A program made the position numbers and the translations under genes. The notes under the pieces were generated by a model. That model was not told the DNA's origin. It worked only from the letters and a program-made list of their open reading frames with translations, and ran no database searches. A DNA stretch of 64,000 bases from Rhodopirellula halodulae (GTDB lineage: Bacteria > Planctomycetota > Planctomycetia > Pirellulales > Pirellulaceae), in the NCBI RefSeq assembly GCF_020966775.1, contig NZ_JAJKFV010000002.1, positions 62,001-126,000 of the forward strand, read 5' to 3'. This document shows, one piece after another, positions 1 through 64,000 of the stretch (its first letter is position 1; each line of letters begins with the position of its first letter).

Positions 1-106
1 TTCGTCGTTCCAGGATGGTGACATCGCAACCACCGGCCGCCAATTGCATGGCTGATGCCAACCCACCGGGGCCTGCCCCGACAATGACGACTTTCCGCTG
101 CGACAT
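1..106 (-). CDS. FAD-dependent oxidoreductase, N-terminal fragment (phytoene desaturase-like)
   Basis: Only the first 35 codons lie in the window; the gene runs off the left edge. From the ATG at 106 the protein begins MSQRKVVIVGAGPGGLASAM and continues to a VTILERR segment. This is the dinucleotide-binding fold of FAD/NAD(P) enzymes: GxGxxG(L/A) at residues 10-15 and an acidic residue (Glu33) at the end of the second strand to bind the ribose. The spelling GPGGLASAM...VTILERR is typical of CrtI-type carotenoid desaturases and related amine-oxidase-fold enzymes, and Rhodopirellula species are carotenoid-pigmented. With only the cofactor fold visible, substrate and class cannot be fixed; other flavin oxidoreductases start the same way. 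Confidence 0.7.
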   Translation of the reverse strand, partial: MSQRKVVIVGAGPGGLASAMQLAAGGCDVTILERR

Positions 107-263
107 GACTACCTACCGACCGAACCGTGAAGACCACTCAACCGCACGCCCAAACGGTGCTGCGGGACTGGGTATCTTACGCGTCTGACCAGTGTCACCG
201 ATACGGCAGGTCAATTTGCACCTGCGATCGGGCTGACGCCATCGATCGCGACAGGGCCGTGGG

Positions 264-740
264 TCACAGATATTGCTGGTAGGCAGCGACCGCCAACTGA
301 TCGCAACGTTCGTTTTCGGTGTGACCCGCGTGGCCTTTGACGTGATGGTAGGTCACACGATGCGTTTGCATCTGCTGATCGAGTTCCTGCCACAGTTCGA
401 CGTTCTTGACGGGAACCAGCTTGGAACCGTCTTTTCGCTTCCACCCGCGACGTTTCCAACCCGCCATCCAACTCGCGATGCCTTGACCGACGTAGTTGCT
501 GTCGGCGTACAGCTCCACCGCACAGGGTTCTTTCAGCGTTTCCAGCCCGCGAATCACGGCCATCAATTCCATTTGATTGTTGGTGGTGTGCGGCTGGCCT
601 CCCGATCGCTCGATCTCTTTCAACGTGCGAGGACAACGCAGCACAAACGCCCATCCGCCGGGGCCCGGGTTTCCACTGCAAGCACCATCGGTGTACAGCT
701 CCACCGGCTTCAATGCCTTGCCTGAAGTTGATTGCGTCAT
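264..740 (-). CDS. rnhA: Ribonuclease HI
   Basis: 158-residue type I RNase H, which cuts the RNA strand of RNA-DNA hybrids (primer removal, R-loop clearance) in the cytoplasm. The protein opens with the signature [17 protein letters not shown]. The four metal-binding acidic residues are visible as Asp18, Glu58 (in NQMELMA), Asp80 (YADSNYV) and Asp147 (NERCDQLA), with the flexible-loop His137 in VKGHAGH. The length matches bacterial RNase HI (about 155). The frame stays open upstream to 932, but that extension has no family similarity and overlaps the SDR gene at 808, so the ATG at 740 is chosen. It lies 67 bp downstream of the SDR gene on the same strand. Confidence 0.95.
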
Positions 741-807
741 CGTCGTTCCGCCTGTGCCTTGAGATTCCGTTCGGATCGTGTTGCCAGTGGTGCTGCCGTT
801 AAAATTT

Positions 808-1632
808 TCAGCCGGTGTTGCGTCCCAACTGCAATCCGTCGGGGGCAAAGATGCCACGCCCACCATCCACCGGCAGACAAACTCCGGTAACGAAAGTGTT
901 TTCGCACAAAAAGCTGACCGCGTGAGCCACATCGTCTGGGGTGCCGACGCGGCCGACCAAAGTGCTCTGAGCCAACTCGGCCACGGTTTCTTCCGTCACG
1001 TCGTCGGACAACAGCACCGGACCGGGCTGCACACAATTGACTCGAAGGTTGGAGTTCATCGCGCCAAGTTCTACCGCCAACGACCGAGTCATGACCTCGA
1101 TGGCACCTTTGCTGGGGAAGTACGCCGCGTGGTCAGCGTAGGGTCGCACCGTCGCCCAATCACCCAAGTTGATGATGCATCCGCCGCTGGGTTGCGATGT
1201 CATGTGACGCCCCGCCGCACGAGCGCACAGCAGCGAGGCAACCGAGTTGATCTGAAAGTAGCGACGGATCTCGTCACCGGTGATTTCGGCCAGCGGAGTC
1301 GGCGTCCAGATCGCGGCGCTGTTGACCAAAATATCCAGCCGCCCGAAACAAGCCGCGGCTTCGTCGACGATGCGGTCACAGGCCTCGTCGTCTTCCAACG
1401 TTCCCTGAACAACGGCCGCACGACGACCGAACCGCTCCTTCCAAGTTGCGGCCGCTTCGTTTGCCTCGTCGGTGCTGGTGTTGGCGTGCAGCACCACATG
1501 ACAACCGCGACGCGAGAGCTCTTCGGCGATCACGCGACCGACACGGGGTGCTCCACTACCGGTGACCAATGCCACCGGATCATTGGTTGCAAACGTTTCC
1601 TGCAATCGCGAGCGACGTGTTCCGCTACTCAC
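808..1632 (-). CDS. SDR-family oxidoreductase, pteridine-reductase-like
   Basis: 274-residue short-chain dehydrogenase/reductase. Seen: nucleotide-binding VALVTGSG near residue 20, ILVNSAA around 101-107, the YxxxK pair Tyr171/Lys175 in YFPSKGA, and a C-terminal cofactor-loop segment VNCVQPGPV. The usual catalytic Ser position reads Asp158 (INLGDWA), as in pteridine reductases (PTR1/FolM type), so reduction of a pterin or dihydrofolate is a reasonable guess. The substrate is not proven. I chose the GTG at 1632 because it directly follows the bioB stop (1634-1636), a translational-coupling arrangement. An in-frame ATG at 1683 would instead overlap bioB by 50 bp. The gene is co-transcribed with bioB. 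Confidence 0.85.
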
Positions 1633-1633
1633 G

Positions 1634-2698
1634 TCAGACGCTGACCTCTTCGCACGATCCGGTGACTTCAAAACCCAAGTCACGAATCATGTCGTAGTCA
1701 GCTTGAGGAGCTTGCCCCTGCGTCGTCAGGTAATCACCGACGAAGACACTGTTCGCGACGTACAGCCCCATCGGTTGCAATTGACGCAGGTGCAGTTCAC
1801 GACCTCCCGCGATGCGCAGTTCACGATCGGGATTCACAAAGCGGAACATCGCGAGTGACTTCAAAGCGTCTTGGGGTGACATCGCATCGGTGCCCTCGAG
1901 CGGCGTTCCGTCGATCGCGTTCAGAATGTTCACCGGAATGGACTTCACGCCCAAGTCCCGCAGGTCAAACGCCATCGAGACAATGTCCTCTTTGGATTCG
2001 CCCATTCCGATGATGCCGCCGCTGCACATCTCCATACCCGCGTCGCGAACATTTCGCAGCGTTTGCACGCGGTCTTGATAAGTGTGCGTGGTGCAGATCG
2101 TTTCGTAGTGCGATTCGCTGCTGTTCAAATTGTGGTTCACGCGGTCGACGCCGCAAGCTTTCAAACGCTGTGCTTGCGACTCATCCAGCAGTCCCAAACA
2201 AGCACAGATATCCAATCCATACTTCTGCTTGATTTCAGGAACGATGGTTTCCACCGCTTTCATTTCACGCTCGTTGGGCCCCCGTGCGGAGATCACCAAA
2301 CAGTACGTTTTCGCACCTCGTTCGGCGGCCACCTTCGCGGCTTCCATCAACGCATCGCGTTTCAGGATGTTGTATTTCGGAATGGGTGCGTCGGAGACCT
2401 TCGACTGGCTGCAGTAGTGGCAATCCTCGGGACAAAGACCACTCTTGGCATTCATCAAGAAATACAACTGAACGCTATTGCCAAAGTGTTGATGCCGGAT
2501 CCGATAGCCCGCCGACAGAATCGCGGGCACATCCAAATCAGACGCCTCCAGCATCGCCAACGCTTGCTCGCGAGTGATCGGGGTGCCATCGAGGACTTGT
2601 TGAGCCAGCGCGTCGTAGTATCCCGGAGGAGAGAACTCACCGGCTTTGGCAGCCGGGGCAACAACGGAATCAGCAGCACTGGAGTCAGCAACGCTCAT
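1634..2698 (-). CDS. bioB: Biotin synthase
   Basis: 354-residue radical-SAM enzyme that inserts sulfur into dethiobiotin, the last step of biotin synthesis. The radical-SAM cluster motif CxxxCxxC is seen in CPEDCHYCSQS, followed by the biotin synthase blocks GAKTYCLVISARGPN, NHNLNSSESHYETI, MCSGGIIGMGE and IPVNILNAIDGTPLE. The ATG at 2698 is preferred. The frame also offers a GTG at 2755, 57 bp upstream, which would give a low-complexity N-terminus. It follows the small membrane-protein gene ending at 2759 and precedes the SDR gene with only a 1-nt gap, so these form a minus-strand operon. No other biotin gene is in the window. Confidence 0.95.
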   Translation of the reverse strand: MSVADSSAADSVVAPAAKAGEFSPPGYYDALAQQVLDGTPITREQALAMLEASDLDVPAILSAGYRIRHQHFGNSVQLYFLMNAKSGLCPEDCHYCSQSKVSDAPIPKYNILKRDALMEAAKVAAERGAKTYCLVISARGPNEREMKAVETIVPEIKQKYGLDICACLGLLDESQAQRLKACGVDRVNHNLNSSESHYETICTTHTYQDRVQTLRNVRDAGMEMCSGGIIGMGESKEDIVSMAFDLRDLGVKSIPVNILNAIDGTPLEGTDAMSPQDALKSLAMFRFVNPDRELRIAGGRELHLRQLQPMGLYVANSVFVGDYLTTQGQAPQADYDMIRDLGFEVTGSCEEVSV

Positions 2699-2758
2699 GG
2701 AACCAATTGGGTCAGCGGGGAGGGGACGAAGACGCGAATATTTGATCGTCGGCACGAT

Positions 2759-3382
2759 TCAGCGTGTCATTTCAGACTGCATCGTCGACGTTTGGACTTC
2801 CGACGACAAGCCGGGGCGTTTCCCGGTGGGTGAGGACGGGACAGCCAACTCCAGAATTTGATCCAATTGCTCTCGTAATTCAATCATCTGATGCTTGCTC
2901 AAACCTTGCCCAATCCAACTGGCAATGTGCAGGCCGAGGATCCCCAGGATCGCGATCGGCAGAGCCCACACCGCACTGATAGCACGGCCCAAACTCCACT
3001 GCACGTAAACCACCAGCAATCCACCACAAAACAGCAGCCCCAACGCGAAGTAGAGGAACATGCAGAACGTCCAAATCTCGGGGCGTGGCGAAAAACGTCC
3101 AAATAGCTGCGAGCGTCCCGCAGGTGAATCCTCGGAAGAAACCAAAGCTGACGAGACGTGGTCGTGTCCCGACTCAGGGACGTCACTGATCTGCACCGAC
3201 AGATGAGGCGACCAGAACCGAGTCTCGTCTTTCGGTGGCGCTATCTCGACGCATGTCCCAGCGGTCACCGCCCGAGTAGACGCCCCCAAGGAAGCGATGG
3301 CGTGCCGCACCCGACCCATCAACTCTTTTGACGGGAGCGGAAAATCCATAGAGAATGTCGGTTGCATTTCAAGGGGGGACAT
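2759..3382 (-). CDS. Hypothetical membrane protein, two C-terminal helices
   Basis: 207 residues, not recognised as a known family. The N-terminal half is soluble and rich in charged and polar residues. Two hydrophobic stretches near residues 104-128 and 133-157 (FCMFLYFALGLLFCGGLLVV, then WALPIAILGILGLHIASWIG) predict a hairpin in the membrane. A short amphipathic segment (MIELREQLDQILEL) and a polar tail follow. The start ATG at 3382 is the first in frame. It is upstream of bioB in the same direction, and its 5' side faces pyk across about 195 bp, so that gap must carry divergent promoters. Function unknown. Confidence 0.65.
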   Translation of the reverse strand: MSPLEMQPTFSMDFPLPSKELMGRVRHAIASLGASTRAVTAGTCVEIAPPKDETRFWSPHLSVQISDVPESGHDHVSSALVSSEDSPAGRSQLFGRFSPRPEIWTFCMFLYFALGLLFCGGLLVVYVQWSLGRAISAVWALPIAILGILGLHIASWIGQGLSKHQMIELREQLDQILELAVPSSPTGKRPGLSSEVQTSTMQSEMTR

Positions 3383-3577
3383 CGTTCAGAACCCTTTTTG
3401 CGGCGGATGATCAGCACAACTGTATTCTGGATTGCCTCGACAACGGAGACTATCACAACAAAAAAGGCCACCACAGGAGCGATCCCGCCCGCTGCCGTTC
3501 CGGCTGGTTGCTGACTTGGCGATTGGTCGCGACACTTCGCCGCCTCGTCACTTATTTCCGCTCTTCGAGACGCAACC

Positions 3578-5008
3578 GTGCAGGACTACCGCCACACAAA
3601 AATCATCGCCACGATCGGCCCCGCTACCCAGTCCCCCGAAAAACTGGCTGCGTTGATTGAAGCGGGTGTCGACGTCATGCGTTTGAACATGGCGCACGGA
3701 ACGCCTGAGTGGGTCCTAGAAATCGTTGCTCGCATTCGCTCCGTCTCGAAATCCATTCACCGCCATGTCGCGGTCATGATGGACGTCAAAGGCCCTGAAA
3801 TCCGCACCGGGGCGGTGGATGACCCCATCGAGCTGAAAGCCGGCGACGAACTGGTCCTGTTCACCGACGAATGCTCGAACCAATCCGCACTCGAATCGGA
3901 TGGCACACCACGCGTCAGCGTCAACTATCCGGGACTGCCGGGTGCCATTGATTTGGACAGCACCATCTTGGTCGACAGTGGGCTGCTGCATTGGCACGTG
4001 TTGGCAAAGGATGCCACGACGATCCGCTGCCGAGTGATCACCCCCGGCGTCTTGGAATCGCGACGGCACATCAACCTGCCCGGAATTCAAGTCAATCTCC
4101 CCGCGATCACCGACAAAGACAAAACCGACTTGATCGCCGGGATCGAAGCGGGCATCGATTTCGTGGCGTTGTCGTTCGTTCGCCAGGCCGAGGATGTCGA
4201 GACCCTGCGCGAATTCCTGGACCAACATGATTCACATGCACGTATCATTTCCAAAATCGAAGACCAAGCCGGTGTTCGCAACATGGAAGCGATCATTCGC
4301 CAATCCGACGCCATCATGGTCGCTCGCGGTGACCTCGGAATCGAAATTGACTACCACCGCCTGCCGCTGGTCCAAACGGAGCTGATCCGTGCCTGCCAAG
4401 TCGAAGGCAAACCGGTCATCATCGCGACTCACTTGTTGGAGTCCATGATTCACTCGCCGGTTCCGACCCGAGCCGAAGTGTCCGACGTCTGCAACGCCAT
4501 TCGCGAACAGGCCGACGCCGTGATGCTTTCGGGCGAAACCACCACGGGCAAATATCCGCTGGAGTCCGTCGGTGTGCTGCAGAACATTATCGGCAGCATT
4601 GAACCAACGGTCAGCCGCCAATTGAATTCCAAGATTGTCCTGCGGGAACCCAAATCAAAGATGCTTCGGTCTTCAGCCATCTTGGCTCAGGAGCTTGGCG
4701 AATCAGGAATCGTCGTCTTCACCCGCAGCGGTTTCCTGGCTTACGTCCTTGGTGCGCTGCGACCGCGTGGCGTGCCAATTTTTGCGTTCACCGACATCGA
4801 ACACACCTTCCACCACCTGTTGCTGCCTTGGGGCGTGGAACCTTTCCTGATGGACTTCTCGGAAGACCACGATGAGACGATTTCCAACGCGTTGGAAATC
4901 TTAAAGGAGAAAGGCTGGTGCAAACCCGGCATGTGGCTGGGCGTGATCACCAACGCGCTCGCCGACGAGAAGATCGTCGACACGCTCCAGCTCCGCGAAG
5001 TCCAGTAG
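3578..5008 (+). CDS. pyk: Pyruvate kinase
   Basis: 476 residues, the normal length for bacterial pyruvate kinase; makes pyruvate and ATP from phosphoenolpyruvate and ADP. The protein starts at GTG 3578 (MQDYRHTKIIATIGPAT); no upstream ATG keeps the conserved TKIxxTIGP start at the right distance. Visible landmarks: MDVKGPEIRTG, the active-site strand ISKIEDQAGVRNMEAI, DAIMVARGDLGIEI, and EQADAVMLSGETTTGKYP. Two common segments vary: NMAHGTPEW instead of NFSHG, and IATHLLESM instead of ATQMLESM. Both are conservative and do not suggest inactivity. It stands alone, with a strong inverted repeat (5040-5083) downstream that may end transcription. Confidence 0.95.
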   Translation: MQDYRHTKIIATIGPATQSPEKLAALIEAGVDVMRLNMAHGTPEWVLEIVARIRSVSKSIHRHVAVMMDVKGPEIRTGAVDDPIELKAGDELVLFTDECSNQSALESDGTPRVSVNYPGLPGAIDLDSTILVDSGLLHWHVLAKDATTIRCRVITPGVLESRRHINLPGIQVNLPAITDKDKTDLIAGIEAGIDFVALSFVRQAEDVETLREFLDQHDSHARIISKIEDQAGVRNMEAIIRQSDAIMVARGDLGIEIDYHRLPLVQTELIRACQVEGKPVIIATHLLESMIHSPVPTRAEVSDVCNAIREQADAVMLSGETTTGKYPLESVGVLQNIIGSIEPTVSRQLNSKIVLREPKSKMLRSSAILAQELGESGIVVFTRSGFLAYVLGALRPRGVPIFAFTDIEHTFHHLLLPWGVEPFLMDFSEDHDETISNALEILKEKGWCKPGMWLGVITNALADEKIVDTLQLREVQ

Positions 5009-5039
5009 ACCCGCGCGAAGCCCAGCAGAGCCAATAGTT

Positions 5040-5083
5040 GGCCAAACCGTCTTCTACGCACCGCTCGTGCGATTGGTTTGGCC
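5040..5083 (+). terminator. Nested stem-loop downstream of pyk
   Basis: A 9-bp perfect outer stem (GGCCAAACC at 5040-5048 with GGTTTGGCC at 5075-5083) encloses a second 5-bp hairpin (CGCAC 5057-5061, GTGCG 5067-5071). It begins 32 bp after the pyk stop. There is no T-tract, so it is not a textbook Rho-independent terminator. It could equally be a regulatory structure ahead of the hsp20 promoter 42 bp further on. Confidence 0.45.
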
Positions 5084-5124
5084 GACTGCCAACATGTTCC
5101 TTTCGCAGAGTCCCGGCTCGCGAA

Positions 5125-5141
5125 TTGGCACACTCGTTGCA
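5125..5141 (+). promoter_or_regulatory. Sigma-54 (-24/-12) promoter for the hsp20 pair
   Basis: TTGGCACACTCGTTGCA matches the RpoN consensus almost completely: GG at 5127-5128, GC at 5139-5140, exactly 10 nt between them, TGGCAC at -24 and TTGCA at -12. A start site about 12 nt downstream (near 5152) would leave a leader of about 110 nt before the first hsp20 ATG at 5263. Inference: expression of these heat-shock genes needs an enhancer-binding activator in addition to, or instead of, a sigma-32-type factor. Confidence 0.8.
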
Positions 5142-5150
5142 TTTTCTGGG

Positions 5151-5189
5151 TGTCACTCAAGCTGCCACTGTCAATTTGTCAAACTGACA
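5151..5189 (+). promoter_or_regulatory. TGTCA repeat cluster in the hsp20 leader
   Basis: Between the sigma-54 promoter and the hsp20 ATG, the pentamer TGTCA occurs at 5151-5155, 5169-5173 and 5177-5181. The last copy forms a dyad with TGACA at 5185-5189 (TGTCA-AAC-TGACA); a further TGACA lies at 5213-5217. It may be an operator or activator site at or just downstream of the transcription start. The protein that would bind is unknown. Confidence 0.4.
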
Positions 5190-5262
5190 TACCGACCGCT
5201 GGCGGCTCTTTTCTGACACCCATTCTTTTGTTGCACACCCGTGTAGCTGGAGGACAAAGATC

Positions 5263-5688
5263 ATGCTTGCGACCCGCTGGGAACCCTGGAACGAACTGAA
5301 TCGTTTGTCACGTGAGATGGATCGACTCTTCACCCGCAATGGGGCGTCCGTCCCATCGTCGGTGACCTATCCCGCGCTCAACGTATGGGAAGACGAAGGG
5401 CACTTGCACGTCGAGGCCGAACTGCCCGGTTTTCAATCTGACCAGATGGAAATTTACGTGGATGCCAATCAACTGATACTCAAAGGCGAACGAACGGCAC
5501 CCGAGCGGAAAGAGGGAACATGGCATCGACAGGAACGAGGCTTTGGAAGCTTCCACCGTTCACTGGAGCTCCCCGCTGATGTCGACGCAGACGGCGTCAC
5601 GGCGGACTTCAAAAACGGAATCTTGCACGTGACGCTACCTAAAAGCGAAGAAGCCAAACCGCGACGCATCGAAATTCAATCTCATTGA
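5263..5688 (+). CDS. Small heat shock protein, Hsp20 family (first copy)
   Basis: 141-residue alpha-crystallin-type chaperone that holds unfolding proteins in the cytoplasm. The crystallin domain runs from about residue 37 (PALNVWEDEGHLHVEAELPG) to the end, with the family landmark FKNGILHVTLPKSEEAKPRRIEI. The N-terminal arm is short (WEPWNELNRLSREMDRLF), typical of class A bacterial Hsp20. The ATG at 5263 has a clear ribosome site (GGAGGA, about 8 nt upstream). It is paired with a second hsp20 66 bp downstream and preceded by a sigma-54 promoter. The C-terminus KPRRIEIQSH lacks a clear IxI oligomerisation motif beyond RIEI. Confidence 0.95.
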   Translation: MLATRWEPWNELNRLSREMDRLFTRNGASVPSSVTYPALNVWEDEGHLHVEAELPGFQSDQMEIYVDANQLILKGERTAPERKEGTWHRQERGFGSFHRSLELPADVDADGVTADFKNGILHVTLPKSEEAKPRRIEIQSH

Positions 5689-5754
5689 CCTTCGTTGCAT
5701 TGAATCAAAGCGTTTGCCGTTTCAACACAAAGCCCATTTGCTTGGAGATCCATC

Positions 5755-6168
5755 ATGAGCACAACTCTCACAACTCAATCGAATGAATCCGCGTCTTGCC
5801 ACGAGGTGCAACACACCGGAGGCGAAGAACCACTTCGCAGCCGAACGTTCATGCCTCGGTTTGACATCTGGGAAGACGAACAAGAACTCACGCTTTTTGG
5901 CGACTTACCAGGTGTTACACCGGAGGACCTCGACGTCGAATTCGAAAATCGAATGCTCACCATTCGTGGCAAAGTCGCCTCGGGTGACCGACCAGCCAAA
6001 TCGTTGCAATCGGAATACGAAGTGGGGGACTACCAACGCAGTTTCACCATCGGCGAAAAGATCGATGCTGCCAACATCACCGCTGAACTGAAGGACGGCG
6101 TGTTGACACTGCATCTGCCGAAAGTGGAAGAAGCCAAACCCCGCCGTATCGAGATCCGCTCGAACTGA
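5755..6168 (+). CDS. Small heat shock protein, Hsp20 family (second copy)
   Basis: 137-residue second Hsp20, probably co-transcribed with the first: a 66-bp gap with no promoter motif that I can see, and a ribosome site GGAG about 9 nt before ATG 5755. The N-terminus (about 35 residues) is unrelated to that of the first copy. The crystallin domain (FDIWEDEQELTLFGDLPGV to LKDGVLTLHLPKVEEAKPRRIEI) is clearly similar, and the last 14 residues are nearly identical. This suggests tandem duplication with a replaced N-terminal arm, so the two chains may form mixed oligomers with different clients. Confidence 0.95.
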   Translation: MSTTLTTQSNESASCHEVQHTGGEEPLRSRTFMPRFDIWEDEQELTLFGDLPGVTPEDLDVEFENRMLTIRGKVASGDRPAKSLQSEYEVGDYQRSFTIGEKIDAANITAELKDGVLTLHLPKVEEAKPRRIEIRSN

Positions 6169-6224
6169 CCGGCCGGACGGGAAGCAAACCCGCTTTGCCG
6201 TTCATCCAACTGAATCGCCTCAAT

Positions 6225-6262
6225 ACAAACGTCCGCGTGGGATTTCCCATGCGGACGTTTGT
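6225..6262. terminator. Bidirectional stem-loop between convergent genes
   Basis: ACAAACGTCCGC (6225-6236) pairs perfectly with GCGGACGTTTGT (6251-6262). The stem extends inward by one G-T pair and four more base pairs to an ATTT loop, about 17 bp in all. It lies between the hsp20 pair (ending 6168) and the convergent lyase gene (ending 6292), so it can stop transcription from both sides even though T-tracts are weak. Confidence 0.75.
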
Positions 6263-6291
6263 CGTATGGCTGCGTCGTGTGAACGCGTGGA

Positions 6292-7203
6292 TCAGTCGAC
6301 CAACTTCATGGTCTTCAGCGCTTCGCGAATCTTGGCTTGTGTCTCCTCACAAACATTGCTCAGCATCGGCTGGATCGGGCCTGTTTCAGCGACACCCGCC
6401 AACCTGACTGCCTCGTGCAGCACCCGAATCGGATGGATCCCATCTCGCAAATCTTCCAGAGGGCGGAAGTACTGGCGAATGGATTCGGCCATCTCGATGT
6501 CATCGCTTTGGATCGCTCCCAACATGTCCATGCTCTTACGAGGCGAGACACAAACACAACCGCTGGTGAAACCGGTGATGCCAAAGTCACGAAGGTGAAC
6601 GATGGCGGGTTGCTCACCGATGCCGCTGACGATCCGCTCCGCGGGGAATACGTCGGTGACCTCGCGAAGGTAGTTGTCTTCGGCGGGGTTCTCACGCACG
6701 ACGGCGTACTTGATCCACGAGATCGCACCGTCTGCTTCCAATGACTGGATGTCTTGCGGTTCCAACCAACGGTCGTGTTTGAGATAGACCACCAACGGCT
6801 TGCCATACTGCTCGGCCAACATCCGAATCCCCGTTGCGATGCCCGCCGAATCGACGATGTCTCGCGAAGGCAACAACATGGCGGTGCCGAAATCGAACTC
6901 TTGCAAAATGCCAATTTGGTCCGAGGCGATTCCGTAGGACGGCCCGATCGATGGCACGACGGTCGTGTCGGGACCAGCCGAATCCGAAAGCATGGCGAGC
7001 AAGTTGTCAAAGTCAGCGAGGCTGGTGTGATACAGCACCGCGTTGCCACCGTAGAGTAGCGAACGCACGCCACCGGCTTCGAGGTAGCGGATGATCTTTT
7101 CGTTTTCGTCAGCGTCGATTTGATAGTCGGAATCACGAGCCAACGGTGGCACGGCAAAAACAGACTCAGGCAACAAAGCGGGATTGAAGGGTCCGGTTTT
7201 CAT
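6292..7203 (-). CDS. Dihydrodipicolinate synthase / N-acetylneuraminate lyase family protein
   Basis: 303-residue TIM-barrel class I aldolase of the DapA/NanA superfamily. The Schiff-base lysine is expected at Lys165 (ISWIKYAVVRE), with Tyr140 (VVYLKHDR) in the position of the catalytic tyrosine of DapA. The usual GTTGE phosphate/keto-acid loop reads YGGNAVLYH here, so it is probably not a true dihydrodipicolinate synthase. It may cleave or form another 2-keto acid, as in the many sugar-acid aldolases of this family. The ATG at 7203 is the natural start (MKTGPFNPALLPESVFAVPP fits the family's beginning). It is a single gene with no pathway partner next to it. Confidence 0.85.
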   Translation of the reverse strand: MKTGPFNPALLPESVFAVPPLARDSDYQIDADENEKIIRYLEAGGVRSLLYGGNAVLYHTSLADFDNLLAMLSDSAGPDTTVVPSIGPSYGIASDQIGILQEFDFGTAMLLPSRDIVDSAGIATGIRMLAEQYGKPLVVYLKHDRWLEPQDIQSLEADGAISWIKYAVVRENPAEDNYLREVTDVFPAERIVSGIGEQPAIVHLRDFGITGFTSGCVCVSPRKSMDMLGAIQSDDIEMAESIRQYFRPLEDLRDGIHPIRVLHEAVRLAGVAETGPIQPMLSNVCEETQAKIREALKTMKLVD

Positions 7204-7753
7204 GGTGGGAACTCAGGAGGCGGGTCCGCAAACAACCACGTCGAGTTTTCGCGGCAAAGTGTGGGGAGAAAATGAGGCCAGTAGTAAGGCCAACAAAGTA
7301 ACCACTTCCAACGGTGGAAGCGACGGTGCCACAGCTCGGTCCCTCGCGGACCAGTGCCAAACCGACCACGCCAGACGGCCGACTCCACGATCGCTGACCG
7401 GAAAATACCAAGGACAACGGCCCGGAGGTTTGGGTGGATTGTGCGATGTTGCGAAAACGCAACGTCTGTGCGTTTGACGAAACGGCCTCGGCAAAATAGT
7501 GAAGATGACTGCCCGGGTGGCTTGCAAAAGTGTCGTTTTTTACGGGTTTTTTATGCATTTGGCTTAAGTCTTGCCTACGCTTATTTGTGCGGCCAATTTT
7601 GGCCGGGGGATGCTTGCCGCGCTGATGGCAAGCCCTTTCCTTTGGACACGCCATTGCAACAATCCGGTGTGCTCCGCGAATTGGGAGCCGGCGAGTTCGT
7701 CTCGACACACTCGCCGTCCGAATTGCGGAAAGTCCCATTTGAGAATCGCCAAC
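7204..7753. other. 550-bp intergenic region with two 5'-UTR hairpins
   Basis: No supportable gene on either strand. It separates the divergent lyase and surface-protein genes and must hold both promoters. Near its right end are two compact inverted repeats: GGCCAA-TT-TTGGCC at 7591-7604 and GCTTGCC (7612-7618) with GGCAAGC (7627-7633). They probably lie in the untranslated leader of the downstream YTV-like gene. A frame stays open back to a TTG at 7571, but its translation has no signal peptide at its start and looks random. Confidence 0.55.
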
Positions 7754-9472
7754 ATGAACGCATCCAACGGCCTTCGCCTCAAAAACTTTGGTTTGATCGA
7801 ACCTATGATTCACTCCGTTCTGTCATCGAAATCTGCCAAGCTCGCTGCTCTGGGCGTTATGCTCTCAGCCACCAGCGCCGAGGCTCAAGATGCGTGCTGT
7901 TTCACTCCCCAATACCGCTTGCAGACTCAGACCGTCATGCAACCGGAACTGGTCGAGCGAACTCGTCTCACTTACGAGACCCAATATGTTGAAGAAGAGG
8001 TGACCAGCTATCGACCGGTTCTGAAGACTCGAGTCGAAGAACGCGAAGTCACCGTCCCCGAAACGGTCACGGAAACTGCCTTTCGCGAAGAACGCTACAC
8101 GATCTACAAACCGGTCACCGAAACCTCTTATCGCGAAGAAACGGTGACGCAAACTCGCTATGTGAATGAGCAAGCCGAACGCGAAGAACAGGTGACGACG
8201 TATCGGCCCGTGACCGAAACGCAGATGTACCAACGCCAGTACCAGGTGCAACGTCCGGTGACGGAAACGCAAATGGTCCAACAACAGTACATGGTTCAGC
8301 GCCCGGTGACGGAAACTCAACTGCAAACGCAGCAAGTGACCTCGTATCGTCCTGTGACGACGGTTCAGCAACAAACTGTGGATGCCGGCGGATACGTGCC
8401 TCAAACCACGGTCACCCCTGGACAACTTCAATACGGTCTGACTTGGAATCCGCGTGCCTATTACAAACCCGGACCGCTCGGTTTGCTGGCGTACCCTCGC
8501 GGCGCAGCGGCAACCGTTCCGATGGTCACGCCACCGCAAGTTCAAACGCAAATGGTCTACCGACCGAATTACATCAACCAACAAGTGGCTCAGACACAGT
8601 ACGTGCCTGAAGTTCAACAGGTGCAACGACCGATTCAAGTGACTCGGATGCAATCGGAAATGGTCACGCAAAATGTGCCCGTGACCGTGCAACGCATGCA
8701 AACCGAGATGGTCACTCAAAATGTGCCCGTGCAAACCACTCGCATGGTCCCGCAAACGACCGTTCGCAAGGTGCCTTACTTCGTTCAGCGTCCCGTGACG
8801 GAAACCTCAACACGCAAGGTTCCTGTCCAGACCAAACGCTGGGTCGCCGAAGAGGTTGTTCGCAAGGTTCCCGTTCAAACCAGTCGCGTGGTCTACAAGA
8901 CTCGCCGCGAACCGATCACGGTGAAGTACTACGAACAAGAAGAAGTTCGCCAAATGGTGCGTCGCCCCGTGTCGGTGCCGCGTTACCAAACCTATCAAGT
9001 GGAAACGATGGTTCCGCGAACCGTGGTTGAGCGTGTTCCACTGTCGTACGTGGATCCATTCAGTCCCGCGATCACCAGCGGTTACTCCTCGTTCCGTCCG
9101 ATCGTCGACACGACGCCTTATTCCAGCGTGATCAGCGAGCCCGGAACGATTATCAGCTCGCGACCCATCGTCGAAGAAACGGAACTGGACGCTCCTTATC
9201 AGTCGGAACCAGCAGAACCTCGCTCGACCATGGGCAAGGTGGACATCGGAGCTCCCGAGCCTGAGTCCAATAGCGATCTGCCGGACAACTACGACTACCT
9301 GTTCGAATCGGAGGATTCGGATTCCGCCAGTGACAACGACGAAGTCGAACAACCACAACTTGGCGAGAAAGAAGCCAACTGGCGTCCACGGGGAACTTCC
9401 AGTCGCCCCGCCAGCGTTCGCAACATCTCCCATCGCGTGAAGTGGAATCCAACCTTCGCTCGCGAACTTTGA
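7754..9472 (+). CDS. Secreted YTV-like repeat protein, probable cell-envelope component
   Basis: 572 residues made largely of short repeats around YRPVTET, YKPVTET, VQRPVTET, RKVPVQT and MVTQNVPV, rich in Val, Thr, Gln, Arg and Tyr. This composition resembles the planctomycete YTV-domain proteins reported from Rhodopirellula cell-wall proteomes; the match is by pattern only. The N-terminus carries an export signal (SAKLAALGVMLSATSAEA, cleavage expected before QDACC). The ATG at 7754 has a weak GAGAA ribosome site; an ATG at 7805 would give a tidier signal peptide. The C-terminus (about 480-572) is acidic, then basic and non-repetitive. A Cys pair (ACC) directly follows the predicted cleavage site and may crosslink. 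A strong terminator follows at 9501-9530. Confidence 0.85.
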   Translation: MNASNGLRLKNFGLIEPMIHSVLSSKSAKLAALGVMLSATSAEAQDACCFTPQYRLQTQTVMQPELVERTRLTYETQYVEEEVTSYRPVLKTRVEEREVTVPETVTETAFREERYTIYKPVTETSYREETVTQTRYVNEQAEREEQVTTYRPVTETQMYQRQYQVQRPVTETQMVQQQYMVQRPVTETQLQTQQVTSYRPVTTVQQQTVDAGGYVPQTTVTPGQLQYGLTWNPRAYYKPGPLGLLAYPRGAAATVPMVTPPQVQTQMVYRPNYINQQVAQTQYVPEVQQVQRPIQVTRMQSEMVTQNVPVTVQRMQTEMVTQNVPVQTTRMVPQTTVRKVPYFVQRPVTETSTRKVPVQTKRWVAEEVVRKVPVQTSRVVYKTRREPITVKYYEQEEVRQMVRRPVSVPRYQTYQVETMVPRTVVERVPLSYVDPFSPAITSGYSSFRPIVDTTPYSSVISEPGTIISSRPIVEETELDAPYQSEPAEPRSTMGKVDIGAPEPESNSDLPDNYDYLFESEDSDSASDNDEVEQPQLGEKEANWRPRGTSSRPASVRNISHRVKWNPTFAREL

Positions 9473-9500
9473 TCGAGCGAAACCCACAGCAGTCCAACGA

Positions 9501-9530
9501 AAAGGCGAGTCAAATGACTCGCCTTTTTTT
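9501..9530 (+). terminator. Rho-independent terminator
   Basis: Perfect 12-bp stem AAAGGCGAGTCA (9501-9512) / TGACTCGCCTTT (9515-9526) with a 2-nt loop, continuing as a run of seven T to 9530. It sits 29 bp after the YTV-like gene and 56 bp before the end of convergent mtdB. On the minus strand the A-rich left flank gives a shorter T-tract, so it may serve both directions. Confidence 0.9.
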
Positions 9531-9585
9531 GTGTCCCGTTCACCGTTGGATTTCAGATCAATCTGTGACTCACAGATTCTTGGGC

Positions 9586-10470
9586 TCAACGGTTCATCTG
9601 CTCGATCGTCAGATCGTAGATTTCATCCGCGTCCAAAACCAACGAATTGGATGTAAACAGTTTCGCGATCGCCGCTTTGTGCGTTCGCATTTTCAGACCG
9701 CCCACGCCAATGGGTCCGTAGGACACGGGACCATCTTCGCTGCCCTCACGCATCGGCTTGGCTTTGTCAAAGGCTTCCACGCCGCCCAGTCCCGCCGGCG
9801 GCACCGCATTGAGATCAATCGCGACGCGCAACTTGGAAAGGTCCTGCAGGATCTCCTTGGACGCCAGTTCGACACCAGCGGCTCCACTGGCAATGATGAT
9901 GTCCGCGCGTTCCAGCAATGCCTTCAGCGCCGCTTCGTCTTCCGGTGCAACAGCTTCCAAGTTGCCGGAGCTGACATTTTGGCCAATCTCTTTGCAAGCC
10001 GTTTCCGCTCGATTGAGTGACCGGCTGGTCAGCAAAACATTCGCATTTTGTCGCGCTAGCATTTGAGCGACACGTCGCCCCACGGGACCGGTTCCGCCCA
10101 GAACCACCGCCGTGCACCCATCCAGCTCCACGTGCTTGGAGGCGGATGCCACGGCCGCTGCGGCGGTCGTGTTGCAGCCCGACGCATCCAACATCACCGA
10201 GACCCGCACCGGGCCAAAGAAAGCCTTCTGCGTCTCACGGAACAAAGCTTCGGCTTGGACGACATCGTTGCCGCCAATGAAGACCGCAGAGTTCTTCAGG
10301 TCGTCACCGCCTCGGGTAAACATCGCGCCGTGCACCAACGCCTCGACAGCTTCGGCTTGCACGCTGCCGTACTGGAACAGGTGGTCCACTCCCGCGTCCA
10401 CCGCGACCACGGCGTCGAAGGAACTGGGATGCGGATCCACATCCAACTGAAAGAGAATCGTTTTGGTCAT
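9586..10470 (-). CDS. mtdB: NAD(P)-dependent methylene-tetrahydromethanopterin dehydrogenase
   Basis: 294 residues. Oxidises methylene-H4MPT to methenyl-H4MPT in the formaldehyde-oxidation pathway of methylotrophs, also found in planctomycetes. The N-terminus ILFQLDVDPHPSSFDAVVAVDAGVDHLFQYG and the block ALVHGAMFTRGG are characteristic of MtdB/MtdA. A Rossmann segment AVVLGGTGPVGRRVAQMLA near 120-140 binds the dinucleotide. The C-terminal part (AIDLNAVPPAGLGGVEAF, PIGVGGLKMRTHKAAI) also matches the family. ATG 10470 gives the standard length. fae follows upstream on the same strand 102 bp away, so the two encode consecutive parts of one pathway. Confidence 0.93.
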   Translation of the reverse strand: MTKTILFQLDVDPHPSSFDAVVAVDAGVDHLFQYGSVQAEAVEALVHGAMFTRGGDDLKNSAVFIGGNDVVQAEALFRETQKAFFGPVRVSVMLDASGCNTTAAAAVASASKHVELDGCTAVVLGGTGPVGRRVAQMLARQNANVLLTSRSLNRAETACKEIGQNVSSGNLEAVAPEDEAALKALLERADIIIASGAAGVELASKEILQDLSKLRVAIDLNAVPPAGLGGVEAFDKAKPMREGSEDGPVSYGPIGVGGLKMRTHKAAIAKLFTSNSLVLDADEIYDLTIEQMNR

Positions 10471-10572
10471 CGCTCAACCGCTGCTGAAAAGAAAACGTCG
10501 ACGGGGACAAAAGAAAAGCTTCGAGTTTGCACCCGAAGCTTTTCGTCATTTGCATTGGACCGAAGTCGTTGC

Positions 10573-11070
10573 TCAGAAGCCCTTGAATGGGTGAGCCGCG
10601 TTGTCCTTTTTGGCCAGCATGTCATCTGCGGATGGCTTGCCTTGCATTGCCGACTTCAGTGCGTCCTTGGTGGCTTCGTAGTTGTACTTGTAGATCTTTT
10701 CGTCGTCTTCGGCTGCTGGGTGGATGAACACGCCGCAGACGCAAACCAGGTCTTCGCACTGGTCCTTTGGAATGATGCCTTCGCTAACGGCGTCTGCAAC
10801 AGCTTGAGCAACAGCGGCTTGGGCAGGGCCGAACATTTGGACGGCTTGCTTCATGCCTTTGATCGTGACCTTGGTCACCATCACGGTCGATGGCTTCACA
10901 GCAACGTTGGGCTCGAGAACAGCCAACAGGTTGGTGTGACCTTCGCTCTGGTTAGCCAACGCGTTGGCGAATGCGGCACCAACAGGTCCGTCCTTGCTGC
11001 CGATCATCAGATCGATGTGCGAAACTTCGTTACCGTCGCCGACGAGGGATTCACCAATGTGAAATTGCAT
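10573..11070 (-). CDS. fae: Formaldehyde-activating enzyme
   Basis: 165 residues. Condenses formaldehyde with tetrahydromethanopterin to methylene-H4MPT, feeding MtdB encoded next to it. The start IGESLVGDGNEVSHIDLMIG contains the His (His18) equivalent to the catalytic histidine of Methylobacterium Fae. Further family blocks are LLAVLEPNVAVKP, QAVQMFGPAQAAVAQAV, AVSEGIIPKDQ and IYKYNYEATKDA. The frame is open upstream to 11232, but that part is unrelated and crosses the divergent ATP-grasp gene, so ATG 11070 is used. The C-terminus (ADDMLAKKDNAAHPFKGF) matches the conserved HPF ending of Fae. The cyclohydrolase and formyltransferase genes are not in this window. Confidence 0.95.
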   Translation of the reverse strand: MQFHIGESLVGDGNEVSHIDLMIGSKDGPVGAAFANALANQSEGHTNLLAVLEPNVAVKPSTVMVTKVTIKGMKQAVQMFGPAQAAVAQAVADAVSEGIIPKDQCEDLVCVCGVFIHPAAEDDEKIYKYNYEATKDALKSAMQGKPSADDMLAKKDNAAHPFKGF

Positions 11071-11150
11071 GAGAAGATGCCTTTGGAGAGGGGAAACAAA
11101 CGCCCAAAGATTTACCGGTGGGAACACATGGTCCTTACCCCACACGCAGG

Positions 11151-12659
11151 ATGAACGTACCAATGGCGATGGGTGGGTCGGGCAAGCTGGAAACGGTAAC
11201 AAACCCCCGCGACGCTGAAAACCTCCCCGCAATCCTGCTCGTGGGGGCTTCTGTTCGCTGGAGTGCTGAATCCCTGCGTCGCGGCCTGCCGAATTCTCGG
11301 ATTTTGGGCCTGGATTGGTTCGGTGACTCGGACACGCGAGCCGCCTGCGACCGAGTTTGGCTGCTGCAATCCCCTGGCGGCGGCAACGCCAGCATCGCCC
11401 AACAATGCCGTGGGATAGCCAGCGTGAGCGATGCCCAAATTGTTACGGTGGGCGGCATTCAGGACCCTACATTGCTCGCGGGCCACGCCCATGGCTCAAA
11501 TCTGATTGAGGACGGGTCGCCCAATGAGAGGCTCACCCGATTGCATGCCGCCGTGCATTCAACCGCGAAAGAGATTGCTCACAACCCTCTCAACGCGACA
11601 AAACTGGACCGCGAAAATTTGGTGAAGGTTCCTCGGACTTTTTGGTGCGAAGCGGGCGTCTGCCAGCCGCTGGGAACAGAGGATTCCGCGCGGCCAACGG
11701 CACAGTTGCTTTCGGAACTTTCGCGACCGTCCGCGGGTGATGCTGGGTGGCTTTGGAAAGCCCCCAACTCGACGGCGGGGCTGGGTGTTCGAAGTTTTAA
11801 GCCGTCCGCTTCAACCTTTGGCGACGAGGCTCGTTCCGGATGGATCCAACAACGCATTTTTGGACGTCCGCTCGGACTGGTGGCACTTGCGAATGGCGAA
11901 GCGACTCGGATCCTTGGCATCACCCGCTCGTTGACGCGGCGACTTTCCGACGCGAGTGGCCACCAAACTCCCTTTGTCTATTCAGGCTCCTACGGTCCTT
12001 TGCATCCATTCGCTCGGCCAATGATAGAGTCCCACTGCGACATCCCTTGGAGACACCTGCACGCCCTTTGCGAACGCGTGCAACAAACCTTTGACATCCG
12101 AGGCTTGTTCAACCTGGACTTCATCCGAGACCAGGACGGTGGGTGGTGGCTGCTGGAATTGAACCAACGCCCCAGCGCGTCGTGCGAAGTGATCGAACGA
12201 GCGGCCATCGACAACGGTCAATTGCCGCCGGGAAGTTCACTGATGCGCATGCACGTCGATGCTATCACGCGATCGCACCGTTCGGTTCCATCCAACAATG
12301 ATGGTCTCTCCCCAAAAGATGGTCTCTCCAACAACGACGGCTTCTTGGCATCTTGGACCGAGCCCGCCAACCAAAGTGTTTCTGCACACTCAACATGGAT
12401 CAAACGCATCGTTTTTGCCAATCGCGATTGCCGCCTGAGCGGTGAACGCATTCGCGAGGAATTGCGGTCTGCGGACTTGGACGTTGTACTCGCAGATGTG
12501 CCTGTCGGAATCGCGAATGTCCGAGCCGGAGATCCGATGCTCACGTTGCTGGTTCCGATCCGCGCTGACAACGAAGCCAAGCAGTACCGACAAAAAAAAA
12601 TGGCCGCAACGCGAATGCGCCGGGCCATTGAGATCATTCGATCAAGCTCACTTGCGTAG
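11151..12659 (+). CDS. ATP-grasp domain protein, linked to the C1 genes
   Basis: 502 residues; fold assigned from the second half. The segments [43 protein letters not shown] and the metal/ATP-binding [18 protein letters not shown] (about 335-352) are typical of ATP-grasp ligases. The N-terminal 120 residues form a separate pre-ATP-grasp domain beginning [17 protein letters not shown]-grasp proteins of unassigned reaction recur in H4MPT C1 gene clusters of methylotrophs, and this gene is divergent from fae with an 80-bp gap, so a role in making H4MPT or a related cofactor is plausible but unproven. A short internal repeat ([16 protein letters not shown]) lies near 390. ATG 11151 is chosen over GTG 11118. 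Confidence 0.75.
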
Positions 12660-15600
12660 CAAGATCGCCCAATCTTGGTCTTCATCCGAAGGCGGGTTGC
12701 CGATCAAGACCGATTGTCCGGCAGCGACCGCGGGAATCGAACCCGTTTGCAGCTCGCCGCCGATCCGAGGGTTGTACCAGTGCACTTGGAATTCTCCATC
12801 GGCTTCGCTGAGATCAATCGAGGTCGTTCCACCATCGGCCAAATAGACAACATAGACCTCACCGGACTTTGCCAGGCAATACTTTGAATTGCCATGGTCA
12901 CTGTTTCCGACCAACTCATCGGCATTGATCATGCTCCAAAACGGGATGTCATTGTTTTGGAAGAACTCGATCGCGATGCGGCAGTAGTCCCAGCTCTGGT
13001 CACGACTACGCCAGTCTTCGCATTTCAAATCGTTCTCTTCGTATTGGTAGCCGAAGTAATACTCGACTCCGCCACCACCACCCATGAAGTTGCCCCACAA
13101 AGTTTGCTTGCGGACTTCGTGTTGGGTGTAGGTCATCTTGCCGGTTTTGTCGCGACCATCGTAGCCACGGTATCCCAGGTCGGGGCACTGTCCGTGAGCG
13201 GCGGAACCCGACTCATCAAAGGCGACCACCCACGGCTTGCCAGCCGAACGTGCCTTCTCACTCCACTTCACCGTTTGCCAGTGCGTGTCTTTGATGTGGC
13301 TGTTCTGCAGTGACACTCCCGTCAAGTTGGACTTGTCACCGAGCAACGGATCGTACTTCTGGTCCTGCTGGCTCGGATAAGTGTGCAACACACGGTGATG
13401 ACCGTAGGGATCCATTGCTTCGATGTAGTTGAGCATTGCCAAATGCTCGTCCGTGGTCTGCGTGGTCTCTTCGGAAAGGTTCCAGTTAAGCGCCAAGTTG
13501 TGCCCAAAACGAGCGATCATTTCACGGAGATACAACTTCCGTTGCGGTCCGAGCTTTCCACCGTCCAGCGACTCGGGCTTGTAACCCGACTTACCTAGTC
13601 CCGTACGGTGGTCGTCGTTTTCCGTTTCCTGAAGCTTAAAGTGCAGGTACATGCCATTGTGGGTGCCGTGCTCGAAGACGATGCCCCACTGGTCCAATTT
13701 GCTGCAGTCGTAGTGCATCTTGTCATCACGCTGGATGAACGGCCAAACATTGTCGCCGTCTCCCCCCGCGTTGTACGTCAAGAACGAAAAGGCGTTGCAG
13801 CCTTTCGCGGCCAAGTAGCTGATCGCACCGATCAAGCCTTTGCCTTTGCCGTTTTTCCATGTTGGGTTGCCGCCTCGCCAATCACCAACGTGCGGTTGAT
13901 AAGTCTTCAGCGGCACTTTCTTCGCCTTGCCAGCGACTGTGTTATCAAACTCGGTGTAACCAAGCAGTGTTTCGGGTGCGTCGGCTCCCGCTTTCAGGAA
14001 GTACTCTCCGCTGCCCGCAAATTGAAGATGTGATTTGCCGACATACTGCAAACGCCCGTGGGCTCGGAAGTCACGCCCTTTCTTGTTGCTTTTGCCGATT
14101 TGGATCGAGCCCGTTTTGCCGTCAAACGGTGACACGGATTTCGCCTCGGCATCGCGATCGATCGCGGCGTGCTTGCCGGTCAAGAAACGAATCGTGTAGT
14201 CCCATTTTCCGGTTTCATCGGCTGCGAAATTCACTCGCCACTGAGTCCCGTCTTCTGCGGAAGAATTCGCAGCATCGCCATCCGCCGCGAAGTAACCGGG
14301 AACCAGATAGGTCTTGCCGCTGGAATGCTTGAACTCCACTTCCATTCGATGATCCGTGAATGGATTGGGCGAGTTATCTTGTTCGTGTGCATAGGGCCCG
14401 TTCAGTGTCAGCGTGACCTTGTGCCACAAACGCTTTTCGCCAGTGACTTGAACCGATCCGTCACCATCAGCTTTACGAGGCAGATGCAGCGGAGCAGCGC
14501 TGACTGGTTTGGTGGGACTGCCGTCTCGCCTGGCATTTTTCGCAACCGCATCGTTGGGATTGTTTTTGACAAACTGAGCCACCGCTTTCGCCGTTGCTTC
14601 GTCCGCGGGAGTGAACGTCAATCCGCTCCATCGAGCACGGCTGTATTCTTGCCCATCAGCGGAAGCGATCGTCGAGCTGACTTCCAATTCCGCTCCGTCG
14701 GTGATCTGAACATCCGCGAAAGTCTTGTGGAACTTGTTGCCTTCTTGGAACGTGTCGCTGGCCAATGGGCAAGTGAACGTGCCAAGGACTTCTTTGTCGG
14801 CTGACAGTTTGTACGTTGACTGCCCGTCGTTCTCACCCACGGCTTTCAACGTGACGTCGTAGTGACCGCTGGGGAAAGGAAAGACTTTCTGCGCCGCGGC
14901 CGTTTTGTTTCGATCGGGATTGATCGCCAACCATTTTCCTTGGTCGACGTAATACCCTGAATTTTCAGTTTGGAATGATTTGGCCGGAAGCGTCAGCGTT
15001 TCCTTCGCCGTGTTCTGCTGCGGCTTGTCAGTCGGACTGGCGGCGGGACGCTTAAAATTGCGATCGGTGGTCATCAACCACTGGTCGAATTCAAAACCGT
15101 CTTCTCGCATCGAGAAATGAATGGTGTGCTCGCCTGGTTCTTTGATCTCAAGATAGATTTTGCCTGGCTCGCCGCAGTGCTGAGCTTCTGTGCGTTGTTT
15201 GCTGTCCCAATACCATGAATGCTTACCTTGGCACCATTGGAGACGTTGTCCCGTATTAGGCCACTGTCCGTTCAGGCCAACGTGCAAACCGTTGTCTTCG
15301 CTGCCGGTGGAATAGGCTCGCACCCAAACGTAGTAGCGACCGGGCGTGTTGAACTTCACCCGGTAAGTCAGCACGGCCATCTGACCGGGCTCGGGTGAGA
15401 AGTTGGTTCCGCGGATCAACTTGTCCGCATGTGTGCGGCGCGTGTCGGGAAGGATTTCCAGATAAGCACCACCGCTGGCGTGCTTCGCGTGCGATGGATC
15501 ACCGTCCGGCCGAATACTTGGTTGCTCGTCCTGGGTGACCAAGTGAAAAGCCCGCTTCTCGGTCTGGCTTTGAGAAGCGTAATCCTCCGCTTCCACTTTC

Positions 15601-15731
15601 ACGAAGCCATTCGTCTCTTCGAAAACGACGTCGGGTTTTTGCGCCCAAGCATGAACGCAACCGACCAATGTGAGGGCGATTGCAAACGCTGAAAAGCGTC
15701 TTGTAATTTGATCTAATCTACACACTTGCAT
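12648..15731 (-). CDS. Large secreted carbohydrate-active-type protein (DUF5060-like architecture)
   Basis: 1027 residues with a signal peptide ([20 protein letters not shown]). Order of parts: an N-terminal carbohydrate-binding-like beta domain (about 30-230: [54 protein letters not shown]); a second jelly-roll-like region; a DUF5060-like beta domain near 440-560 ([33 protein letters not shown]); then a TIM-barrel-like catalytic region ([42 protein letters not shown]) and a small C-terminal beta domain. WNLSEE and FDESG are candidate acid/base sites. A perfect AGGAG lies 10 nt before ATG 15731, which decides the start. Inference: degradation of an algal or marine glycan. It overlaps the convergent ATP-grasp gene by 12 bp. 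Confidence 0.85.
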
Positions 15732-15892
15732 GGTGTTGGAACTCCTCATAGGGGTGATAGGAGCGAACAATCTAGTCCAGCGTGTGATCAAATAACAGCA
15801 TTGGCTCACTAGGTTGTTTTGTATTCCTCTGTCCACTACAAACGGGTGGTCGCTTCCGCCCATTTCGAGTCCATCAAGCAGAGATAGCAGAC

Positions 15893-16207
15893 ATGGAAAA
15901 ATACCTCGCCAACGTGAAGAAGTATGTCCCCAACCCGAACGAAGATGCCGTGGAGTCTTTGGTCAGCCATTTGAGGCTGGCCTTGGCCAATCATGACTCT
16001 TCTATTGTCGCGGCAACCGACCCGGATGAGCTTGCGGGAATCAAGAAAGGCTATTGTTCGGTGAACTTGGATTTGACCTCCGAAGAAGCCGATGCGGCAA
16101 TCGACAAGGTGTGTAAGATCATGAAAGGCGACAAGGCAAAATGTCGCGTGACCTTCTACTATTTGCTGGCTCAAGAAAGCGATACGATGCACCGAGTGGC
16201 GGGATGA
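15893..16207 (+). CDS. DUF2853 family protein
   Basis: 104 residues, full length for this small family. Recognised by the pattern [21 protein letters not shown] at the start and [19 protein letters not shown] at the end. It is a cytoplasmic all-helical protein of unknown function, found singly in many marine proteobacteria and planctomycetes. ATG 15893 is preceded by GAGATAGCAGAC, a weak ribosome site. It faces the secreted-protein gene across 160 bp and lies 40 bp before the threonine aldolase gene, so the two may be co-transcribed, but nothing else links them. Confidence 0.85.
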
Positions 16208-16247
16208 TCATCTAACTCACTCACTGATTTTCGCGGGGTATCGGTTC

Positions 16248-17297
16248 ATGTTTTTTGCGAGTGACAATTGGGCCGGTGCCGCCGATCCCGTTGCCGAGTC
16301 TCTCAGCCGTCACGCGAAAGGGATGTCACCCGCCTATGGGACCAGCGACCTCGATCGACGTCTCGAACAACGCTTCAACGAGTTGTTCGAAACCGAACTC
16401 GAGGTCTTTTTCGTAGGCACGGGAACCGCCGCGAACTCGTTGGCGCTTTCTGCGGTCAATCGCCCGGGTGGCTTCGTGCTTTGCCACCGCGATGCGCACT
16501 TGATCGAAGACGAATGTGGTGCCCCCGAATTCTTTACGTCGGGCGCTCGCTTGGCCCCCATCACGGGCGACCTCGGCCGAGTTTGTCCCCGCGCGTTGCA
16601 GAAACAACTGCGTCGCTTTGACCCCAACTTTGTCCACCACGGACAACCCATGGCGGTCAGCATCACCCAGGCGACCGAGGTGGGCACAGTCTACGACGTT
16701 GATCAGCTCAATGAGATCAGCGGCATCGTTCACGATTATGGATTGCCCCTTCACATGGATGGGGCGCGATTCGCCAACGCGTTGGTGCATCTCGACCTGA
16801 CGCCAGCCGAGATGACTTGGAAAGCCGGCGTGGATGTGCTTTCGTTTGGCGGAACTAAAAACGGATGTTGGTGCGCCGAAGCGGTGATCTTCTTTCGGCC
16901 CGAACTGGCCAAACAGATGCCGTTCATCCGGAAACGTGCGGCACAATTGTTTTCGAAAACTCGTTTCATCGCGGCACAGTTTCATGCTTACCTCGATGAT
17001 GATTTGTGGCTGGGATTGGCCAAACACGCCAACGAAATGGCCACGCGATTAGCCGAAGGCATCGAACAATCGTCCACCGGCGAACTCGCGTGGAAAAATC
17101 AAACCAACGAGGTCTTCGTGATCCTGCCCAAGAGCGAGGCGGAGCGTTTGCAGGACGCCGGTGCACGCTTCTATCCTTGGCCGGCTCCGAATGACCCCAA
17201 TTTGGAACTCCCCGACGGACATTCCATGTACCGCTTAGTGACCTCCTTTTGCACCGACCCCAGCGAAATCGAGCAATTCTTGAAATTGCTTTGGTGA
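16248..17297 (+). CDS. Low-specificity L-threonine aldolase / beta-eliminating lyase
   Basis: 349-residue PLP enzyme of fold type I. Splits threonine or allo-threonine to glycine and acetaldehyde, or acts on a related beta-hydroxy amino acid. Visible residues: His80 (LCHRDAHLIEDE), which stacks on PLP; Asp171 (LHMDGARFANAL), which binds the pyridine nitrogen; and Lys204 in SFGGTKNGCW, the Schiff-base lysine. The start MFFASDNWAGAADPVAESL corresponds to the usual SDNxxxxHPxV beginning of the family. Threonine and amino-acid lyases of this family are hard to tell apart by sequence, so substrate preference stays open. Confidence 0.88.
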   Translation: MFFASDNWAGAADPVAESLSRHAKGMSPAYGTSDLDRRLEQRFNELFETELEVFFVGTGTAANSLALSAVNRPGGFVLCHRDAHLIEDECGAPEFFTSGARLAPITGDLGRVCPRALQKQLRRFDPNFVHHGQPMAVSITQATEVGTVYDVDQLNEISGIVHDYGLPLHMDGARFANALVHLDLTPAEMTWKAGVDVLSFGGTKNGCWCAEAVIFFRPELAKQMPFIRKRAAQLFSKTRFIAAQFHAYLDDDLWLGLAKHANEMATRLAEGIEQSSTGELAWKNQTNEVFVILPKSEAERLQDAGARFYPWPAPNDPNLELPDGHSMYRLVTSFCTDPSEIEQFLKLLW

Positions 17298-17378
17298 TTT
17301 CGCGGCGTGTCGTTATTTGTGGCCTAGGTTTCAACGTTCTATCGAATTGTTGAATCTAGTTTTGGGGCCACCGACGTT

Positions 17379-18305
17379 ATGCATATCGAATCGATCCGTT
17401 TGCTGCTTGTCGAAGACAACGATCTCGATGCCAAATACATCACGCGTGTGTTTGCTCGAACGGACATTATGCAAGCAACGATCGTACGAGCGACGTCGCT
17501 CAGCGATGCACTTTCCAAGCTGGAAGTGGCTAGCTTTGATGTGATCCTACTGGATCTCGGTTTGCCCGATAGCAATGGCCTGCAGAGCATTCGTGAAATC
17601 CGCGAGCGTTCGCCTTCCACCCCGATCGTCGTTCAAACCGGAGACGATCATCGCGAAACGGGTTTCCAGGCCATCGCCGCTGGAGCACAGGATTTCCTCT
17701 CGAAGAACGACCTCAAGGATCACCTGCTGACCCGAGTGGCAGTTCATGCCATCCTGCGTCAAAAGCAACTGATCGAGGTGCAAGAGGCTTCCTTGCGAGA
17801 TTCGATGACCGGCATCGCGAATCGTCGCCGTTGTGACATCGAGTTTCAAAAGCAACTCGACATCGCAGCACGGATGGGCACGCCTTTCTGCGTCGCAATC
17901 GCGGACATCGACCACTTCAAATCCATCAACGACTGCGGTGGCCATGATTTGGGTGACCGCGTGATCAAGGAAGTCGCTCAGGTTTTGCACAACACTTGTC
18001 GAGCGAAAGACATGGTCGCCCGAATTGGTGGCGAAGAGTTCGCATTGATCTTCCCAGATACCAGCATCGATGAACTGGCGTCTTTGCTCCAAATGCATCG
18101 ACGTTCCGCCGAGCAACTGGAAATTGAAGGCTACGACCACAACATCACGGTCAGCATCGGAGCGACCTACGTGCTCTCCTCCGATGACAACCGCTCGGCG
18201 TTCAGTCGGGCGGACGAGGCACTTTACTCGGCCAAGGACGATGGACGGAATCAGTGCAAAATTCAACCGGCAATCCGCCCGGTGTTGAGCACTCAAATCG
18301 CCTGA
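17379..18305 (+). CDS. Response regulator with diguanylate cyclase output (REC-GGDEF)
   Basis: 308 residues. An N-terminal receiver (1-120) has the phosphoacceptor Asp59 (VILLDLGLPDS) and an acidic pair in LVEDND. It is joined by a short helix to a GGDEF domain (140-300) that makes c-di-GMP from two GTP. The active site reads GGEEF (217-221), a catalytically competent form. An RxxD product-inhibition site (Arg208-Asp211) lies exactly five residues before it, so feedback control is predicted. No cognate histidine kinase is adjacent, so the input signal is unknown; the hybrid kinase and the NtrB-like kinase elsewhere in the window have their own partners. Confidence 0.95.
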   Translation: MHIESIRLLLVEDNDLDAKYITRVFARTDIMQATIVRATSLSDALSKLEVASFDVILLDLGLPDSNGLQSIREIRERSPSTPIVVQTGDDHRETGFQAIAAGAQDFLSKNDLKDHLLTRVAVHAILRQKQLIEVQEASLRDSMTGIANRRRCDIEFQKQLDIAARMGTPFCVAIADIDHFKSINDCGGHDLGDRVIKEVAQVLHNTCRAKDMVARIGGEEFALIFPDTSIDELASLLQMHRRSAEQLEIEGYDHNITVSIGATYVLSSDDNRSAFSRADEALYSAKDDGRNQCKIQPAIRPVLSTQIA

Positions 18306-18334
18306 TTTGATTCAGTTTGCCGAATTCAATTCAG

Positions 18335-19720
18335 TCATCTGATCCCGAGTTGTCGTTCCATTTGTTCCAGCGACACGCCTTTTGTTTCCGGTAACAAGCA
18401 CGTCACCCAAAGTGCTTGCAGCACCATCATCAAACAAAAGAAACCGAAGATGATTGCCGGTGAAAACGCGGCGACCACGGATGGAAAGACCAAGGTCAGC
18501 AACGCCGCGAAAATCCAATGGGTGAAGCTGCCAAGCGATTGCCCCGCCGCTCGGTGCGAGTTGGGAAAGACCTCGGAAATCAAAACCCAAATCACCGCTC
18601 CCTGTCCCATCGCATGAGCGGCGATGAAGGCGAAAATGCAGATGGGAACAATCGAAAACGTTTCGGATTGGAATGCGTAGGAACAAATGCCAAGCGACAT
18701 GATGTAGCCGGCTGAACCAATCAGCAACAACGTGCGGCGTCCCAACCGATCGATCAGATACAAACCAACGAACGTGAAGATCAGGTTCGTCACGCCAATG
18801 CCGATCGATTGCAGCAGCGCGGTTTGCTCTCCCATCTCAGCAAGTTCGAAGATCCGCGGTGAGAAATACAGGATCGCATTGATGCCGGATAGCTGATTGA
18901 AAAACGCGACAAGAAACGCGATTGAAATGGGCGTCATCAGGCGACGACTCCAGAACGGTGTCGATGGCGTTTCGGACAAACGGTCGCCCGCCGACTCCGC
19001 GATCTCATTTACCAATCCTTGCACTTCATCCTCCGAGGCATCCGGTCGCAATTGCCGCAGAACCTCTGCAGCGGCTTCACCGTTGTTTTGAAATGCGATT
19101 AGCCAACGTGGACTCGATGGCAATTGAAGGCACATCGCGGTGAATACCAAAGCAGGAATCGCCTCGACAACCAACATCCACCTCCATGCATTTTCCTGCA
19201 TCGCGGATCCGATCACATAGTTTGATGCAAACGCGATTAGAATCCCGAAGACGATGTTGAATTGGAACAGCCCGGTGAGTCGACCACGTCGCTCGGGCGG
19301 AGCGATCTCGGAGATATAAAGCGGTGCCGCAACCGTGGAGATCCCGACCCCCACCCCGCCAATGAACCGGGCGATCATGAACGAAAACACGTCCGTGGCC
19401 ATTCCAGACCAAACAGCAGAAACCAAATACAGAATTCCAATCCACAGCAGCGTCGTCTTCCGACCAAAACGATCCGTTGGCCAGCCTCCGACCAGTGAGC
19501 CCAACACGGTCCCCCAAAGAGCCGCACTCATCGCAAGTCCATGTTGAAGGTCGCCCAGTTCCCAAAGTGACTGAATGGACTTTTCAGCCCCCGAGATCAC
19601 GACGGTATCGAATCCAAACAAGAACCCGGCCAGCGACGAAGTCAAACTCCAGAAGAAGACTCGTTGATTCAATTTGGTTGCCTGTGCGAACGCGGGGTCT
19701 TTCGAGGGGGAACTCCGCAA
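18335..19720 (-). CDS. Sugar:proton symporter, MFS sugar porter family
   Basis: 461 residues with about 12 membrane helices. Sugar-porter signatures are present: DRFGRKTTLL after helix 2, PLYISEIAPPERRGRL in the middle, DRLGRRTLLLIG after helix 8, and PETKGVSLEQME at the C-terminal end. Similar to XylE/GLUT-type permeases; the substrate is probably a hexose or pentose. The first usable codon is TTG at 19720, with an AGGAAG ribosome site 11 nt upstream. An ATG at 19745 is out of frame. It is 21 bp after the NuoM-like gene of the dab operon and probably on the same transcript, although no functional link to carbonate uptake is obvious. Confidence 0.9.
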   Translation of the reverse strand: MRSSPSKDPAFAQATKLNQRVFFWSLTSSLAGFLFGFDTVVISGAEKSIQSLWELGDLQHGLAMSAALWGTVLGSLVGGWPTDRFGRKTTLLWIGILYLVSAVWSGMATDVFSFMIARFIGGVGVGISTVAAPLYISEIAPPERRGRLTGLFQFNIVFGILIAFASNYVIGSAMQENAWRWMLVVEAIPALVFTAMCLQLPSSPRWLIAFQNNGEAAAEVLRQLRPDASEDEVQGLVNEIAESAGDRLSETPSTPFWSRRLMTPISIAFLVAFFNQLSGINAILYFSPRIFELAEMGEQTALLQSIGIGVTNLIFTFVGLYLIDRLGRRTLLLIGSAGYIMSLGICSYAFQSETFSIVPICIFAFIAAHAMGQGAVIWVLISEVFPNSHRAAGQSLGSFTHWIFAALLTLVFPSVVAAFSPAIIFGFFCLMMVLQALWVTCLLPETKGVSLEQMERQLGIR

Positions 19721-19741
19721 GTCTAACAGGACTTCCTTCGG

Positions 19742-21238
19742 TCATGTCTCTGGATTCAATCCCTCTTGCTGGGCAACCGTCGTGACGGGCGTGGGACTCT
19801 TGCCTGAAATTTCGCCACGAATGCGAGTGAGTTCTTTGGCGGCGTGATAGCGAGAAGAGATTCCCGGCTGTGGATACAAACCGCCACCCAACAGAAGCAA
19901 AGTCAATAACAACACTGCGAAGCGTTCTGCGGGACGGGCCTTCATCGAGATCGACGATCGATTGTCAACTCCGGTGAAGATCCGGAAGTACGTTTGCAAC
20001 ACCGTGATTCCACACAATGCCGTCGCGACCACCACCAAGGTTCCCACTAGTGGATACACCTCAACAGCACCCTCGATCAGCAATTCCATTCCCACAAACC
20101 CAACCGTCGCTGGAAACCCAATCGACGCCAAACCTGTGAGCAAGAAAAAACCGGCCAGGATGGGCATCTGCGAATACAACCCATGAAACGAAGCGAGCGA
20201 GATGCGCGACAGACGAGCTTCCACGCTGCGAAGCGTGATCCCAAATCCAGTCATCGACATGGCGACAGACAACCACAAACACAGAGCCCCAGTCAATCCG
20301 ATCGGTGTCACCAGTTCCAAACCGACTAGAACGAGCGAGGATTGCGACAACAACAGAAAGCAAAACATTCGACGCGCGTCGACCTGGATCAATGCCATCG
20401 CTGCTGCGTAAACCGCCGTGACCAGCGACAACACAGCGATACTTTGCAAAGCCCACGAAGGTGCAATGGGCAAGACCAACCGCATCACGGCATAGGCTCC
20501 CACCAAAGGCGTCGTGTTCAGGATGGCGGTCCCCAATGATGCTTTGTTGAACACATCGGTCATCCACAAATGCAATGGAAAGACCCCACTCCTCAGCAAC
20601 GCAGCGACAGTCAGCATCGCGCCAGGCACCAGCACGGAACTGCCGCTGCGATCCGCGATGGACAACCATCCATACCCCACCAAAAGCAGTGCCGCAAAGG
20701 TCGCCATGTGTAAACAATATATTCGCGTGCACTGCCTTCGGCGTCGAAGTTCCATGTACGGCGGGATGGTCGAAACAATCAACAGTGCAACCAAAGCCCA
20801 TGATGCACGACAACTAAAGATGGCCAGCAACAACGACTGGGAAACCAACGTCGATTCGAGAGAGAAAGTTCTCGTTTTGGTTCGCAGTGTTGATGAAACG
20901 ACGACCAAATGAATCAGCGATGCCAGCGGTAGTTGAAACGCACTCAACTCATCGATCACCAAGACGTCAGGCGGAATCACCCAGCGAAAGAACGCCCAAT
21001 GATCGTGGGCTTCAAAAGTTTCCATCCAAAGAAAATCGGCGCACTCGCCCAGCGTGAGCAGCAGAGTTGCCAAGCAGAAGAAGATCGCGTGCGTCAGGGC
21101 CCGTTCGCGATCACGCAGCATCCAAACCCAAGCGGCCCCGACGAGCGGCAACAAAATGGAACACTCAATCCATGGAAAATGCAGTTCAGGCAAAGCGATT
21201 CTTTCAGGCTGCGGTGGGGAGATCGGACGGGGAATCAT
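19742..21238 (-). CDS. NuoM/NuoN-like membrane subunit, third gene of the dab operon
   Basis: 498 residues with about 13-14 membrane helices; belongs to the proton-conducting antiporter-like family (NuoL/M/N, MrpA/D). The recognisable core is [38 protein letters not shown], matching the discontinuous helix region of NuoM. At the position where NuoM has AKS before the FP motif this protein has LRS, so the conserved lysine becomes arginine. It overlaps the 3' end of dabB by 35 bp, showing tight coupling. Canonical DAB transporters are described as two subunits, so this looks like an accessory ion-channel subunit. It could instead be a separate antiporter. Confidence 0.8.
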
Positions 21239-22613
21239 TCGCAGCGTTCGCGTGGTTGATCTCGGAATCGGCCTTTTCGCTGCGTGAAAGACTGGATGTG
21301 ATCAACTGCTCCCAACCTTCACACCAGCGAAACGTTCGGACGAAGGGATCCACCAACCAGCGTTGCAAGACTGTGTCCATGAACCCACGTTCGTACCCGA
21401 ACCGGAAACACCATCGCTGAAAAGGCTTTGGCAGCCACCCCAATGCCGTCCCGGAGTTGGGTGACAACGGCGTTCCAATCTTGTTCTCGAGATCCTGATA
21501 GTCACGAATCAGCGTGGGTGCTCGAAGCAGTTGCATCGTTCGCAAAATTGCGTGTCCCATGATGTGAATCAAAGCCAAGTATCGAAGCCCCAATCCAATT
21601 TCCACGACAATGATTCCGACTTGCGTGAGCGACGCAAAAGCAAGTGACGTTTTGACGTCGTTCTGAACGCGAGACATCAACGCCCCCGACACAGCCGATA
21701 CCGCTCCCAAGCCGAGCACCAACCCTTGCAAGGCTACGCTCGCCTCTAGCAGCGGGCTTAAACGCAACAGCAGATAGGCACCGAGGTGCACCGACAACGC
21801 TCCGTAGAAAATCGCGCTGGAAGGCGTTGGCCCTTCCATCGCCCGTGGCAACCAACCACTGAACGGAAACAAGGCCGACTTCCCCGCGGCTCCGATCAAG
21901 AGCAATGCCCCGACCAACAAAGCTTGGCTGGAACTGACCGACACGGATCCATCAGGCCAAATGCTGGAATTCATCAATCCACCGAAGTCCCCCTCGCCAA
22001 CCATGTGGTGCATCGTGATCGCCGCGATCAACAACGCCGCGTCGGACAAACGATAGATCACCCAGACCCGCTGTCCATTGCGCACCGGACTCTCGCGATC
22101 ATGGAAGTAGGCGATCAGCAATGCGGACGACAAACCGACCATTTCCCACCCGACAAACAATGTCTCAATCGTCCCCGCCAGCGATGACCACACCATCCCG
22201 TCAAAGAAGATGGCATAGAACAAAAAGAATCTCGCGAACCCCTCTTCGCGATGCAGGTAACGACGGGTGAACTCGCCCACGACACCGCAAAGCACGCACG
22301 ACAGCATCATGAATGGGATGCTCAGGCGATCAAACACGAACTTCAGATGGAAATGAAACGCTTGTTCGGGAATGGTGACCCAGTTCCCGAACTCGATCGG
22401 CAAGTTGCGTTCGCCCGTGATCAACATCACCGCCAGGACCAATGTGGTCGCAAACAGAGACAACACCACACCCAACTGGTTGAGCCTGACAATCCACAAT
22501 TCGCTCAGCGGCCTGTTCAGCAACTGAGTCAGTCCTAGGACCGCCAGCAAGACGACGGGACTCGCAACGGCAATCGCCCCCAACACCTGCACAAACAGTT
22601 CCTGCTGGTTCAT
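21204..22613 (-). CDS. dabB: DabB, NuoL-like subunit of the DAB inorganic carbon transporter
   Basis: 469 residues with about 12 helices. Homologous to the NuoL/MrpA proton-channel family: [51 protein letters not shown], and the [24 protein letters not shown] block with the conserved lysine and the Pro-rich break. In DAB systems this subunit carries the cation flux that drives DabA to hydrate CO2 to bicarbonate. ATG 22613 overlaps the dabA stop as ATGA, a classic coupling; the frame is open upstream to 22685 only within dabA. The last 40 residues are polar and cytoplasmic. Identification rests on linkage to dabA as much as on sequence. Confidence 0.9.
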
Positions 22614-25600
22614 CGAACGGCCTCCTGCGGTGCAGATTCGTCGATCGATGCAAACCCCAGGTGCCCCCGCCGCCCCCGATACCAATGAGATGACGATGGC
22701 GCACGCGGCAGTTCGTGTTCCGCGATGAGGTGCGGTTCAAAACGTCCCTTGACGTATCGCGAAATCACGGCTGTCTCCGGATCGATCACGGCGACCTGCA
22801 CCCAATCGCCTTGCACCAATCGCCTGATCGCTTCGTTCGCCTGGATAATGCGTGAGAGTCTTTCCGGAGTCGTTTCGATCACAAACAGAATTCGCATTGG
22901 CTCGTGAATTTCAACCATCTGTTGCGAAAGCCCGGGGCGTAGATCGCTGCTGGCCCCGGTCATCACTCCGATCATCGAAACCACGTTGTGAGGCAGCTTC
23001 GAACCGCATCCGTAACCCTCCACGTCCACCGTCGAAAAGTAGTATTCCAAACTGATTCCAGCACAAACAGGAATCGCTGCTTGGAGGATCCGACTCAGGA
23101 TTGAATTGTCATCATCATCCAGTGCCGGGTCATACTCCGTCAGAAATACCCGCCGGTCCATGAACAGACCACGAGTCCATTCGCGTCTTCCTACCGTGAC
23201 CAAGGCGTTGGTCGCGTGGTTGTATTCCGGTCGTGCCTGCGACAAATCTTCTGCCCGTTCTTCGACGTGCTTGAGGGCTTCCCTCGGAGTCAGATCGAGC
23301 GAAGCCGACTCGAAACGTCGCGCACGTTCATGAGCATTGCGTGCTCGCGTCTCCTCGATGTCTCGTTCAATCTCTCGAAACAGATCTCGGTGGGAACGCG
23401 GTAGCCAATCCAGATCGTAGTACTGCACCGCATCGTTGCAGGTGTTGTGATAAGCCCCCAGCACACGGAGATCGTCGGGTAAATCAATTCCTAATGCACG
23501 CATCCGGCGACGAACCCTCGCGTCGTTGGCCATCATCGCAAAGGCTCGGGCGTTCGGCCCACCACGTCCTCCACTGCACGCACCACAGTTGTATGCCGAT
23601 TCATGCGGGTTGTTCAGACTGCCGCTGCCATGACCAAAGAACAAAATGATCGGCGGAAATTCACGAACGATGCCGATGTCCTGCAACACACGAACGACGA
23701 TCGCCGCCATCTCATCCAGGCTGTACCCCATCGCATCGGGTTCCGGTCCTGGATCCTCCGCCAATCGCTCCAAATGCAATTCGGTCGCCGGCGGACTGAC
23801 AAAAATGCCCGCTGAATCTCTCACCCGCGAGGTCAAACGAGGTGCCAGAATGCGAGCGACCATCGGGAACGTTGCCACTGCTCCCAAGACTCCGGTGACC
23901 CAACCGCCCAACATCGTCCGAGAGTGCTGATGCACCTGATGATTGAATCGACCGATACGGCGTCGGCGAATCGCGCGTCGTTCGCTAACATCGATCGCGG
24001 AGAATAGCGGTTCTTCTCGGACATAGTGCTTCGGCGTGACGATCGCTGGACAAAGAGGCCGAAAACGGGCGTGATCCGTTCCCCGATAATTCATCGCTAC
24101 ACCAAAGAATCCCGCGGCGGCTGCGGTCCGACACATCGGCTGCACTTCCTCCAAGTGACGCCGAAAAGATTCCTCGCGGTCATCGATGCAAAAGATAGCC
24201 GCGTATTTTGTTTCCACTGGCGTGGCTTGCTTCTCTCGCCGCCGTTGAGCGTGAACTGCAATCGCGTCCAATGCGGATTGGCGGTACTGACGTTCGTAGG
24301 CCAAGTGCAACAACCGTCGGCGGTGTATCGATGAAAACGAATCCACTTCACCCACCAAACACCGCCACTGCGCTGGCGACATGTTGGTCAATTGCTCTGG
24401 GGTCCATCCACCAAGCTGTGCCAGTTGGAACACGGTATGAACACGCGATCCGGTGCCGAGGTTCGTCTGCGATCCGGCTTGTTTTCGCACACGTTGAACA
24501 ATGTCTGACGCGAGCAACTGGGAATTGCCGAAATGTTGTTGCCCGATGGATTCAACTGCACCTCGAAACAGCAACAACCGAATCGCGAGGTATTCGCTCA
24601 ACGTTCCCGAAGAAACCGATTGCTTGAAAGCCTTGCCTTGCTTCTCGGCTTGCCACACCATGCCCGCCCACCCGCGAAGGGCCAACAACGAATGCGTTAA
24701 AAACGATTCTCGGTCTTGGCCTTCCAAACCAAGCCGCGAAAGCGAACACTCGATGCTGTCGAGAGCGTCCCACGAGGAGTGACAGACTTGCTTCAAGTCT
24801 TCTTTGATCGATGCCATCCACGTTGGTCGCAGGTTCCACGATCCTTCCAACAACAAGGAAAAGGCGCAAGCAAACCCATGCTGACGATCTGGCAACATCC
24901 AGTCGGCAAATCCCTGGTCCAAATAGCTCGCACAGAACCGAATCAACACCTGATCGACCAAGGCATTCGGATTCTCGCCGCAGACCCGACCGATGGATTC
25001 CGCGATTGGAACATCAACACGCGGCAACGCATCTTCCTTCTGCGATGTCGTTTCATCGGCGATGTGCACTCCGCACTCACATAGTTTCCACAAACACCGC
25101 AGCGTGAATCGCTCCCACTGCTCATCGCTCCAACGGTGAATTGGCTTCGACTTGTCAGCAGCCAGTTCGGATCGCACAACTTGAGGCAGAGGAGAAGCAT
25201 GATGCTTGGACGTGCGACTTTCGACTTCGTCCGAACACTCAATGGCCCATTGCCGGGTGACCCAAGCTCGCGTCTGCGTCAATACTCTCTCGCGGAAGGC
25301 CGCCGGGACGTCATTTCGGAATGACCTCAGCAACTGAGTTTCGGCCAACATCCAGTGCAGTTCAGCATCGGGAATTGGCGGCAGCAGTGTTTGAAGCATG
25401 GACAATCGCAGCGTGTACCGCGTCCCAAAACTTGCGACTAGGATGTCCGCGTCGTCTTGTAAATCATCCATCAACACTTCGCGAAGGTCTTCTCGCGTGA
25501 TGCGACCACGCGTGAGTTCTTCGTGGTAACGTTGCTCGCTCAAGTACGGCTCGCACCCAAACAACCGCTTTCCTTCGACCACGGCCTCCTCGAACGGCAA

Positions 25601-25819
25601 TGCCTCCAATGCGTGCAACGTGTTGTGATGGACGAAGATCGAGAGTGGGCCCTGGGTGGGAAGCAGATGAGCCGCGTGTTCAATCGCCCTCGCAATCTCT
25701 TCTCGACCATCCGCTTCTTTCGCGGAACCCCAATCCACGGAATGGGAAACGGATGCATCAGGGGTGGAAGTGGGCATGGATGATGACTTGATTGAAATGA
25801 CGTCTCGCGATTCATCCAT
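22610..25819 (-). CDS. dabA: DabA (DUF2309), carbonic-anhydrase-like subunit of the DAB transporter
   Basis: 1069 residues, a large soluble member of DUF2309 (MpsB/DabA). It forms with DabB an energy-coupled pump that converts CO2 to bicarbonate at the membrane. The four residues reported to bind zinc in DabA, resembling a beta-carbonic anhydrase site, can be placed: Cys544 and Asp546 in [18 protein letters not shown], His730 in [13 protein letters not shown] and Cys745 in [13 protein letters not shown]. The His-to-Cys spacing is 15, as in the characterised protein. N-terminal [11 protein letters not shown] is also a family hallmark. ATG 25819 is used; a TTG at 25825 and an ATG at 25777 are alternatives. 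The promoter looks sigma-54 dependent (25899-25915). Confidence 0.93.
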
Positions 25820-25898
25820 CGACAAACAGGAACGTCACTGCCTGATGAAACCGCGTTCCGCTCTGCCGAAGAAGGTATCGAGCGAAGCTGGGCTCGAA

Positions 25899-25915
25899 CG
25901 CACGTGTTGTGCCAA
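25899..25915 (-). promoter_or_regulatory. Sigma-54 promoter of the dab operon
   Basis: On the minus strand, TTGGCACAACACGTGCG: GG at 25913-25912, GC at 25901-25900, spaced by 10 nt. The -24 element TTGGCAC is perfect; the -12 element reads GTGC rather than TTGC. Expected start near 25889 gives a leader of about 70 nt before ATG 25819. A pair of dyads lies about 157-179 bp upstream, where an enhancer-binding protein would sit. Confidence 0.7.
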
Positions 25916-26062
25916 ATCCATTTGTGAGTCAAAACGGAAGTCCGCTTGGCGAGCACTTCAAACGCGAATCAGCAAGCATTCCCCGCTCGAGTCGACCAAA
26001 CCCAGAAGCTGGAATGCATCGCTGAAACGCTCGTCCACGGCGATGCGATCCAACGCCCCACC

Positions 26063-26098
26063 TGCAGAAACTTGCAGAACGCCCTGCAAGGCTTTGCA
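26063..26098. promoter_or_regulatory. Twin dyads, candidate enhancer of the dab operon
   Basis: Two 14-bp dyads: TGCAGAAACTTGCA (26063-26076, one arm mismatch) and TGCAAGGCTTTGCA (26085-26098, perfect 5-4-5). Centres are 22 bp apart, two helical turns. Relative to the dab sigma-54 promoter the imperfect dyad is proximal and the perfect one distal. The same order and nearly the same distances occur upstream of the SulP gene. Proposed to bind the NtrC-like regulator encoded at 27516-28880. Confidence 0.65.
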
Positions 26099-26139
26099 GC
26101 CGCTCGTTCCGTTTTTCCCTTCACGACCGACGCGAAACG

Positions 26140-27519
26140 ATGTTTGAAAACCATGACGGCCCGAATGTGCGTCGCTTCGCGATTGTCTTGGCGCTGCTGA
26201 GTTTGTTGGCTCTCGGAGTCACCGCGTCGATGCTTTCCAACGTTCGCCATGAGCAAGAAATCTTTGCTCGCTTGACCCAGCACCTTCCCAAGAGCGACTT
26301 GGAAGCTGCCCGCACGCTTTCCGGTGAACTCAGCTTACAAAGCGGTTTGAGTGTGCTGCTGGGATTGAACATCATTGCGACGGCGGTGGCGGTCGCTTGG
26401 GTCGTCCGTGGCTACCTCAGCAACAAACGCACCCTGGAAGACGTCAAAGTTTACTCGGCAGACGTGCTCGCCAGCATGGACGCTGGGGTCATCACCACGG
26501 ACCGGAACGGTCGCATCACCAGCATCAACCCAAGCGGCAAACAACTGATCGACATCGACGATGAGTCCGTCGGCAGAACATTGGACTCGCTCGGAAACCG
26601 CCACGCGTTGCTCGCCGAAATTCGTGAAGAGGTGGCGACCTATCATCACCCCATTCGTGATCGAGACTACAACCTTGATGAGCAAGGTCACCGTCGAACG
26701 TTCCGTGCCGGTTGCACGCTGTTGCAAAACCGTCGTGGAGAAGAGATCGGCACCGTGCTGCATGTGCGAGACGTTTCGGAAAAAGCGTTGATGGAAGAAC
26801 GCTTGAGACGCATGGAACGCTACATGGGGTTGGGTTCGTTAGCCGCCGGACTCCAGCATGAGATCAAGAATCCTCTCAGTGCATTGACGCTCCATATCCA
26901 ACTCCTTTGCGAGCGGTTGGAATCCACCACGCAAGACGACGAGGTCGACGAACTGCTGGATGTCTTGCGAACGGAGATTCACCGAATCAATGACGTCTTG
27001 GATGGTTTTCGCAACTATGCCTCCACCGATCATGTTGGATCGAGCTCGGTGGACGTGGCGGTACTGATCGAACGATTAGTCCGATTGCTACGTCCCCAAG
27101 CGGAACAGCAATCGGTGCGTTTGCACATCGAACAGTCGGTCGAGTTGGTGGGGCTGGTGCAGGGTGACTCCGTCGGTTTGGAACAAGTCCTGTTGAATTT
27201 GGCGCTCAATGGAATGATGGCCATGCCCGAAGGAGGCACGCTCACCTTTCGTTTGTCGCGACAAGAGGAACAGATACGGATCGATGTTCGAGACGAAGGA
27301 AACGGCATCCCCGAAGAAATTCGCCCACGCGTTTTTGATCCGTACTTCACCACTCGCAGCAACGGCACTGGCATGGGTTTGGCGTTGTGTGACAAGATTG
27401 TTCGTCAACACAACGGCAGCATCGATTTTCGAGTGATTGATAGCGAAACCGAAGGCAAACCCGCGTCCGTCGCCGGCACTGAATTCACCGTCTTACTCCC
27501 GCTGAGCCAACCAGAATGA
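26140..27519 (+). CDS. NtrB-like membrane sensor histidine kinase
   Basis: 459 residues. Two membrane helices (about 12-31 and 66-88) enclose a short external loop of about 33 residues, too small for a large sensor domain. A PAS domain (about 105-215) follows, then HisKA with phosphoacceptor His240 (GLQHEIKNPLSAL) and HATPase (NLALNGMMAMPEGG, DEGNGIPEE, GTGMGLALCDKIV). The HEIKNPL motif is typical of NtrB/AtoS-type kinases that partner sigma-54 activators. The next gene, an NtrC-like regulator, overlaps it by 4 bp. Located between the dab operon (divergent) and the SulP gene; inferred to sense inorganic carbon supply, pH or membrane energy state. Confidence 0.93.
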   Translation: MFENHDGPNVRRFAIVLALLSLLALGVTASMLSNVRHEQEIFARLTQHLPKSDLEAARTLSGELSLQSGLSVLLGLNIIATAVAVAWVVRGYLSNKRTLEDVKVYSADVLASMDAGVITTDRNGRITSINPSGKQLIDIDDESVGRTLDSLGNRHALLAEIREEVATYHHPIRDRDYNLDEQGHRRTFRAGCTLLQNRRGEEIGTVLHVRDVSEKALMEERLRRMERYMGLGSLAAGLQHEIKNPLSALTLHIQLLCERLESTTQDDEVDELLDVLRTEIHRINDVLDGFRNYASTDHVGSSSVDVAVLIERLVRLLRPQAEQQSVRLHIEQSVELVGLVQGDSVGLEQVLLNLALNGMMAMPEGGTLTFRLSRQEEQIRIDVRDEGNGIPEEIRPRVFDPYFTTRSNGTGMGLALCDKIVRQHNGSIDFRVIDSETEGKPASVAGTEFTVLLPLSQPE

Positions 27520-28880
27520 CACATAGTGGTTTCCCGATTTTGATCGTCGACGATGAACCGAACATTCGGTCGGGTCTCAAAAAGGGATTGGTCAAAGAAG
27601 CGGATCGGATCGAAACAGCAGCGAGCGCAGAGGAAGGTCTCGAGAAATTCCATTCGGCCACGTTTCACTTGGTGATCGCCGATGTGCGGCTGGGCGGTGG
27701 AATGGATGGAATCGAACTTCTGAAACAACTTCGACAAATTGATTCCGATGTCGCGGTAATCGTGATCACCGCCCATGGAACGGTTGAAACCGCCGTTGAT
27801 GCGATGCGTGCGGGCGCGTTTGACTTCATCTCCAAACCACTCGATTTGAACTTGGTTCGGCAACAGGTTCGCAAAGCCCGCGAACACCGAGAGCTGCGTC
27901 AGGAAAATCAATCGCTGCGAACACGATTGGCGGACGCAGGCGAATTGTCCAACATCATCGGCCAGTGCGCCGCGATGCAGGATGTGTTCCATCAAATTCG
28001 CCAAGTCGCGGCGACCGAAGCCACGGTCATGATTCAAGGTGAAAGTGGATCTGGAAAAGAGCTCGTTGCGAGAGCGCTTCACGATTTGAGCGACCGAAGC
28101 GGCGGTCCTTTCGTCGCGGTGAATTTAGGTGCCATGCCAGAAACACTGTTGGAAAGTGAACTGTTTGGTCACGAAAAAGGTTCCTTCAGTGGTGCGTCGC
28201 GGCAAAAACCAGGCTGCTTTGAACAGGCTGCGGGGGGAACACTGTTCCTCGACGAAGTCACAGAGATGTCCGCGAAAAGTCAGGTCGACCTACTGCGGGT
28301 GCTCGAGTCAAAACGCTTCACTCGCGTTGGGGGAGAACAAGTCATTGAAACCGATGTTCGCGTGGTTTCCGCAACGAACAAATCGGTCCCCGAGTTGATT
28401 CAAGACGGGTCTTTTCGAGAAGATTTGTACTACCGACTGAACGTGATCCCAATCGAAGTCCCTTCGCTTCGACAGCGACGCGATGACATCCCCTTGTTGA
28501 TCGAACACTTCCTTCAGCACTTTTGCACGCGGCATGGCCGACCGATGAAACAGATCGCGCCAGATGCCATGCGAGCATTGGTGGCGGCGCAGTGGCCAGG
28601 AAACGTTCGGCAACTGCGAAACATGGTCGAACGATTGGTGGTCACTCATACCGGGGACGTCATCGATTCCGATGAATTGCCCGGCGACATTCAATCGTCG
28701 CAGCCCGCGGCGGCGAATGCTCTGCCCGCGTCCTTGAGTGAGGCGGTGGAAACTTGCGAGCGAGAAATGATTGCCGCAGTGCTGGCCGAGTGCGATTTCC
28801 ACCGAGAAAATTCGGCGAAACGGTTGGGCGTCAGCGTTCGCACGCTGCACTACAAAATGGGCCGATACGGGCTGCACTGA
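27516..28880 (+). CDS. NtrC-family sigma-54-dependent response regulator
   Basis: 454 residues: receiver (1-120) with Asp56 (VIADVRLG), AAA+ sigma-54 activation domain (about 145-380) and Fis-type helix-turn-helix at the C-terminus (AKRLGVSVRTLHYKMGRYGL). Walker A is GESGSGKE at 175-182 and Walker B GTLFLDEV. The sigma-54 contact loop, GAFTGA in most family members, reads GSFSGA at 222-227; Thr-to-Ser at the contact residue is a conservative change that some active members carry. Starts within the kinase stop (ATGA), so the pair is one two-component system. The two sigma-54 promoters on either side of it are the likely targets. Confidence 0.95.
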   Translation: MTHSGFPILIVDDEPNIRSGLKKGLVKEADRIETAASAEEGLEKFHSATFHLVIADVRLGGGMDGIELLKQLRQIDSDVAVIVITAHGTVETAVDAMRAGAFDFISKPLDLNLVRQQVRKAREHRELRQENQSLRTRLADAGELSNIIGQCAAMQDVFHQIRQVAATEATVMIQGESGSGKELVARALHDLSDRSGGPFVAVNLGAMPETLLESELFGHEKGSFSGASRQKPGCFEQAAGGTLFLDEVTEMSAKSQVDLLRVLESKRFTRVGGEQVIETDVRVVSATNKSVPELIQDGSFREDLYYRLNVIPIEVPSLRQRRDDIPLLIEHFLQHFCTRHGRPMKQIAPDAMRALVAAQWPGNVRQLRNMVERLVVTHTGDVIDSDELPGDIQSSQPAAANALPASLSEAVETCEREMIAAVLAECDFHRENSAKRLGVSVRTLHYKMGRYGLH

Positions 28881-28920
28881 ACCGCGGCGAGAATGCTTTC
28901 GCCAGCGTGAAACACCCCTC

Positions 28921-28955
28921 TGCAATTCTTTGCACACGCCACGCAATCGTTTGCA
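28921..28955. promoter_or_regulatory. Twin dyads, candidate enhancer of the SulP gene
   Basis: TGCAATTCTTTGCA (28921-28934, perfect 5-4-5 dyad) and CGCAATCGTTTGCA (28942-28955, outermost pair mismatched). Centres are 21 bp apart, two helical turns. They lie about 173 and 152 bp upstream of the GG of the sigma-54 promoter at 29098-29114, with the perfect copy distal, mirroring the dab arrangement. Confidence 0.65.
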
Positions 28956-29097
28956 GACTCTGGTACGGGCGTCTCAAACGCTGGCACAATCCGCGGAGAA
29001 ACCCAAAGTAATCGAGGGTAGTTTCACAGCGGAAATTGCGTGATTTCTGAAATTGAAATCGGCCTAGAGCGTTCTTCAGGCCCTTTCCCGAACTGGC

Positions 29098-29114
29098 TCG
29101 GCACGCCCCATGCT
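29098..29114 (+). promoter_or_regulatory. Sigma-54 promoter of the SulP transporter gene
   Basis: TCGGCACGCCCCATGCT: GG at 29100-29101 and GC at 29112-29113, separated by exactly 10 nt, with GGCACG at -24 and ATGCT at -12. Predicted start near 29125, about 52 nt before ATG 29177. The -25 position is C rather than T, a tolerated deviation. Confidence 0.7.
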
Positions 29115-29176
29115 TTGGTGCAGGTGAGTCACTGCAGATGCGGTGATGTTCTCCCACGCCGAGCATCGACGCCACC

Positions 29177-30898
29177 ATGAACCAACCTCAGGCCTCCTCC
29201 GCCGACCAGGTCGACAGCACGCCCCAAACGTCCGTTTCGGAACCAATTCCTCGCGGCGACGGGAATGGATTCAAACGTTTTTTAAAAGACGATTTGATCG
29301 CGGGCGGGTTGGTGTTCCTGATTGCCTTGCCACTGTGTTTGGGCATCTCTTTGGCGTCCGGATTCCCCGCCATCGCAGGAGTTTTCACCGCAATCGTCGG
29401 ATCTGTCTTAACGACCTTCCTGAGCAATAGCGAACTCACGATCAAGGGTCCCGCAGCAGGGATGATCGTCATTGTTTTGGGCACAGTCACCAGCTTTGGC
29501 TACACCGGCGGAGCGGATCCGGTGGCCGACATGCAGGCCTATCAAATGGCGCTCGCAGTGGGCGTCGTGGCGGGCCTCGTTCAAATTGCGTTCGGATTTT
29601 TGCGTGCGGGCATCTTGGGTGATTTCTTTCCCACCGCCACCGTCCACGGCATGCTGGCGGCGATTGGTGTGATCATCATGGTCAAGCAGTTGCCGATCGT
29701 CGTTGGACAATCAGCGTCCGGTGAACCGCTTGAGATCTTGCTGGAGTTGCCGCACCTCTTGATGAACGCGAATCCGCAGATCGCACTGATTGGTGTCGTC
29801 TCGCTGGTGATCTTGTTTGGGCTGTCCTATCTGAAGAATCGAACCCAGAACGAATTCGTCGCGAAGTTGCCGGCACCATTGGTCGTGTTGCTGGTTGCCA
29901 TTCCGATGGGCATGGCTCTTCACCTTGCTGACGACCACACCTACACCTTGATGGGAAAGAAGTATTCTGTCGGCGAAGCGGACTTGGTCACCGTGCCGTT
30001 CAATCTGTTTGGTGCCATCACTTTTCCGGACTTCGGCGTGTTCATGAACAGCGAGACTCTGCCAGCAGCGCTGGGCTGGGTGCTGATGTTCGCCTTGATC
30101 GGATCACTGGAGTCTCTGTTGAGCGCAAAAGCCGTTGACATGTTGGATCCCTATCAACGCAAGACCAACCTGGATCGTGACTTGCTGGCCGTCGGCGTCG
30201 CCAACACCGCTGTCGCATTCATTGGTGGATTGCCGATGATTTCGGAAATCGTTCGCAGCAAAGCCAACATCGACAATCAAGCCAAAACGCGTTTTTCAGG
30301 CATGTGGCATGGCATTTTCCTACTGGGTTTTGTCGCCTTGCTGCCGGGATTGATTCACAGCATCCCGCGATCCGCATTGGCCGCCATGTTGGTGTTCACC
30401 GGATTTCGTTTGGCTTCCCCTAGCGAGTTCCGCAGCGTGTATCGAGTCGGACGCGAGCAATTGGTGATCTTCGCCACCACCTTGATCGCCGTCTTGGCAA
30501 CCGACCTGTTGATCGGAATCGGAATCGGAATCGCGACCAAGTTCATCATCCACATGATCCACGGGGTTCCGGTTCGGTCCATGTTCGTCCCATCCCTCGA
30601 GTTCGACGAAACTCAGGAAGACAAAGTCAACGTGCACGCGGCTCAGTCAGCGGTATTCAGCAACTGGATTGGGTTTCGCCGCCGAGTGGTCGAAAAGTCC
30701 CTCCAACAAGGCAAACACTGCACCGTCGACTTCAGCGACGTTCATTTGATCGATCACAGCGTGATGGAAAAATTGCATGAACTGGAAGGTGAATTTGCCC
30801 GCGAAGGGATTGAATTGAATGTGGTTGGCATGGATCATCACATGCCGTTTTCAACTCACCCGATGGCAGCACGCAAGCGTCCGATGGTGAGGCACTGA
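29177..30898 (+). CDS. SulP-family anion transporter, probable bicarbonate uptake
   Basis: 573 residues: a cytoplasmic N-terminus of about 35 residues, a hydrophobic transport domain of 10-14 helices, and a C-terminal STAS domain (about 480-555, DFSDVHLIDHSVMEKLHEL). Family landmarks: DDLIAGGLVFLIALPLCLGI at the start, TIKGPAAGMIVIVLG, and GLPMISEIVRSKANID where the SulP signature occurs. SulP proteins carry sulfate, bicarbonate (BicA) or dicarboxylates. Here the neighbouring dabAB genes, the shared dyads and the sigma-54 promoter favour bicarbonate, but a sulfate or other anion role is not excluded by sequence. Confidence 0.9.
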   Translation: MNQPQASSADQVDSTPQTSVSEPIPRGDGNGFKRFLKDDLIAGGLVFLIALPLCLGISLASGFPAIAGVFTAIVGSVLTTFLSNSELTIKGPAAGMIVIVLGTVTSFGYTGGADPVADMQAYQMALAVGVVAGLVQIAFGFLRAGILGDFFPTATVHGMLAAIGVIIMVKQLPIVVGQSASGEPLEILLELPHLLMNANPQIALIGVVSLVILFGLSYLKNRTQNEFVAKLPAPLVVLLVAIPMGMALHLADDHTYTLMGKKYSVGEADLVTVPFNLFGAITFPDFGVFMNSETLPAALGWVLMFALIGSLESLLSAKAVDMLDPYQRKTNLDRDLLAVGVANTAVAFIGGLPMISEIVRSKANIDNQAKTRFSGMWHGIFLLGFVALLPGLIHSIPRSALAAMLVFTGFRLASPSEFRSVYRVGREQLVIFATTLIAVLATDLLIGIGIGIATKFIIHMIHGVPVRSMFVPSLEFDETQEDKVNVHAAQSAVFSNWIGFRRRVVEKSLQQGKHCTVDFSDVHLIDHSVMEKLHELEGEFAREGIELNVVGMDHHMPFSTHPMAARKRPMVRH

Positions 30899-30922
30899 CT
30901 TCCCCTGCAACCTGCTGATTCC

Positions 30923-31306
30923 ATGACACGTCTTTTCGCGGGAACCCCGTTTGATATCCCACCGACGTGCGACCTCTGCGGAAAGCAGGAAACGGATTGC
31001 CTCTGCACGGATCAGCAGAAAGCCGATGCGGAGGCCGCTCGTCAACGCGAAGCCGATCGACTGCCGCCCGAACAGCAAACCGCTCGCATACGATTGGATC
31101 GCCGGAAAGGTGGCCGCACGGTGACCTTGGTGGAAGGACTGACCTCGCGAGCCAACGACCTGCCAGCCCTTCTTGGCCAATTGCAATCCGCGTGTGGCTC
31201 GGGTGGAACGGTGAAAAAGGCAGACGATCTGATCGAATTGCAGGGCGACCACATCGAACGAGTTCGACAAAAGCTGAGCGAAATCGGTTACCGGCTGAAG
31301 AAATAG
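30923..31306 (+). CDS. SUI1/YciH-type translation initiation factor-like protein
   Basis: 127 residues. The C-terminal 75 residues form an SUI1 (eIF1-like) domain: RIRLDRRKGGRTVTLVEGL, SACGSGGTVKKADDLIELQGDH and the terminal helix. Bacterial YciH proteins influence start-codon selection. The N-terminus adds a Cys-rich stretch (CDLCGKQETDCLC, residues 16-28) that could bind zinc, followed by a charged Ala/Glu/Arg-rich helix; such an extension is common in bacterial and planctomycete members. Ends 19 bp inside the convergent trmK gene. It lies 24 bp after the SulP gene, so it is probably on the same transcript. Confidence 0.88.
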   Translation: MTRLFAGTPFDIPPTCDLCGKQETDCLCTDQQKADAEAARQREADRLPPEQQTARIRLDRRKGGRTVTLVEGLTSRANDLPALLGQLQSACGSGGTVKKADDLIELQGDHIERVRQKLSEIGYRLKK

Positions 31307-31971
31307 CCCGCCGCTTCCAACCGCGAGATCGCTTCCATTCGCGTTCGACTTTCGTCCGTCAGTGCTGGCATTTTCTTGAGGTAGTCGAGTTCTTCCCGCA
31401 GCAAACGTCGTAGCTCGGCGTCTTGTCGCAATAAGAACCACGGACCGAATTCGTAGCCCAATTCGGAATCACACCCTCGCTGCTGCAATTGCTGGTAGGC
31501 AGGATCTTCCGCCTGGTCTGTTCGCTGAAACGAAAGGATTTCAAATCGCCGCCCGCCTTGCGTGCAACGTTCGTCCAACAACTTGAATCGATTGTTTCTA
31601 GCCCAACGTCGCACAACATTGATTGACTTGTTGGGCTGCAGCATCAAACGGTCGGGCACTCGTTCAGGAAAAGCTTCCAGGATCCTGACAATGGAACCGC
31701 CACCCATTCCACAGATACTGAGTGAATCCACTTCCGCCGGCCGCAGTCCCGCCAAGCCGTCAGCGAAACGCACTTCGGCTGCATAGCCATTCAAGGTTGT
31801 CTTGGAATTCTTGAACGGTTGACGTTTGTTTTCAATCGCGAATCCAAACTGGATCCGCCCAGCGGCGAGCAACGCCGCGAGAAGATGACCGTGATCGGAA
31901 CCGATATCGGCATGTCGCTCGGATCGAATCATCGATGCGACACATTTGAGTCGAGCGTCAAGTCGCGGCAT
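31288..31971 (-). CDS. trmK: tRNA (adenine-N1)-methyltransferase, TrmK family
   Basis: 227 residues. SAM-dependent enzyme of COG2384, which methylates N1 of adenine-22 in tRNA in characterised members. Starts MPRLDARLKCVASMI and carries SAM motif I as ADIGSDHGHLLAALL, the TrmK-specific SICGMGGGSI and LQPNKSINVVRRW. The ATG at 31971 overlaps the stop of the upstream receiver-kinase gene (TGATG), so it is the last gene of a long minus-strand operon; the TTG at 31974 is discounted. Why a tRNA methylase follows signalling genes is unclear. Possibly only operon hitchhiking. Confidence 0.88.
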   Translation of the reverse strand: MPRLDARLKCVASMIRSERHADIGSDHGHLLAALLAAGRIQFGFAIENKRQPFKNSKTTLNGYAAEVRFADGLAGLRPAEVDSLSICGMGGGSIVRILEAFPERVPDRLMLQPNKSINVVRRWARNNRFKLLDERCTQGGRRFEILSFQRTDQAEDPAYQQLQQRGCDSELGYEFGPWFLLRQDAELRRLLREELDYLKKMPALTDESRTRMEAISRLEAAGYFFSR

Positions 31972-33245
31972 CAATCATCCAACGACCGTGGCCGTGGTGC
32001 CTGACTTCGAGACGCGGCGCGTTCATTCAAGAATTCTCGCAGTTCCTTTGCAAGTTGCCCGGCTGTCTGCGGTCGATCGTCGGGATTGTCGGCCAAGCAT
32101 CGAGACAGAATCGCTTCCAATTGTGGATTGAACTTTGGATTGACCTCTGTCGCGGGACGAGGCGATGTGGTCGCGATTGCATGAATCGTTTCTTCGCGAC
32201 TCATCGAAAGCGCGCCGTGCGGGTGCTCTCGCAAGAGAAACAGATAAAGCATGGTCGCCACCGCGTAAAGATCCGATCGGTGATCCACACTTTCCGCATC
32301 CCCGCGAGCTTGTTCTGGTGACATGTAGAGCGGTGTTCCGAGCACGGCGCCGTCATGCGTGCTGCTGTTGGATGTCGGCAGTTTGGTCCGGAACATCGAT
32401 TTGCTCAAACCAAAGTCAACCAGTTTGGGCTGGCCGTCCTTGCCAACCATGATGTTCGACGGTTTCACGTCGCGGTGAATGACACCGTGATCGTGCGCGT
32501 GCTGCAACGCGTCACAAACCTTCGCCATCATCTCAATGATTCGCGTCGCCCGAGGAGCCTCCGAAGCGATGTAATTCGCGAGCGATTCGCCTTCGACCAG
32601 TTCCATTGCGTAGTACGCGAGATCACGTTCCAAGTGACTGGCATAGATCGACGCGATTCCCGGATGATCCATTTTCCGCATCACTTGAATTTCGCGAGCA
32701 AACCGCTCGAACACCAAATCTGTCGCGAGGTCGGCACGAATGATTTTGATGGCTGTCGGTTTGCCAGACGACCGATGAGTGCCTTTCCAAACCGTCGCGA
32801 ATGCGCCACGTCCGATCAGATGATCGATCTCGAATCCTTCGATTTGCGGCTTGGTCCACTTCATGGGTGGAACCGCTTCGATGATGCGACGCGCCGCGGC
32901 CAATCGACTTTTTAGCAGCGGCGCAACGATCGGTTTGGTCAGGTAATCGTCGGCTCCCGCGTCCAAACCTTGAATCATGTCCTCGTCACGATCGCGACTG
33001 GTCAGCAAAATGATGTAGGTAAACGGATGCTCGGGATCCTGTTTGATTCGGCGGCAAATCTCGACACCTTCCATGCCCGGCATCAACCAGTCCAACAACG
33101 CCAATCGTGGCGGGTCCTCGGATCGCAAATAACCGTACGCTTCGTTGCCATCCGAAGCCGATTCGATCCGGTAGCCCCAGTTCTCGACAGCAGCCGAGAT
33201 CAAATTGCGCCACACGGGATTGTCGTCAGCGATCAGCAATTTCAT
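31971..33245 (-). CDS. Receiver - Ser/Thr protein kinase fusion
   Basis: 424 residues. A two-component receiver (1-120) with Asp52 (LALLDWLMPG) and Lys104 (YLTKP) is joined by a short linker to a complete Hanks-type kinase (about 138-405): Gly-rich loop GRGAFATVW, Lys167 (TAIKII), HRDVKPSN at 257-264, DFG at 277-279 and APE replaced by SPE (YMSPEQARGD). All catalytic residues are present. No membrane segment, so cytoplasmic. Its start overlaps the hybrid histidine kinase stop by 4 bp; the His-Asp phosphorelay probably ends on this receiver and switches Ser/Thr phosphorylation. REC-kinase fusions of this order are uncommon outside planctomycetes and myxobacteria. Confidence 0.95.
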   Translation of the reverse strand: MKLLIADDNPVWRNLISAAVENWGYRIESASDGNEAYGYLRSEDPPRLALLDWLMPGMEGVEICRRIKQDPEHPFTYIILLTSRDRDEDMIQGLDAGADDYLTKPIVAPLLKSRLAAARRIIEAVPPMKWTKPQIEGFEIDHLIGRGAFATVWKGTHRSSGKPTAIKIIRADLATDLVFERFAREIQVMRKMDHPGIASIYASHLERDLAYYAMELVEGESLANYIASEAPRATRIIEMMAKVCDALQHAHDHGVIHRDVKPSNIMVGKDGQPKLVDFGLSKSMFRTKLPTSNSSTHDGAVLGTPLYMSPEQARGDAESVDHRSDLYAVATMLYLFLLREHPHGALSMSREETIHAIATTSPRPATEVNPKFNPQLEAILSRCLADNPDDRPQTAGQLAKELREFLNERAASRSQAPRPRSLDD

Positions 33246-35869
33246 GGGGATTCAATTCCGGGATGTTCAAGACCGGAGGAAGAGTTCAAAAACTCATCCA
33301 ATTCCGTCTGGGCGAGGTCGAAAGCAATGATGAGGGCTTTCGCACGGTCGCGTAATAAATGCATCCTCTCTTGTTCTGACGTTTGCGTTTGGCAAAAGGT
33401 TTCCATCGTATCCGCGATTTTTTGAGCCTGGGTGGCACCAATCGCCGCTGCCGTCCCACGAAGCTGATGAGCCGCTCGCTCGATTTGCCTCCGGTCCCGC
33501 GAATTCATCGCCGTTTGCAACGCTTCGATTTGCGGTGGAAGCTCCTTGCGAATTGTATCCACCAGGGAACGCAACACATCGAGGTCACCTCCCACATTTT
33601 GCATCACAACGCTGGGATCCAAACCCGGCGATTCATCCATAGCCGCTGATGAATCATTAGTCAGCGATGAATCACTGCTCGTCGATGAAACACTGCTCGG
33701 TAACGTCGCCGTTCCGCCCCGCGGCAGAGGTTGCATCAAGTCATCATCCTCCAACGCACGCTGACAATCAAATGCCTCGATCGTTTGAAACAGCAACTGA
33801 GGTGGATACGGTTTGGTCAAACAAGCATCCATCCCCGCCGCCAAACATCGATTGCGATCTTCGGTCATCGCGTGAGCGGTCAGAGCAATGATGGGCACAT
33901 CTTTCGATGGCGCCGGCAATTCTTCGCGAATGATTTTGGTTGCCGTCAGACCATCCATTTCGGGCATCTGCACGTCCATCAAGACAAGGTCATACGAACG
34001 CTGACGCAAGCGCTCAATCGCCTGCATTGCATTGGGCACCGACGTGACCCGATGGCCGCGTGCCAGCAGCATTGCTTCGGCGACGGCACGATTGATCGCC
34101 CCATCTTCGACCAACAACAAATCGCACGGTCGATCGCAGGTACCGAACTCCTCCACCGGTTCTTCTTGCCGCTGCACCGCCTCAAACGTTTTGGTTTGCT
34201 CGGGTGTTGGAACCTGCAATGGAATGTCAAAACGAAAGTTGCTGCCTTGCTCCGGCACACTGCAAACCTCCAATTGGCCTCCCATCAATTCAACCAGTTG
34301 CGAACTGATCGCCAGCCCCAAACCTGTTCCGCCAAAACGCCGCGTTGTGGACGAGTCGGCTTGCATAAAGGCTTCAAAGATTCGGTCTTGCTGCTGTTGC
34401 GTCATCCCAATTCCTGTATCGGCGATGACAAAAACGATCCTTGCCGTTTCAGTCTCGGGGGAGTCCAGATTTGTCGTTCCTTCGATGTCGCGACGGATGC
34501 TCAGCGTGACTTGTCCTTTCGAAGTGAATTTCAAGGCATTGCCAACCAAGTTGATCAACACCTGTCGCAAACGTGTGGGATCGCCCAGCAATAGATCAGG
34601 AACATCCTCGGGCGAACTGAACTCCAATGCAACATTCTCGTCTCGCAAACCGCCGACGGCGTCCATGGTCTGCTGCAACAAATCAGATAGCCGAAACGGC
34701 ACCAACTCCAGCCTCATTTGACCGGAATCCACCTTCGAAAAATCCAAGATGTCATTCAAAACCGTCAGCAAGCCTTTGGCCGACGATTGGATCATCCGCA
34801 TGTAACGTCCCTGTTCGTCGGTCAGCTTGCTACGAAGCATCAGGTCCGTTGTACCGAGGATTCCGTGCATCGGAGTCCTCAATTCATGACTCATGTTTGC
34901 CAAGAATTGATTTTTGGTGACGGCCGCCTGCCGTGCCTGTGCCGCTGCCTTCGTCGCCAAGTCACGTTGGTCTTGAAGCAAAACTTGGTTGCGTTCCTTC
35001 GCCACGATGCCGATCTTCAACATGCCGATGCTGACCACGCCCCCCAAGTACAGAGACAGAATGGTCGCGACAATTCCGATCATGCCAACACGAGCAATGA
35101 TGATCGATTGGACATAGCTCTCGGCAGGAAAGTCGACGCCAACCAAGGCTTCGACCTCTCCATCGTCGTTGCGCAGGGGCGCGTAGGCGGTCACCCAAAT
35201 GCCCCAACGGTCTTGGCTGGGCACCTCCGCGAAAGTTGGGCTGCCTTGAAACGCTTGGCTAATCTCGGCTTGGCTGGAATCGTAGAAGATCTCACCAATG
35301 TGAGTTCGTGATTCCCGCGGGCCACGAAAGATTCCGTTTCGGTCGTAGTCGGTTTCGGAATCAACAATCAGTTGATAGGGCAACCCTTTTGTGTTGCTTC
35401 GAAGCGATTGCAATCGTCGCGACTCATCCGGATCGATCCGACGCATGGTGTAGATATCGCTGACCTGCGAGTTGACCCGCAGCCAACGTTTCTGAGCTTC
35501 GATCATTCGCAAATAGACCGGATCGTCCGCGGGCGTTCCAGGGTCGATTTGCTGGTGCCCCAATTGCTCAAGCTCTTCAGCGTAGGTCGGTGCAAACCCA
35601 CTGACCTGCTGCCTCAATCGCGAACGTTGATAGCGATCCACCAACTCCACGGCCACAAACCCAGCGACCAACAACAGGATCAAAACCAAACACGATAGCC
35701 GAAAGCGATTCTTCATCGCCTGATTGGAAAGCCCGAACGGAAGCTCCCCATGGGATGAATCAGGCGGCATTTGACGACGCACCCGATGCATCAGATACGC
35801 ATGCCCAGCGAAGAATACCAATGTAAACAAAGCGTAGTCGATTCGATATTCGTACCACGCTTGCCACAT
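33242..35869 (-). CDS. Hybrid sensor histidine kinase with receiver and HPt domains
   Basis: 875 residues. Membrane helices near 15-30, 57-78 and 255-285 bound an external region (about 80-255) with a Cache-like pattern ending in WGIWVTAYAPLRNDDGEVEALVGVDF. A short linker, then HisKA with His328 (ANMSHELRTPMHGIL), HATPase (NLVGNALKFTS, DTGIGM, GGTGLGLAIS), a receiver with Asp632 (LMDVQMPEMDG), a Ser/Asp-rich linker (725-745) and a C-terminal HPt with His801 (HQLRGTAAAIG). A full internal phosphorelay is therefore predicted, handing phosphate to the receiver-Ser/Thr kinase encoded by the overlapping next gene. Upstream it is 3 bp from a small membrane-protein gene. Confidence 0.95.
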   Translation of the reverse strand: MWQAWYEYRIDYALFTLVFFAGHAYLMHRVRRQMPPDSSHGELPFGLSNQAMKNRFRLSCLVLILLLVAGFVAVELVDRYQRSRLRQQVSGFAPTYAEELEQLGHQQIDPGTPADDPVYLRMIEAQKRWLRVNSQVSDIYTMRRIDPDESRRLQSLRSNTKGLPYQLIVDSETDYDRNGIFRGPRESRTHIGEIFYDSSQAEISQAFQGSPTFAEVPSQDRWGIWVTAYAPLRNDDGEVEALVGVDFPAESYVQSIIIARVGMIGIVATILSLYLGGVVSIGMLKIGIVAKERNQVLLQDQRDLATKAAAQARQAAVTKNQFLANMSHELRTPMHGILGTTDLMLRSKLTDEQGRYMRMIQSSAKGLLTVLNDILDFSKVDSGQMRLELVPFRLSDLLQQTMDAVGGLRDENVALEFSSPEDVPDLLLGDPTRLRQVLINLVGNALKFTSKGQVTLSIRRDIEGTTNLDSPETETARIVFVIADTGIGMTQQQQDRIFEAFMQADSSTTRRFGGTGLGLAISSQLVELMGGQLEVCSVPEQGSNFRFDIPLQVPTPEQTKTFEAVQRQEEPVEEFGTCDRPCDLLLVEDGAINRAVAEAMLLARGHRVTSVPNAMQAIERLRQRSYDLVLMDVQMPEMDGLTATKIIREELPAPSKDVPIIALTAHAMTEDRNRCLAAGMDACLTKPYPPQLLFQTIEAFDCQRALEDDDLMQPLPRGGTATLPSSVSSTSSDSSLTNDSSAAMDESPGLDPSVVMQNVGGDLDVLRSLVDTIRKELPPQIEALQTAMNSRDRRQIERAAHQLRGTAAAIGATQAQKIADTMETFCQTQTSEQERMHLLRDRAKALIIAFDLAQTELDEFLNSSSGLEHPGIESP

Positions 35870-35872
35870 GGC

Positions 35873-36241
35873 CTAGCCCCCGTTTGCCGAATCGAGTGTT
35901 CGCAAGACCAAAATTGTGACTCCCACAAAAAGTGTAATCGTGTACAGCGTCACCACCAGAGACCAAAAAATCCGCTGCCACAGCGAGAAACTCGGCCTGC
36001 GCCACAACAACGGAATGCCAAAGGCGCCGGTCACAAAGAACAAGACCGCCAGGGTCGCGGCAGGCCGGTTGGTCCATTGCCCCGCATCGTCGTCTTGGTC
36101 CGTATCGAGATACGACGGCGCCACGGTGCCCGGCTGAATCACGATGCAGCGATGCCGAGGCGATGTTGCGACCGAAGCCTCGGCAACACAGGTGCCGGCG
36201 TGGTCGGAAGTGCGGACGGCACTGGATTCGGCTTCGCTCAT
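35873..36241 (-). CDS. Small membrane protein of the signalling operon
   Basis: 122 residues of unknown family. The polar N-terminal half contains ATSPRHRCIVIQPGTVAPSY and is predicted cytoplasmic. Two hydrophobic helices follow (about 65-80, AATLAVLFFVTGAFGIPLLW, and 88-112, LWQRIFWSLVVTLYTITLFV). ATG 36241 is preferred over the TTG at 36247. It sits 11 bp after the pseudokinase gene and 3 bp before the hybrid kinase gene, so it belongs to the same transcript. It may help anchor or assemble the signalling complex, but this is inference from position only. Confidence 0.65.
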   Translation of the reverse strand: MSEAESSAVRTSDHAGTCVAEASVATSPRHRCIVIQPGTVAPSYLDTDQDDDAGQWTNRPAATLAVLFFVTGAFGIPLLWRRPSFSLWQRIFWSLVVTLYTITLFVGVTILVLRTLDSANGG

Positions 36242-36252
36242 TTGCAAACTCG

Positions 36253-37914
36253 TTACGGCAATTGCTCCACGGCGGATCCGCCTGATGTCTCCGCCAAACG
36301 ATCTTGAGCCGTGGCCACCAAAGGCTCCACCGCGGCGTTGGATGCGTACAACTCAACGATGCTGTACCAGATTTTTCGTGCGGCGATCGTTCGGCCATCC
36401 AAGAACAGGCGATCAGCTTCTTTCATGCGATCGCTGATCAATCGAGCAGCTTCCGTCTGATCGGTATCCACCTCCGAGATTTTCGCGATTCGGCTGCGAG
36501 CCAAGTTCACCAACGGTTTGTATTGTTCTTCGTCTCCCAGCACCGTGATCATGGATTGATACTTGTCGACCGCTGTCGCGTTGTCACCAAAGGTCTCGTA
36601 CCGCATGGCTTCCGCCACCAAACGCTCCGCCTCATTCTGCAGCGGCAGGTTGCGATTCAGCTTCACCGTCAACGCATGCTCCGCTTCGATCATTCGCACG
36701 CGGTCAACTTGCTCGGACGCCCATTCCGCGTGCTCGCCATCAGGAAACTGCGCCAACATGGGTTCCAGGTAGCTGATGCGAGCCTGAGACATGGAGGAAC
36801 GGGTCTCTTCCGCCAGCAACTGTTCGGCTTTCGCTTTCATCTTGCCTTCATTCATCGGCCACGCCACCCAGACCAACATTCCGATGATCAGTGCCAAGAT
36901 TGGCAGCAACACCAACGCTTGGTCGTGCCACGGCGTCGCATCGGGGATCTCGTCAATGTCCGCCGTGACCTCAGCTCGCCCAAGCAACTTGCGAGCTTCT
37001 TTTCGATCTTGATCGTCGGTCACTGACAGCGGACTGAACCCGCTGGATGCGTGCTCGGCAACGCCGCTGCGTGACATCGCGCGTTTGCGAACTTCCGCCA
37101 ATTGCAGCTTGACCGCTGCGGCGGAAACCGGACGTTGTGCGGGCTCTTTGCTCAGCAACTGCATCACCAACCGGTCCATCCACACCGGACATTCCATCAC
37201 CGTCGAGGCAACGGAAGTGGGCGATTGATATCTCAAGTTGCTGGTGACTTCCTGCACGGTCGATCCGGTGATCGGTGGCGATCCAGTCAACGCTTCGTAC
37301 AACAACGCACCGAACAAATACAAATCGGTTCGCGGAGTGACTTGTTCGTTTTGCGTTGGTGCTTCCGGTGCGGAACGCATCATCTGCGCCGCCGAAGGAG
37401 GGCGGGAAACGTGGTAGGGGCCGCTGCGAAACGGAGGTGTGCCGTCGACGCCTCGCACATCAATCAATACCGGGCTCAACCCGGCAATGATGACTTTGTC
37501 CGGCGTCAGACGCCCATGCACGATGTCGCGATCATGCAGGTACAACAACGCATCAATCAGAGGCTCCGCCAATTCCAACACGGACTCCCATGGCAGCCGG
37601 CCTCTTCGCTCGATCTCATCCGCCAAAGTCGGGCCTTCGACCAGCTCGTGCGCCAGGTAAGCCTCGGATTCTTCAAACCCACCGCCGTAACACTTCACGA
37701 TCGCCGGGTGATCGAGCTTCTTCAGTCGATCCCATTCCTCTGCGAACGCCTGGCGGGATTCCAAGGTGCCGCCGAATGGCATTTGGAACACGCGAACCGC
37801 GACTGCCTTCCGCATCTTGATGTGAACCGCACGCCAAACCCGAGCGTCTCGCGCTGATGGATCCGATCCCAACGGGGATTCGATGGCGAGCGGACCGAGA
37901 CGACTGCGTGGCAT
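36253..37914 (-). CDS. Membrane-anchored Ser/Thr pseudokinase
   Basis: 553 residues. The first 280 residues have the Hanks kinase fold (LDHPAIVKCYGGGFEES, YLAHELVEGPTLADEI, DLYLFGALLYEALTG), but every key catalytic site is altered: no Gly-rich loop, the ATP-anchoring Lys is Arg41 (AVAVRVF), HRD reads HGR (133-135) and DFG reads DVR (152-154). It is therefore predicted not to transfer phosphate and to act as a scaffold or ligand sensor. One membrane helix (LVLLPILALIIGMLVWVAW, about 335-353) is followed by a helical C-terminal region of about 200 residues on the other side of the membrane. First gene of the subunit that continues into the hybrid kinase; uppS lies 89 bp upstream. Confidence 0.88.
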   Translation of the reverse strand: MPRSRLGPLAIESPLGSDPSARDARVWRAVHIKMRKAVAVRVFQMPFGGTLESRQAFAEEWDRLKKLDHPAIVKCYGGGFEESEAYLAHELVEGPTLADEIERRGRLPWESVLELAEPLIDALLYLHDRDIVHGRLTPDKVIIAGLSPVLIDVRGVDGTPPFRSGPYHVSRPPSAAQMMRSAPEAPTQNEQVTPRTDLYLFGALLYEALTGSPPITGSTVQEVTSNLRYQSPTSVASTVMECPVWMDRLVMQLLSKEPAQRPVSAAAVKLQLAEVRKRAMSRSGVAEHASSGFSPLSVTDDQDRKEARKLLGRAEVTADIDEIPDATPWHDQALVLLPILALIIGMLVWVAWPMNEGKMKAKAEQLLAEETRSSMSQARISYLEPMLAQFPDGEHAEWASEQVDRVRMIEAEHALTVKLNRNLPLQNEAERLVAEAMRYETFGDNATAVDKYQSMITVLGDEEQYKPLVNLARSRIAKISEVDTDQTEAARLISDRMKEADRLFLDGRTIAARKIWYSIVELYASNAAVEPLVATAQDRLAETSGGSAVEQLP

Positions 37915-38003
37915 GAGAAGACAAACTCAAAGGAAAAGATACGAACCTCGCTCTATCATACCCTCGACGCGGCAAATTGGCTTGCGAGAGCGAGCAGGTT
38001 GGA

Positions 38004-38738
38004 TCAAGCACCAACGTTCAGGCCGCCGAAACGACGCTGACGGTTGCCAAATTCGTCCAGAGCAGCCTGGAAGTCTTCTCGCTCAAATTCAGGCCAGCAT
38101 TTCGGTGTGAAGTACAGCTCGGCGTAGCTGATCTGCCAAAGCAAGTAATTGCTGATACGGATGTCGCCTCCCGTGCGAATCATCAAATCGACTTCCGGCA
38201 AACCAGCCGTGTCCAACGTTTGATCCAATCGCTCTTCGGTGATCTCGTCGGCGGTGATTTCGCCCGATTGGACCTGCGAAACGAGCTGCCGCGTCGCTCG
38301 TGTCAGCTCATCGCGACCGCCATAGTCCACGGCGAGAACCAACTCGGTTCCGGTATTGCCTTTGCAAACCGCCCGCGTTTTCGCGATTTCGCGAGTCACC
38401 TCGTCACCGAGTCGATCTTGGCGTCCGATGAAACGCAAACGCATGTTTTGGTCGCGAATGGTACGTCGCTCTTCCACCAGATATTGCTGCAACAACTGCA
38501 TCAGGAAGTCCAGCTCGGCCTGGGGGCGTTTCCAATTCTCGCTGGACAGGCAGTACAGCGTGATCGCATCCAGTTTCAACTCGCTCGCGGTCTCGGTCAC
38601 CATTCGCACGGTGGAAACCCCTCGTCGATGACCTTCAATCCGAGGCAGATCACGAGCCTGCGCCCAACGGCCATTGCCGTCCATGATGATCGCGACGTGA
38701 CGTGGAAGATTCATACTAGCGAGTGGAACTGTTGTCAT
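38004..38738 (-). CDS. uppS: Undecaprenyl diphosphate synthase (cis-prenyltransferase)
   Basis: 244 residues. Builds the C55 lipid carrier from farnesyl diphosphate and isopentenyl diphosphate, for envelope polysaccharide assembly. Diagnostic motifs: HVAIIMDGNGRWA with catalytic Asp20, GHRRGVSTVR, YCLSSENWKRP, and the C-terminal DLMIRTGGDIRISNYLLWQISYAELYF. ATG 38738 overlaps the stop of the upstream TPR gene (ATGA). The frame is open to 38855, but only inside that gene. Its retention fits the more recent view that planctomycetes have a Gram-negative-type wall with peptidoglycan. Confidence 0.96.
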   Translation of the reverse strand: MTTVPLASMNLPRHVAIIMDGNGRWAQARDLPRIEGHRRGVSTVRMVTETASELKLDAITLYCLSSENWKRPQAELDFLMQLLQQYLVEERRTIRDQNMRLRFIGRQDRLGDEVTREIAKTRAVCKGNTGTELVLAVDYGGRDELTRATRQLVSQVQSGEITADEITEERLDQTLDTAGLPEVDLMIRTGGDIRISNYLLWQISYAELYFTPKCWPEFEREDFQAALDEFGNRQRRFGGLNVGA

Positions 38739-40195
38739 GCGAGTTTCGTGAGAACCGCGTCGATGCAGGGCTCCCAAGATCCAAGCTCGGGCTGGCGAAC
38801 GATTTCGACACTGGGATACCACCGCGTGGACTCGCCCGATCGAAGCCAACGCCAATCAGGAACTTTCCCCAGCAGCAATATCGTGCGGACACCAAGCGAT
38901 CCCGCCAAGTGGGCAATCGCCGTGTCCGTGGTCACCAACGCATCCAAGTTGTAAAGCACGGCGGCGGTATCAACGAATTGACCGCTCGACTGATCCATTC
39001 CGGGTGGCAAACGATGAATTCGCTGGCCCAAATCCGATTGGTCAAGTTGCTCCGTCCCGTGCCCGAATTGCAGACTCACACACGTCAGCGATTCGGACTC
39101 AACGACCGAGCGAAACGCTTCCAGCGGAACGCTGCGATAAACATCGGCGTGATGCTCTGGGTTGCCCTGCCAATTCAACCCAATCAATTTTTTGGCCGGT
39201 TGCCGCAGTGGAGAGAGTGAGTTCTGCCAATAATGCCGGGTGGATTCGGGGACGCTCAAATACCCCGCATGCGATTTCGACTCGGTCCACCGGAACAGTT
39301 CCGCCCCGTCATAAAGTTCACCATCCCGCTGGTACAAACCATCCAGGACTTCCAAGAACGAACCTTGGTAGTCGACCGGCACACCGGCGGGCAAACTCAT
39401 TGCTGCTGAATGAGCGTCCACATCGGGGATCAGACGTTCGATTCCCAATCCGTCAGAACCCACCGCGGATGAAAACAAGGGAATCAGCTTCGGCGGGCAA
39501 ACCACCATGACTCGGTCGGCCTCTTTCGACAAAGCCCTGGCGACTCTCAGAAAATGAATCGCATCGCCGAGTCCCTGTTCGGGATAGATCAGCACGGTTT
39601 TGCCGTTCAGCGGCTGCCCCGACCATACAGGCACGTGGCCGCCGGCCGATTGCAAATGGGACGCGATTTCGGGTCGCCCCACGCCGGGCATTCGCCAACG
39701 CCAACGGTACTCGTTCCAACCACGTTCATAATCGCCCAGCAACAGCGAGATCACGCCGAGGTTGCGATGCAGTTCCGCGTTCTGAGGCTCGATGGCGAGG
39801 CCTTCTTCGTACCATTTCAGACCGCGTTCGATTTCCCCGTTCCAAATCCAGAGTGTGCCCCGGTTCTTGATGGCTGAGAGATAGCCGGGCTGCTGCTGAA
39901 GTGCTTGATCGAAACAGTGCTCGGCCTGATCCACATCGCCGAGCATGCGAAATGCGTTGCCGAGATTATTCCAAGCGATCGGGAAATGGGAACGCAAACC
40001 AATCGCACGTTGATACGAGTCCACCGCACCGGCGAAGTCTCGTTTGTCGAACTGGGCAATGCCGAGATAGACCCAGGCATCTGCGGACTCAGGCACTTGA
40101 CGCAAAACGCCGCGATACATTTGCATCGCGGCGTCCACGTTACCTGATTGATGAACTTGCCAGCTTTGCTGCAAGATCTCAGCCAAGGTTGGCAT
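38735..40195 (-). CDS. TPR protein with C-terminal heptosyltransferase-like domain
   Basis: 486 residues. The N-terminal 160 residues contain four to five tetratricopeptide repeats (ADAWVYLGIAQFDKRDFAGA, PIAWNNLGNAFRMLGDVDQA and so on). The C-terminal 320 residues resemble the GT9/GT41-type fold: PVWSGQPLNGKTVLIYPEQGLGDAIHFLR in the middle and VTTDTAIAHLAGSLGVRTILLLGKVPDWRW near the end, the nucleotide-sugar site of heptosyltransferase-like proteins. Probably a glycosyltransferase acting on protein or envelope glycan. Its start overlaps the sigma-factor stop (TGATG) and its stop overlaps uppS, so all three are translationally coupled. Confidence 0.85.
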   Translation of the reverse strand: MPTLAEILQQSWQVHQSGNVDAAMQMYRGVLRQVPESADAWVYLGIAQFDKRDFAGAVDSYQRAIGLRSHFPIAWNNLGNAFRMLGDVDQAEHCFDQALQQQPGYLSAIKNRGTLWIWNGEIERGLKWYEEGLAIEPQNAELHRNLGVISLLLGDYERGWNEYRWRWRMPGVGRPEIASHLQSAGGHVPVWSGQPLNGKTVLIYPEQGLGDAIHFLRVARALSKEADRVMVVCPPKLIPLFSSAVGSDGLGIERLIPDVDAHSAAMSLPAGVPVDYQGSFLEVLDGLYQRDGELYDGAELFRWTESKSHAGYLSVPESTRHYWQNSLSPLRQPAKKLIGLNWQGNPEHHADVYRSVPLEAFRSVVESESLTCVSLQFGHGTEQLDQSDLGQRIHRLPPGMDQSSGQFVDTAAVLYNLDALVTTDTAIAHLAGSLGVRTILLLGKVPDWRWLRSGESTRWYPSVEIVRQPELGSWEPCIDAVLTKLA

Positions 40196-41778
40196 CAGTC
40201 TAGGAAACCAACCAAATCTTGGCTGCGGCTGGGTTGCTGCAGTTTGCGAACCGCTTTGGCTTCGATCTGACGAATCCGTTCGCGGGTCACTTTGAAGATG
40301 TGCCCGACTTCTTCCAGCGTGTAGCTGTATCCGTCACCCAAACCGTAACGCAATTTGATGATTTCGCGTTCGCGGTAGGACAGGCTCTTCAGCACACCCG
40401 TGATTCGTTGACGAAGCATTTCTTGCGTCGCACCGATTTGTGGGCTTTCTGCGGTGCCGTCGGGCAGCAAATCGCCAAACTGGCTGTCTTCGCTGTTTCC
40501 AACGGGACGGTCGAGCGAAATCGGGAAACGGCTCATGGTCAACACGCGACGGGCTTCTTCGATGGTCACGTCGGCGCGGCGAGCGGTTTCTTCGATCGAT
40601 GGTTCGCGACCGAGTTCTTGCAACAATTGACGAGCAACGTTGCGAACGCGGCTCATGGTTTCGACCATGTGAACCGGAATCCGAATCGTGCGGCTTTGGT
40701 CAGCAACGGCACGCGTGATTGCTTGGCGAATCCACCAAGTCGCATACGTACAGAATTTGAAACCACGACGATATTCAAACTTGTCGACCGCACGCATCAA
40801 ACCCGCGTTGCCTTCTTGGATCAAATCCAGGAACGACAGTCCACGATTGCGATACTTTTTCGCGATCGAGACGACCAAACGAAGGTTTCCTTCGCTCAGT
40901 TCACGCTTGGCTTGTTGGTAATCGCTGTACACGGTCCCCAACATCTTCACGCGGTTGCGAAGCGAGGTTGGCGTTTCTTGGCACGCGGTCAAAATCTGAC
41001 GACGCTCGTGCAGCAACTGCTCACGAACTTCTCGTCCGTGCTTGGTGCGTTTTTGCTGACGGATCAGCTCATCGATTTCGTCGAGTCGCTTGGAGAATTT
41101 CTCCAGCAAGCCGATTCGAGTTTCGATGCGTTGAGTCCGCAAACCGAGTTCCTCGACCAAGCGAACCGCACGGCGGCGACGACGAGCCAGTGCACGCCAT
41201 GCTTCCGCACGACGACGTGCCGGGGCGCTTTTGCTCATCGCGACTTTCCAGTCGTGACGGTTGCGGTTGAGCAACGTTTGCAGCGTCTTCAAGTTGTGAG
41301 GCAGACGACCAATGATCTGCTCTTTTTCCAAACGGTCCGTCACACTGACTTGGACGGTTCGGTCGAAAGGCAGTTGTCCGCGGTAGACCTTTTTCAGCGT
41401 CTTGTAAGCTTCGACCAGAACGTAGTGGTTCTCGAGCAACTTCGTACGGAAGCGGCGTCGAGTCTCTTCGATGCGTTTGGCCAATTCGATTTCTTCACGA
41501 CGCGTCAGCAACGGGATTTCACCCATTTGCGTCAGGTACATGCGAACAGGGTCATCCGACCAAGTTTCCGATTCGTCCAACGCGATCAATTCATCGGGGC
41601 TGTCCAATTGGACTTCGCCCTCGGGCGCATCAGCAACACTGACCGCGTTGTCATCTTCGCTGTCGTCGACTGGTAACTTGCGGAATCCTCCTGTGACCAC
41701 GTCGGTGCTTTGAGCCGAAACGTCGTCGAAATCATCCATCATCGGATCGAACAAAGTAGATACTCCTTTAGGTGGCAT
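40195..41778 (-). CDS. rpoD: Primary-type RNA polymerase sigma-70 factor
   Basis: 527 residues. Region 1.2 ([29 protein letters not shown]) is followed by a long, very basic non-conserved spacer (about 105-290, including [19 protein letters not shown]). Next are region 2 ([58 protein letters not shown], cut by me for length only), region 3 and region 4 ([24 protein letters not shown]). Region 1.1 is not recognisable; the N-terminus is short and acidic. The ATG at 41778 has little ribosome site, whereas a TTG at 41754 has AAAGGAG 7 nt upstream, so the true start may be 24 bp downstream. Planctomycetes can have several primary-type sigmas. Confidence 0.92.
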
Positions 41779-42624
41779 GTCTTTTCTATGGCGGACGACC
41801 TCAAATGGTTTGGTCGGTCGTCACGGAGAACACTGTGGCGAATCAGCGTTCAGCAATTTTGGGGATCAAACGTCCGTGTCGTGGGGCAGCACTCCGACGG
41901 AGTGTAGTTACGGCGACTACAAGGTCGAGACGTAATTTGCCGCCCAGGCAAGAGGTCGTTGGCGAAGTCGATCACGGAGGGTTCGAGTGGCACGTGGGTT
42001 TCGAGAAGAACAATCAACGAATAAAAATTCCGAAACGGCCAATGAGGAAACCGATGCGGTGAATGTGCAAGGAATGTTGCCAGGGCGAGAGACGCGGGTG
42101 CAGATCGTGCGACCGACCGACGACGTCCATTGAAGAAAATTCCGACACACAGTCACTCTACCACCCGTGAACCTGCGAACCTCCGAACAACTGCCAATTG
42201 GAAAAATTTTCCGATTGACCCGATATTCCATCCTGGAGGCTGAAAAGGGACGGTGGACCATTTGTGGCGCGAACCGAATCCCATTCGGAAGCGAAGACGA
42301 ACGATAGTTCGTTGTGGTTGTATCGCGACTCATCCAGCGGATGTCCGGTCAGGCAAACATGACTCCCTCGATCGATTGGTCGGGCTCGATGAATCAGCAA
42401 AGATTCGCGAGCCGCGTGGTTGGGCAAGACAGAGAATCTTCGATGAAGATCATGACTGAATTGCCGCCAACTGACCTCTCGAAATATGCTGCGTGACAGC
42501 TTCGAGGAAAGTGATGTCCTGACGGGAGCGATTGGTCGTGTGTTACCCTCAGCACACCGTGATTCTAGTTCCCAGAATGACTCGGTCCACCCGGGCGTTG
42601 TTCTTTTGATTCGTGATTTCAGCC
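41779..42624. other. Gene-poor region upstream of the sigma-factor gene
   Basis: 846 bp between divergent genes with no ORF that I can support. Readable frames of 60-180 codons on both strands have no recognisable motif or ribosome site. The part close to the sigma gene has two adjacent hairpins (41890-41920). An AT-rich patch lies near 42195-42225. It may hold the sigma-gene promoter, a long leader, or a non-coding RNA. I cannot tell which from sequence alone. Confidence 0.5.
41890..41920. repeat. Two adjacent hairpins upstream of the sigma-factor gene
   Basis: CACTCCG-A-CGGAGTG (41890-41904) is a 7-bp perfect inverted repeat with a 1-nt centre. It is followed without a gap by GTAGT (41904-41908) and ACTAC (41916-41920), a 5-bp stem with a 7-nt loop. 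On the minus strand they are about 110-140 nt upstream of the sigma ATG. Could be an operator dyad or part of an RNA leader. Confidence 0.4.
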
Positions 42625-43170
42625 ATGTATTTGCTTCCTTGCCCGCATTGCGACCACTCCGCCACAGTTGGCCCTGCTCAGGCGGGTGACCAAATACCAT
42701 GCCCGCAATGTGGTCAAAGCATCGCCGTTCCCAAGCTGGGTGAACTCCGCCAATTGCCCACCGCTGAAACGAGCGATTCCGATCAAAAGGAACGAGATGC
42801 CGGTTCAGCTGGTCATGCGAATCGCCCGACCGTGCTCTTCACGGCACTCGGTTTGCTAGCTGCGGGGCTCTTTTTGGCAGCGGCGTTTTGTGCCGTGAAT
42901 TGGGCCACAATCAGCGTTCCCACGACGACCGAGGGACACATCGCCCAGTTCGAAGAGGCCTACCAAGAAGTGAACTCGGCCCAGATGATCCGAGAATGGG
43001 AAGAAATCAATCGCAACGGCGTGGACCTTCCGGCCATGTACAAGTACCGAGCGATGGAGCTGGACAAACAGGCTTGGCTCCGCAACACGAGCCTCTTTTT
43101 CGTGGCCGGAATCGTGGCTGTGATGGCGGCTGTTTTCGTCGGCCGGGGCTCGCGTTCGGCGGACGCCTGA
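42625..43170 (+). CDS. Zinc-ribbon membrane protein
   Basis: 181 residues. The first 35 residues form a CxxC...CxxC zinc ribbon (CPHCDHSATVG ... IPCPQCGQSIAVP), a type common in planctomycete proteins. A polar linker, a membrane helix (TVLFTALGLLAAGLFLAAAF, about 70-92), a loop of about 65 residues (EEAYQEVNSAQMIREWEEINRNG) and a second helix (FFVAGIVAVMAAVFVG) follow, ending with a short cytoplasmic tail. The ATG at 42625 makes the protein start at the ribbon; a GTG lies 12 bp upstream. Function unknown. The gene stands alone, converging with a methyltransferase gene across a palindromic terminator-like element. Confidence 0.75.
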   Translation: MYLLPCPHCDHSATVGPAQAGDQIPCPQCGQSIAVPKLGELRQLPTAETSDSDQKERDAGSAGHANRPTVLFTALGLLAAGLFLAAAFCAVNWATISVPTTTEGHIAQFEEAYQEVNSAQMIREWEEINRNGVDLPAMYKYRAMELDKQAWLRNTSLFFVAGIVAVMAAVFVGRGSRSADA

Positions 43171-43182
43171 TTGCTCCTCTGG

Positions 43183-43202
43183 CAGCGAAAAATTTTTCGC
43201 TG
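43183..43202. terminator. 20-bp perfect palindrome, probable bidirectional terminator
   Basis: CAGCGAAAAATTTTTCGCTG is a perfect palindrome ten bases each way, located between two convergent genes (ends at 43170 and 43296). With a stem that includes an A5/T5 centre, each transcript would carry a U-run in its right arm. A protein-binding dyad is possible but less likely given the position. Confidence 0.6.
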
Positions 43203-43295
43203 ATACGGTCCTGATACTGAAAGCTGGGGGGACACTTGGTCGACTGCGTCAATCGAGTGGTCGGCCTGTCAAAAACCCACGCAATCTCGTGAAAC

Positions 43296-44123
43296 TCATC
43301 CGCGGTTTCGCAGCACATAGACGACGTCTTCCGTGGACGCGTCAACGGCAATCGGTTCCGCGATTTCGTAAGCGAAGTCGTACGTTGCCAAACACTCCCA
43401 CTGACCATCCGCCTCAATCAATCGATTCATTTGTGCTGGCGTGTAGCTTCGCAAATGCAGTTCATCGTTGATGCGGAAACTTCGGCGTGGCGTGTGAACG
43501 TCGAACCGAATTCCAAATCGCTCCATGCGTTTCTTTTTGTTTCGATCGATCGTCCACATGTGCGTGTTGATGGCCAGGTTGCCTCTTCGTGCGGACCAGG
43601 ATTCGGTCTCGCTGGGAGGCACAGCCGTCGGGGTTAAGTGAACGCCCAATAAGTAGATCCCGCCCGGCCGCACCATTCCGGCCATGCTCTGCAAATGCCC
43701 GCGGGCTTCTTTTTCGGATCCGACGTGCCGAAAGCTGTTGATGGTGTTGAAAGCGACGCAGGCCGGCCCCGTCGGTTTTGATGTTTTTGCCTTGCCCAGC
43801 ACCGGCCGAAAATCGGCGGCGGTGAACTCGCACATGTCCGCCACGATCGCGGTTGGCCGGAAGCCGGCGCGTTCCAAACGCTCGTTGCAAAAGGCGACGG
43901 CTTTTTCATTCAAATCCAATCCACACGTCGCGTGCCCCTTCCGCTCCAGCGAAGCCATCAAACGACCGGTGCCACAGGCGGGCTCAAAGAAGAGCTTGGG
44001 TTTCTTGTCCAGGAAGGCGTCCGCGCAGTCCAAGATGAACTGCGTCTCCGCCGCCACATCGGTCCCGAAGACCAAGTCGTAGTACTTGGGATGGTCGTAG
44101 ATCGATTCTTCCAACACTTCCAT
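43296..44123 (-). CDS. SAM-dependent class I methyltransferase
   Basis: 275 residues. SAM-binding core is clear: motif I FFEPACGTGRLMASLERKGH, motif II acidic ATCGLDLNEKAV, and ADMCEF further on. The post-core part (HMWTIDRNKKKRMERFGIRFDVHTPRR) is characteristic of a planctomycete/UbiE-like group without known substrate. Two ATG codons lie at the start; GGAG sits 6 nt before the second (44123) and abuts the first (44129), so 44123 is chosen. The DinB gene ends at 44136, 12 bp upstream, and the two are probably one operon. Confidence 0.85.
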   Translation of the reverse strand: MEVLEESIYDHPKYYDLVFGTDVAAETQFILDCADAFLDKKPKLFFEPACGTGRLMASLERKGHATCGLDLNEKAVAFCNERLERAGFRPTAIVADMCEFTAADFRPVLGKAKTSKPTGPACVAFNTINSFRHVGSEKEARGHLQSMAGMVRPGGIYLLGVHLTPTAVPPSETESWSARRGNLAINTHMWTIDRNKKKRMERFGIRFDVHTPRRSFRINDELHLRSYTPAQMNRLIEADGQWECLATYDFAYEIAEPIAVDASTEDVVYVLRNRG

Positions 44124-44135
44124 CGTCATCTCCGA

Positions 44136-44693
44136 TCAGCGAACCGATTCCAATCCCAAACCGCGGCGCAGCACACCGATCTGTCCGGCATGCAAGCCTT
44201 CGTGAATGGGACAGAACAGAACAGCGCCCAACTTGCACGGATAAACCGCGTAAGGCATCTCGATCTCGACCAGCAGTTCAGCGGGATCAAGCTGATCCAA
44301 CACCTGCGAGGACAATTCGTGCACCCGATTCAACTTGTCCAGAAACTCTTGCGGGGTGGGTTGGCCTTCGGGCGACTCCGGTGGTTTGCCGCCTCGACCG
44401 TAGGTCTTTCGAAATTTCCCAGGGATCAATTTCAGATCCTCGGGTTCGCGACCTCGCATTCGGAACATCAACAATCCGTACTGGCTGACCGCAAGATGCC
44501 CAACCTGCCAAGCGACGTGGGACGACGCGCCGGCTGGCATTTCATACCAACGATCCATCGGCGTTGCTTCCAACAACTCCAACGAATAGCGACGGGCGAA
44601 TTCGATCTGGCCCCGAGCGGCTTCGAACATTCGGATGGCGTCCGAAAGGTCGGGCAGCGGTCGGTCGGTGGGCGAAGGGGTGGTTTGGCTCAT
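44136..44693 (-). CDS. DinB-like four-helix metalloprotein
   Basis: 185 residues with the DinB/YfiT helical pattern: a first helix FEAARGQIEFARRYSLELLEA, the metal-site region SSHVAWQVGHLAVSQYGLL, and the distal IHEGLHAGQIGVLRRGLG helix. His residues at each (HVAWQVGH, HEGLH) could form the metal triad. Members serve as thiol-transferases (bacillithiol/mycothiol-dependent) or as small-molecule-modifying enzymes; no thiol partner is known here. Upstream of the methyltransferase gene in one operon. Confidence 0.85.
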   Translation of the reverse strand: MSQTTPSPTDRPLPDLSDAIRMFEAARGQIEFARRYSLELLEATPMDRWYEMPAGASSHVAWQVGHLAVSQYGLLMFRMRGREPEDLKLIPGKFRKTYGRGGKPPESPEGQPTPQEFLDKLNRVHELSSQVLDQLDPAELLVEIEMPYAVYPCKLGAVLFCPIHEGLHAGQIGVLRRGLGLESVR

Positions 44694-44781
44694 CGCCGAA
44701 CTTTATCCAGACCGCCGGTTTCTGTCACCCAGAGCGAATGGGTGGGGCTCCGCCGCGATCAATCCTTCAATTGATCATCTA

Positions 44782-45270
44782 TCAGTGAATCGAACAGCTG
44801 CCGGAGTCGCAGGACTTGCCGGCCAATCGGTACCGGCGTTTCGCAACCTCGCGATACAGCCGTCGCCAAATTCCTGCGGTTCCGGGCAGATGCAGAATAG
44901 GAGCCGCCAACCAAAGCGTCGGCAAACGCCGGGATAGATAGCGAACCGCGTCGGCACCGCCGTGACGCCGATTTTGCTGGTCCACCACGTACATTTGCTC
45001 CATCAGTTCTTCTCGCGTCAGATCGGGGTACCAACTGGCCACGCGAGAATCATGCAGTGAGAGATAAGCCAATCGCTTTCCGCCCCAATCCAACCGACGC
45101 AGATTTTTGACTGCCGCCCGACAGAAATTGCATTCGCCGTCGTAAATCACCACATCGCAACCAGGACACTGATCCGGATCTTGAAGCGGATTGGACGTGT
45201 CTGGCTGAGGGCGATCGGACGACTCACAATTGGGGGTCGTCTCGGCGGCTGGCAGTGTGCTTTCAGTCAT
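44782..45270 (-). CDS. DCC-family thiol-disulfide oxidoreductase-like protein (DUF393)
   Basis: 162 residues. The core begins VVIYDGECNFCRAAVKNLRRLD, the DxxCxxC signature of the DCC family, thioredoxin-fold proteins thought to act on disulfides. The middle (AYLSLHDSRVASWYPDLT, MYVVDQQNRRHGGADAVRYL) also fits. The first 35 residues are an additional low-complexity acidic region with one CPGC. The C-terminus CDSGSC adds two cysteines. Substrate unknown. It has no near neighbour on this strand, and upstream of it is a tandem repeat (45298-45333). Confidence 0.85.
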   Translation of the reverse strand: MTESTLPAAETTPNCESSDRPQPDTSNPLQDPDQCPGCDVVIYDGECNFCRAAVKNLRRLDWGGKRLAYLSLHDSRVASWYPDLTREELMEQMYVVDQQNRRHGGADAVRYLSRRLPTLWLAAPILHLPGTAGIWRRLYREVAKRRYRLAGKSCDSGSCSIH

Positions 45271-45297
45271 ACAATCAATTGTAGGCTACAGATCAGT

Positions 45298-45333
45298 GTT
45301 CCGACCGGACTCTGGGTTCCGACCGGACTCTGG
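45298..45333. repeat. Perfect tandem duplication of 18 bp
   Basis: GTTCCGACCGGACTCTGG occurs twice head-to-tail (45298-45315 and 45316-45333). It lies 28 bp upstream of the DCC gene start, in the space between two divergent genes. Probably a recent slippage event; if it contains an operator half-site, duplication would change regulation. Confidence 0.8.
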
Positions 45334-45568
45334 CTAGTTGGATCCCAAAAGCATCCAACCAATACATGCCAGTACAGGATCGCATCCCGCGTGATTCCGG
45401 GGAACCAGGACAATTCTGCTGCGGACGGTCGCGTCGTCGCGTTATAATCGTTGCAACGACGTCTCAGATTGTTGCAATCGCTATACCGCGAATTCCGCGA
45501 TGGCTTCACAATGGCGGGTTCGTTTTGCGAGCCTCCCAACCCCTCGGGCCTCCCAAAGAGATCCATTT

Positions 45569-47332
45569 ATGAACGTTCGGCCACCATCGCACGGTTCCCA
45601 CTCGTCCAGTCCGCATGACGAAGGGCTGCCCTTGTCACCGGAGCAGGCTCAGTCCGCGGTCGAGACCAAAGTGCGGTCGGCACGTCACCGATTGATGTTG
45701 GGACAGTTTGGACGCTCGTTCGCGGTTTTTTGGTTCGTCGGTCTCATTGTCGCCACGATCGCAATTGCCGCGGTCGCGATCACCCCCGTCCCGCTTGAAA
45801 TACTGAATCTCGAACCGTCCGCGGAATCGGTCCAGCAATGGTCAATTGGCTGGATCGCCGCGGTCACCATCGTGTCAGCGATCGCAGCAGCGCTGGCCAT
45901 GTGGTGGAAAGCACCATCGCTGCTTCAAGTCGCCGCCGAAGTGGATTCGCGATTCGCACTGAAGGCGCGGCTGAGCAGCGTGCTCGCTTCGCAACAAACC
46001 GTCGATGTCGATTCGCGTGCCGGCAAAGCATTGCGTCAGGATGCCGCCCGCCGCGCGAGCAAGCTTTCGATTGCCGATCAATTTCCTCTGACACCTCAAC
46101 GTGTGTCTTGGTTGCCGCTGGCCATCATCCCAATTTTGTTGGTGATGGTCTTCGTGGTGAAACCAGCCACCGATGCTCCCTTGGAAGGTACCGAACTCGT
46201 CAACGCCAGCGAGATCCGCCAGGTCAAAATTGCTGCCGCGGAACTGAAGAAAAGGTTGGCTCAGCAGAAACGACAAGCCGATGCCAAAGGCTTGCTCGAA
46301 GCTCGCGAAATGTTTGAGAAGATGGAGTCTCAACTGGACAAGATCACCGAGAGCAAAACACTGACTCGCAAAGACGCATTGCTGGAGCTGAATGACATCA
46401 AGGAACAAATCCAAGCTCGCAAAGACCGCTTGGGTTCACCCGACGAGATGCGAAAGGTCATGACCCAAATGAAAGGTTTGGAAGGTGGCCCCGCCGAGAA
46501 AGTTGCCTCGCAAATTCAAAAGGGAGACTTCGGAAAAGCGGCGGAGGAAATCAAGAAGCTGGCCAATCAGGTCAAAGACGGAACGCTGTCAAAAGAACAG
46601 AAAGAGAAACTGAAAAAACAAATTCAGCAAATGGCCGAACAAATGAAGAAGGCCGCCGCGGAGCATCAACAAAAGAAAGAACAGCTGAAGAAGCAAATCG
46701 AACAAGCTCGCCGAGAAGGCCGCAACGAGGATGCGGCCAAGCTGCAACAGAAATTGAACGAAGCCGAAGCGGCCGATTCTCAAACAAAGCAAATGCAGCA
46801 AATGGCGGAAGCATTGGAGCAAGCCGCGGAATCAATGGAACAAGGCGACGCAGCGGCAGCAGCCGAAGCGATGGAGGAGATGTCGCAGCAACTGGGCGAC
46901 ATGCAGCAAGCCCTGTCAGAGCTGGAAGATCTTGAGTCCGCGCTCGGTGACTTATCGCAGTCCAAAAACCAAATGAATTGCAAACAATGCAACGGCGATG
47001 GCTGCCAAGAGTGTCAAGGTGATGGGTTCGGCGACGGCGACAAACCCGGCCAAGGGATGGGGAAAGGCAAGGGCAAAGGTGACCGTCCCGAGGAAGAATC
47101 CGACACCAACACCTACGACACGCAAGTTCGCGGCAAGGTCAAACGTGGCCGCGCCATCATCGCGGGCTTTGCCGATGGTGCGAACCGAAAAGGTGTCACT
47201 CGCGAGGACATTCAATCCGCGATCGAATCCAACCTCAGCGAAGAAAGCGACCCGTTGGAAGACCAGGTCCTGCCCCGCGACGAACGTGAACAAACTCGCG
47301 AGTACTTTGATCGACTTCGAGAAGGTTCATGA
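45569..47332 (+). CDS. Membrane protein with long coiled coil and Cys-rich knuckle
   Basis: 587 residues. Three membrane helices (about 50-70, 93-112, 178-195) precede a long soluble part. Residues 210-470 are highly charged helix with Gln/Lys/Glu-rich heptads (KKQIQQMAEQMKKAAAEHQQ and similar). Then comes a DnaJ-like zinc knuckle CKQCNGDGCQECQGDGFGDGD (about 470-490, CxxC and CxxC), a Gly/Lys-rich linker and a conserved-looking C-terminus (RGRAIIAGFADGANRKGVTRE). Not an enzyme by any motif that I can see. ATG 45569 is preferred to the GTG-type start 69 bp upstream. The next gene overlaps by 4 bp; the two products likely act together at the membrane. Confidence 0.8.
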   Translation: MNVRPPSHGSHSSSPHDEGLPLSPEQAQSAVETKVRSARHRLMLGQFGRSFAVFWFVGLIVATIAIAAVAITPVPLEILNLEPSAESVQQWSIGWIAAVTIVSAIAAALAMWWKAPSLLQVAAEVDSRFALKARLSSVLASQQTVDVDSRAGKALRQDAARRASKLSIADQFPLTPQRVSWLPLAIIPILLVMVFVVKPATDAPLEGTELVNASEIRQVKIAAAELKKRLAQQKRQADAKGLLEAREMFEKMESQLDKITESKTLTRKDALLELNDIKEQIQARKDRLGSPDEMRKVMTQMKGLEGGPAEKVASQIQKGDFGKAAEEIKKLANQVKDGTLSKEQKEKLKKQIQQMAEQMKKAAAEHQQKKEQLKKQIEQARREGRNEDAAKLQQKLNEAEAADSQTKQMQQMAEALEQAAESMEQGDAAAAAEAMEEMSQQLGDMQQALSELEDLESALGDLSQSKNQMNCKQCNGDGCQECQGDGFGDGDKPGQGMGKGKGKGDRPEEESDTNTYDTQVRGKVKRGRAIIAGFADGANRKGVTREDIQSAIESNLSEESDPLEDQVLPRDEREQTREYFDRLREGS

Positions 47333-47937
47333 ATCGAGTTCAGCTGGTCAGTCTCGGCTTGATCACCGCCGGATGCGTCTGGCGCGCCCTGTGGATTGTC
47401 GCCTGCGTGCCGGATCGCACTGACACCGCCGACCAAGTTCGAAAAGTTGTCACCACCTCCATCCAACAAGATCTACGGGATGCCGGTTGGAGCGAATCTC
47501 AGATCGATGCCGCTGAGTTGTCGTTGCTGGTTCGCGCCGCGAAGTCGCCCGCCTCATCCGACGTCAACCCAGATCTTTCGAATTGGAATCGCACGTCGGT
47601 TCAACGCTTTGATCCGGAAGCCGAAGTCTGGATTGTACCTGGCAAGGATGGCCAACCAGGATGGGACGGTTGGGATGATAACCAGAATGGAACCGTCGAC
47701 GATCGATCGGAACTCGGTGCCGCTTGGAGCGACGATCACTGCGTGACGCCTCTTTCGCCGGACTTCCCAGCCATTCCTCGCGAGCGTTCGCGAATCATCA
47801 ACCGAGGAACCTTCGTCGCCTCGGATTGGAAGACGGTGGCAACCGCGAACTCAACCGATTCGCAATCGTCCAATCTGCGTTGGCGTTTTGTCTACACCAA
47901 CTCATCGATCGAACGTGATCAAGCTGCTGCTGAGTGA
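47329..47937 (+). CDS. Exported protein with an EF-hand-like calcium loop
   Basis: 202 residues. Starts inside the stop of the coiled-coil gene (ATGA). A hydrophobic N-terminal segment (VQLVSLGLITAGCVWRALWI) suggests an anchor or signal. The loop DDNQNGTVDDRSE (about 116-128) fits the Dx[DN]x[DN]Gx[IV] pattern of EF-hand/dockerin calcium sites. The rest has no recognised domain. Its tight coupling to the coiled-coil membrane protein suggests one complex, with this part outside the cytoplasm. The 3' end overlaps the convergent ATPase-like gene by 19 bp. Confidence 0.7.
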   Translation: MNRVQLVSLGLITAGCVWRALWIVACVPDRTDTADQVRKVVTTSIQQDLRDAGWSESQIDAAELSLLVRAAKSPASSDVNPDLSNWNRTSVQRFDPEAEVWIVPGKDGQPGWDGWDDNQNGTVDDRSELGAAWSDDHCVTPLSPDFPAIPRERSRIINRGTFVASDWKTVATANSTDSQSSNLRWRFVYTNSSIERDQAAAE

Positions 47938-48740
47938 ACCGAAGCCCTAGCGTTTGCCCTGGCGGATTCGCGTTTCTGCGTCAGCCACTCTTCGCTCGCC
48001 ACCACGTTGCCGCGAAAACGAAGCAGTGACTTCAAGTCCAAGCGAGGCACTTTTTCGCGTGCTCCCCAAATCAATGCGAGATGGGTCAGCAGCCCCAAAC
48101 GGTGATAGTTGCCTTGCGACCATTCGGCCAATTGCTCAGCCGCATCATCTGTAACGCAGGATTTCGGTTGACCCGCGTGACGGAAGTTGTCCAACAAGCA
48201 TTTCGCCATGGCTCGCGTGGAAGTTTCGAAACGGTGCGTTGGCATGTGACCATGCCCCGGCACGATGAATGAACGAACCACCAACATCGTCATGGGTGCG
48301 TGCCGCGGATCGCGGCTCACGGTTTGTTCATACCACTTCAGCAGTGAAGACTTAGAAGTCCCATCCACGATCGCCAGTGTCCGGATGCCTTGGTGTTGAT
48401 TCTGGCGTGAGACGTCCAACCAATTCTGCAACCGCTGCCTGTCAAAGCCAGCTTCAGTGGAGGCCAACACCTCCAATGGCATGCGTTCAATCCCCTGCGT
48501 GGCTTTCCAACGCCGCGTCCAGGTCGTGATGCCCGCGCCCGGTGCAGCGTGCACAACCGCGAGAGAAACGTGATTTCGCAACTGGGTCGTAACCCAAAGA
48601 TTCGCCTTTTGATGCTCAGCGGTTGGATAAATGTATTCGTCGCGATGGACGGGCACTTCCACATCCGGTGGTTCCGTGAAAGGTTGACGGAACAATCCCC
48701 AGTGGCAGCGATCGGCCGGGCTGAGCAACGGGATCGGCAT
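47919..48740 (-). CDS. ExeA/TniB-like ATPase relative with a degenerate P-loop
   Basis: 273 residues. The opening (CHWGLFRQPFTEPPDVEVPVHRD) resembles the ExeA-type AAA start (YxGLxxxPFxxxPD). The Walker A position reads HAAPGAGITTWTRR, with Ile in place of the nucleotide-binding Lys, so it is unlikely to bind ATP normally. A Walker-B-like LAIVDGTS follows. The C-terminal half is helical (AEQLAEWSQGNYHRLGLLTHLAL), as in the lid of AAA proteins. It may act as a regulator in a complex with an active ATPase; the AAA ATPase encoded at 49775 is a candidate partner. ATG 48740 is used instead of the TTG at 48746. Confidence 0.65.
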   Translation of the reverse strand: MPIPLLSPADRCHWGLFRQPFTEPPDVEVPVHRDEYIYPTAEHQKANLWVTTQLRNHVSLAVVHAAPGAGITTWTRRWKATQGIERMPLEVLASTEAGFDRQRLQNWLDVSRQNQHQGIRTLAIVDGTSKSSLLKWYEQTVSRDPRHAPMTMLVVRSFIVPGHGHMPTHRFETSTRAMAKCLLDNFRHAGQPKSCVTDDAAEQLAEWSQGNYHRLGLLTHLALIWGAREKVPRLDLKSLLRFRGNVVASEEWLTQKRESARANARASVHSAAA

Positions 48741-48876
48741 GAACAATGGTCTCTCAAGAACAAACTGCTATCGCTAGTCAGATCGACTGCCCCCGCTCGC
48801 CGATTGCTTTCTGTTTCGGTTACCTTGCGAGATCGTTGTAACCCGCACGACCGGCCCGACTGATGTCCGTTGATCC

Positions 48877-49629
48877 ATGACTCGACGCTATTTTGTTCCA
48901 GACCTGAAAGCCCAAGCCCCGGTGGTCCAATTGCCGGACGAGGAAGCGTCTCACGCGGCGCGAGTGATGCGGGTGCAAACCGGTGACGCCATCGAACTGT
49001 TCGATGGTTCAGGGAACCAATGCACGGCGGAGGTGATGTCGGTCAGCAAACGAGAATGCACCGTTCGCTGCGACACCATTGTGCATGTGAACCGTGAGCC
49101 GAGCGTGCACTTGGATTTGGCCATCGGTTTGCCCAAACCGGATCGTGCAAAAGAATTGATGGAACGCTTGACGGAACTGGGCGTCTCTCGTGTCATCCCG
49201 GTGGTGTTCGAGCGGACCCAACGTCCTCCCGCGGACAACCTGATGCAAAAACTTCAACGAATTGTGGTCGAAGCCTGCAAACAATCCGGCCGCAACACGT
49301 TGATGCAATTGGATGCACCAATCCGTTTCGCTGAACTGCTGACACTGGACGCTTACGATTGGCAAACTCGACTGGTCGCAATGCCGGACTCGCCTCCGCT
49401 CCCCTGCACGGTACCGGTCCAGGATAAATCTCAAAGCCAGCACGAAGCCAAGAGCTCAGAGCCCCAACGTCCGCGTCAACTCGCCGTGATTGGCCCCGAA
49501 GGCGGACTCTCCGACGTGGAACACCAGCAATGCTTGGCAAAAGGGTTCGACTCATTCGGTCTCGGCAAACGAATCTTGCGGATTGAAACGGCTGCGACGG
49601 TTATTGCGGCGCGACTGCTAATGGATTGA
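48877..49629 (+). CDS. rsmE: 16S rRNA (uracil1498-N3)-methyltransferase
   Basis: 250 residues, standard length. SPOUT methyltransferase that modifies U1498 of 16S rRNA using SAM. N-terminal PUA-like part (RRYFVPDL ... EEASHAARVMRVQTGDAIELFDGSG). C-terminal knot motifs: AIGLPKPDRAKELMERLTELGV, KLQRIVVEACKQSGRN, LAVIGPEGGLSDVEHQQC and LGKRILRIETAATVIAARLL. All are diagnostic for RsmE. A hydrophilic insertion of about 20 residues (VQDKSQSQHEAKSSEPQRPR) precedes the knot. A single gene, divergent from the ExeA-like gene. Confidence 0.96.
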   Translation: MTRRYFVPDLKAQAPVVQLPDEEASHAARVMRVQTGDAIELFDGSGNQCTAEVMSVSKRECTVRCDTIVHVNREPSVHLDLAIGLPKPDRAKELMERLTELGVSRVIPVVFERTQRPPADNLMQKLQRIVVEACKQSGRNTLMQLDAPIRFAELLTLDAYDWQTRLVAMPDSPPLPCTVPVQDKSQSQHEAKSSEPQRPRQLAVIGPEGGLSDVEHQQCLAKGFDSFGLGKRILRIETAATVIAARLLMD

Positions 49630-49774
49630 TAGATCCGTTCACTATGAACAGCGGTGAAGCTTTGGCGTGAAATCGCAAGCTAGGTTTGCGTGGTCAACGA
49701 ATCTGTGAGGGTGGAATCCATCGTCCCAGACGCGTTGAAGTCCCATGTGACCTCATCAACGGCTTGCTTCAAGC

Positions 49775-51100
49775 ATGAATGCCCTGCTCACCGACACGCA
49801 CAATTTCGAATCCGCCGCTCTGGGTGGATTGCTGACAGACGATACGTTCTGGCCAGCCGAGCCTCGCTCTTTGAATGAGCTGGGTCTGTCGGTCAGTTTC
49901 ATCGAGGCGTTGACGCTGAAATCGATTCATCAGATTGGAACGATCAGTGGCCGCAACGTGGCAACCATGATGGGACTGCCATTCCGGTTGGTGGAACCGA
50001 TCGTGGACGCACTTCGCACGCGAAAATTTGTGGCTCACGTCCGTCCCGCCGCGTTCAACGATTACTACTATTCGTTGACGGAGCTCGGACAAAAACGTGC
50101 GCAAACGCACCTGCAGCAATGCGCCTACATCGGTCCCGCACCGGTGCCGCTATCTGACTACACGTTGAGCGTTGAAGCTCAAGCCGCCGGTGTCGATCCA
50201 ATCGAACGCGACGATCTGCAGGCGTCTCTTTCCAACATTTCCTATCAAGACGAGTTGCTGGACCAAATTGGGCCGGCCATCAACAGCAACACAGGTATGT
50301 TTCTGTTTGGGCCTCCCGGAAACGGTAAAACCACCATCGCTCGCAGTCTCACACATTGCTTGGGCCAAGAGATCTGGATCCCGCATGCGATTCTGGATGA
50401 TGGAAACCTGATCAAAGTCAAAGACGACGCCTATCACCAAGAGGCTCCCATCCCGGAAGGAGATGGCCAACTTCTGAAGGCTCAAGAATGGGATCGCCGC
50501 TGGATTCGTATTCAACGCCCCAGCGTCGTTGTGGGTGGCGAGTTGGTGATGGAGAACCTCGAAGTTCGCCACGACCATCGCTCCAACATTTGCGAAGCAC
50601 CGCTGCAGATGAAAAGCAATTGCGGATGTTTGCTGATCGACGACTTTGGGCGGCAACGAATCGCCCCCGAAGAACTTCTGAATCGTTGGATCGTTCCGCT
50701 TGAGAACCGTTGCGACTACCTGACGTTGCCGACCGGCAAGAAGATCCAAATTCCATTTGAACAGTTGATCCTGTTCTCCACCAACTTGAATCCCGATGAC
50801 TTGGTGGACGAAGCGTTTCTGCGACGCGTGCCTTACAAAATTTTCGTCAACGATCCATCGCCAGACGAGTTTCGCTCGCTGATGAAGACGGTTGCCGCAC
50901 AAATGGGTTTTCCGGAAACCCCCGAAGCCGCCAACCACCTGTTGGCTTACTACCAAAAGAACAATCGTCCGCCACGTCGATGCCATCCGCGTGACTTGCT
51001 GACTCAAGTCGCCAACTTTTGCCGCTATCGACGATTGCCGCTGACGTTGCGTCCAGAATATCTCGATCAAGCGTGCCGAAGTTATTTCAGCGCGTTGTAG
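49775..51100 (+). CDS. AAA ATPase with N-terminal winged-helix-like region
   Basis: 441 residues. Residues 1-120 look helical and winged-helix-like (LTLKSIHQIGTISGRNVATMMGLPFRLVEPIVDAL). A P-loop FGPPGNGKTTIARSL (about 176-190) and Walker B CLLIDDFGRQR (about 286-296) with arginine-finger-like LRRVPYK follow; the C-terminal lid is rich in helices and ends in DQACRSYFSAL. Sequence order resembles the ATPase of a chaperone or secretion type; no protease or helicase domain. The kinase-tubulin fusion gene begins 97 bp downstream on the same strand, suggesting joint function. Function otherwise unknown. Confidence 0.8.
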   Translation: MNALLTDTHNFESAALGGLLTDDTFWPAEPRSLNELGLSVSFIEALTLKSIHQIGTISGRNVATMMGLPFRLVEPIVDALRTRKFVAHVRPAAFNDYYYSLTELGQKRAQTHLQQCAYIGPAPVPLSDYTLSVEAQAAGVDPIERDDLQASLSNISYQDELLDQIGPAINSNTGMFLFGPPGNGKTTIARSLTHCLGQEIWIPHAILDDGNLIKVKDDAYHQEAPIPEGDGQLLKAQEWDRRWIRIQRPSVVVGGELVMENLEVRHDHRSNICEAPLQMKSNCGCLLIDDFGRQRIAPEELLNRWIVPLENRCDYLTLPTGKKIQIPFEQLILFSTNLNPDDLVDEAFLRRVPYKIFVNDPSPDEFRSLMKTVAAQMGFPETPEAANHLLAYYQKNNRPPRRCHPRDLLTQVANFCRYRRLPLTLRPEYLDQACRSYFSAL

Positions 51101-51197
51101 TCAACTTCGATCCTTTGCTTCGTGCCTCGCTGAGGTTCTTCAAAGCTTCACCAACTAAACAGTATCACCCACCTCCTTCGTTGTTTCGCGTCGTCCC

Positions 51198-54100
51198 ATG
51201 ACCGTTCAATCCACTCCAAACATCGCTCCCGGCTATGAGCCCATTGCTGGCTACACGCTGGAAAAGAAGATCGGCGAAGGCGGCTTCGGCGAAGTGTGGT
51301 TGGCCAATGCGCCTGGTGGATTGAAGAAGGCGGTCAAATTTGTCTTTGGAGCAACCGATGCCAAGCGAGGCTCTCGCGAATTAAAATCGCTGGAGCGCAT
51401 CAAAGGCGTCCACCATCCGTTCCTGTTGACGCTGGAACGATTCGGCATTGTCGACGACCGGTTGGTGATCGTGACCGAACTTGCCGATGGTTCCCTCGAA
51501 GACATTCTGAAGCGTCACCAAGACCGAGGTTCGTGCGGCATTCCGCGTGCGGCTTTGTTGTCTTACTTGCACGATGCCGCAGATGCGCTGGACTACCTGC
51601 ACAGCAACTATCAACTTCAGCATTTGGACGTGAAGCCTGGCAACCTTTTGCTTGTTGGCGGTCACGTCAAAGTTGGTGATTTTGGTCTCCTCAAAGACCT
51701 TCGCGAAAACGACCATTCCGTGGTGGGCGGGCTGACACCCATTTATGCACCACCGGAACTCTTTGACGGTCGGCCCAGTATCAACAGCGATCAATACTCG
51801 CTGGCGGTGATGTACCAAGAACTCTTGACCGGAACACGTCCGTTCACCGGACGCACGATCGCTCAATTAGCCACGCAGCATATCCACGCCGCGCCGGTGC
51901 TGGATCCGTTGCCCGCAGCCGATCGAGTCGCGGTGGCGAGGGCGCTAGAAAAGAATCCGGATCGTCGCTTTGAAAGCTGCAAGGACTTTGTCGAGGCATT
52001 GCGAACGCCTCGCGGTCGCGATGAGACGGTGGTGAAGTCGTCCGCCAACCCGAATGTCAAGCAACGCAAAGAAGCGGTCGAAGACCTACCCAGTCTCAAC
52101 TCGGGCCAGCAAGCCTTCTCCGGTCGAGTGACCGGTCACGCGATGGTGATCGCCGTCGGCGGCCTGGGAGCGGAATGTTTGCACGAACTGCGACGCCGTG
52201 TCGCCACACTCCACAGCGCATGTCCCTTGGATTTGCATTCTGTTTTGATCGACACCGACATGAACACCATCCATGCGGCACGATTGACGGAAGCATCCGA
52301 TCGCATTCCACCGGCCACCACGCTACACACACCGCTGAAGTCACCGCAGCAATACCGAGAAGGTCGCACCGATCACTTCCGGTCCATTTCGCGACGTTGG
52401 ATCTACAACGTTCCGCGAAGTGGTTCCACCGAAGGCATGCGTCCGCTGGGTCGATTGGCGATGATGGACCACGCGCAGACCATCGATTCCAAACTGCGTG
52501 AATGCATCGACCACTTGGCCGCTGTCTGTGGTGATCGCGTGCCGTCGATCTATTTGGTCGGCTCGCTGTCGGGCGGCACGGCCAGCGGCATGATGCTGGA
52601 CTTGGCACCAAGACTGCGCACGCTGCTCGATGAAGCCAGTTTGGAAAGCGCATCGATCCTTCCGCTGTTCTCAATGGTCTCCGTTCAAGGCAACCCACAC
52701 CAACCGCTAACCCTGCATGATTCGTATGCTGCGATCGCCGAGATCAGCCACTACATGCATCCGGAAAACAGCTACCCGGGCGATCCCGGGTTGAACTGGC
52801 CGGGAGTCCCCGCCTCTCGCAACCCGCTTCGCAACGCCTACGTCATCGCTGGTGGTGAAACCAGCGCCGCCGGATGCACCACCATCGTGGATTATCTCTG
52901 GGCCGATGCCACCGGGGCCGGTGAGTTATTGGCGGAAGCTCGCAAGAGTGACATCGACGAACGTTCGCTGCATAGCAAACCCTCGCTGCGCTCGGTGGGT
53001 GTGGCGAGACTGAAGTGCGTTCGCGCATTGGAAGAAAACCTGTTGGCTCCCGCCGCGGCACGTCACCTTCTGCTCAATTGGCTTGGCAACCCCACCGAGG
53101 CTCGTCAGATCGCCTCGGTCACCTGCGAACGTTTTCGAAAGCGTTGCGGGCTGGAACTCGGCGTCTATATCGACGAAGTCAAATCGGCTATTGGAACGGA
53201 CGCCAACGCGGTCTCCGCTGGCTTGTCGCGAATTGTTTCGCAGGTGCCGGCTGATCAACTCCTGCAACCCGAGCGACTGAACCGGTTGCTGCGTGAACGT
53301 CTCAGCGAATGCGATGTGCTGGATCGATTGGATCGAAAGGCTGCCACGCAGATGGTCATGCTCCGACGCGAAATCTCAGTCCGACTGCACGACGGACGCG
53401 TCGATGTGACCACCAGTCTGCAAGCCGTGGAAGAACTGAAACGCTGGTGTTCCGATTCGATCTTGGAATTGGAAGAGCTTGATTTTGGAGTGAAACAGCA
53501 ACAAATTTCTTTGTTGGAATCACTGGTTTCCTCGGAAGATCTTGTGACGGAAATCGAATCCGCGGAGCAACTCGCAGCGTTCGAGCTCAATCGCATTGCA
53601 ATCGAATTGGCCGGTGATCAACTGCGAACCTTCCAACAGAGAATCGGAAGCCTGCACGAAGTGCTCACGCGAATCGCCGTGGGAATCGCCAAAGCGATTC
53701 GATGCGTCCCCGGCGACGACCAGGATTCAGAGAATCCATGGACGGAGATGCCGCAAGAAATTCAAATGCGTTTCAATCCCTTGCTGGATCAACTGCACGC
53801 GCAAACGGCGCCCAAGTGGTTGTTGGGATTGCTGCGTGACCCCAACTCGGAATGGGACGAATCTTCGATGCCGGTGGAGTTGGTTGCGAAGTGTTTGCCG
53901 ATGGTCGAGAGCATCATCGACAACCAACGAGCCATGGAGCTCGAAACATCCGACTCGACGACTTCCACGGGCAAGAGCCAAACCACCGACCCAAACGGAT
54001 CGCCCGCCACCTCCTCACTGACACGACTCACGGGCGAATCGAGCAAAGCATCCATTTCCGAAACCCAAATGTTCGAGCAAACCTCGCACGTCAAACGCGA

Positions 54101-54416
54101 GGCACCGGAACAGACCAGCATTGAATCGGCACTGCAAGTTGCCGCCCCGTCGCTGTTGCAATGTGGCGGACGCCAGCGACTGCTGTTGCTCGTCGGCAGC
54201 CAAACGGAACAGGAACGGCTCGAGTCCAAAGTTCGTGCCGCCCACTCAGGAACACTCACCACCGTCGTGATTCCGGGGATCACTCCCATCCTGATCCACG
54301 AAGCCCAGCAAATTCCGGTCGACAACTTGCTGGAACAACTGAACTTGGTCTCCGGTGGCAACACGCAGATCAGCAAACGACTGCACGCCCGCAGCGACTT
54401 GGATTGGCGAGTCTGA
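51198..54416 (+). CDS. Ser/Thr protein kinase fused to a tubulin/FtsZ-like domain
   Basis: 1072 residues. Kinase domain 18-270: Gly loop GEGGFGEVW, Lys47 (KKAVKF), HLDVKPGN at 142-149 (non-RD variant, Arg replaced by Leu), DFG at 161-163, and YAPPE. After a linker, a second domain starts near 315 with AMVIAVGGLGAECLHELRR, and near 453-465 reads LVGSLSGGTASGM. Together these match the nucleotide-binding N-strand and the GGGTGSG signature loop of the tubulin/FtsZ-like superfamily (Tubulin_2 type). The remaining 500 residues contain helical regions and a C-terminal AVVxx-like region ending LTTVVIPGITPILIH. Predicted cytoskeletal GTPase-like scaffold with its own kinase; GTP binding is inferred. 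No membrane helix. Confidence 0.88.
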   Translation: MTVQSTPNIAPGYEPIAGYTLEKKIGEGGFGEVWLANAPGGLKKAVKFVFGATDAKRGSRELKSLERIKGVHHPFLLTLERFGIVDDRLVIVTELADGSLEDILKRHQDRGSCGIPRAALLSYLHDAADALDYLHSNYQLQHLDVKPGNLLLVGGHVKVGDFGLLKDLRENDHSVVGGLTPIYAPPELFDGRPSINSDQYSLAVMYQELLTGTRPFTGRTIAQLATQHIHAAPVLDPLPAADRVAVARALEKNPDRRFESCKDFVEALRTPRGRDETVVKSSANPNVKQRKEAVEDLPSLNSGQQAFSGRVTGHAMVIAVGGLGAECLHELRRRVATLHSACPLDLHSVLIDTDMNTIHAARLTEASDRIPPATTLHTPLKSPQQYREGRTDHFRSISRRWIYNVPRSGSTEGMRPLGRLAMMDHAQTIDSKLRECIDHLAAVCGDRVPSIYLVGSLSGGTASGMMLDLAPRLRTLLDEASLESASILPLFSMVSVQGNPHQPLTLHDSYAAIAEISHYMHPENSYPGDPGLNWPGVPASRNPLRNAYVIAGGETSAAGCTTIVDYLWADATGAGELLAEARKSDIDERSLHSKPSLRSVGVARLKCVRALEENLLAPAAARHLLLNWLGNPTEARQIASVTCERFRKRCGLELGVYIDEVKSAIGTDANAVSAGLSRIVSQVPADQLLQPERLNRLLRERLSECDVLDRLDRKAATQMVMLRREISVRLHDGRVDVTTSLQAVEELKRWCSDSILELEELDFGVKQQQISLLESLVSSEDLVTEIESAEQLAAFELNRIAIELAGDQLRTFQQRIGSLHEVLTRIAVGIAKAIRCVPGDDQDSENPWTEMPQEIQMRFNPLLDQLHAQTAPKWLLGLLRDPNSEWDESSMPVELVAKCLPMVESIIDNQRAMELETSDSTTSTGKSQTTDPNGSPATSSLTRLTGESSKASISETQMFEQTSHVKREAPEQTSIESALQVAAPSLLQCGGRQRLLLLVGSQTEQERLESKVRAAHSGTLTTVVIPGITPILIHEAQQIPVDNLLEQLNLVSGGNTQISKRLHARSDLDWRV

Positions 54417-54430
54417 TCCAGCGTCGGAGG

Positions 54431-55102
54431 TCAGGCGGGTATTTCGGTGCCCGGTTCTGGCAGCAAGTCCCACAGACGCGAATCTTCGAGCGAATCGGCG
54501 ACCAAGTGCACTCCGGAAAACTCGTGACCACGAGTGTGTTCGTTGGGAACGGCAACCGTCACTGCCCCCGCGGAAACCGCCGCGGCCGCGCCATTGCCAC
54601 TGTCTTCCAGCACCAACATTTGTTTCGCTGGCATCGCCAATCGCTCCGCGGCCTTCAAATACATCTCCGGGTTTGGCTTCCCATGAGTCACGTCGTCTCC
54701 CGTCAGGACGAAGGCGAGCTCATCGGACCAACCGGTTGTCGGCAAGATCATGTCGACAAATTTGCGACGACTGCTGGTGGCTAACCCAAACGGCAAACCG
54801 CTTTCGCGAAGGCGATCCACCCAAGCGTCCAATCCAGGCATCGGACGCAGTTCTCCCAGCAACAAATCACCGTACACATCGTCCGATTCGGCCAGCAACG
54901 CCACCGGATCATCGTCCAAAGAATGGTGCTCGATCATCTGGCCAATCGCTGACAACCCGACACGGCCCATCATCTTTTGCTGCAGCTCTAATGTGAACGT
55001 GTGCCCACGTCGCTCCATCAATACCTGACCAACACGAAAGTAAATGCGTTCGGTGTCAAAGAGCAGTCCGTCCATATCCAGCGCGACGCCGCGAACAAAC
55101 AT
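54431..55102 (-). CDS. HAD-superfamily phosphatase/phosphomutase (PGM-beta-like)
   Basis: 223 residues. Motif I GVALDMDGLLFDTE with nucleophile Asp8 and acid/base Asp10 (chosen start), a helical cap (residues 17-85), motif II ATSSRR, and motifs III/IV in VTHGKPNPEMYLKAAERL and VLEDSGNGAAAAVSAG. This subfamily hydrolyses sugar or nucleotide phosphates or isomerises beta-glucose-1-phosphate. ATG 55102 has a strong GGAGG 5 nt upstream; the ATG at 55114 directly follows the stop of the upstream MMPL gene and has none. Operon: lspA, MMPL, HAD. Confidence 0.88.
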   Translation of the reverse strand: MFVRGVALDMDGLLFDTERIYFRVGQVLMERRGHTFTLELQQKMMGRVGLSAIGQMIEHHSLDDDPVALLAESDDVYGDLLLGELRPMPGLDAWVDRLRESGLPFGLATSSRRKFVDMILPTTGWSDELAFVLTGDDVTHGKPNPEMYLKAAERLAMPAKQMLVLEDSGNGAAAAVSAGAVTVAVPNEHTRGHEFSGVHLVADSLEDSRLWDLLPEPGTEIPA

Positions 55103-55114
55103 GGATGCCTCCAT

Positions 55115-57502
55115 TCAGGTCGGGAAAGGTTTGTTGGATGAATCAAACAGCCGCGACTCAAACGCGACCACCGCGGCAGGCAACAACGTCAAGTTGATGA
55201 TCGCCGATGCTGCCAAAGTTGCTGCGATCAATGTGCCGAAAGTTGCTGTCGGAATGAATGGGCTAGAGATCAAAATGGCAAAGCCAACCACCAACGCGAG
55301 TGTCGCCAGCAAGATCGGCGTAGCAACATCCGTCGCCGCGTGGGCCGCGGCCAGATCCGGACGCATGCCGTGCGACAACCGTCGTTGATAGCCCGCCAAG
55401 AAATGAATGGAGCCGTCAATCGACAATCCAATCGACACCGCTCCGATCATTGCCGACCCCAAGTTCAATCCGCCACCCAACCACCCCATCACGGTCAGGA
55501 CCAACATCACGGGCAAGGAATTGGTCAGCAACGCGGCCATGGCATACCGGACACTTCTCGTTGCAATCGCGATCAACGCCCCCACAAGCAACAGCGAAAT
55601 GATCAGGGCTTGCCACTGGTCACGCATCAAGCTGTCGACCAATCGCGACATCATCACGGAATACCCGGTCACACTGGCGTCCTCATCAAATTCGTGAACG
55701 ACCTGCGTGACCTTCGCAATCAAATCCTGTTTGACATCGCCCGGCATGTGTTCTTTGCTACGCAACATGATCCGCAATTCGCGGTCGATCGGGTCGCTTG
55801 AAAGTTCACCCGATGGTTCAAACGTCAACAAGGCTTCGGCAAACGTCGGAATCGCCGCACGCATCCCCGCCAAGCGAATTTCAGGCGTCACGATGGCCAA
55901 CAGAGGACTCATCGCGGCCACCCCATCCGCATCAGCGAGAGATAAAACCTTGGTCAAGCGATGGGTTTCTCCGTCATCGGCGGAGACAACCTGCACCTGT
56001 CGCAATTGCGTTTGCAGTTTCCGAACTCGCTCCGCGTACTCCGGAGTGATCACCTCCGGGGCGGGTAAAACAACATCCCAAACGCCCGCTCCACCCAGCT
56101 CTCGTTCCACACGTTCGTAGGCCTGGACGATCGGACTGTCATCGCGAAAGTTTTTCAAGAAGCTCGTCTCCGTCGGCAGCCGAGCCGCCAAGAAGGTACT
56201 GACGATCAAACCCAACACCGCCAAGCCAGTCAGCCCTTTTCGATGATGCAAACTCTTGCAAACCAACCACATCATGGATTGGTGAAATCGACCATCCAGA
56301 CTGGCGTCGGCGCTCCCTTCCAACTGCCGCAAAGCCGACTCATCGGATGAGAAACGTCGCCACCCCGGCAATTTCATCATCGCTGCCGTGAACCAAAGCA
56401 GCGACAACACGATGCTGATCGCTGCGATACCGGTCATCGCGCCGAACTGTTTCACCGGCTGGACGTCCGACTGCAACAAGGAAGCGAAACCGGCCGCGTC
56501 AGTTAAACAGGTCCAAACAATCGGCACCGCCAAAAACGCAATCGCTGCCGAATGATTCTGAGACGCCGTCGTCACCCGATCTTTCATGCGGATCCCCACA
56601 TGCATGACCGACGCCACGGTGATCACGGCAATGATTGCGATCAAGATGGTCGACACCAATGACATTTCCATTCCCAAGACGACCATCGACGCGCGCGTCG
56701 CGACGGTGGACCAGGCGATGGTCAATATCGCCAAGAGCACGACTCGGTAATCGCGAAGCGTCAACAGCATCACCAGACTCAGCAAGCCAATCGTGCCCAT
56801 CGCCAAGCGGTTTCCGTCTTGCTCGATCAAGTCAAATGCATCGTCCAGCAACACCGGTTCGCCAACCAACACCGGACGTCGTTCCTGTGGCAACTGCTCT
56901 GCGAGTGCGCGAAGACCTTCCACTGCCGCTTGCGATTGATCGGTGTCCAACATCGCCACAATCGCGGCCGTTTCCTCATCCGGACTGTGTGTGTATCCAG
57001 CAAACATGCCACGAAAGGCGAGAGCGATCGGGTCATCCTGAGACAACATCTTCGATCCAGACGTTGCCCCCGCTTTCGAGTCGCTCGATTCTGATGTCAG
57101 AAAGGAAGCCGCATCGGACAAGCTCATCGGCGGTTGTATGTAGTGGAATGCCTCCACCAATTTCGCGATGGACAGGACGCCTCGCACACCCGGCAAAGAC
57201 TCCGCCTGAGCCGTCCAAGCCTGGCTGCGCCGAACGCCTTCTGCGGTCATCAAATCAGGATCATCGTAGACCAGCATGACGACTAAATTGCCGCCGAATG
57301 TGCGTTGCAAATGCTGATACTGCAGCAGCGTTGGATCATCACTGGCGAACATGGAGGCCAGCGAACGATCCATGCCCAAATCACGTTGCTGGATGGTGAG
57401 CGGGATCGCCAACAAACACCCGATACCGAACAACCACCAACGCCAAGCGACAAGAAAGTGCGCGAGCCCGTGACGTGGTGACGCGATCAACGTGGACTTC
57501 AC
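55115..57502 (-). CDS. RND/MMPL-family membrane transporter
   Basis: 795 residues. Membrane organisation is the duplicated RND plan: a first helix (residues 15-38), a large external loop (about 40-220), helices in 5+1 arrangement (AMGTIGLLSLVMLLTLRDYRVVLLAILTIAWSTVATR), another external loop, and the second helical block (GALIAIATRSVRYAMAALLTNSLPVMLVLTVMGWLGGGLNLGSAMIGAVSIGLSIDGSIHFLAGYQRRL, abbreviated here). It resembles MMPL/HpnN transporters that move lipids or hydrophobic molecules outward using proton force. Substrate unknown. Overlaps lspA by 4 bp (upstream) and abuts the HAD gene. Confidence 0.88.
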   Translation of the reverse strand: MKSTLIASPRHGLAHFLVAWRWWLFGIGCLLAIPLTIQQRDLGMDRSLASMFASDDPTLLQYQHLQRTFGGNLVVMLVYDDPDLMTAEGVRRSQAWTAQAESLPGVRGVLSIAKLVEAFHYIQPPMSLSDAASFLTSESSDSKAGATSGSKMLSQDDPIALAFRGMFAGYTHSPDEETAAIVAMLDTDQSQAAVEGLRALAEQLPQERRPVLVGEPVLLDDAFDLIEQDGNRLAMGTIGLLSLVMLLTLRDYRVVLLAILTIAWSTVATRASMVVLGMEMSLVSTILIAIIAVITVASVMHVGIRMKDRVTTASQNHSAAIAFLAVPIVWTCLTDAAGFASLLQSDVQPVKQFGAMTGIAAISIVLSLLWFTAAMMKLPGWRRFSSDESALRQLEGSADASLDGRFHQSMMWLVCKSLHHRKGLTGLAVLGLIVSTFLAARLPTETSFLKNFRDDSPIVQAYERVERELGGAGVWDVVLPAPEVITPEYAERVRKLQTQLRQVQVVSADDGETHRLTKVLSLADADGVAAMSPLLAIVTPEIRLAGMRAAIPTFAEALLTFEPSGELSSDPIDRELRIMLRSKEHMPGDVKQDLIAKVTQVVHEFDEDASVTGYSVMMSRLVDSLMRDQWQALIISLLLVGALIAIATRSVRYAMAALLTNSLPVMLVLTVMGWLGGGLNLGSAMIGAVSIGLSIDGSIHFLAGYQRRLSHGMRPDLAAAHAATDVATPILLATLALVVGFAILISSPFIPTATFGTLIAATLAASAIINLTLLPAAVVAFESRLFDSSNKPFPT

Positions 57503-58146
57503 GATGTCGCCGGATTGCCGGTCGTATCTTGTGATGGATCCTCTGTCTTCTTCGAGTCTTCGTCAGCCCCCAGATGCGGTGGCGGAAAGAAGAACGACTG
57601 AATCAACAACATGATGGCTCCCGTCACCAACAACGAATCGGCGATGTTGAAATTGGGCCACTTCCATTCGTCCGAAGCCTGCCACAGAATCCAATCGCGA
57701 ACACCGCTTTGCCATGCTTCGTGCATGCCCGGTTCCCACCAAAAGCCTAGGCGGTCGTAAAGGTTGCCGATGATTCCACCGGCGATGCAACCAAGTGCAA
57801 ACGTCAACCAACACGAACGGGCAGCACCGAAATAGAAAAGCCAAACCATGATCGCGATCGCGGCGATCACAGAGATCACGGCGAAGACCAAGCCTTGGCC
57901 GGCCCCGAGACCAAAGACCGCGCCGATGTTCACGGCCGTCTCGATGCCAAAGTACCCTTCGATCACCCAATACACGTCACTCATTCCCGGTAAACCACGC
58001 CATCGAAAAATGGCTTCCTTGGTCCACAGATCCAATCCTCCACCGATTGCGGCCAAACCGAAGAACAGAGCAAATCGGCTGGCGGGATAGGACGTGGTCG
58101 CGGAAGCGGGTTTGACTTCGGATTGGTTTTCGGCGGCGGAGTTCAT
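57499..58146 (-). CDS. lspA: Lipoprotein signal peptidase (signal peptidase II)
   Basis: 215 residues with four predicted helices (about 25-42, 83-103, 111-128, 168-185). Cuts the signal peptide from lipoproteins after lipid addition. The catalytic pair Asp131 (GGIIGNLYDRLG) and Asp170 (FNIADSLLVTG) and the earlier NIGAVFG motif are in place. The C-terminal tail (PPPHLGADEDSKKTEDPSQD) is longer and acidic. The ATG at 58146 is chosen; the frame is open to 58218 but the extension is basic and unlike the family. Overlaps the MMPL gene (ATGA). Confidence 0.93.
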   Translation of the reverse strand: MNSAAENQSEVKPASATTSYPASRFALFFGLAAIGGGLDLWTKEAIFRWRGLPGMSDVYWVIEGYFGIETAVNIGAVFGLGAGQGLVFAVISVIAAIAIMVWLFYFGAARSCWLTFALGCIAGGIIGNLYDRLGFWWEPGMHEAWQSGVRDWILWQASDEWKWPNFNIADSLLVTGAIMLLIQSFFFPPPHLGADEDSKKTEDPSQDTTGNPATS

Positions 58147-58435
58147 TCGGGCGAGCCAAACGGGGAAAGCGTTCCGCAGTGGCTGATTCCCACCGCGGGG
58201 TGATTCCGCGGGACCCAAGCTGTTTGGAAGTCGCTGGATCAGTTGACCAGAACACGTGAAATCAGATCACTGCTTCGTTCAGCCTGCACGGTAAAGCCAA
58301 CCGTTGAGAATTCCCAGACGACTATGGAAAGAAGTGCTCAGGAACGCATGAGATTTCCCGAGAGTCATCTCGCGATCGACTCGTATCGTGAATGCGGACT
58401 CAGCGGTCGATCACGATCGCTGAGCCCCATTTGGA

Positions 58436-58858
58436 TCACTGGAAATCGGCAACCCAATCTCGTAGTTCCGACTTCGAATGGAACCCGAGCTCGTCGGCCA
58501 ACACCTCGCCGTTCCGAACCAAGAACATGCGGGGAATGCTTTGGATTCCGAACTGAGCCGCCACGTCGGGAGCCTCATCGACGTCGATCGCGACGACCCG
58601 CACGTCTTCCTCCAACGATGCGAGTTCCTTGTCGACTTGGCGACAGGGTCCACACCATGGGGCACCAAATTTCACCAGCACCAACTCCTGCGGTCCCGCG
58701 TCCCCAACGGCGGCCTGGATAGCCTCTGCAGGAACGGATGGCGGGGGCAATTGAGGGTCTGATGCGTTGCATCCCAACAGAAAGAGCGACGCCACCCCAA
58801 TGCAACCTGCAGCGAGCGAGGTCGCGATGAGCGAGGCTGGACTGGAAAAAGCTGTCAT
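58436..58858 (-). CDS. Thioredoxin-fold lipoprotein
   Basis: 140 residues. A hydrophobic leader ends in the lipobox LFLLGC (Cys30 to be lipidated by the Lgt/LspA route). The mature part carries a thioredoxin domain with WCGPC at 68-72, IDVDEAPDVAAQFGIQSIPRMFLVRNGE and the cis-Pro in SIPRM. A periplasmic-side reductant or isomerase anchored in the membrane. ATG 58858 follows a GGAG about 9 nt upstream; an ATG at 58882 lies earlier. The lspA gene starts 290 bp downstream. The lipobox fits processing by that peptidase. Confidence 0.92.
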   Translation of the reverse strand: MTAFSSPASLIATSLAAGCIGVASLFLLGCNASDPQLPPPSVPAEAIQAAVGDAGPQELVLVKFGAPWCGPCRQVDKELASLEEDVRVVAIDVDEAPDVAAQFGIQSIPRMFLVRNGEVLADELGFHSKSELRDWVADFQ

Positions 58859-58881
58859 GATGAAACTCCGCAAACATTCCA

Positions 58882-58967
58882 CCCGCGATCAGCAATTCGC
58901 GGGAGGAAGTGAAACATGCCTTCCGCAACTCGCGGGTGGGCAAAACAGGCTTCCTGCAACGTGCAGG
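58882..58967. repeat. Two inverted repeats near the thioredoxin gene promoter
   Basis: CCCGCGA (58882-58888) with TCGCGGG (58897-58903), and CCTGCA-ACG-TGCAGG (58953-58967). Both lie between the divergent-side start of the thioredoxin gene and the end of the DUF1571 gene. The first is only 24 bp from the ATG and could be an operator. Possible role in oxidative or other stress regulation; no known consensus recognised. Confidence 0.4.
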
Positions 58968-59105
58968 TGAGCGAATTGGACTCCCGCGACACACGGGGAA
59001 ACCAGCAGGATCAGTGTAACTCTTTTACAACAATGACTGTTCCTACGAATTCCCCGCATCGAATTCTCAAAGCGAAGTTTCTCGCGGTTTCACCCGGCCA
59101 GTGAA

Positions 59106-60011
59106 TCAGGAGTGGAAATTGTAGGACTTGTTGTACGGATCAAAATCTGCATCCGTCAGCCCGACGTTCACCTTCAGGTTGAGGTAGTTGTATTCCTCAA
59201 TGACTTCCCCGCGAGCCCCTTCGGAGGCTGGCCAATCGTAAGCGATGTAACGGATCGGCATGTTCAGCTCATCGTCCATGAACACCTGGGCGGTGTGGAA
59301 TTCGGCATCTGGGCGACGGGTGGGCTGAGTCAGCTCCAAAACGGTGCAGGCGCGGTCTTTCAGACGGGCGCCTTTACGGAACTCAGCGCGAACGTCCTCG
59401 AAGTTCAACGCTTTCTCACCGCGTTCGATCAGCTTGACAATCATGTTCTCGACACCGATTTCCGTCATCGGATATCGCTGGCCACGCATTGCTAGCATTC
59501 CGGTTGGTGGAATGGTCACGGTGGGCAAGAAACGACCTTTGAAGCCGCCTTCGTGAGCGACGATATTGCCGTTGTTTTGGTTTTCGACGTAGATCACTTC
59601 GCGTCCCTTAACCGAACTCGGTTTCAGGAACATCAGGTAAACGCTGAACGGCTGAACCAAACGTCCGCCCACTTCCTTGTGATTGCGCACCTTGATCGAC
59701 ATGTATTCGTGTTCGCCGACCGTGTCACCGATGCGCTCACGTTTGACCAAAATGGCCGTGTAATCGTTGACCTCGGTCTTCGATCGTGAAAGCGACTGAC
59801 GCGCCATTTCCAAACCGCGGACCAAATCGGCTTTGGCGGGGCTCATCCCACTGATGGCCGGCGTTGCCTTTTGTGCGGACATCGCTGCGTTGGCGACGCG
59901 GTGAACCGGTTTGGTCCACTGCGGATCTTGGCCGAAAAGACGAGATTGAGAGAGTCCACCGGCCAGCAAACCGCCAGCGAGTCCTAAAAATTGACGACGA
60001 GGTGTGTTCAT
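59106..60011 (-). CDS. Exported DUF1571 protein with Tat signal
   Basis: 301 residues. The N-terminus MNTPRRQFLGLAGGLLAGGL contains a twin-arginine motif (PRRQFLG) plus hydrophobic core, so it is exported folded via Tat. The body matches DUF1571: LLRGLEMARQSL-like start, YTAILVKRERIGDTVGEHEYMSIKVRN, PFSVYLMFLKPSSVKGREVIYVE, and a C-terminal YNYLNLKVNVGLTDADFDPYNKSY. The fold resembles outer-membrane lipoprotein carrier LolA/LolB-like barrels, so it might bind hydrophobic ligands. The start ATG 60011 has AAGGA upstream; the frame is open to 60140 without support. Confidence 0.88.
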   Translation of the reverse strand: MNTPRRQFLGLAGGLLAGGLSQSRLFGQDPQWTKPVHRVANAAMSAQKATPAISGMSPAKADLVRGLEMARQSLSRSKTEVNDYTAILVKRERIGDTVGEHEYMSIKVRNHKEVGGRLVQPFSVYLMFLKPSSVKGREVIYVENQNNGNIVAHEGGFKGRFLPTVTIPPTGMLAMRGQRYPMTEIGVENMIVKLIERGEKALNFEDVRAEFRKGARLKDRACTVLELTQPTRRPDAEFHTAQVFMDDELNMPIRYIAYDWPASEGARGEVIEEYNYLNLKVNVGLTDADFDPYNKSYNFHS

Positions 60012-60325
60012 CTCAGCTTCCTTGCTGCGTGAGGTCAGGCGAAGAGTTGGGAGGACGCCACTGGATGGACGCCACGTGGGGCTGCATCCAAGTGCATCGA
60101 CCACGTCCATGCTCAACAACCAATCCTGTGATCGAACCAACTACAACCCGAACAACCCGAGTAACCCTGTTCGGAATCGAATGCTCCCGGCCGAATAGAA
60201 ACGCCGGGATTTCGTGACGGTAGCAAAGTTTCCCGGCGAGGACCAAGCCAATCCGCACGCCGATCGAAAAAAGAACCGCCCCTTGGCCTTCACTCAACAG
60301 GCGGCCCCATCTCAGCGGTCGCCTC
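60012..60325. other. Intergenic region upstream of the DUF1571 gene
   Basis: 314 bp between two minus-strand genes. I see no gene and no clear promoter motif. The spacer includes the near-repeat GACGCCAC twice within 15 bp and a few short inverted repeats. Its length suggests an own promoter for the DUF1571 gene. Confidence 0.5.
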
Positions 60326-60562
60326 TCAGCGATCCTCTTTAAGTCCCCGGATTTTGGCTCCGTGCGACTGAAACGCGGAAAGCTGAACCTCCATCTCAGA
60401 CAGATCGGATGCAATCCAATCGCCGAAGGCAGCGTCGACCGTTTCGGTATCGAATAACGCCGTGATCCGTCCCCAGTCGAGACACTGGATCTCGTGCCTC
60501 GGCGTGCCGGTTTCAGGCGGCACCCATTCGGATGGATTCGGTGTTGGTGATGAAGTTGACAT
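60326..60562 (-). CDS. Small acidic hypothetical protein
   Basis: 78 residues, no recognised family. Rich in Ser, Thr, Pro and Glu at the start (TSSPTPNPSEWVPPETGTP). It then has a short helix-rich region (RITALFDTETVDAAFGDWIA, SEMEVQLSAFQSHG). ATG 60562 with GGGGAAA about 8 nt upstream. It could be a small regulator; coding status is supported by start, ribosome site and codon character only. Confidence 0.5.
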   Translation of the reverse strand: MSTSSPTPNPSEWVPPETGTPRHEIQCLDWGRITALFDTETVDAAFGDWIASDLSEMEVQLSAFQSHGAKIRGLKEDR

Positions 60563-60899
60563 GGCGATTTCCCCAGGACCATTTCAGATGGCTTCACCCA
60601 GGAATAGGTTCGGCAAATTTGAGGCCGAATGATCAATTTGGTTTTAAGAAAACCTACGTCAGACAGCGTCCGAGCGCGGCGGAAAACACGCTCAAAACGA
60701 GCATTTGGGTTTAATTGACCGACATCTCTTCTACGGAGCTGGACCGTACCAGGTCGCCAAAATTCACCCCGAAACCTGCTTTTTCGTTTTTTTCGCGCCC
60801 ATTTGCCAAGACGCGGGTGCCACTAACGAAGAACCCACTGATGCGGCATGAAACCGCCCCAAAAAAATCCCGTGATTGGTTTTCCTAGGAGAACACCCG
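60563..60899. other. Intergenic region upstream of the coiled-coil gene
   Basis: 337 bp, AT-richer than the surroundings (runs of A and T at 60640-60650 and 60778-60795). Divergent promoters for the small protein gene and the coiled-coil gene are expected. A perfect AGGAG ribosome site sits at its right end. No small gene is supported. Confidence 0.5.
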
Positions 60900-61733
60900 A
60901 TGTTGAAGAAAATAGTCTTGGCAGGCACCGCCGCCACATTGTTGTCCGGTCTCACCATTGCTACCCCCATTGGCAGCTACGCTCGTTGCGGTTGGTCGCA
61001 CCTGACCAACTCGGCCAGCGACGCGGTTCCTTTGGAATGGGAACTGAAACGAGCCCGCCAGCTGATCACCGACCTGAAACCCGAAATTCAGCAGAACGCT
61101 CGCCGAATCGCTCAGGAAAAAACCGAAGTGGTTCGCCTGCAGCGTGAAGTGAAAGCGACGGAAGAAAAATTGGTCAAAGCCAAATCGGACATCGAACGGT
61201 TGAGCAACGACCTCCGCGAAGACAGCGATGTCTACTCCTACGGCGGAGTCACCTACACCTCGGCTCAAGTGAAATCCGACCTGGGCAACCGCTTCAAACG
61301 GTTCCAAACTCGTCAGCAAACGTCTGAAAAACTGCGTCAGATGCTGTCTGCCCGCGAAGCATCGCTGGCCGCCGCTTCGCAGCGTATGGACGCGATGCTG
61401 GATGCCAAACGCCAACTCGAAGTGGAAGTCGAAAACCTGCAAGCTCGTTTGGGTGCACTGCGTGTCGCTCAGACCAGCACACAATTGCACTTGGACGACA
61501 GTGCTTTGTCCGATACCCGCCGCTTGCTCGATGACATCGCCACTCGAATCGATGTGGAAGAAGAGACCATGAAGGTGGACGTCGAATACTTCGGCGAAAT
61601 CAACTTGGACGAACCTTCGGATGAGAACTTGTTGGACGACATCACGTCCTACATGCAAGAGCTCGAGGGCGTTGACGACCAAGCCTACGTCTCGATTCAG
61701 TTGGATGAAGAAAGCAGCGATTCGTCGCTGTGA
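60900..61733 (+). CDS. Exported coiled-coil protein
   Basis: 277 residues. A signal-like N-terminus (KKIVLAGTAATLLSGLTIATPIGSYA) precedes a helical coil from about 45 to 200 (EIQQNARRIAQEKTEVVRLQREVKATEEKL and LRQMLSAREASLAAASQRMDAM). The acidic end has no aromatic C-terminus. The start has AGGAG 9 nt upstream of ATG 60900. It is followed 105 bp later by a membrane Ser/Thr kinase gene on the same strand. Function unknown; a periplasmic or envelope structural role is plausible. Confidence 0.75.
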   Translation: MLKKIVLAGTAATLLSGLTIATPIGSYARCGWSHLTNSASDAVPLEWELKRARQLITDLKPEIQQNARRIAQEKTEVVRLQREVKATEEKLVKAKSDIERLSNDLREDSDVYSYGGVTYTSAQVKSDLGNRFKRFQTRQQTSEKLRQMLSAREASLAAASQRMDAMLDAKRQLEVEVENLQARLGALRVAQTSTQLHLDDSALSDTRRLLDDIATRIDVEEETMKVDVEYFGEINLDEPSDENLLDDITSYMQELEGVDDQAYVSIQLDEESSDSSL

Positions 61734-61838
61734 TGAGGGACACACGGGTCTTGTTGGACATGGGGAGCGTTGGGCTCCCCGTTTGACCGTCTGTGTTGAA
61801 TCTGGCGGAACGTTCTCTTCTCTTTGAAAAGGCATGCG

Positions 61839-63902
61839 ATGAATGCTTTGGCCGATACAATGGAACTTCCCGCCGACCACTCCAATCTTTTGCCTCCTTC
61901 TCGTCCGATGAAATTCACCCACGCCCCTAACGATCTGGTCCTGGACCGATACACGATTCGTCGTGGCATCGGCGTGGGCGGATTTGGCGAGGTCTATTTC
62001 GCGGTCAGTCAGGCGGGCAAAGAAGTCGCTTTGAAACGCATCCAGCGAAATTTGGAAGTTGAACTGCGAGGCGTTTCCCATTGCTTGAACCTCAAACACC
62101 AAAACCTCGTCTCACTGCATGACGTCTGCCGGGATTCGGACGATCAAGCTTGGGTGGTCATGGAATACGTGGCCGGCCCGAACCTGAGAGAGGTTTTGGA
62201 TGATGCGGCAAAAGCGAACCAAGCTGAAAAACGAAATCGTTTTCGTCCGTCAAAGCGATTGCCTAGCGGGATGTTCGAATCGCAGGTCCGACATTGGTTC
62301 GCGGGCGTTTCGGCCGGCGTGGCTCATTTGCACTCCGCTGGCTTGGTCCACCGAGACCTGAAACCGGGCAACCTGTTCGATGACGACGGCATCGTCAAAG
62401 TGGGTGACTACGGACTGAGCAAGTTTATCTCTGCCTCCCACCGCAGCGGCCATACGGAAAGCATCGGCACCTTCCATTACATGGCACCGGAAATTGGTCG
62501 AGGCCAATACGGTCGCGAAATCGATTTGTATGCATTGGGAGTGATCTTGTTTGAAATGCTCACCGGAGAACTTCCGTTCGATGGTGAAACACCCCAAGAG
62601 ATCATCGTCAAACACCTGACCGATTCACCCGACCTCAGCCGCGTTCCGGAAGACTACCGCAACGTGATTTCGCGGTGCCTTCAGAAGGACCCGAAGAAAC
62701 GTCCACGAGATGTTGCGGAAATGCTGTCTTTGGTTTCCATGGACGTTCAACAAACACCGGTCATGGCCGAGGTTGTCCGGGCGAACTCGGACGATCGCCC
62801 AGCCACCGATGCAGCGAACGATCTCGAATCCAACGAACAAGCTCCCTTCGCACAGGCAGCCCTCGGTCGCCAGGAAGGCGGAACGGCGATGGTGTTGAAC
62901 TCACCGGATAGCGAAGAGCCCATCGCTCGCGCGGTTCGGAATACATTCGCCGATGCCAGTGCTTGGTGGCGTGCTTTGGAAACCTCGCCGGGGATCAAAC
63001 TCGTCTTGGCAATCTCCGCCGTGGCGATTTTGTTGGTCAACACGCACTGGTTGTTGCCGGTGCTTTCGATGGTGGGATTCTTTTACGTTCCGTATTACGT
63101 GCTGCGTCATGTTGTGCTGCAGTTGTCGGAACCGCCATCTTACTCGCCATCCAATGACAACCGATCCAACCATTCACAACAACTGACTTCTGCTCCGGCC
63201 ACTCCCCCCAAACGCAAACCGACGATGTCCAAGGCTCAGGTCCGAGCCTTGCTTCGCGGTGGTTTGGCCGATCGCACTCGCCTATCGCGCGCCGCGGAAT
63301 GGTCCACGTCGGGAATGACGTCGATGATCGTTGCCGGAGTGCTGCTGCTACTCAGCTCCGTCATCGGCATGCGAAGCACGCCTTTCACTCCTTTGGCTCT
63401 CGCACCTTATGTCTGGATGGCTCTGGTGATTTGGCTGGGTGCATTTGGCTTGCTGGGCATCGGCAAATTTTGGGAAAGCACAGAGGGCGAGGGCCTCGTT
63501 CGCCGATTGGTGTCGGCGTCTTGGGGAGCATGTCTGGGACTACTGGCATTTGCGTTGGGCCACTTCTTGATGGTCCCGATGGATGAAGGTTTGACCCGAG
63601 ACATCGATGCAACCGCACTTCCGGTTTCGTTCTACCTCGAAACAGGCGTTCCCAAAGCCGCGGCGATGATGGCTCACTTCGCATTGCTCTTTGGCGTGTT
63701 GCGAATGTGGAAGCCGGTCGATCCTTTGCGTCGCGTGCGGCTCAGCCTTTGGGCGGTGACCGTCGCGGTGGTCGGCGAGTGGGTCGTCCATCAAATCGTT
63801 CCCGTACCACAGCCCGCTGGGATGCTGATCGCGGGTGGCGTGATCGTGATGACTCAGCTTTCTGCTCCTTGGGTGAAGTCCGATGCAATTGCAACCGTTT
63901 GA
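61839..63902 (+). CDS. Ser/Thr protein kinase with multiple membrane helices
   Basis: 687 residues. Kinase domain about 38-315: GVGGFGEVYF, Lys66 (EVALKRIQ), HRDLKPGN at 171-178, DYG in place of DFG (190-192), and APE (MAPEIGRG). An insertion (KRNRFRPSKRLPSGMF) lies between the hinge and the catalytic loop. After a polar linker, about six to eight membrane helices follow (LVLAISAVAILLVNTHWLL, VGFFYVPYYVL, MIVAGVLLLLSSVIGM and so on) up to the C-terminus. Both kinase and channel-like regions in one chain suggest a kinase that senses a membrane state. DYG in place of DFG is used by active kinases in several families. Confidence 0.9.
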   Translation: MNALADTMELPADHSNLLPPSRPMKFTHAPNDLVLDRYTIRRGIGVGGFGEVYFAVSQAGKEVALKRIQRNLEVELRGVSHCLNLKHQNLVSLHDVCRDSDDQAWVVMEYVAGPNLREVLDDAAKANQAEKRNRFRPSKRLPSGMFESQVRHWFAGVSAGVAHLHSAGLVHRDLKPGNLFDDDGIVKVGDYGLSKFISASHRSGHTESIGTFHYMAPEIGRGQYGREIDLYALGVILFEMLTGELPFDGETPQEIIVKHLTDSPDLSRVPEDYRNVISRCLQKDPKKRPRDVAEMLSLVSMDVQQTPVMAEVVRANSDDRPATDAANDLESNEQAPFAQAALGRQEGGTAMVLNSPDSEEPIARAVRNTFADASAWWRALETSPGIKLVLAISAVAILLVNTHWLLPVLSMVGFFYVPYYVLRHVVLQLSEPPSYSPSNDNRSNHSQQLTSAPATPPKRKPTMSKAQVRALLRGGLADRTRLSRAAEWSTSGMTSMIVAGVLLLLSSVIGMRSTPFTPLALAPYVWMALVIWLGAFGLLGIGKFWESTEGEGLVRRLVSASWGACLGLLAFALGHFLMVPMDEGLTRDIDATALPVSFYLETGVPKAAAMMAHFALLFGVLRMWKPVDPLRRVRLSLWAVTVAVVGEWVVHQIVPVPQPAGMLIAGGVIVMTQLSAPWVKSDAIATV

Positions 63903-64000
63903 TCGAAGTCGCTATCTGCCGACGTTGGCCGCGTTTCTGCTCGGAACCGCGTGTTCATTGCACGTCACCATCGCCTCCTGTGACGACGCCTCGGCCAAGA
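63883..64000 (+). CDS. Start of an exported protein, truncated by the window edge
   Basis: The ATG at 63883 overlaps the kinase 3' end by 20 nt in another frame and stays open to the end of the window (39 codons). It reads MQLQPFDRSRYLPTLAAFLL and continues with GTACSLHVTIASC, a likely export signal with a Cys. Product unknown; it is probably co-translated with the kinase gene. Confidence 0.55.
   Translation, partial: MQLQPFDRSRYLPTLAAFLLGTACSLHVTIASCDDASAK

Follow-up and report, generated by a model that had tools for sequence, protein, structure and literature searches.

The LysR-type regulators CbbR, CmpR and CcmR control bicarbonate and CO2 uptake, and to our knowledge the sensing and control of inorganic-carbon supply are poorly known outside cyanobacteria and autotrophic proteobacteria. 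DAB homologues are known in heterotrophs, and the roles of the zinc-site and Asp-Arg residues of DabA2 have been described (PMC13144422); mpsAB and carbonic anhydrase can substitute for each other (PMC6689103). The AtoC sites at E. coli atoD have been verified (PMC3118216). The original prediction for the locus described here knew of no published two-component sigma-54 control of DAB systems, and the literature we searched, to which Studholme and Dixon 2004 did not belong, likewise yielded no report of DAB being controlled by sigma-54 or by a two-component system. That article reportedly deals with enhancer-binding proteins for sigma-54 in Pirellula sp. strain 1 and may list the R. baltica orthologue or promoter. 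The accessible text of Wecker et al. 2009 on R. baltica makes no mention of carbonate, sulfate transporter, NADH or DUF2309 (PMC2754498), and the main text of a 2025 sigma-54 survey, as far as accessible, none of bicarbonate, inorganic carbon, DUF2309, sulfate permease or Rhodopirellula (PMC12316311). We analysed a 64,000-nucleotide stretch of DNA from the marine planctomycete Rhodopirellula halodulae (the window), in which a kinase-regulator pair lies between two probable inorganic-carbon uptake units that share paired sites and promoter type.

Gene content of the locus

The genes predicted for this locus, encoding a DabA, two Proton_antipo_M proteins, a kinase, a response regulator and a SulP protein, were all recovered by profile search. 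On the minus strand lie dabA (22610..25825), identified by PF10070 and residue alignment, dabB for a NuoL-like subunit (21204..22685; profile match, start codon uncertain) and a gene for a second antiporter-type, NuoM-like subunit (19742..21238; profile match), whose place after dabB is kept in relatives. The plus strand carries the AtoS/NtrB-like sensor kinase (26140..27519), recognized by profile matches, predicted transmembrane segments and sequence motifs, the AtoC-like sigma-54-activating response regulator (27516..28880; profile matches and sequence motifs) and sulP, encoding a SulP-family anion transporter (29177..30898; profile match to PF00916). In other genomes, the SulP gene sits after the NuoM-like gene on the same strand. 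DabA scored 771.5 bits against PF10070 (cut-off 25), and its zinc-site and Asp-Arg residues C351, D353, R355, H524 and C539 aligned as identical to 9rd0, giving the combination of PF10070 and zinc-site residues by which a DAB pump is predicted. The SulP protein is a probable bicarbonate transporter, judged by its sequence; as a candidate BicA it scored 104.7 bits, far under the NCBIfam BicA cut-off of 880.

In the kinase, two transmembrane segments are predicted, at about residues 7-35 and 64-93, followed by PAS, HisKA (H240) and HATPase domains; by profile, its sensor domain is a PAS of the ordinary kind. Profile searches of the regulator found receiver, AAA+ and Fis-type HTH domains, and its motifs include GESGSGKE, LFLDE, a GSFSGA loop and an HTH with SVRTLHYKM, so that the receiver, the AAA+ domain with Walker A/B and GAFTGA-type loop, and the Fis-type HTH that characterize a bEBP are all present. 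Among 64 related regulators, the loop read GSFSGA in 18, GAFTGA in 17, GSFTGA in 11 and GAFSGA in 10, the other 8 falling outside the search pattern, and the helix SVRTLHYKM or a one-residue variant of it was found in 61, paralogues included. The pair had been predicted to be NtrB/NtrC-like and to lie between two transport units; the position was correct, but the naming was not, the best profile match being AtoS/AtoC-like and below all cut-offs. For the regulator this match was AtoC (PRK11361), at 462.2 bits below the curated cut-off of 714, and for the kinase it was AtoS, at 251 bits below the curated cut-off of 646. Membership of NtrC was rejected with 445.3 bits for TIGR01818 (cut-off 558.6), and the NtrB profile PRK11073 gave 86.7 bits (cut-off 240). 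By sequence comparison, the regulator is AtoC-like, and is not AtoC and not NtrC. In R. baltica, rpoN is annotated as RB6491 (PMC2754498).

Paired dyads and sigma-54-type boxes before dabA and sulP

Upstream of the dabA operon, and oriented towards it on the minus strand, are a sigma-54-type -24/-12 box (25899..25914, TGGCACAACACGTGCG) and a candidate enhancer made up of an imperfect proximal dyad (26063..26076, TGCAGAAACTTGCA, one mismatch) and a perfect distal dyad (26085..26098), which also lies 42 bp before the ntrB-like start. The candidate sulP enhancer on the plus strand likewise has a perfect distal dyad, found as a pattern match (28921..28934), and an imperfect proximal dyad with one mismatch (28942..28955), followed by the sigma-54-type -24/-12 box of sulP (29099..29114, CGGCACGCCCCATGCT). 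The dyad consensus is TGCAA-N4-TTGCA, with two dyads per promoter about 145-185 bp upstream of the box; the nearer dyad is 148 bp from the box at dabA and 143 bp at sulP, and the dyad centres are 22 bp and 21 bp apart, respectively. A sigma-54-type promoter with two dyads about 150-180 bp upstream had been predicted for both transport units and proved right to the base, and the predicted common spacing and order, with the perfect dyad distal in both, was borne out as well. Tandem upstream sites combined with a -24/-12 box are what would be expected at the target promoters of a bEBP.

Single dyads with up to two mismatches occur 56 times in the window against 38 expected, a number reached in none of 100 shuffles, and the loose -24/-12 pattern occurs 76 times against 80 expected, which is chance level. 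Taken one at a time, such elements carry little evidential weight, as dyads and loose boxes by themselves occur in the window at close to chance numbers. The pattern TGCAAN4TTGCAN{7,10}GCAN6TGCA matches the 6.6 Mb genome at exactly two places, those at dabA and sulP described here, and the reversed control of this tandem-dyad pattern has 0 matches in the same genome. It is the tandem arrangement that is improbable, not the single dyad or box.

The original prediction had staked itself on relatives with the same gene order, and in all five of them (L035, L039, L040, L042 and L045) both tandem sites and both boxes are kept. The order of a perfect distal and an imperfect proximal dyad at both promoters holds in these five nearest relatives, and not further out. 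As phylogenetic footprints in six aligned genomes, dyads and boxes are the invariant blocks of both promoter regions: the block TTGGCACAACACGTGC of the dab box is invariant in 6/6 close relatives in an otherwise diverged leader, as are the TGCA half-sites of the proximal dab dyad, and the GG..ACG....TGC core of the sulP box is kept in all six. The arrangement stays with dabA after rearrangement of the cluster or unlinking from the regulator. Where sulP lies downstream of the NuoM-like gene on one strand, no separate sulP dyads are present (0/7; L037, L043, L048, L050, L051, L053 and L055).

Recurrence with the kinase and before other genes

A scan of related genomes for dyads and box at dabA and sulP near this regulator, as the original prediction had proposed, showed that the arrangement recurs, and that it is absent at dabA in genomes without a kinase orthologue (0/12 in one comparison, 0/14 in another). 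Among kinase-positive cases, tandem dyads were present upstream of dabA in 15/17 of a first set and 27/27 of a later set, and 15/15 and 24/27 of these had a box scoring 9/12 or better at 85-210 bp (antisense control: 1/15 and 3/27). They were also present in 4 of 6 further kinase-positive cases with an unlinked dabA, the 6 kinase-positive and 14 kinase-negative genomes of this comparison being chosen from among the matches listed. Kinase-positive misses at dabA included L175, which has dabA and regulators and no pair, L056 and L060. The dabA count left out DabA matches with less than 40% identity, starting after query residue 60 or with less than 300 bp upstream; the rows concerned were the second DabA type, L049, L065, L068 and L064 in the first set, and in the later set L180, which shows the pair and an 11/12 box, and L200, where the contig breaks off. 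Separately named loci had tandem dyads at dabA in 4/5, which is not an independent count because these loci overlap other rows (L170 = G007, L171 = L232, L172 = L230, L173 = G003, L174 = L187, L177 = L208, L178 = L214). Over 950 kb of kinase neighbourhoods there were 61 tandem pairs, compared with 0-2 when the sequence was shuffled (five shuffles). Across family genomes, the strict site was found in 46 of 74 kinase-positive versus 1 of 167 kinase-negative ones (Fisher p about 1e-28, uncorrected for kinship), and because the rows are related, such counts overstate independence. A relaxed pattern with 3 mismatches was noisy (32/60 genomes matched, reversed control 21/60) and was used for leads only.

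The regulon had been called self-contained, which fits the window genome, with its two strict sites, but not the relatives, where a wider gene set lies behind the enhancer. The window genome also has two beta-carbonic anhydrase matches, and neither has a strict site. Strict sites outside the cluster, on sixteen stretches, stood before DabA or SulP genes in 12 cases and before a beta-carbonic anhydrase gene in 1. In G031, dabA has no site, and the kinase-regulator pair is adjoined by an SbtA gene, the only one found in the 23 genomes searched, with tandem dyads and an 11/12 box. In G241, which has no DabA among the matches listed, regulator and kinase flank a beta-carbonic anhydrase gene with tandem dyads and box. 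Tandem dyads and a box also precede genes for CitMHS-family transporters in G009 (L161) and G008 (L160), which we take to be NhaD-like from their sequences; G008 has no DabA among the matches listed. In G006 and G008, the pair lies beside a nicotinate phosphoribosyltransferase gene and no DabA was found, and anion-porin genes (PF07396) adjoin the pair in G003, G009, G018 and G031. Tandem sites were further seen before a paralogous regulator with a cytidylate-kinase-like gene (L158, L159, L164 and L165), a CusB-like gene (L243) and an amino acid permease gene (L244), and with a heavy-metal ATPase nearby (L240). In some lineages, the enhancer stands before RND pumps. Of 77 kinase neighbourhoods, 10 have an RND efflux pump but no carbon gene of those searched for, 21 have neither, and in two RND-pump genomes, G123 and G138, dabA has no dyads.

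A candidate circuit and its relation to known systems

At the level of sequence, the paired sites, conserved and co-occurring with the kinase, recur in related bacteria before DabA, SulP, SbtA and beta-carbonic anhydrase genes, and this recurrence before unrelated carbon-supply genes points to a control circuit for inorganic-carbon supply of which no description was found in the literature searched. We consider it likely that kinase and regulator form an AtoSC-like two-component system by which inorganic-carbon supply is switched on via dab and sulP. A signal of short supply, presumably low CO2 or bicarbonate or an accompanying state, would act on the membrane-bound kinase, which would phosphorylate the regulator; going by the known families, the regulator would then bind the two dyads as an enhancer and activate sigma-54 RNA polymerase at the promoters of dab and sulP. 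The CO2-hydrating DAB pump and the SulP transporter, if they function as their families suggest, would thereby raise cellular bicarbonate for carboxylation reactions. The regulatory interpretation of the original prediction is supported by the sequence comparisons, amended as to the AtoC likeness, the width of the regulon, and the label 'carbon-sensing', which we infer for the kinase. Tentatively, and with somewhat less than even confidence, the kinase may be a dedicated sensor of inorganic-carbon supply (CO2/bicarbonate itself or something closely tied to it) that is widespread within a single planctomycete family, and the regulator a general switch for whichever DAB, SulP, SbtA or beta-carbonic anhydrase a genome has, with some lineages re-using the pair for efflux pumps. 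A purely carbon reading is weakened by the RND-pump neighbourhoods without searched carbon genes, the neighbourhoods with neither, and the pump genomes without dyads at dabA. The proposed circuit also has against it the misses at dabA, the tandem sites before other genes, the pair in G006 and G008 with no DabA found, the low BicA score of the SulP protein and the two beta-carbonic anhydrase matches of the window genome that have no strict site.

The same circuit might instead answer another signal, such as pH, sodium, membrane potential or a metabolite, with bicarbonate supply as one output, for example in pH or ion balance, and we regard this as a serious possibility, if short of an even chance. 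The kinase is AtoS-like, and AtoS answers acetoacetate; the CitMHS-family transporters, the anion porins beside the pair and the RND pumps would all fit such a signal. What speaks for carbon is that four unrelated types of carbon-supply gene (DAB, SulP, SbtA and beta-carbonic anhydrase) are found behind the enhancer, their common product being bicarbonate supply.

The remaining explanations concern the sites themselves. That the dyads mainly autoregulate the kinase-regulator operon, with dab and sulP as bystanders, is suggested by their position, the dab dyads occupying the stretch 42-77 bp upstream of the kinase start and those of sulP lying 40 bp past the regulator stop, and by the 5 of 58 strict sites in the examined loci for which a regulator gene is the sole assigned neighbour. 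However, the boxes point at dabA or sulP, no box of at least 8/12 precedes the kinase in the window, L035, L039, L040 or L042 (L045 has one of 8), and dabA retains the site where the regulators lie elsewhere (L033, L047, L055, L241, L247, L249 and L256-L259), which makes autoregulation very unlikely as the main role. We give equally little credence to binding by another protein, for example a paralogous AtoC-like regulator with a common recognition helix: the near-uniform helix of the related regulators and the paralogues with the same tandem site in G002, G004, G005 and G010 would allow it, but only one regulator in the window genome reaches E <= 1e-135, and the linked kinase is present in 46 of 47 genomes carrying the site. 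A chance pattern, as the near-chance numbers of single dyads and loose boxes in the window might suggest, is exceedingly improbable; it is contradicted by the two genome-wide matches both falling here, by the excess of tandem pairs over shuffles and by the conservation at dabA.

If the proposed circuit is correct, a sensor and a regulator would be available in heterotrophs, together with defined binding sites and promoters ready for use as targets, and carbon sensing by a two-component system could be tested directly. Since strict sites outside the cluster mostly precede inorganic-carbon genes, the enhancer could also be a guide to the function of SulP, porin and transporter genes whose substrate is unknown.

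Of the known systems, E. coli AtoSC with atoDAEB is alike in having a pair of TGCA-N6-TGCA dyads, spaced by about 20 bp, ahead of a -24/-12 box, the arrangement of an AtoC-type enhancer, and the proximal dab dyad is one base off the E. coli AtoC dyad TGCAGAAATTTGCA. With unaltered scoring, E. coli atoD gave dyads of 9/10 and 8/10, 19 bp apart, and an 11/12 box 86 bp downstream. The window differs from it in the larger distance between dyad and box (143-148 bp), in the shorter kinase (459 aa) and in its predicted targets, which are inorganic-carbon genes, whereas those of AtoSC serve short-chain fatty acid catabolism. NtrB/NtrC share the general domain plan, but the window proteins score under the NtrC and NtrB cut-offs, and the half-sites of the NtrC site are further apart than those of the window dyads. 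The DAB/MpsAB pumps are matched by a DabA with intact zinc-site residues and a NuoL-like DabB, although the window DabA is longer (1071 aa) and is accompanied by an extra NuoM-like subunit and this regulatory arrangement. Compared to control by CbbR, CmpR and CcmR, the window system has another regulator class and would use another sigma factor.

Tandem sites in the window and its cluster

The original prediction placed two TGCAA-N4-TTGCA dyads and a sigma-54-type box before both the dab operon and sulP, and all elements were confirmed at the positions claimed. The dab operon, on the minus strand, has its dyads at 26063-26076 and 26085-26098 and its box at 25914-25899, and sulP, on the plus strand, has dyads at 28921-28934 and 28942-28955 and a box at 29099-29114. 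In the 64-kb window, the frequency of single dyads and loose boxes is near chance; a lone perfect dyad, TGCAAACTCTTGCA, lies without partner at 56247-56260. The tandem pattern, two dyads about 20 bp apart, has exactly two matches in the 6.6 Mb host genome, both at the dab and sulP sites, and the reversed control pattern has none. Conservation in relatives was borne out as well: aligning the window with its five nearest relatives showed an otherwise diverged dab-ntrB intergenic region that is invariant at the two dyads and at the block TTGGCACAACACGTGC, and the sulP region is likewise invariant at its dyads and box.

Pfam and NCBIfam assignments gave DabA, a NuoL-like DabB, a NuoM-like protein, an AtoS-like kinase, an AtoC-like regulator and a SulP transporter. 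The zinc-site and Asp-Arg dyad residues of DabA2 named in the accessible text of PMC13144422 are kept in the window DabA (alignment to 9rd0). The NuoM-like gene (19742-21238), a second antiporter-type subunit after dabB, recurs in relatives with the long DabA, and is followed on the same strand by a sugar-transporter-family MFS gene (18335-19720), a position kept in several close relatives. Kinase residue 192 is a Cys in or adjoining the PAS region (motif RAGCT), invariant in 21 of 21 aligned kinases. Elsewhere in the host genome lies a second, clearly different DabA gene of about 29% identity, accompanied by a separate DabB (L031, G000:C2:291126-293540).

Co-occurrence of the site with the kinase

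Among 60 relatives, the strict pattern gave 27 matches in 15 genomes (reversed control, 3 matches), all within the 21 genomes that hold a kinase orthologue (E <= 1e-60). DabA is present in 33 of the 60, 18 with the kinase and 15 without. Counted over long-type DabA genes having upstream sequence, a tandem pair was found upstream of 15/17 in kinase-positive genomes, every one with a box at 85-210 bp, and of 0/12 in kinase-negative genomes. The misses were L056 in G026, where a second, fragmented DabA adjoins the regulators, and L060 in G031, where the kinase and regulator genes have SbtA and a porin as neighbours, both with an adjacent tandem pair; this SbtA, the only one among 23 genomes searched, has an 11/12 box. 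Rearranged clusters served as controls. At seven loci, sulP comes immediately behind the NuoM-like gene in the same orientation (L037, L043, L048, L050, L051, L053, L055); no dyads occurred within 700 bp of it (0/7), as expected if sulP is transcribed from the dab promoter. In G011, the kinase-regulator-sulP order is kept with dyads and box (L106), and the separately located DAB operon has another set (L047).

A kinase match at E <= 1e-70 was obtained in 74 of 241 family genomes, and 56 new neighbourhoods from these were scored in the same way; DabA was matched in 29 of these, and 42 contained one or more tandem pairs. Upstream sequence was usable for 27 DabA genes, all of which had a pair, 24 of them with a box (antisense control, 3/27), and 61 pairs were observed in 950 kb versus 0-2 in five shuffles. 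When DabA was unlinked in further kinase-positive genomes, pair and box were found in 4/6, the misses being G123 and G138, where the kinase adjoins an RND pump; at further kinase-negative DabA genes, the pair was found in 0/14. The strict pattern occurred in 46/74 kinase-positive versus 1/167 kinase-negative genomes, counts that, like those of the other sets, are less independent than they appear because the genomes are related. The sole kinase-negative match (G156) is a short tandem repeat. The reversed control gave 4 matches versus 68 rows for the strict pattern.

Genes behind the site

Merging double-strand and overlapping rows left 59 distinct strict places in the 241 genomes, 56 of them in examined stretches besides the window. 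The assignment table holds 58, two of them from G042 outside the family; in this table, biased in that most stretches were chosen for DabA or kinase, 44 places precede DabA, SulP, SbtA or DabB-like genes by no more than 900 bp, four of these assignments being weak (L180, L183, L212, L246; 26-36% identity), and the other 14 were assigned to a regulator gene only (5), a porin (2), a CitMHS transporter (1) or none of these (6). A less biased subset consists of 16 stretches chosen by off-cluster strict places, which take in every such place outside the other stretches except G237:C57 and G156. Here, 12 places precede DabA or SulP, the distance at L248 being about 940 bp, one precedes a beta-carbonic anhydrase (L239), and three lie near other genes: a regulator and a heavy-metal ATPase at L240, a CusB-like gene at L243 and an amino acid permease at L244. 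CitMHS-family transporters with both elements occur in G008 and G009.

Among carbonic anhydrase genes of the examined loci, pair and box (123-137 bp) were found at L225, L226, L227 and L234, at L230 (= L172) the box is just 55 bp from the pair, and in G241, which has no DabA match, a beta-carbonic anhydrase with pair and box lies between regulator and kinase. At L180, L189-L194 and L239, the pair is 22-26 bp before the estimated beta-carbonic anhydrase start, leaving no room for an intervening sigma-54 promoter, and no box lies between; at L180 and L189-L194, DabA is on the far side of the site. Locus L171 (= L232) ends at a contig edge, and no pair was found at the examined loci L058, L060, L236, L237 and L238.

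Some results run counter to a purely carbon-related role. At L175, no pair was found although DabA and both regulators are present. RND efflux genes adjoin kinase-regulator orthologues with the same tandem sites at L197, L201, L202, L205 and L104. In a kinase tree of 77 rows, 46 have a DIC gene nearby, 10 an RND pump only and 21 neither; the RND association is found in three places of the tree, three changes being needed for either label, and a change of target within the family is possible. A paralogous regulator in G002, G004, G005 and G010 (63-64% identity) comes with a similar pair, which adjoins either a cytidylate-kinase-like gene or the paralogue gene itself, and the recognition helix is present in 61/64 related regulator rows. 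The binding motif is thus common to a wider regulator group, and the kinase-regulator pair does not act on carbon supply in every case. The site adjoins the cytidylate-kinase-like gene in three of the four paralogue loci (L158, L159, L164, L165). In the DabA-less G006 and G008 of the Rhodopirellula group, a nicotinate phosphoribosyltransferase gene (L101 7053-8546; L102 12100-13803) is the divergent neighbour of the regulator pair, and a weak tandem site separates them.

Proposed circuit and relation to AtoSC

Judged from sequence, dab and sulP are very probably regulated by the kinase-regulator pair through sigma-54, and it is likely that this regulation serves inorganic-carbon supply. Carbon supply as the signal sensed by the kinase is a tentative guess, guided by four unrelated target types. 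According to the accessible part of PMC6689103, DAB can replace carbonic anhydrase in heterotrophs, which makes it plausible that the circuit would feed carboxylation reactions. The genome-wide pattern search found no strict site at the second DabA or at either of two carbonic anhydrase matches of the host, and the host circuit thus covers part of the carbon supply.

No published account of this control circuit was found in the open-licence literature searched. The best profile matches are AtoS for the kinase and AtoC for the regulator, both below cut-off. The verified AtoC sites at Escherichia coli atoD span -184 to -165 and -163 to -144, as given in the accessible text of PMC3118216. When the unaltered test was applied to atoD of E. 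coli K-12, it returned dyads of 9/10 and 8/10, 19 bp apart, and an 11/12 box 86 bp downstream of them. Since atoD passes the same dyad-plus-box test as the window sites, the enhancer is of the AtoC type, and the novelty lies in the genes controlled, not in the type of enhancer.
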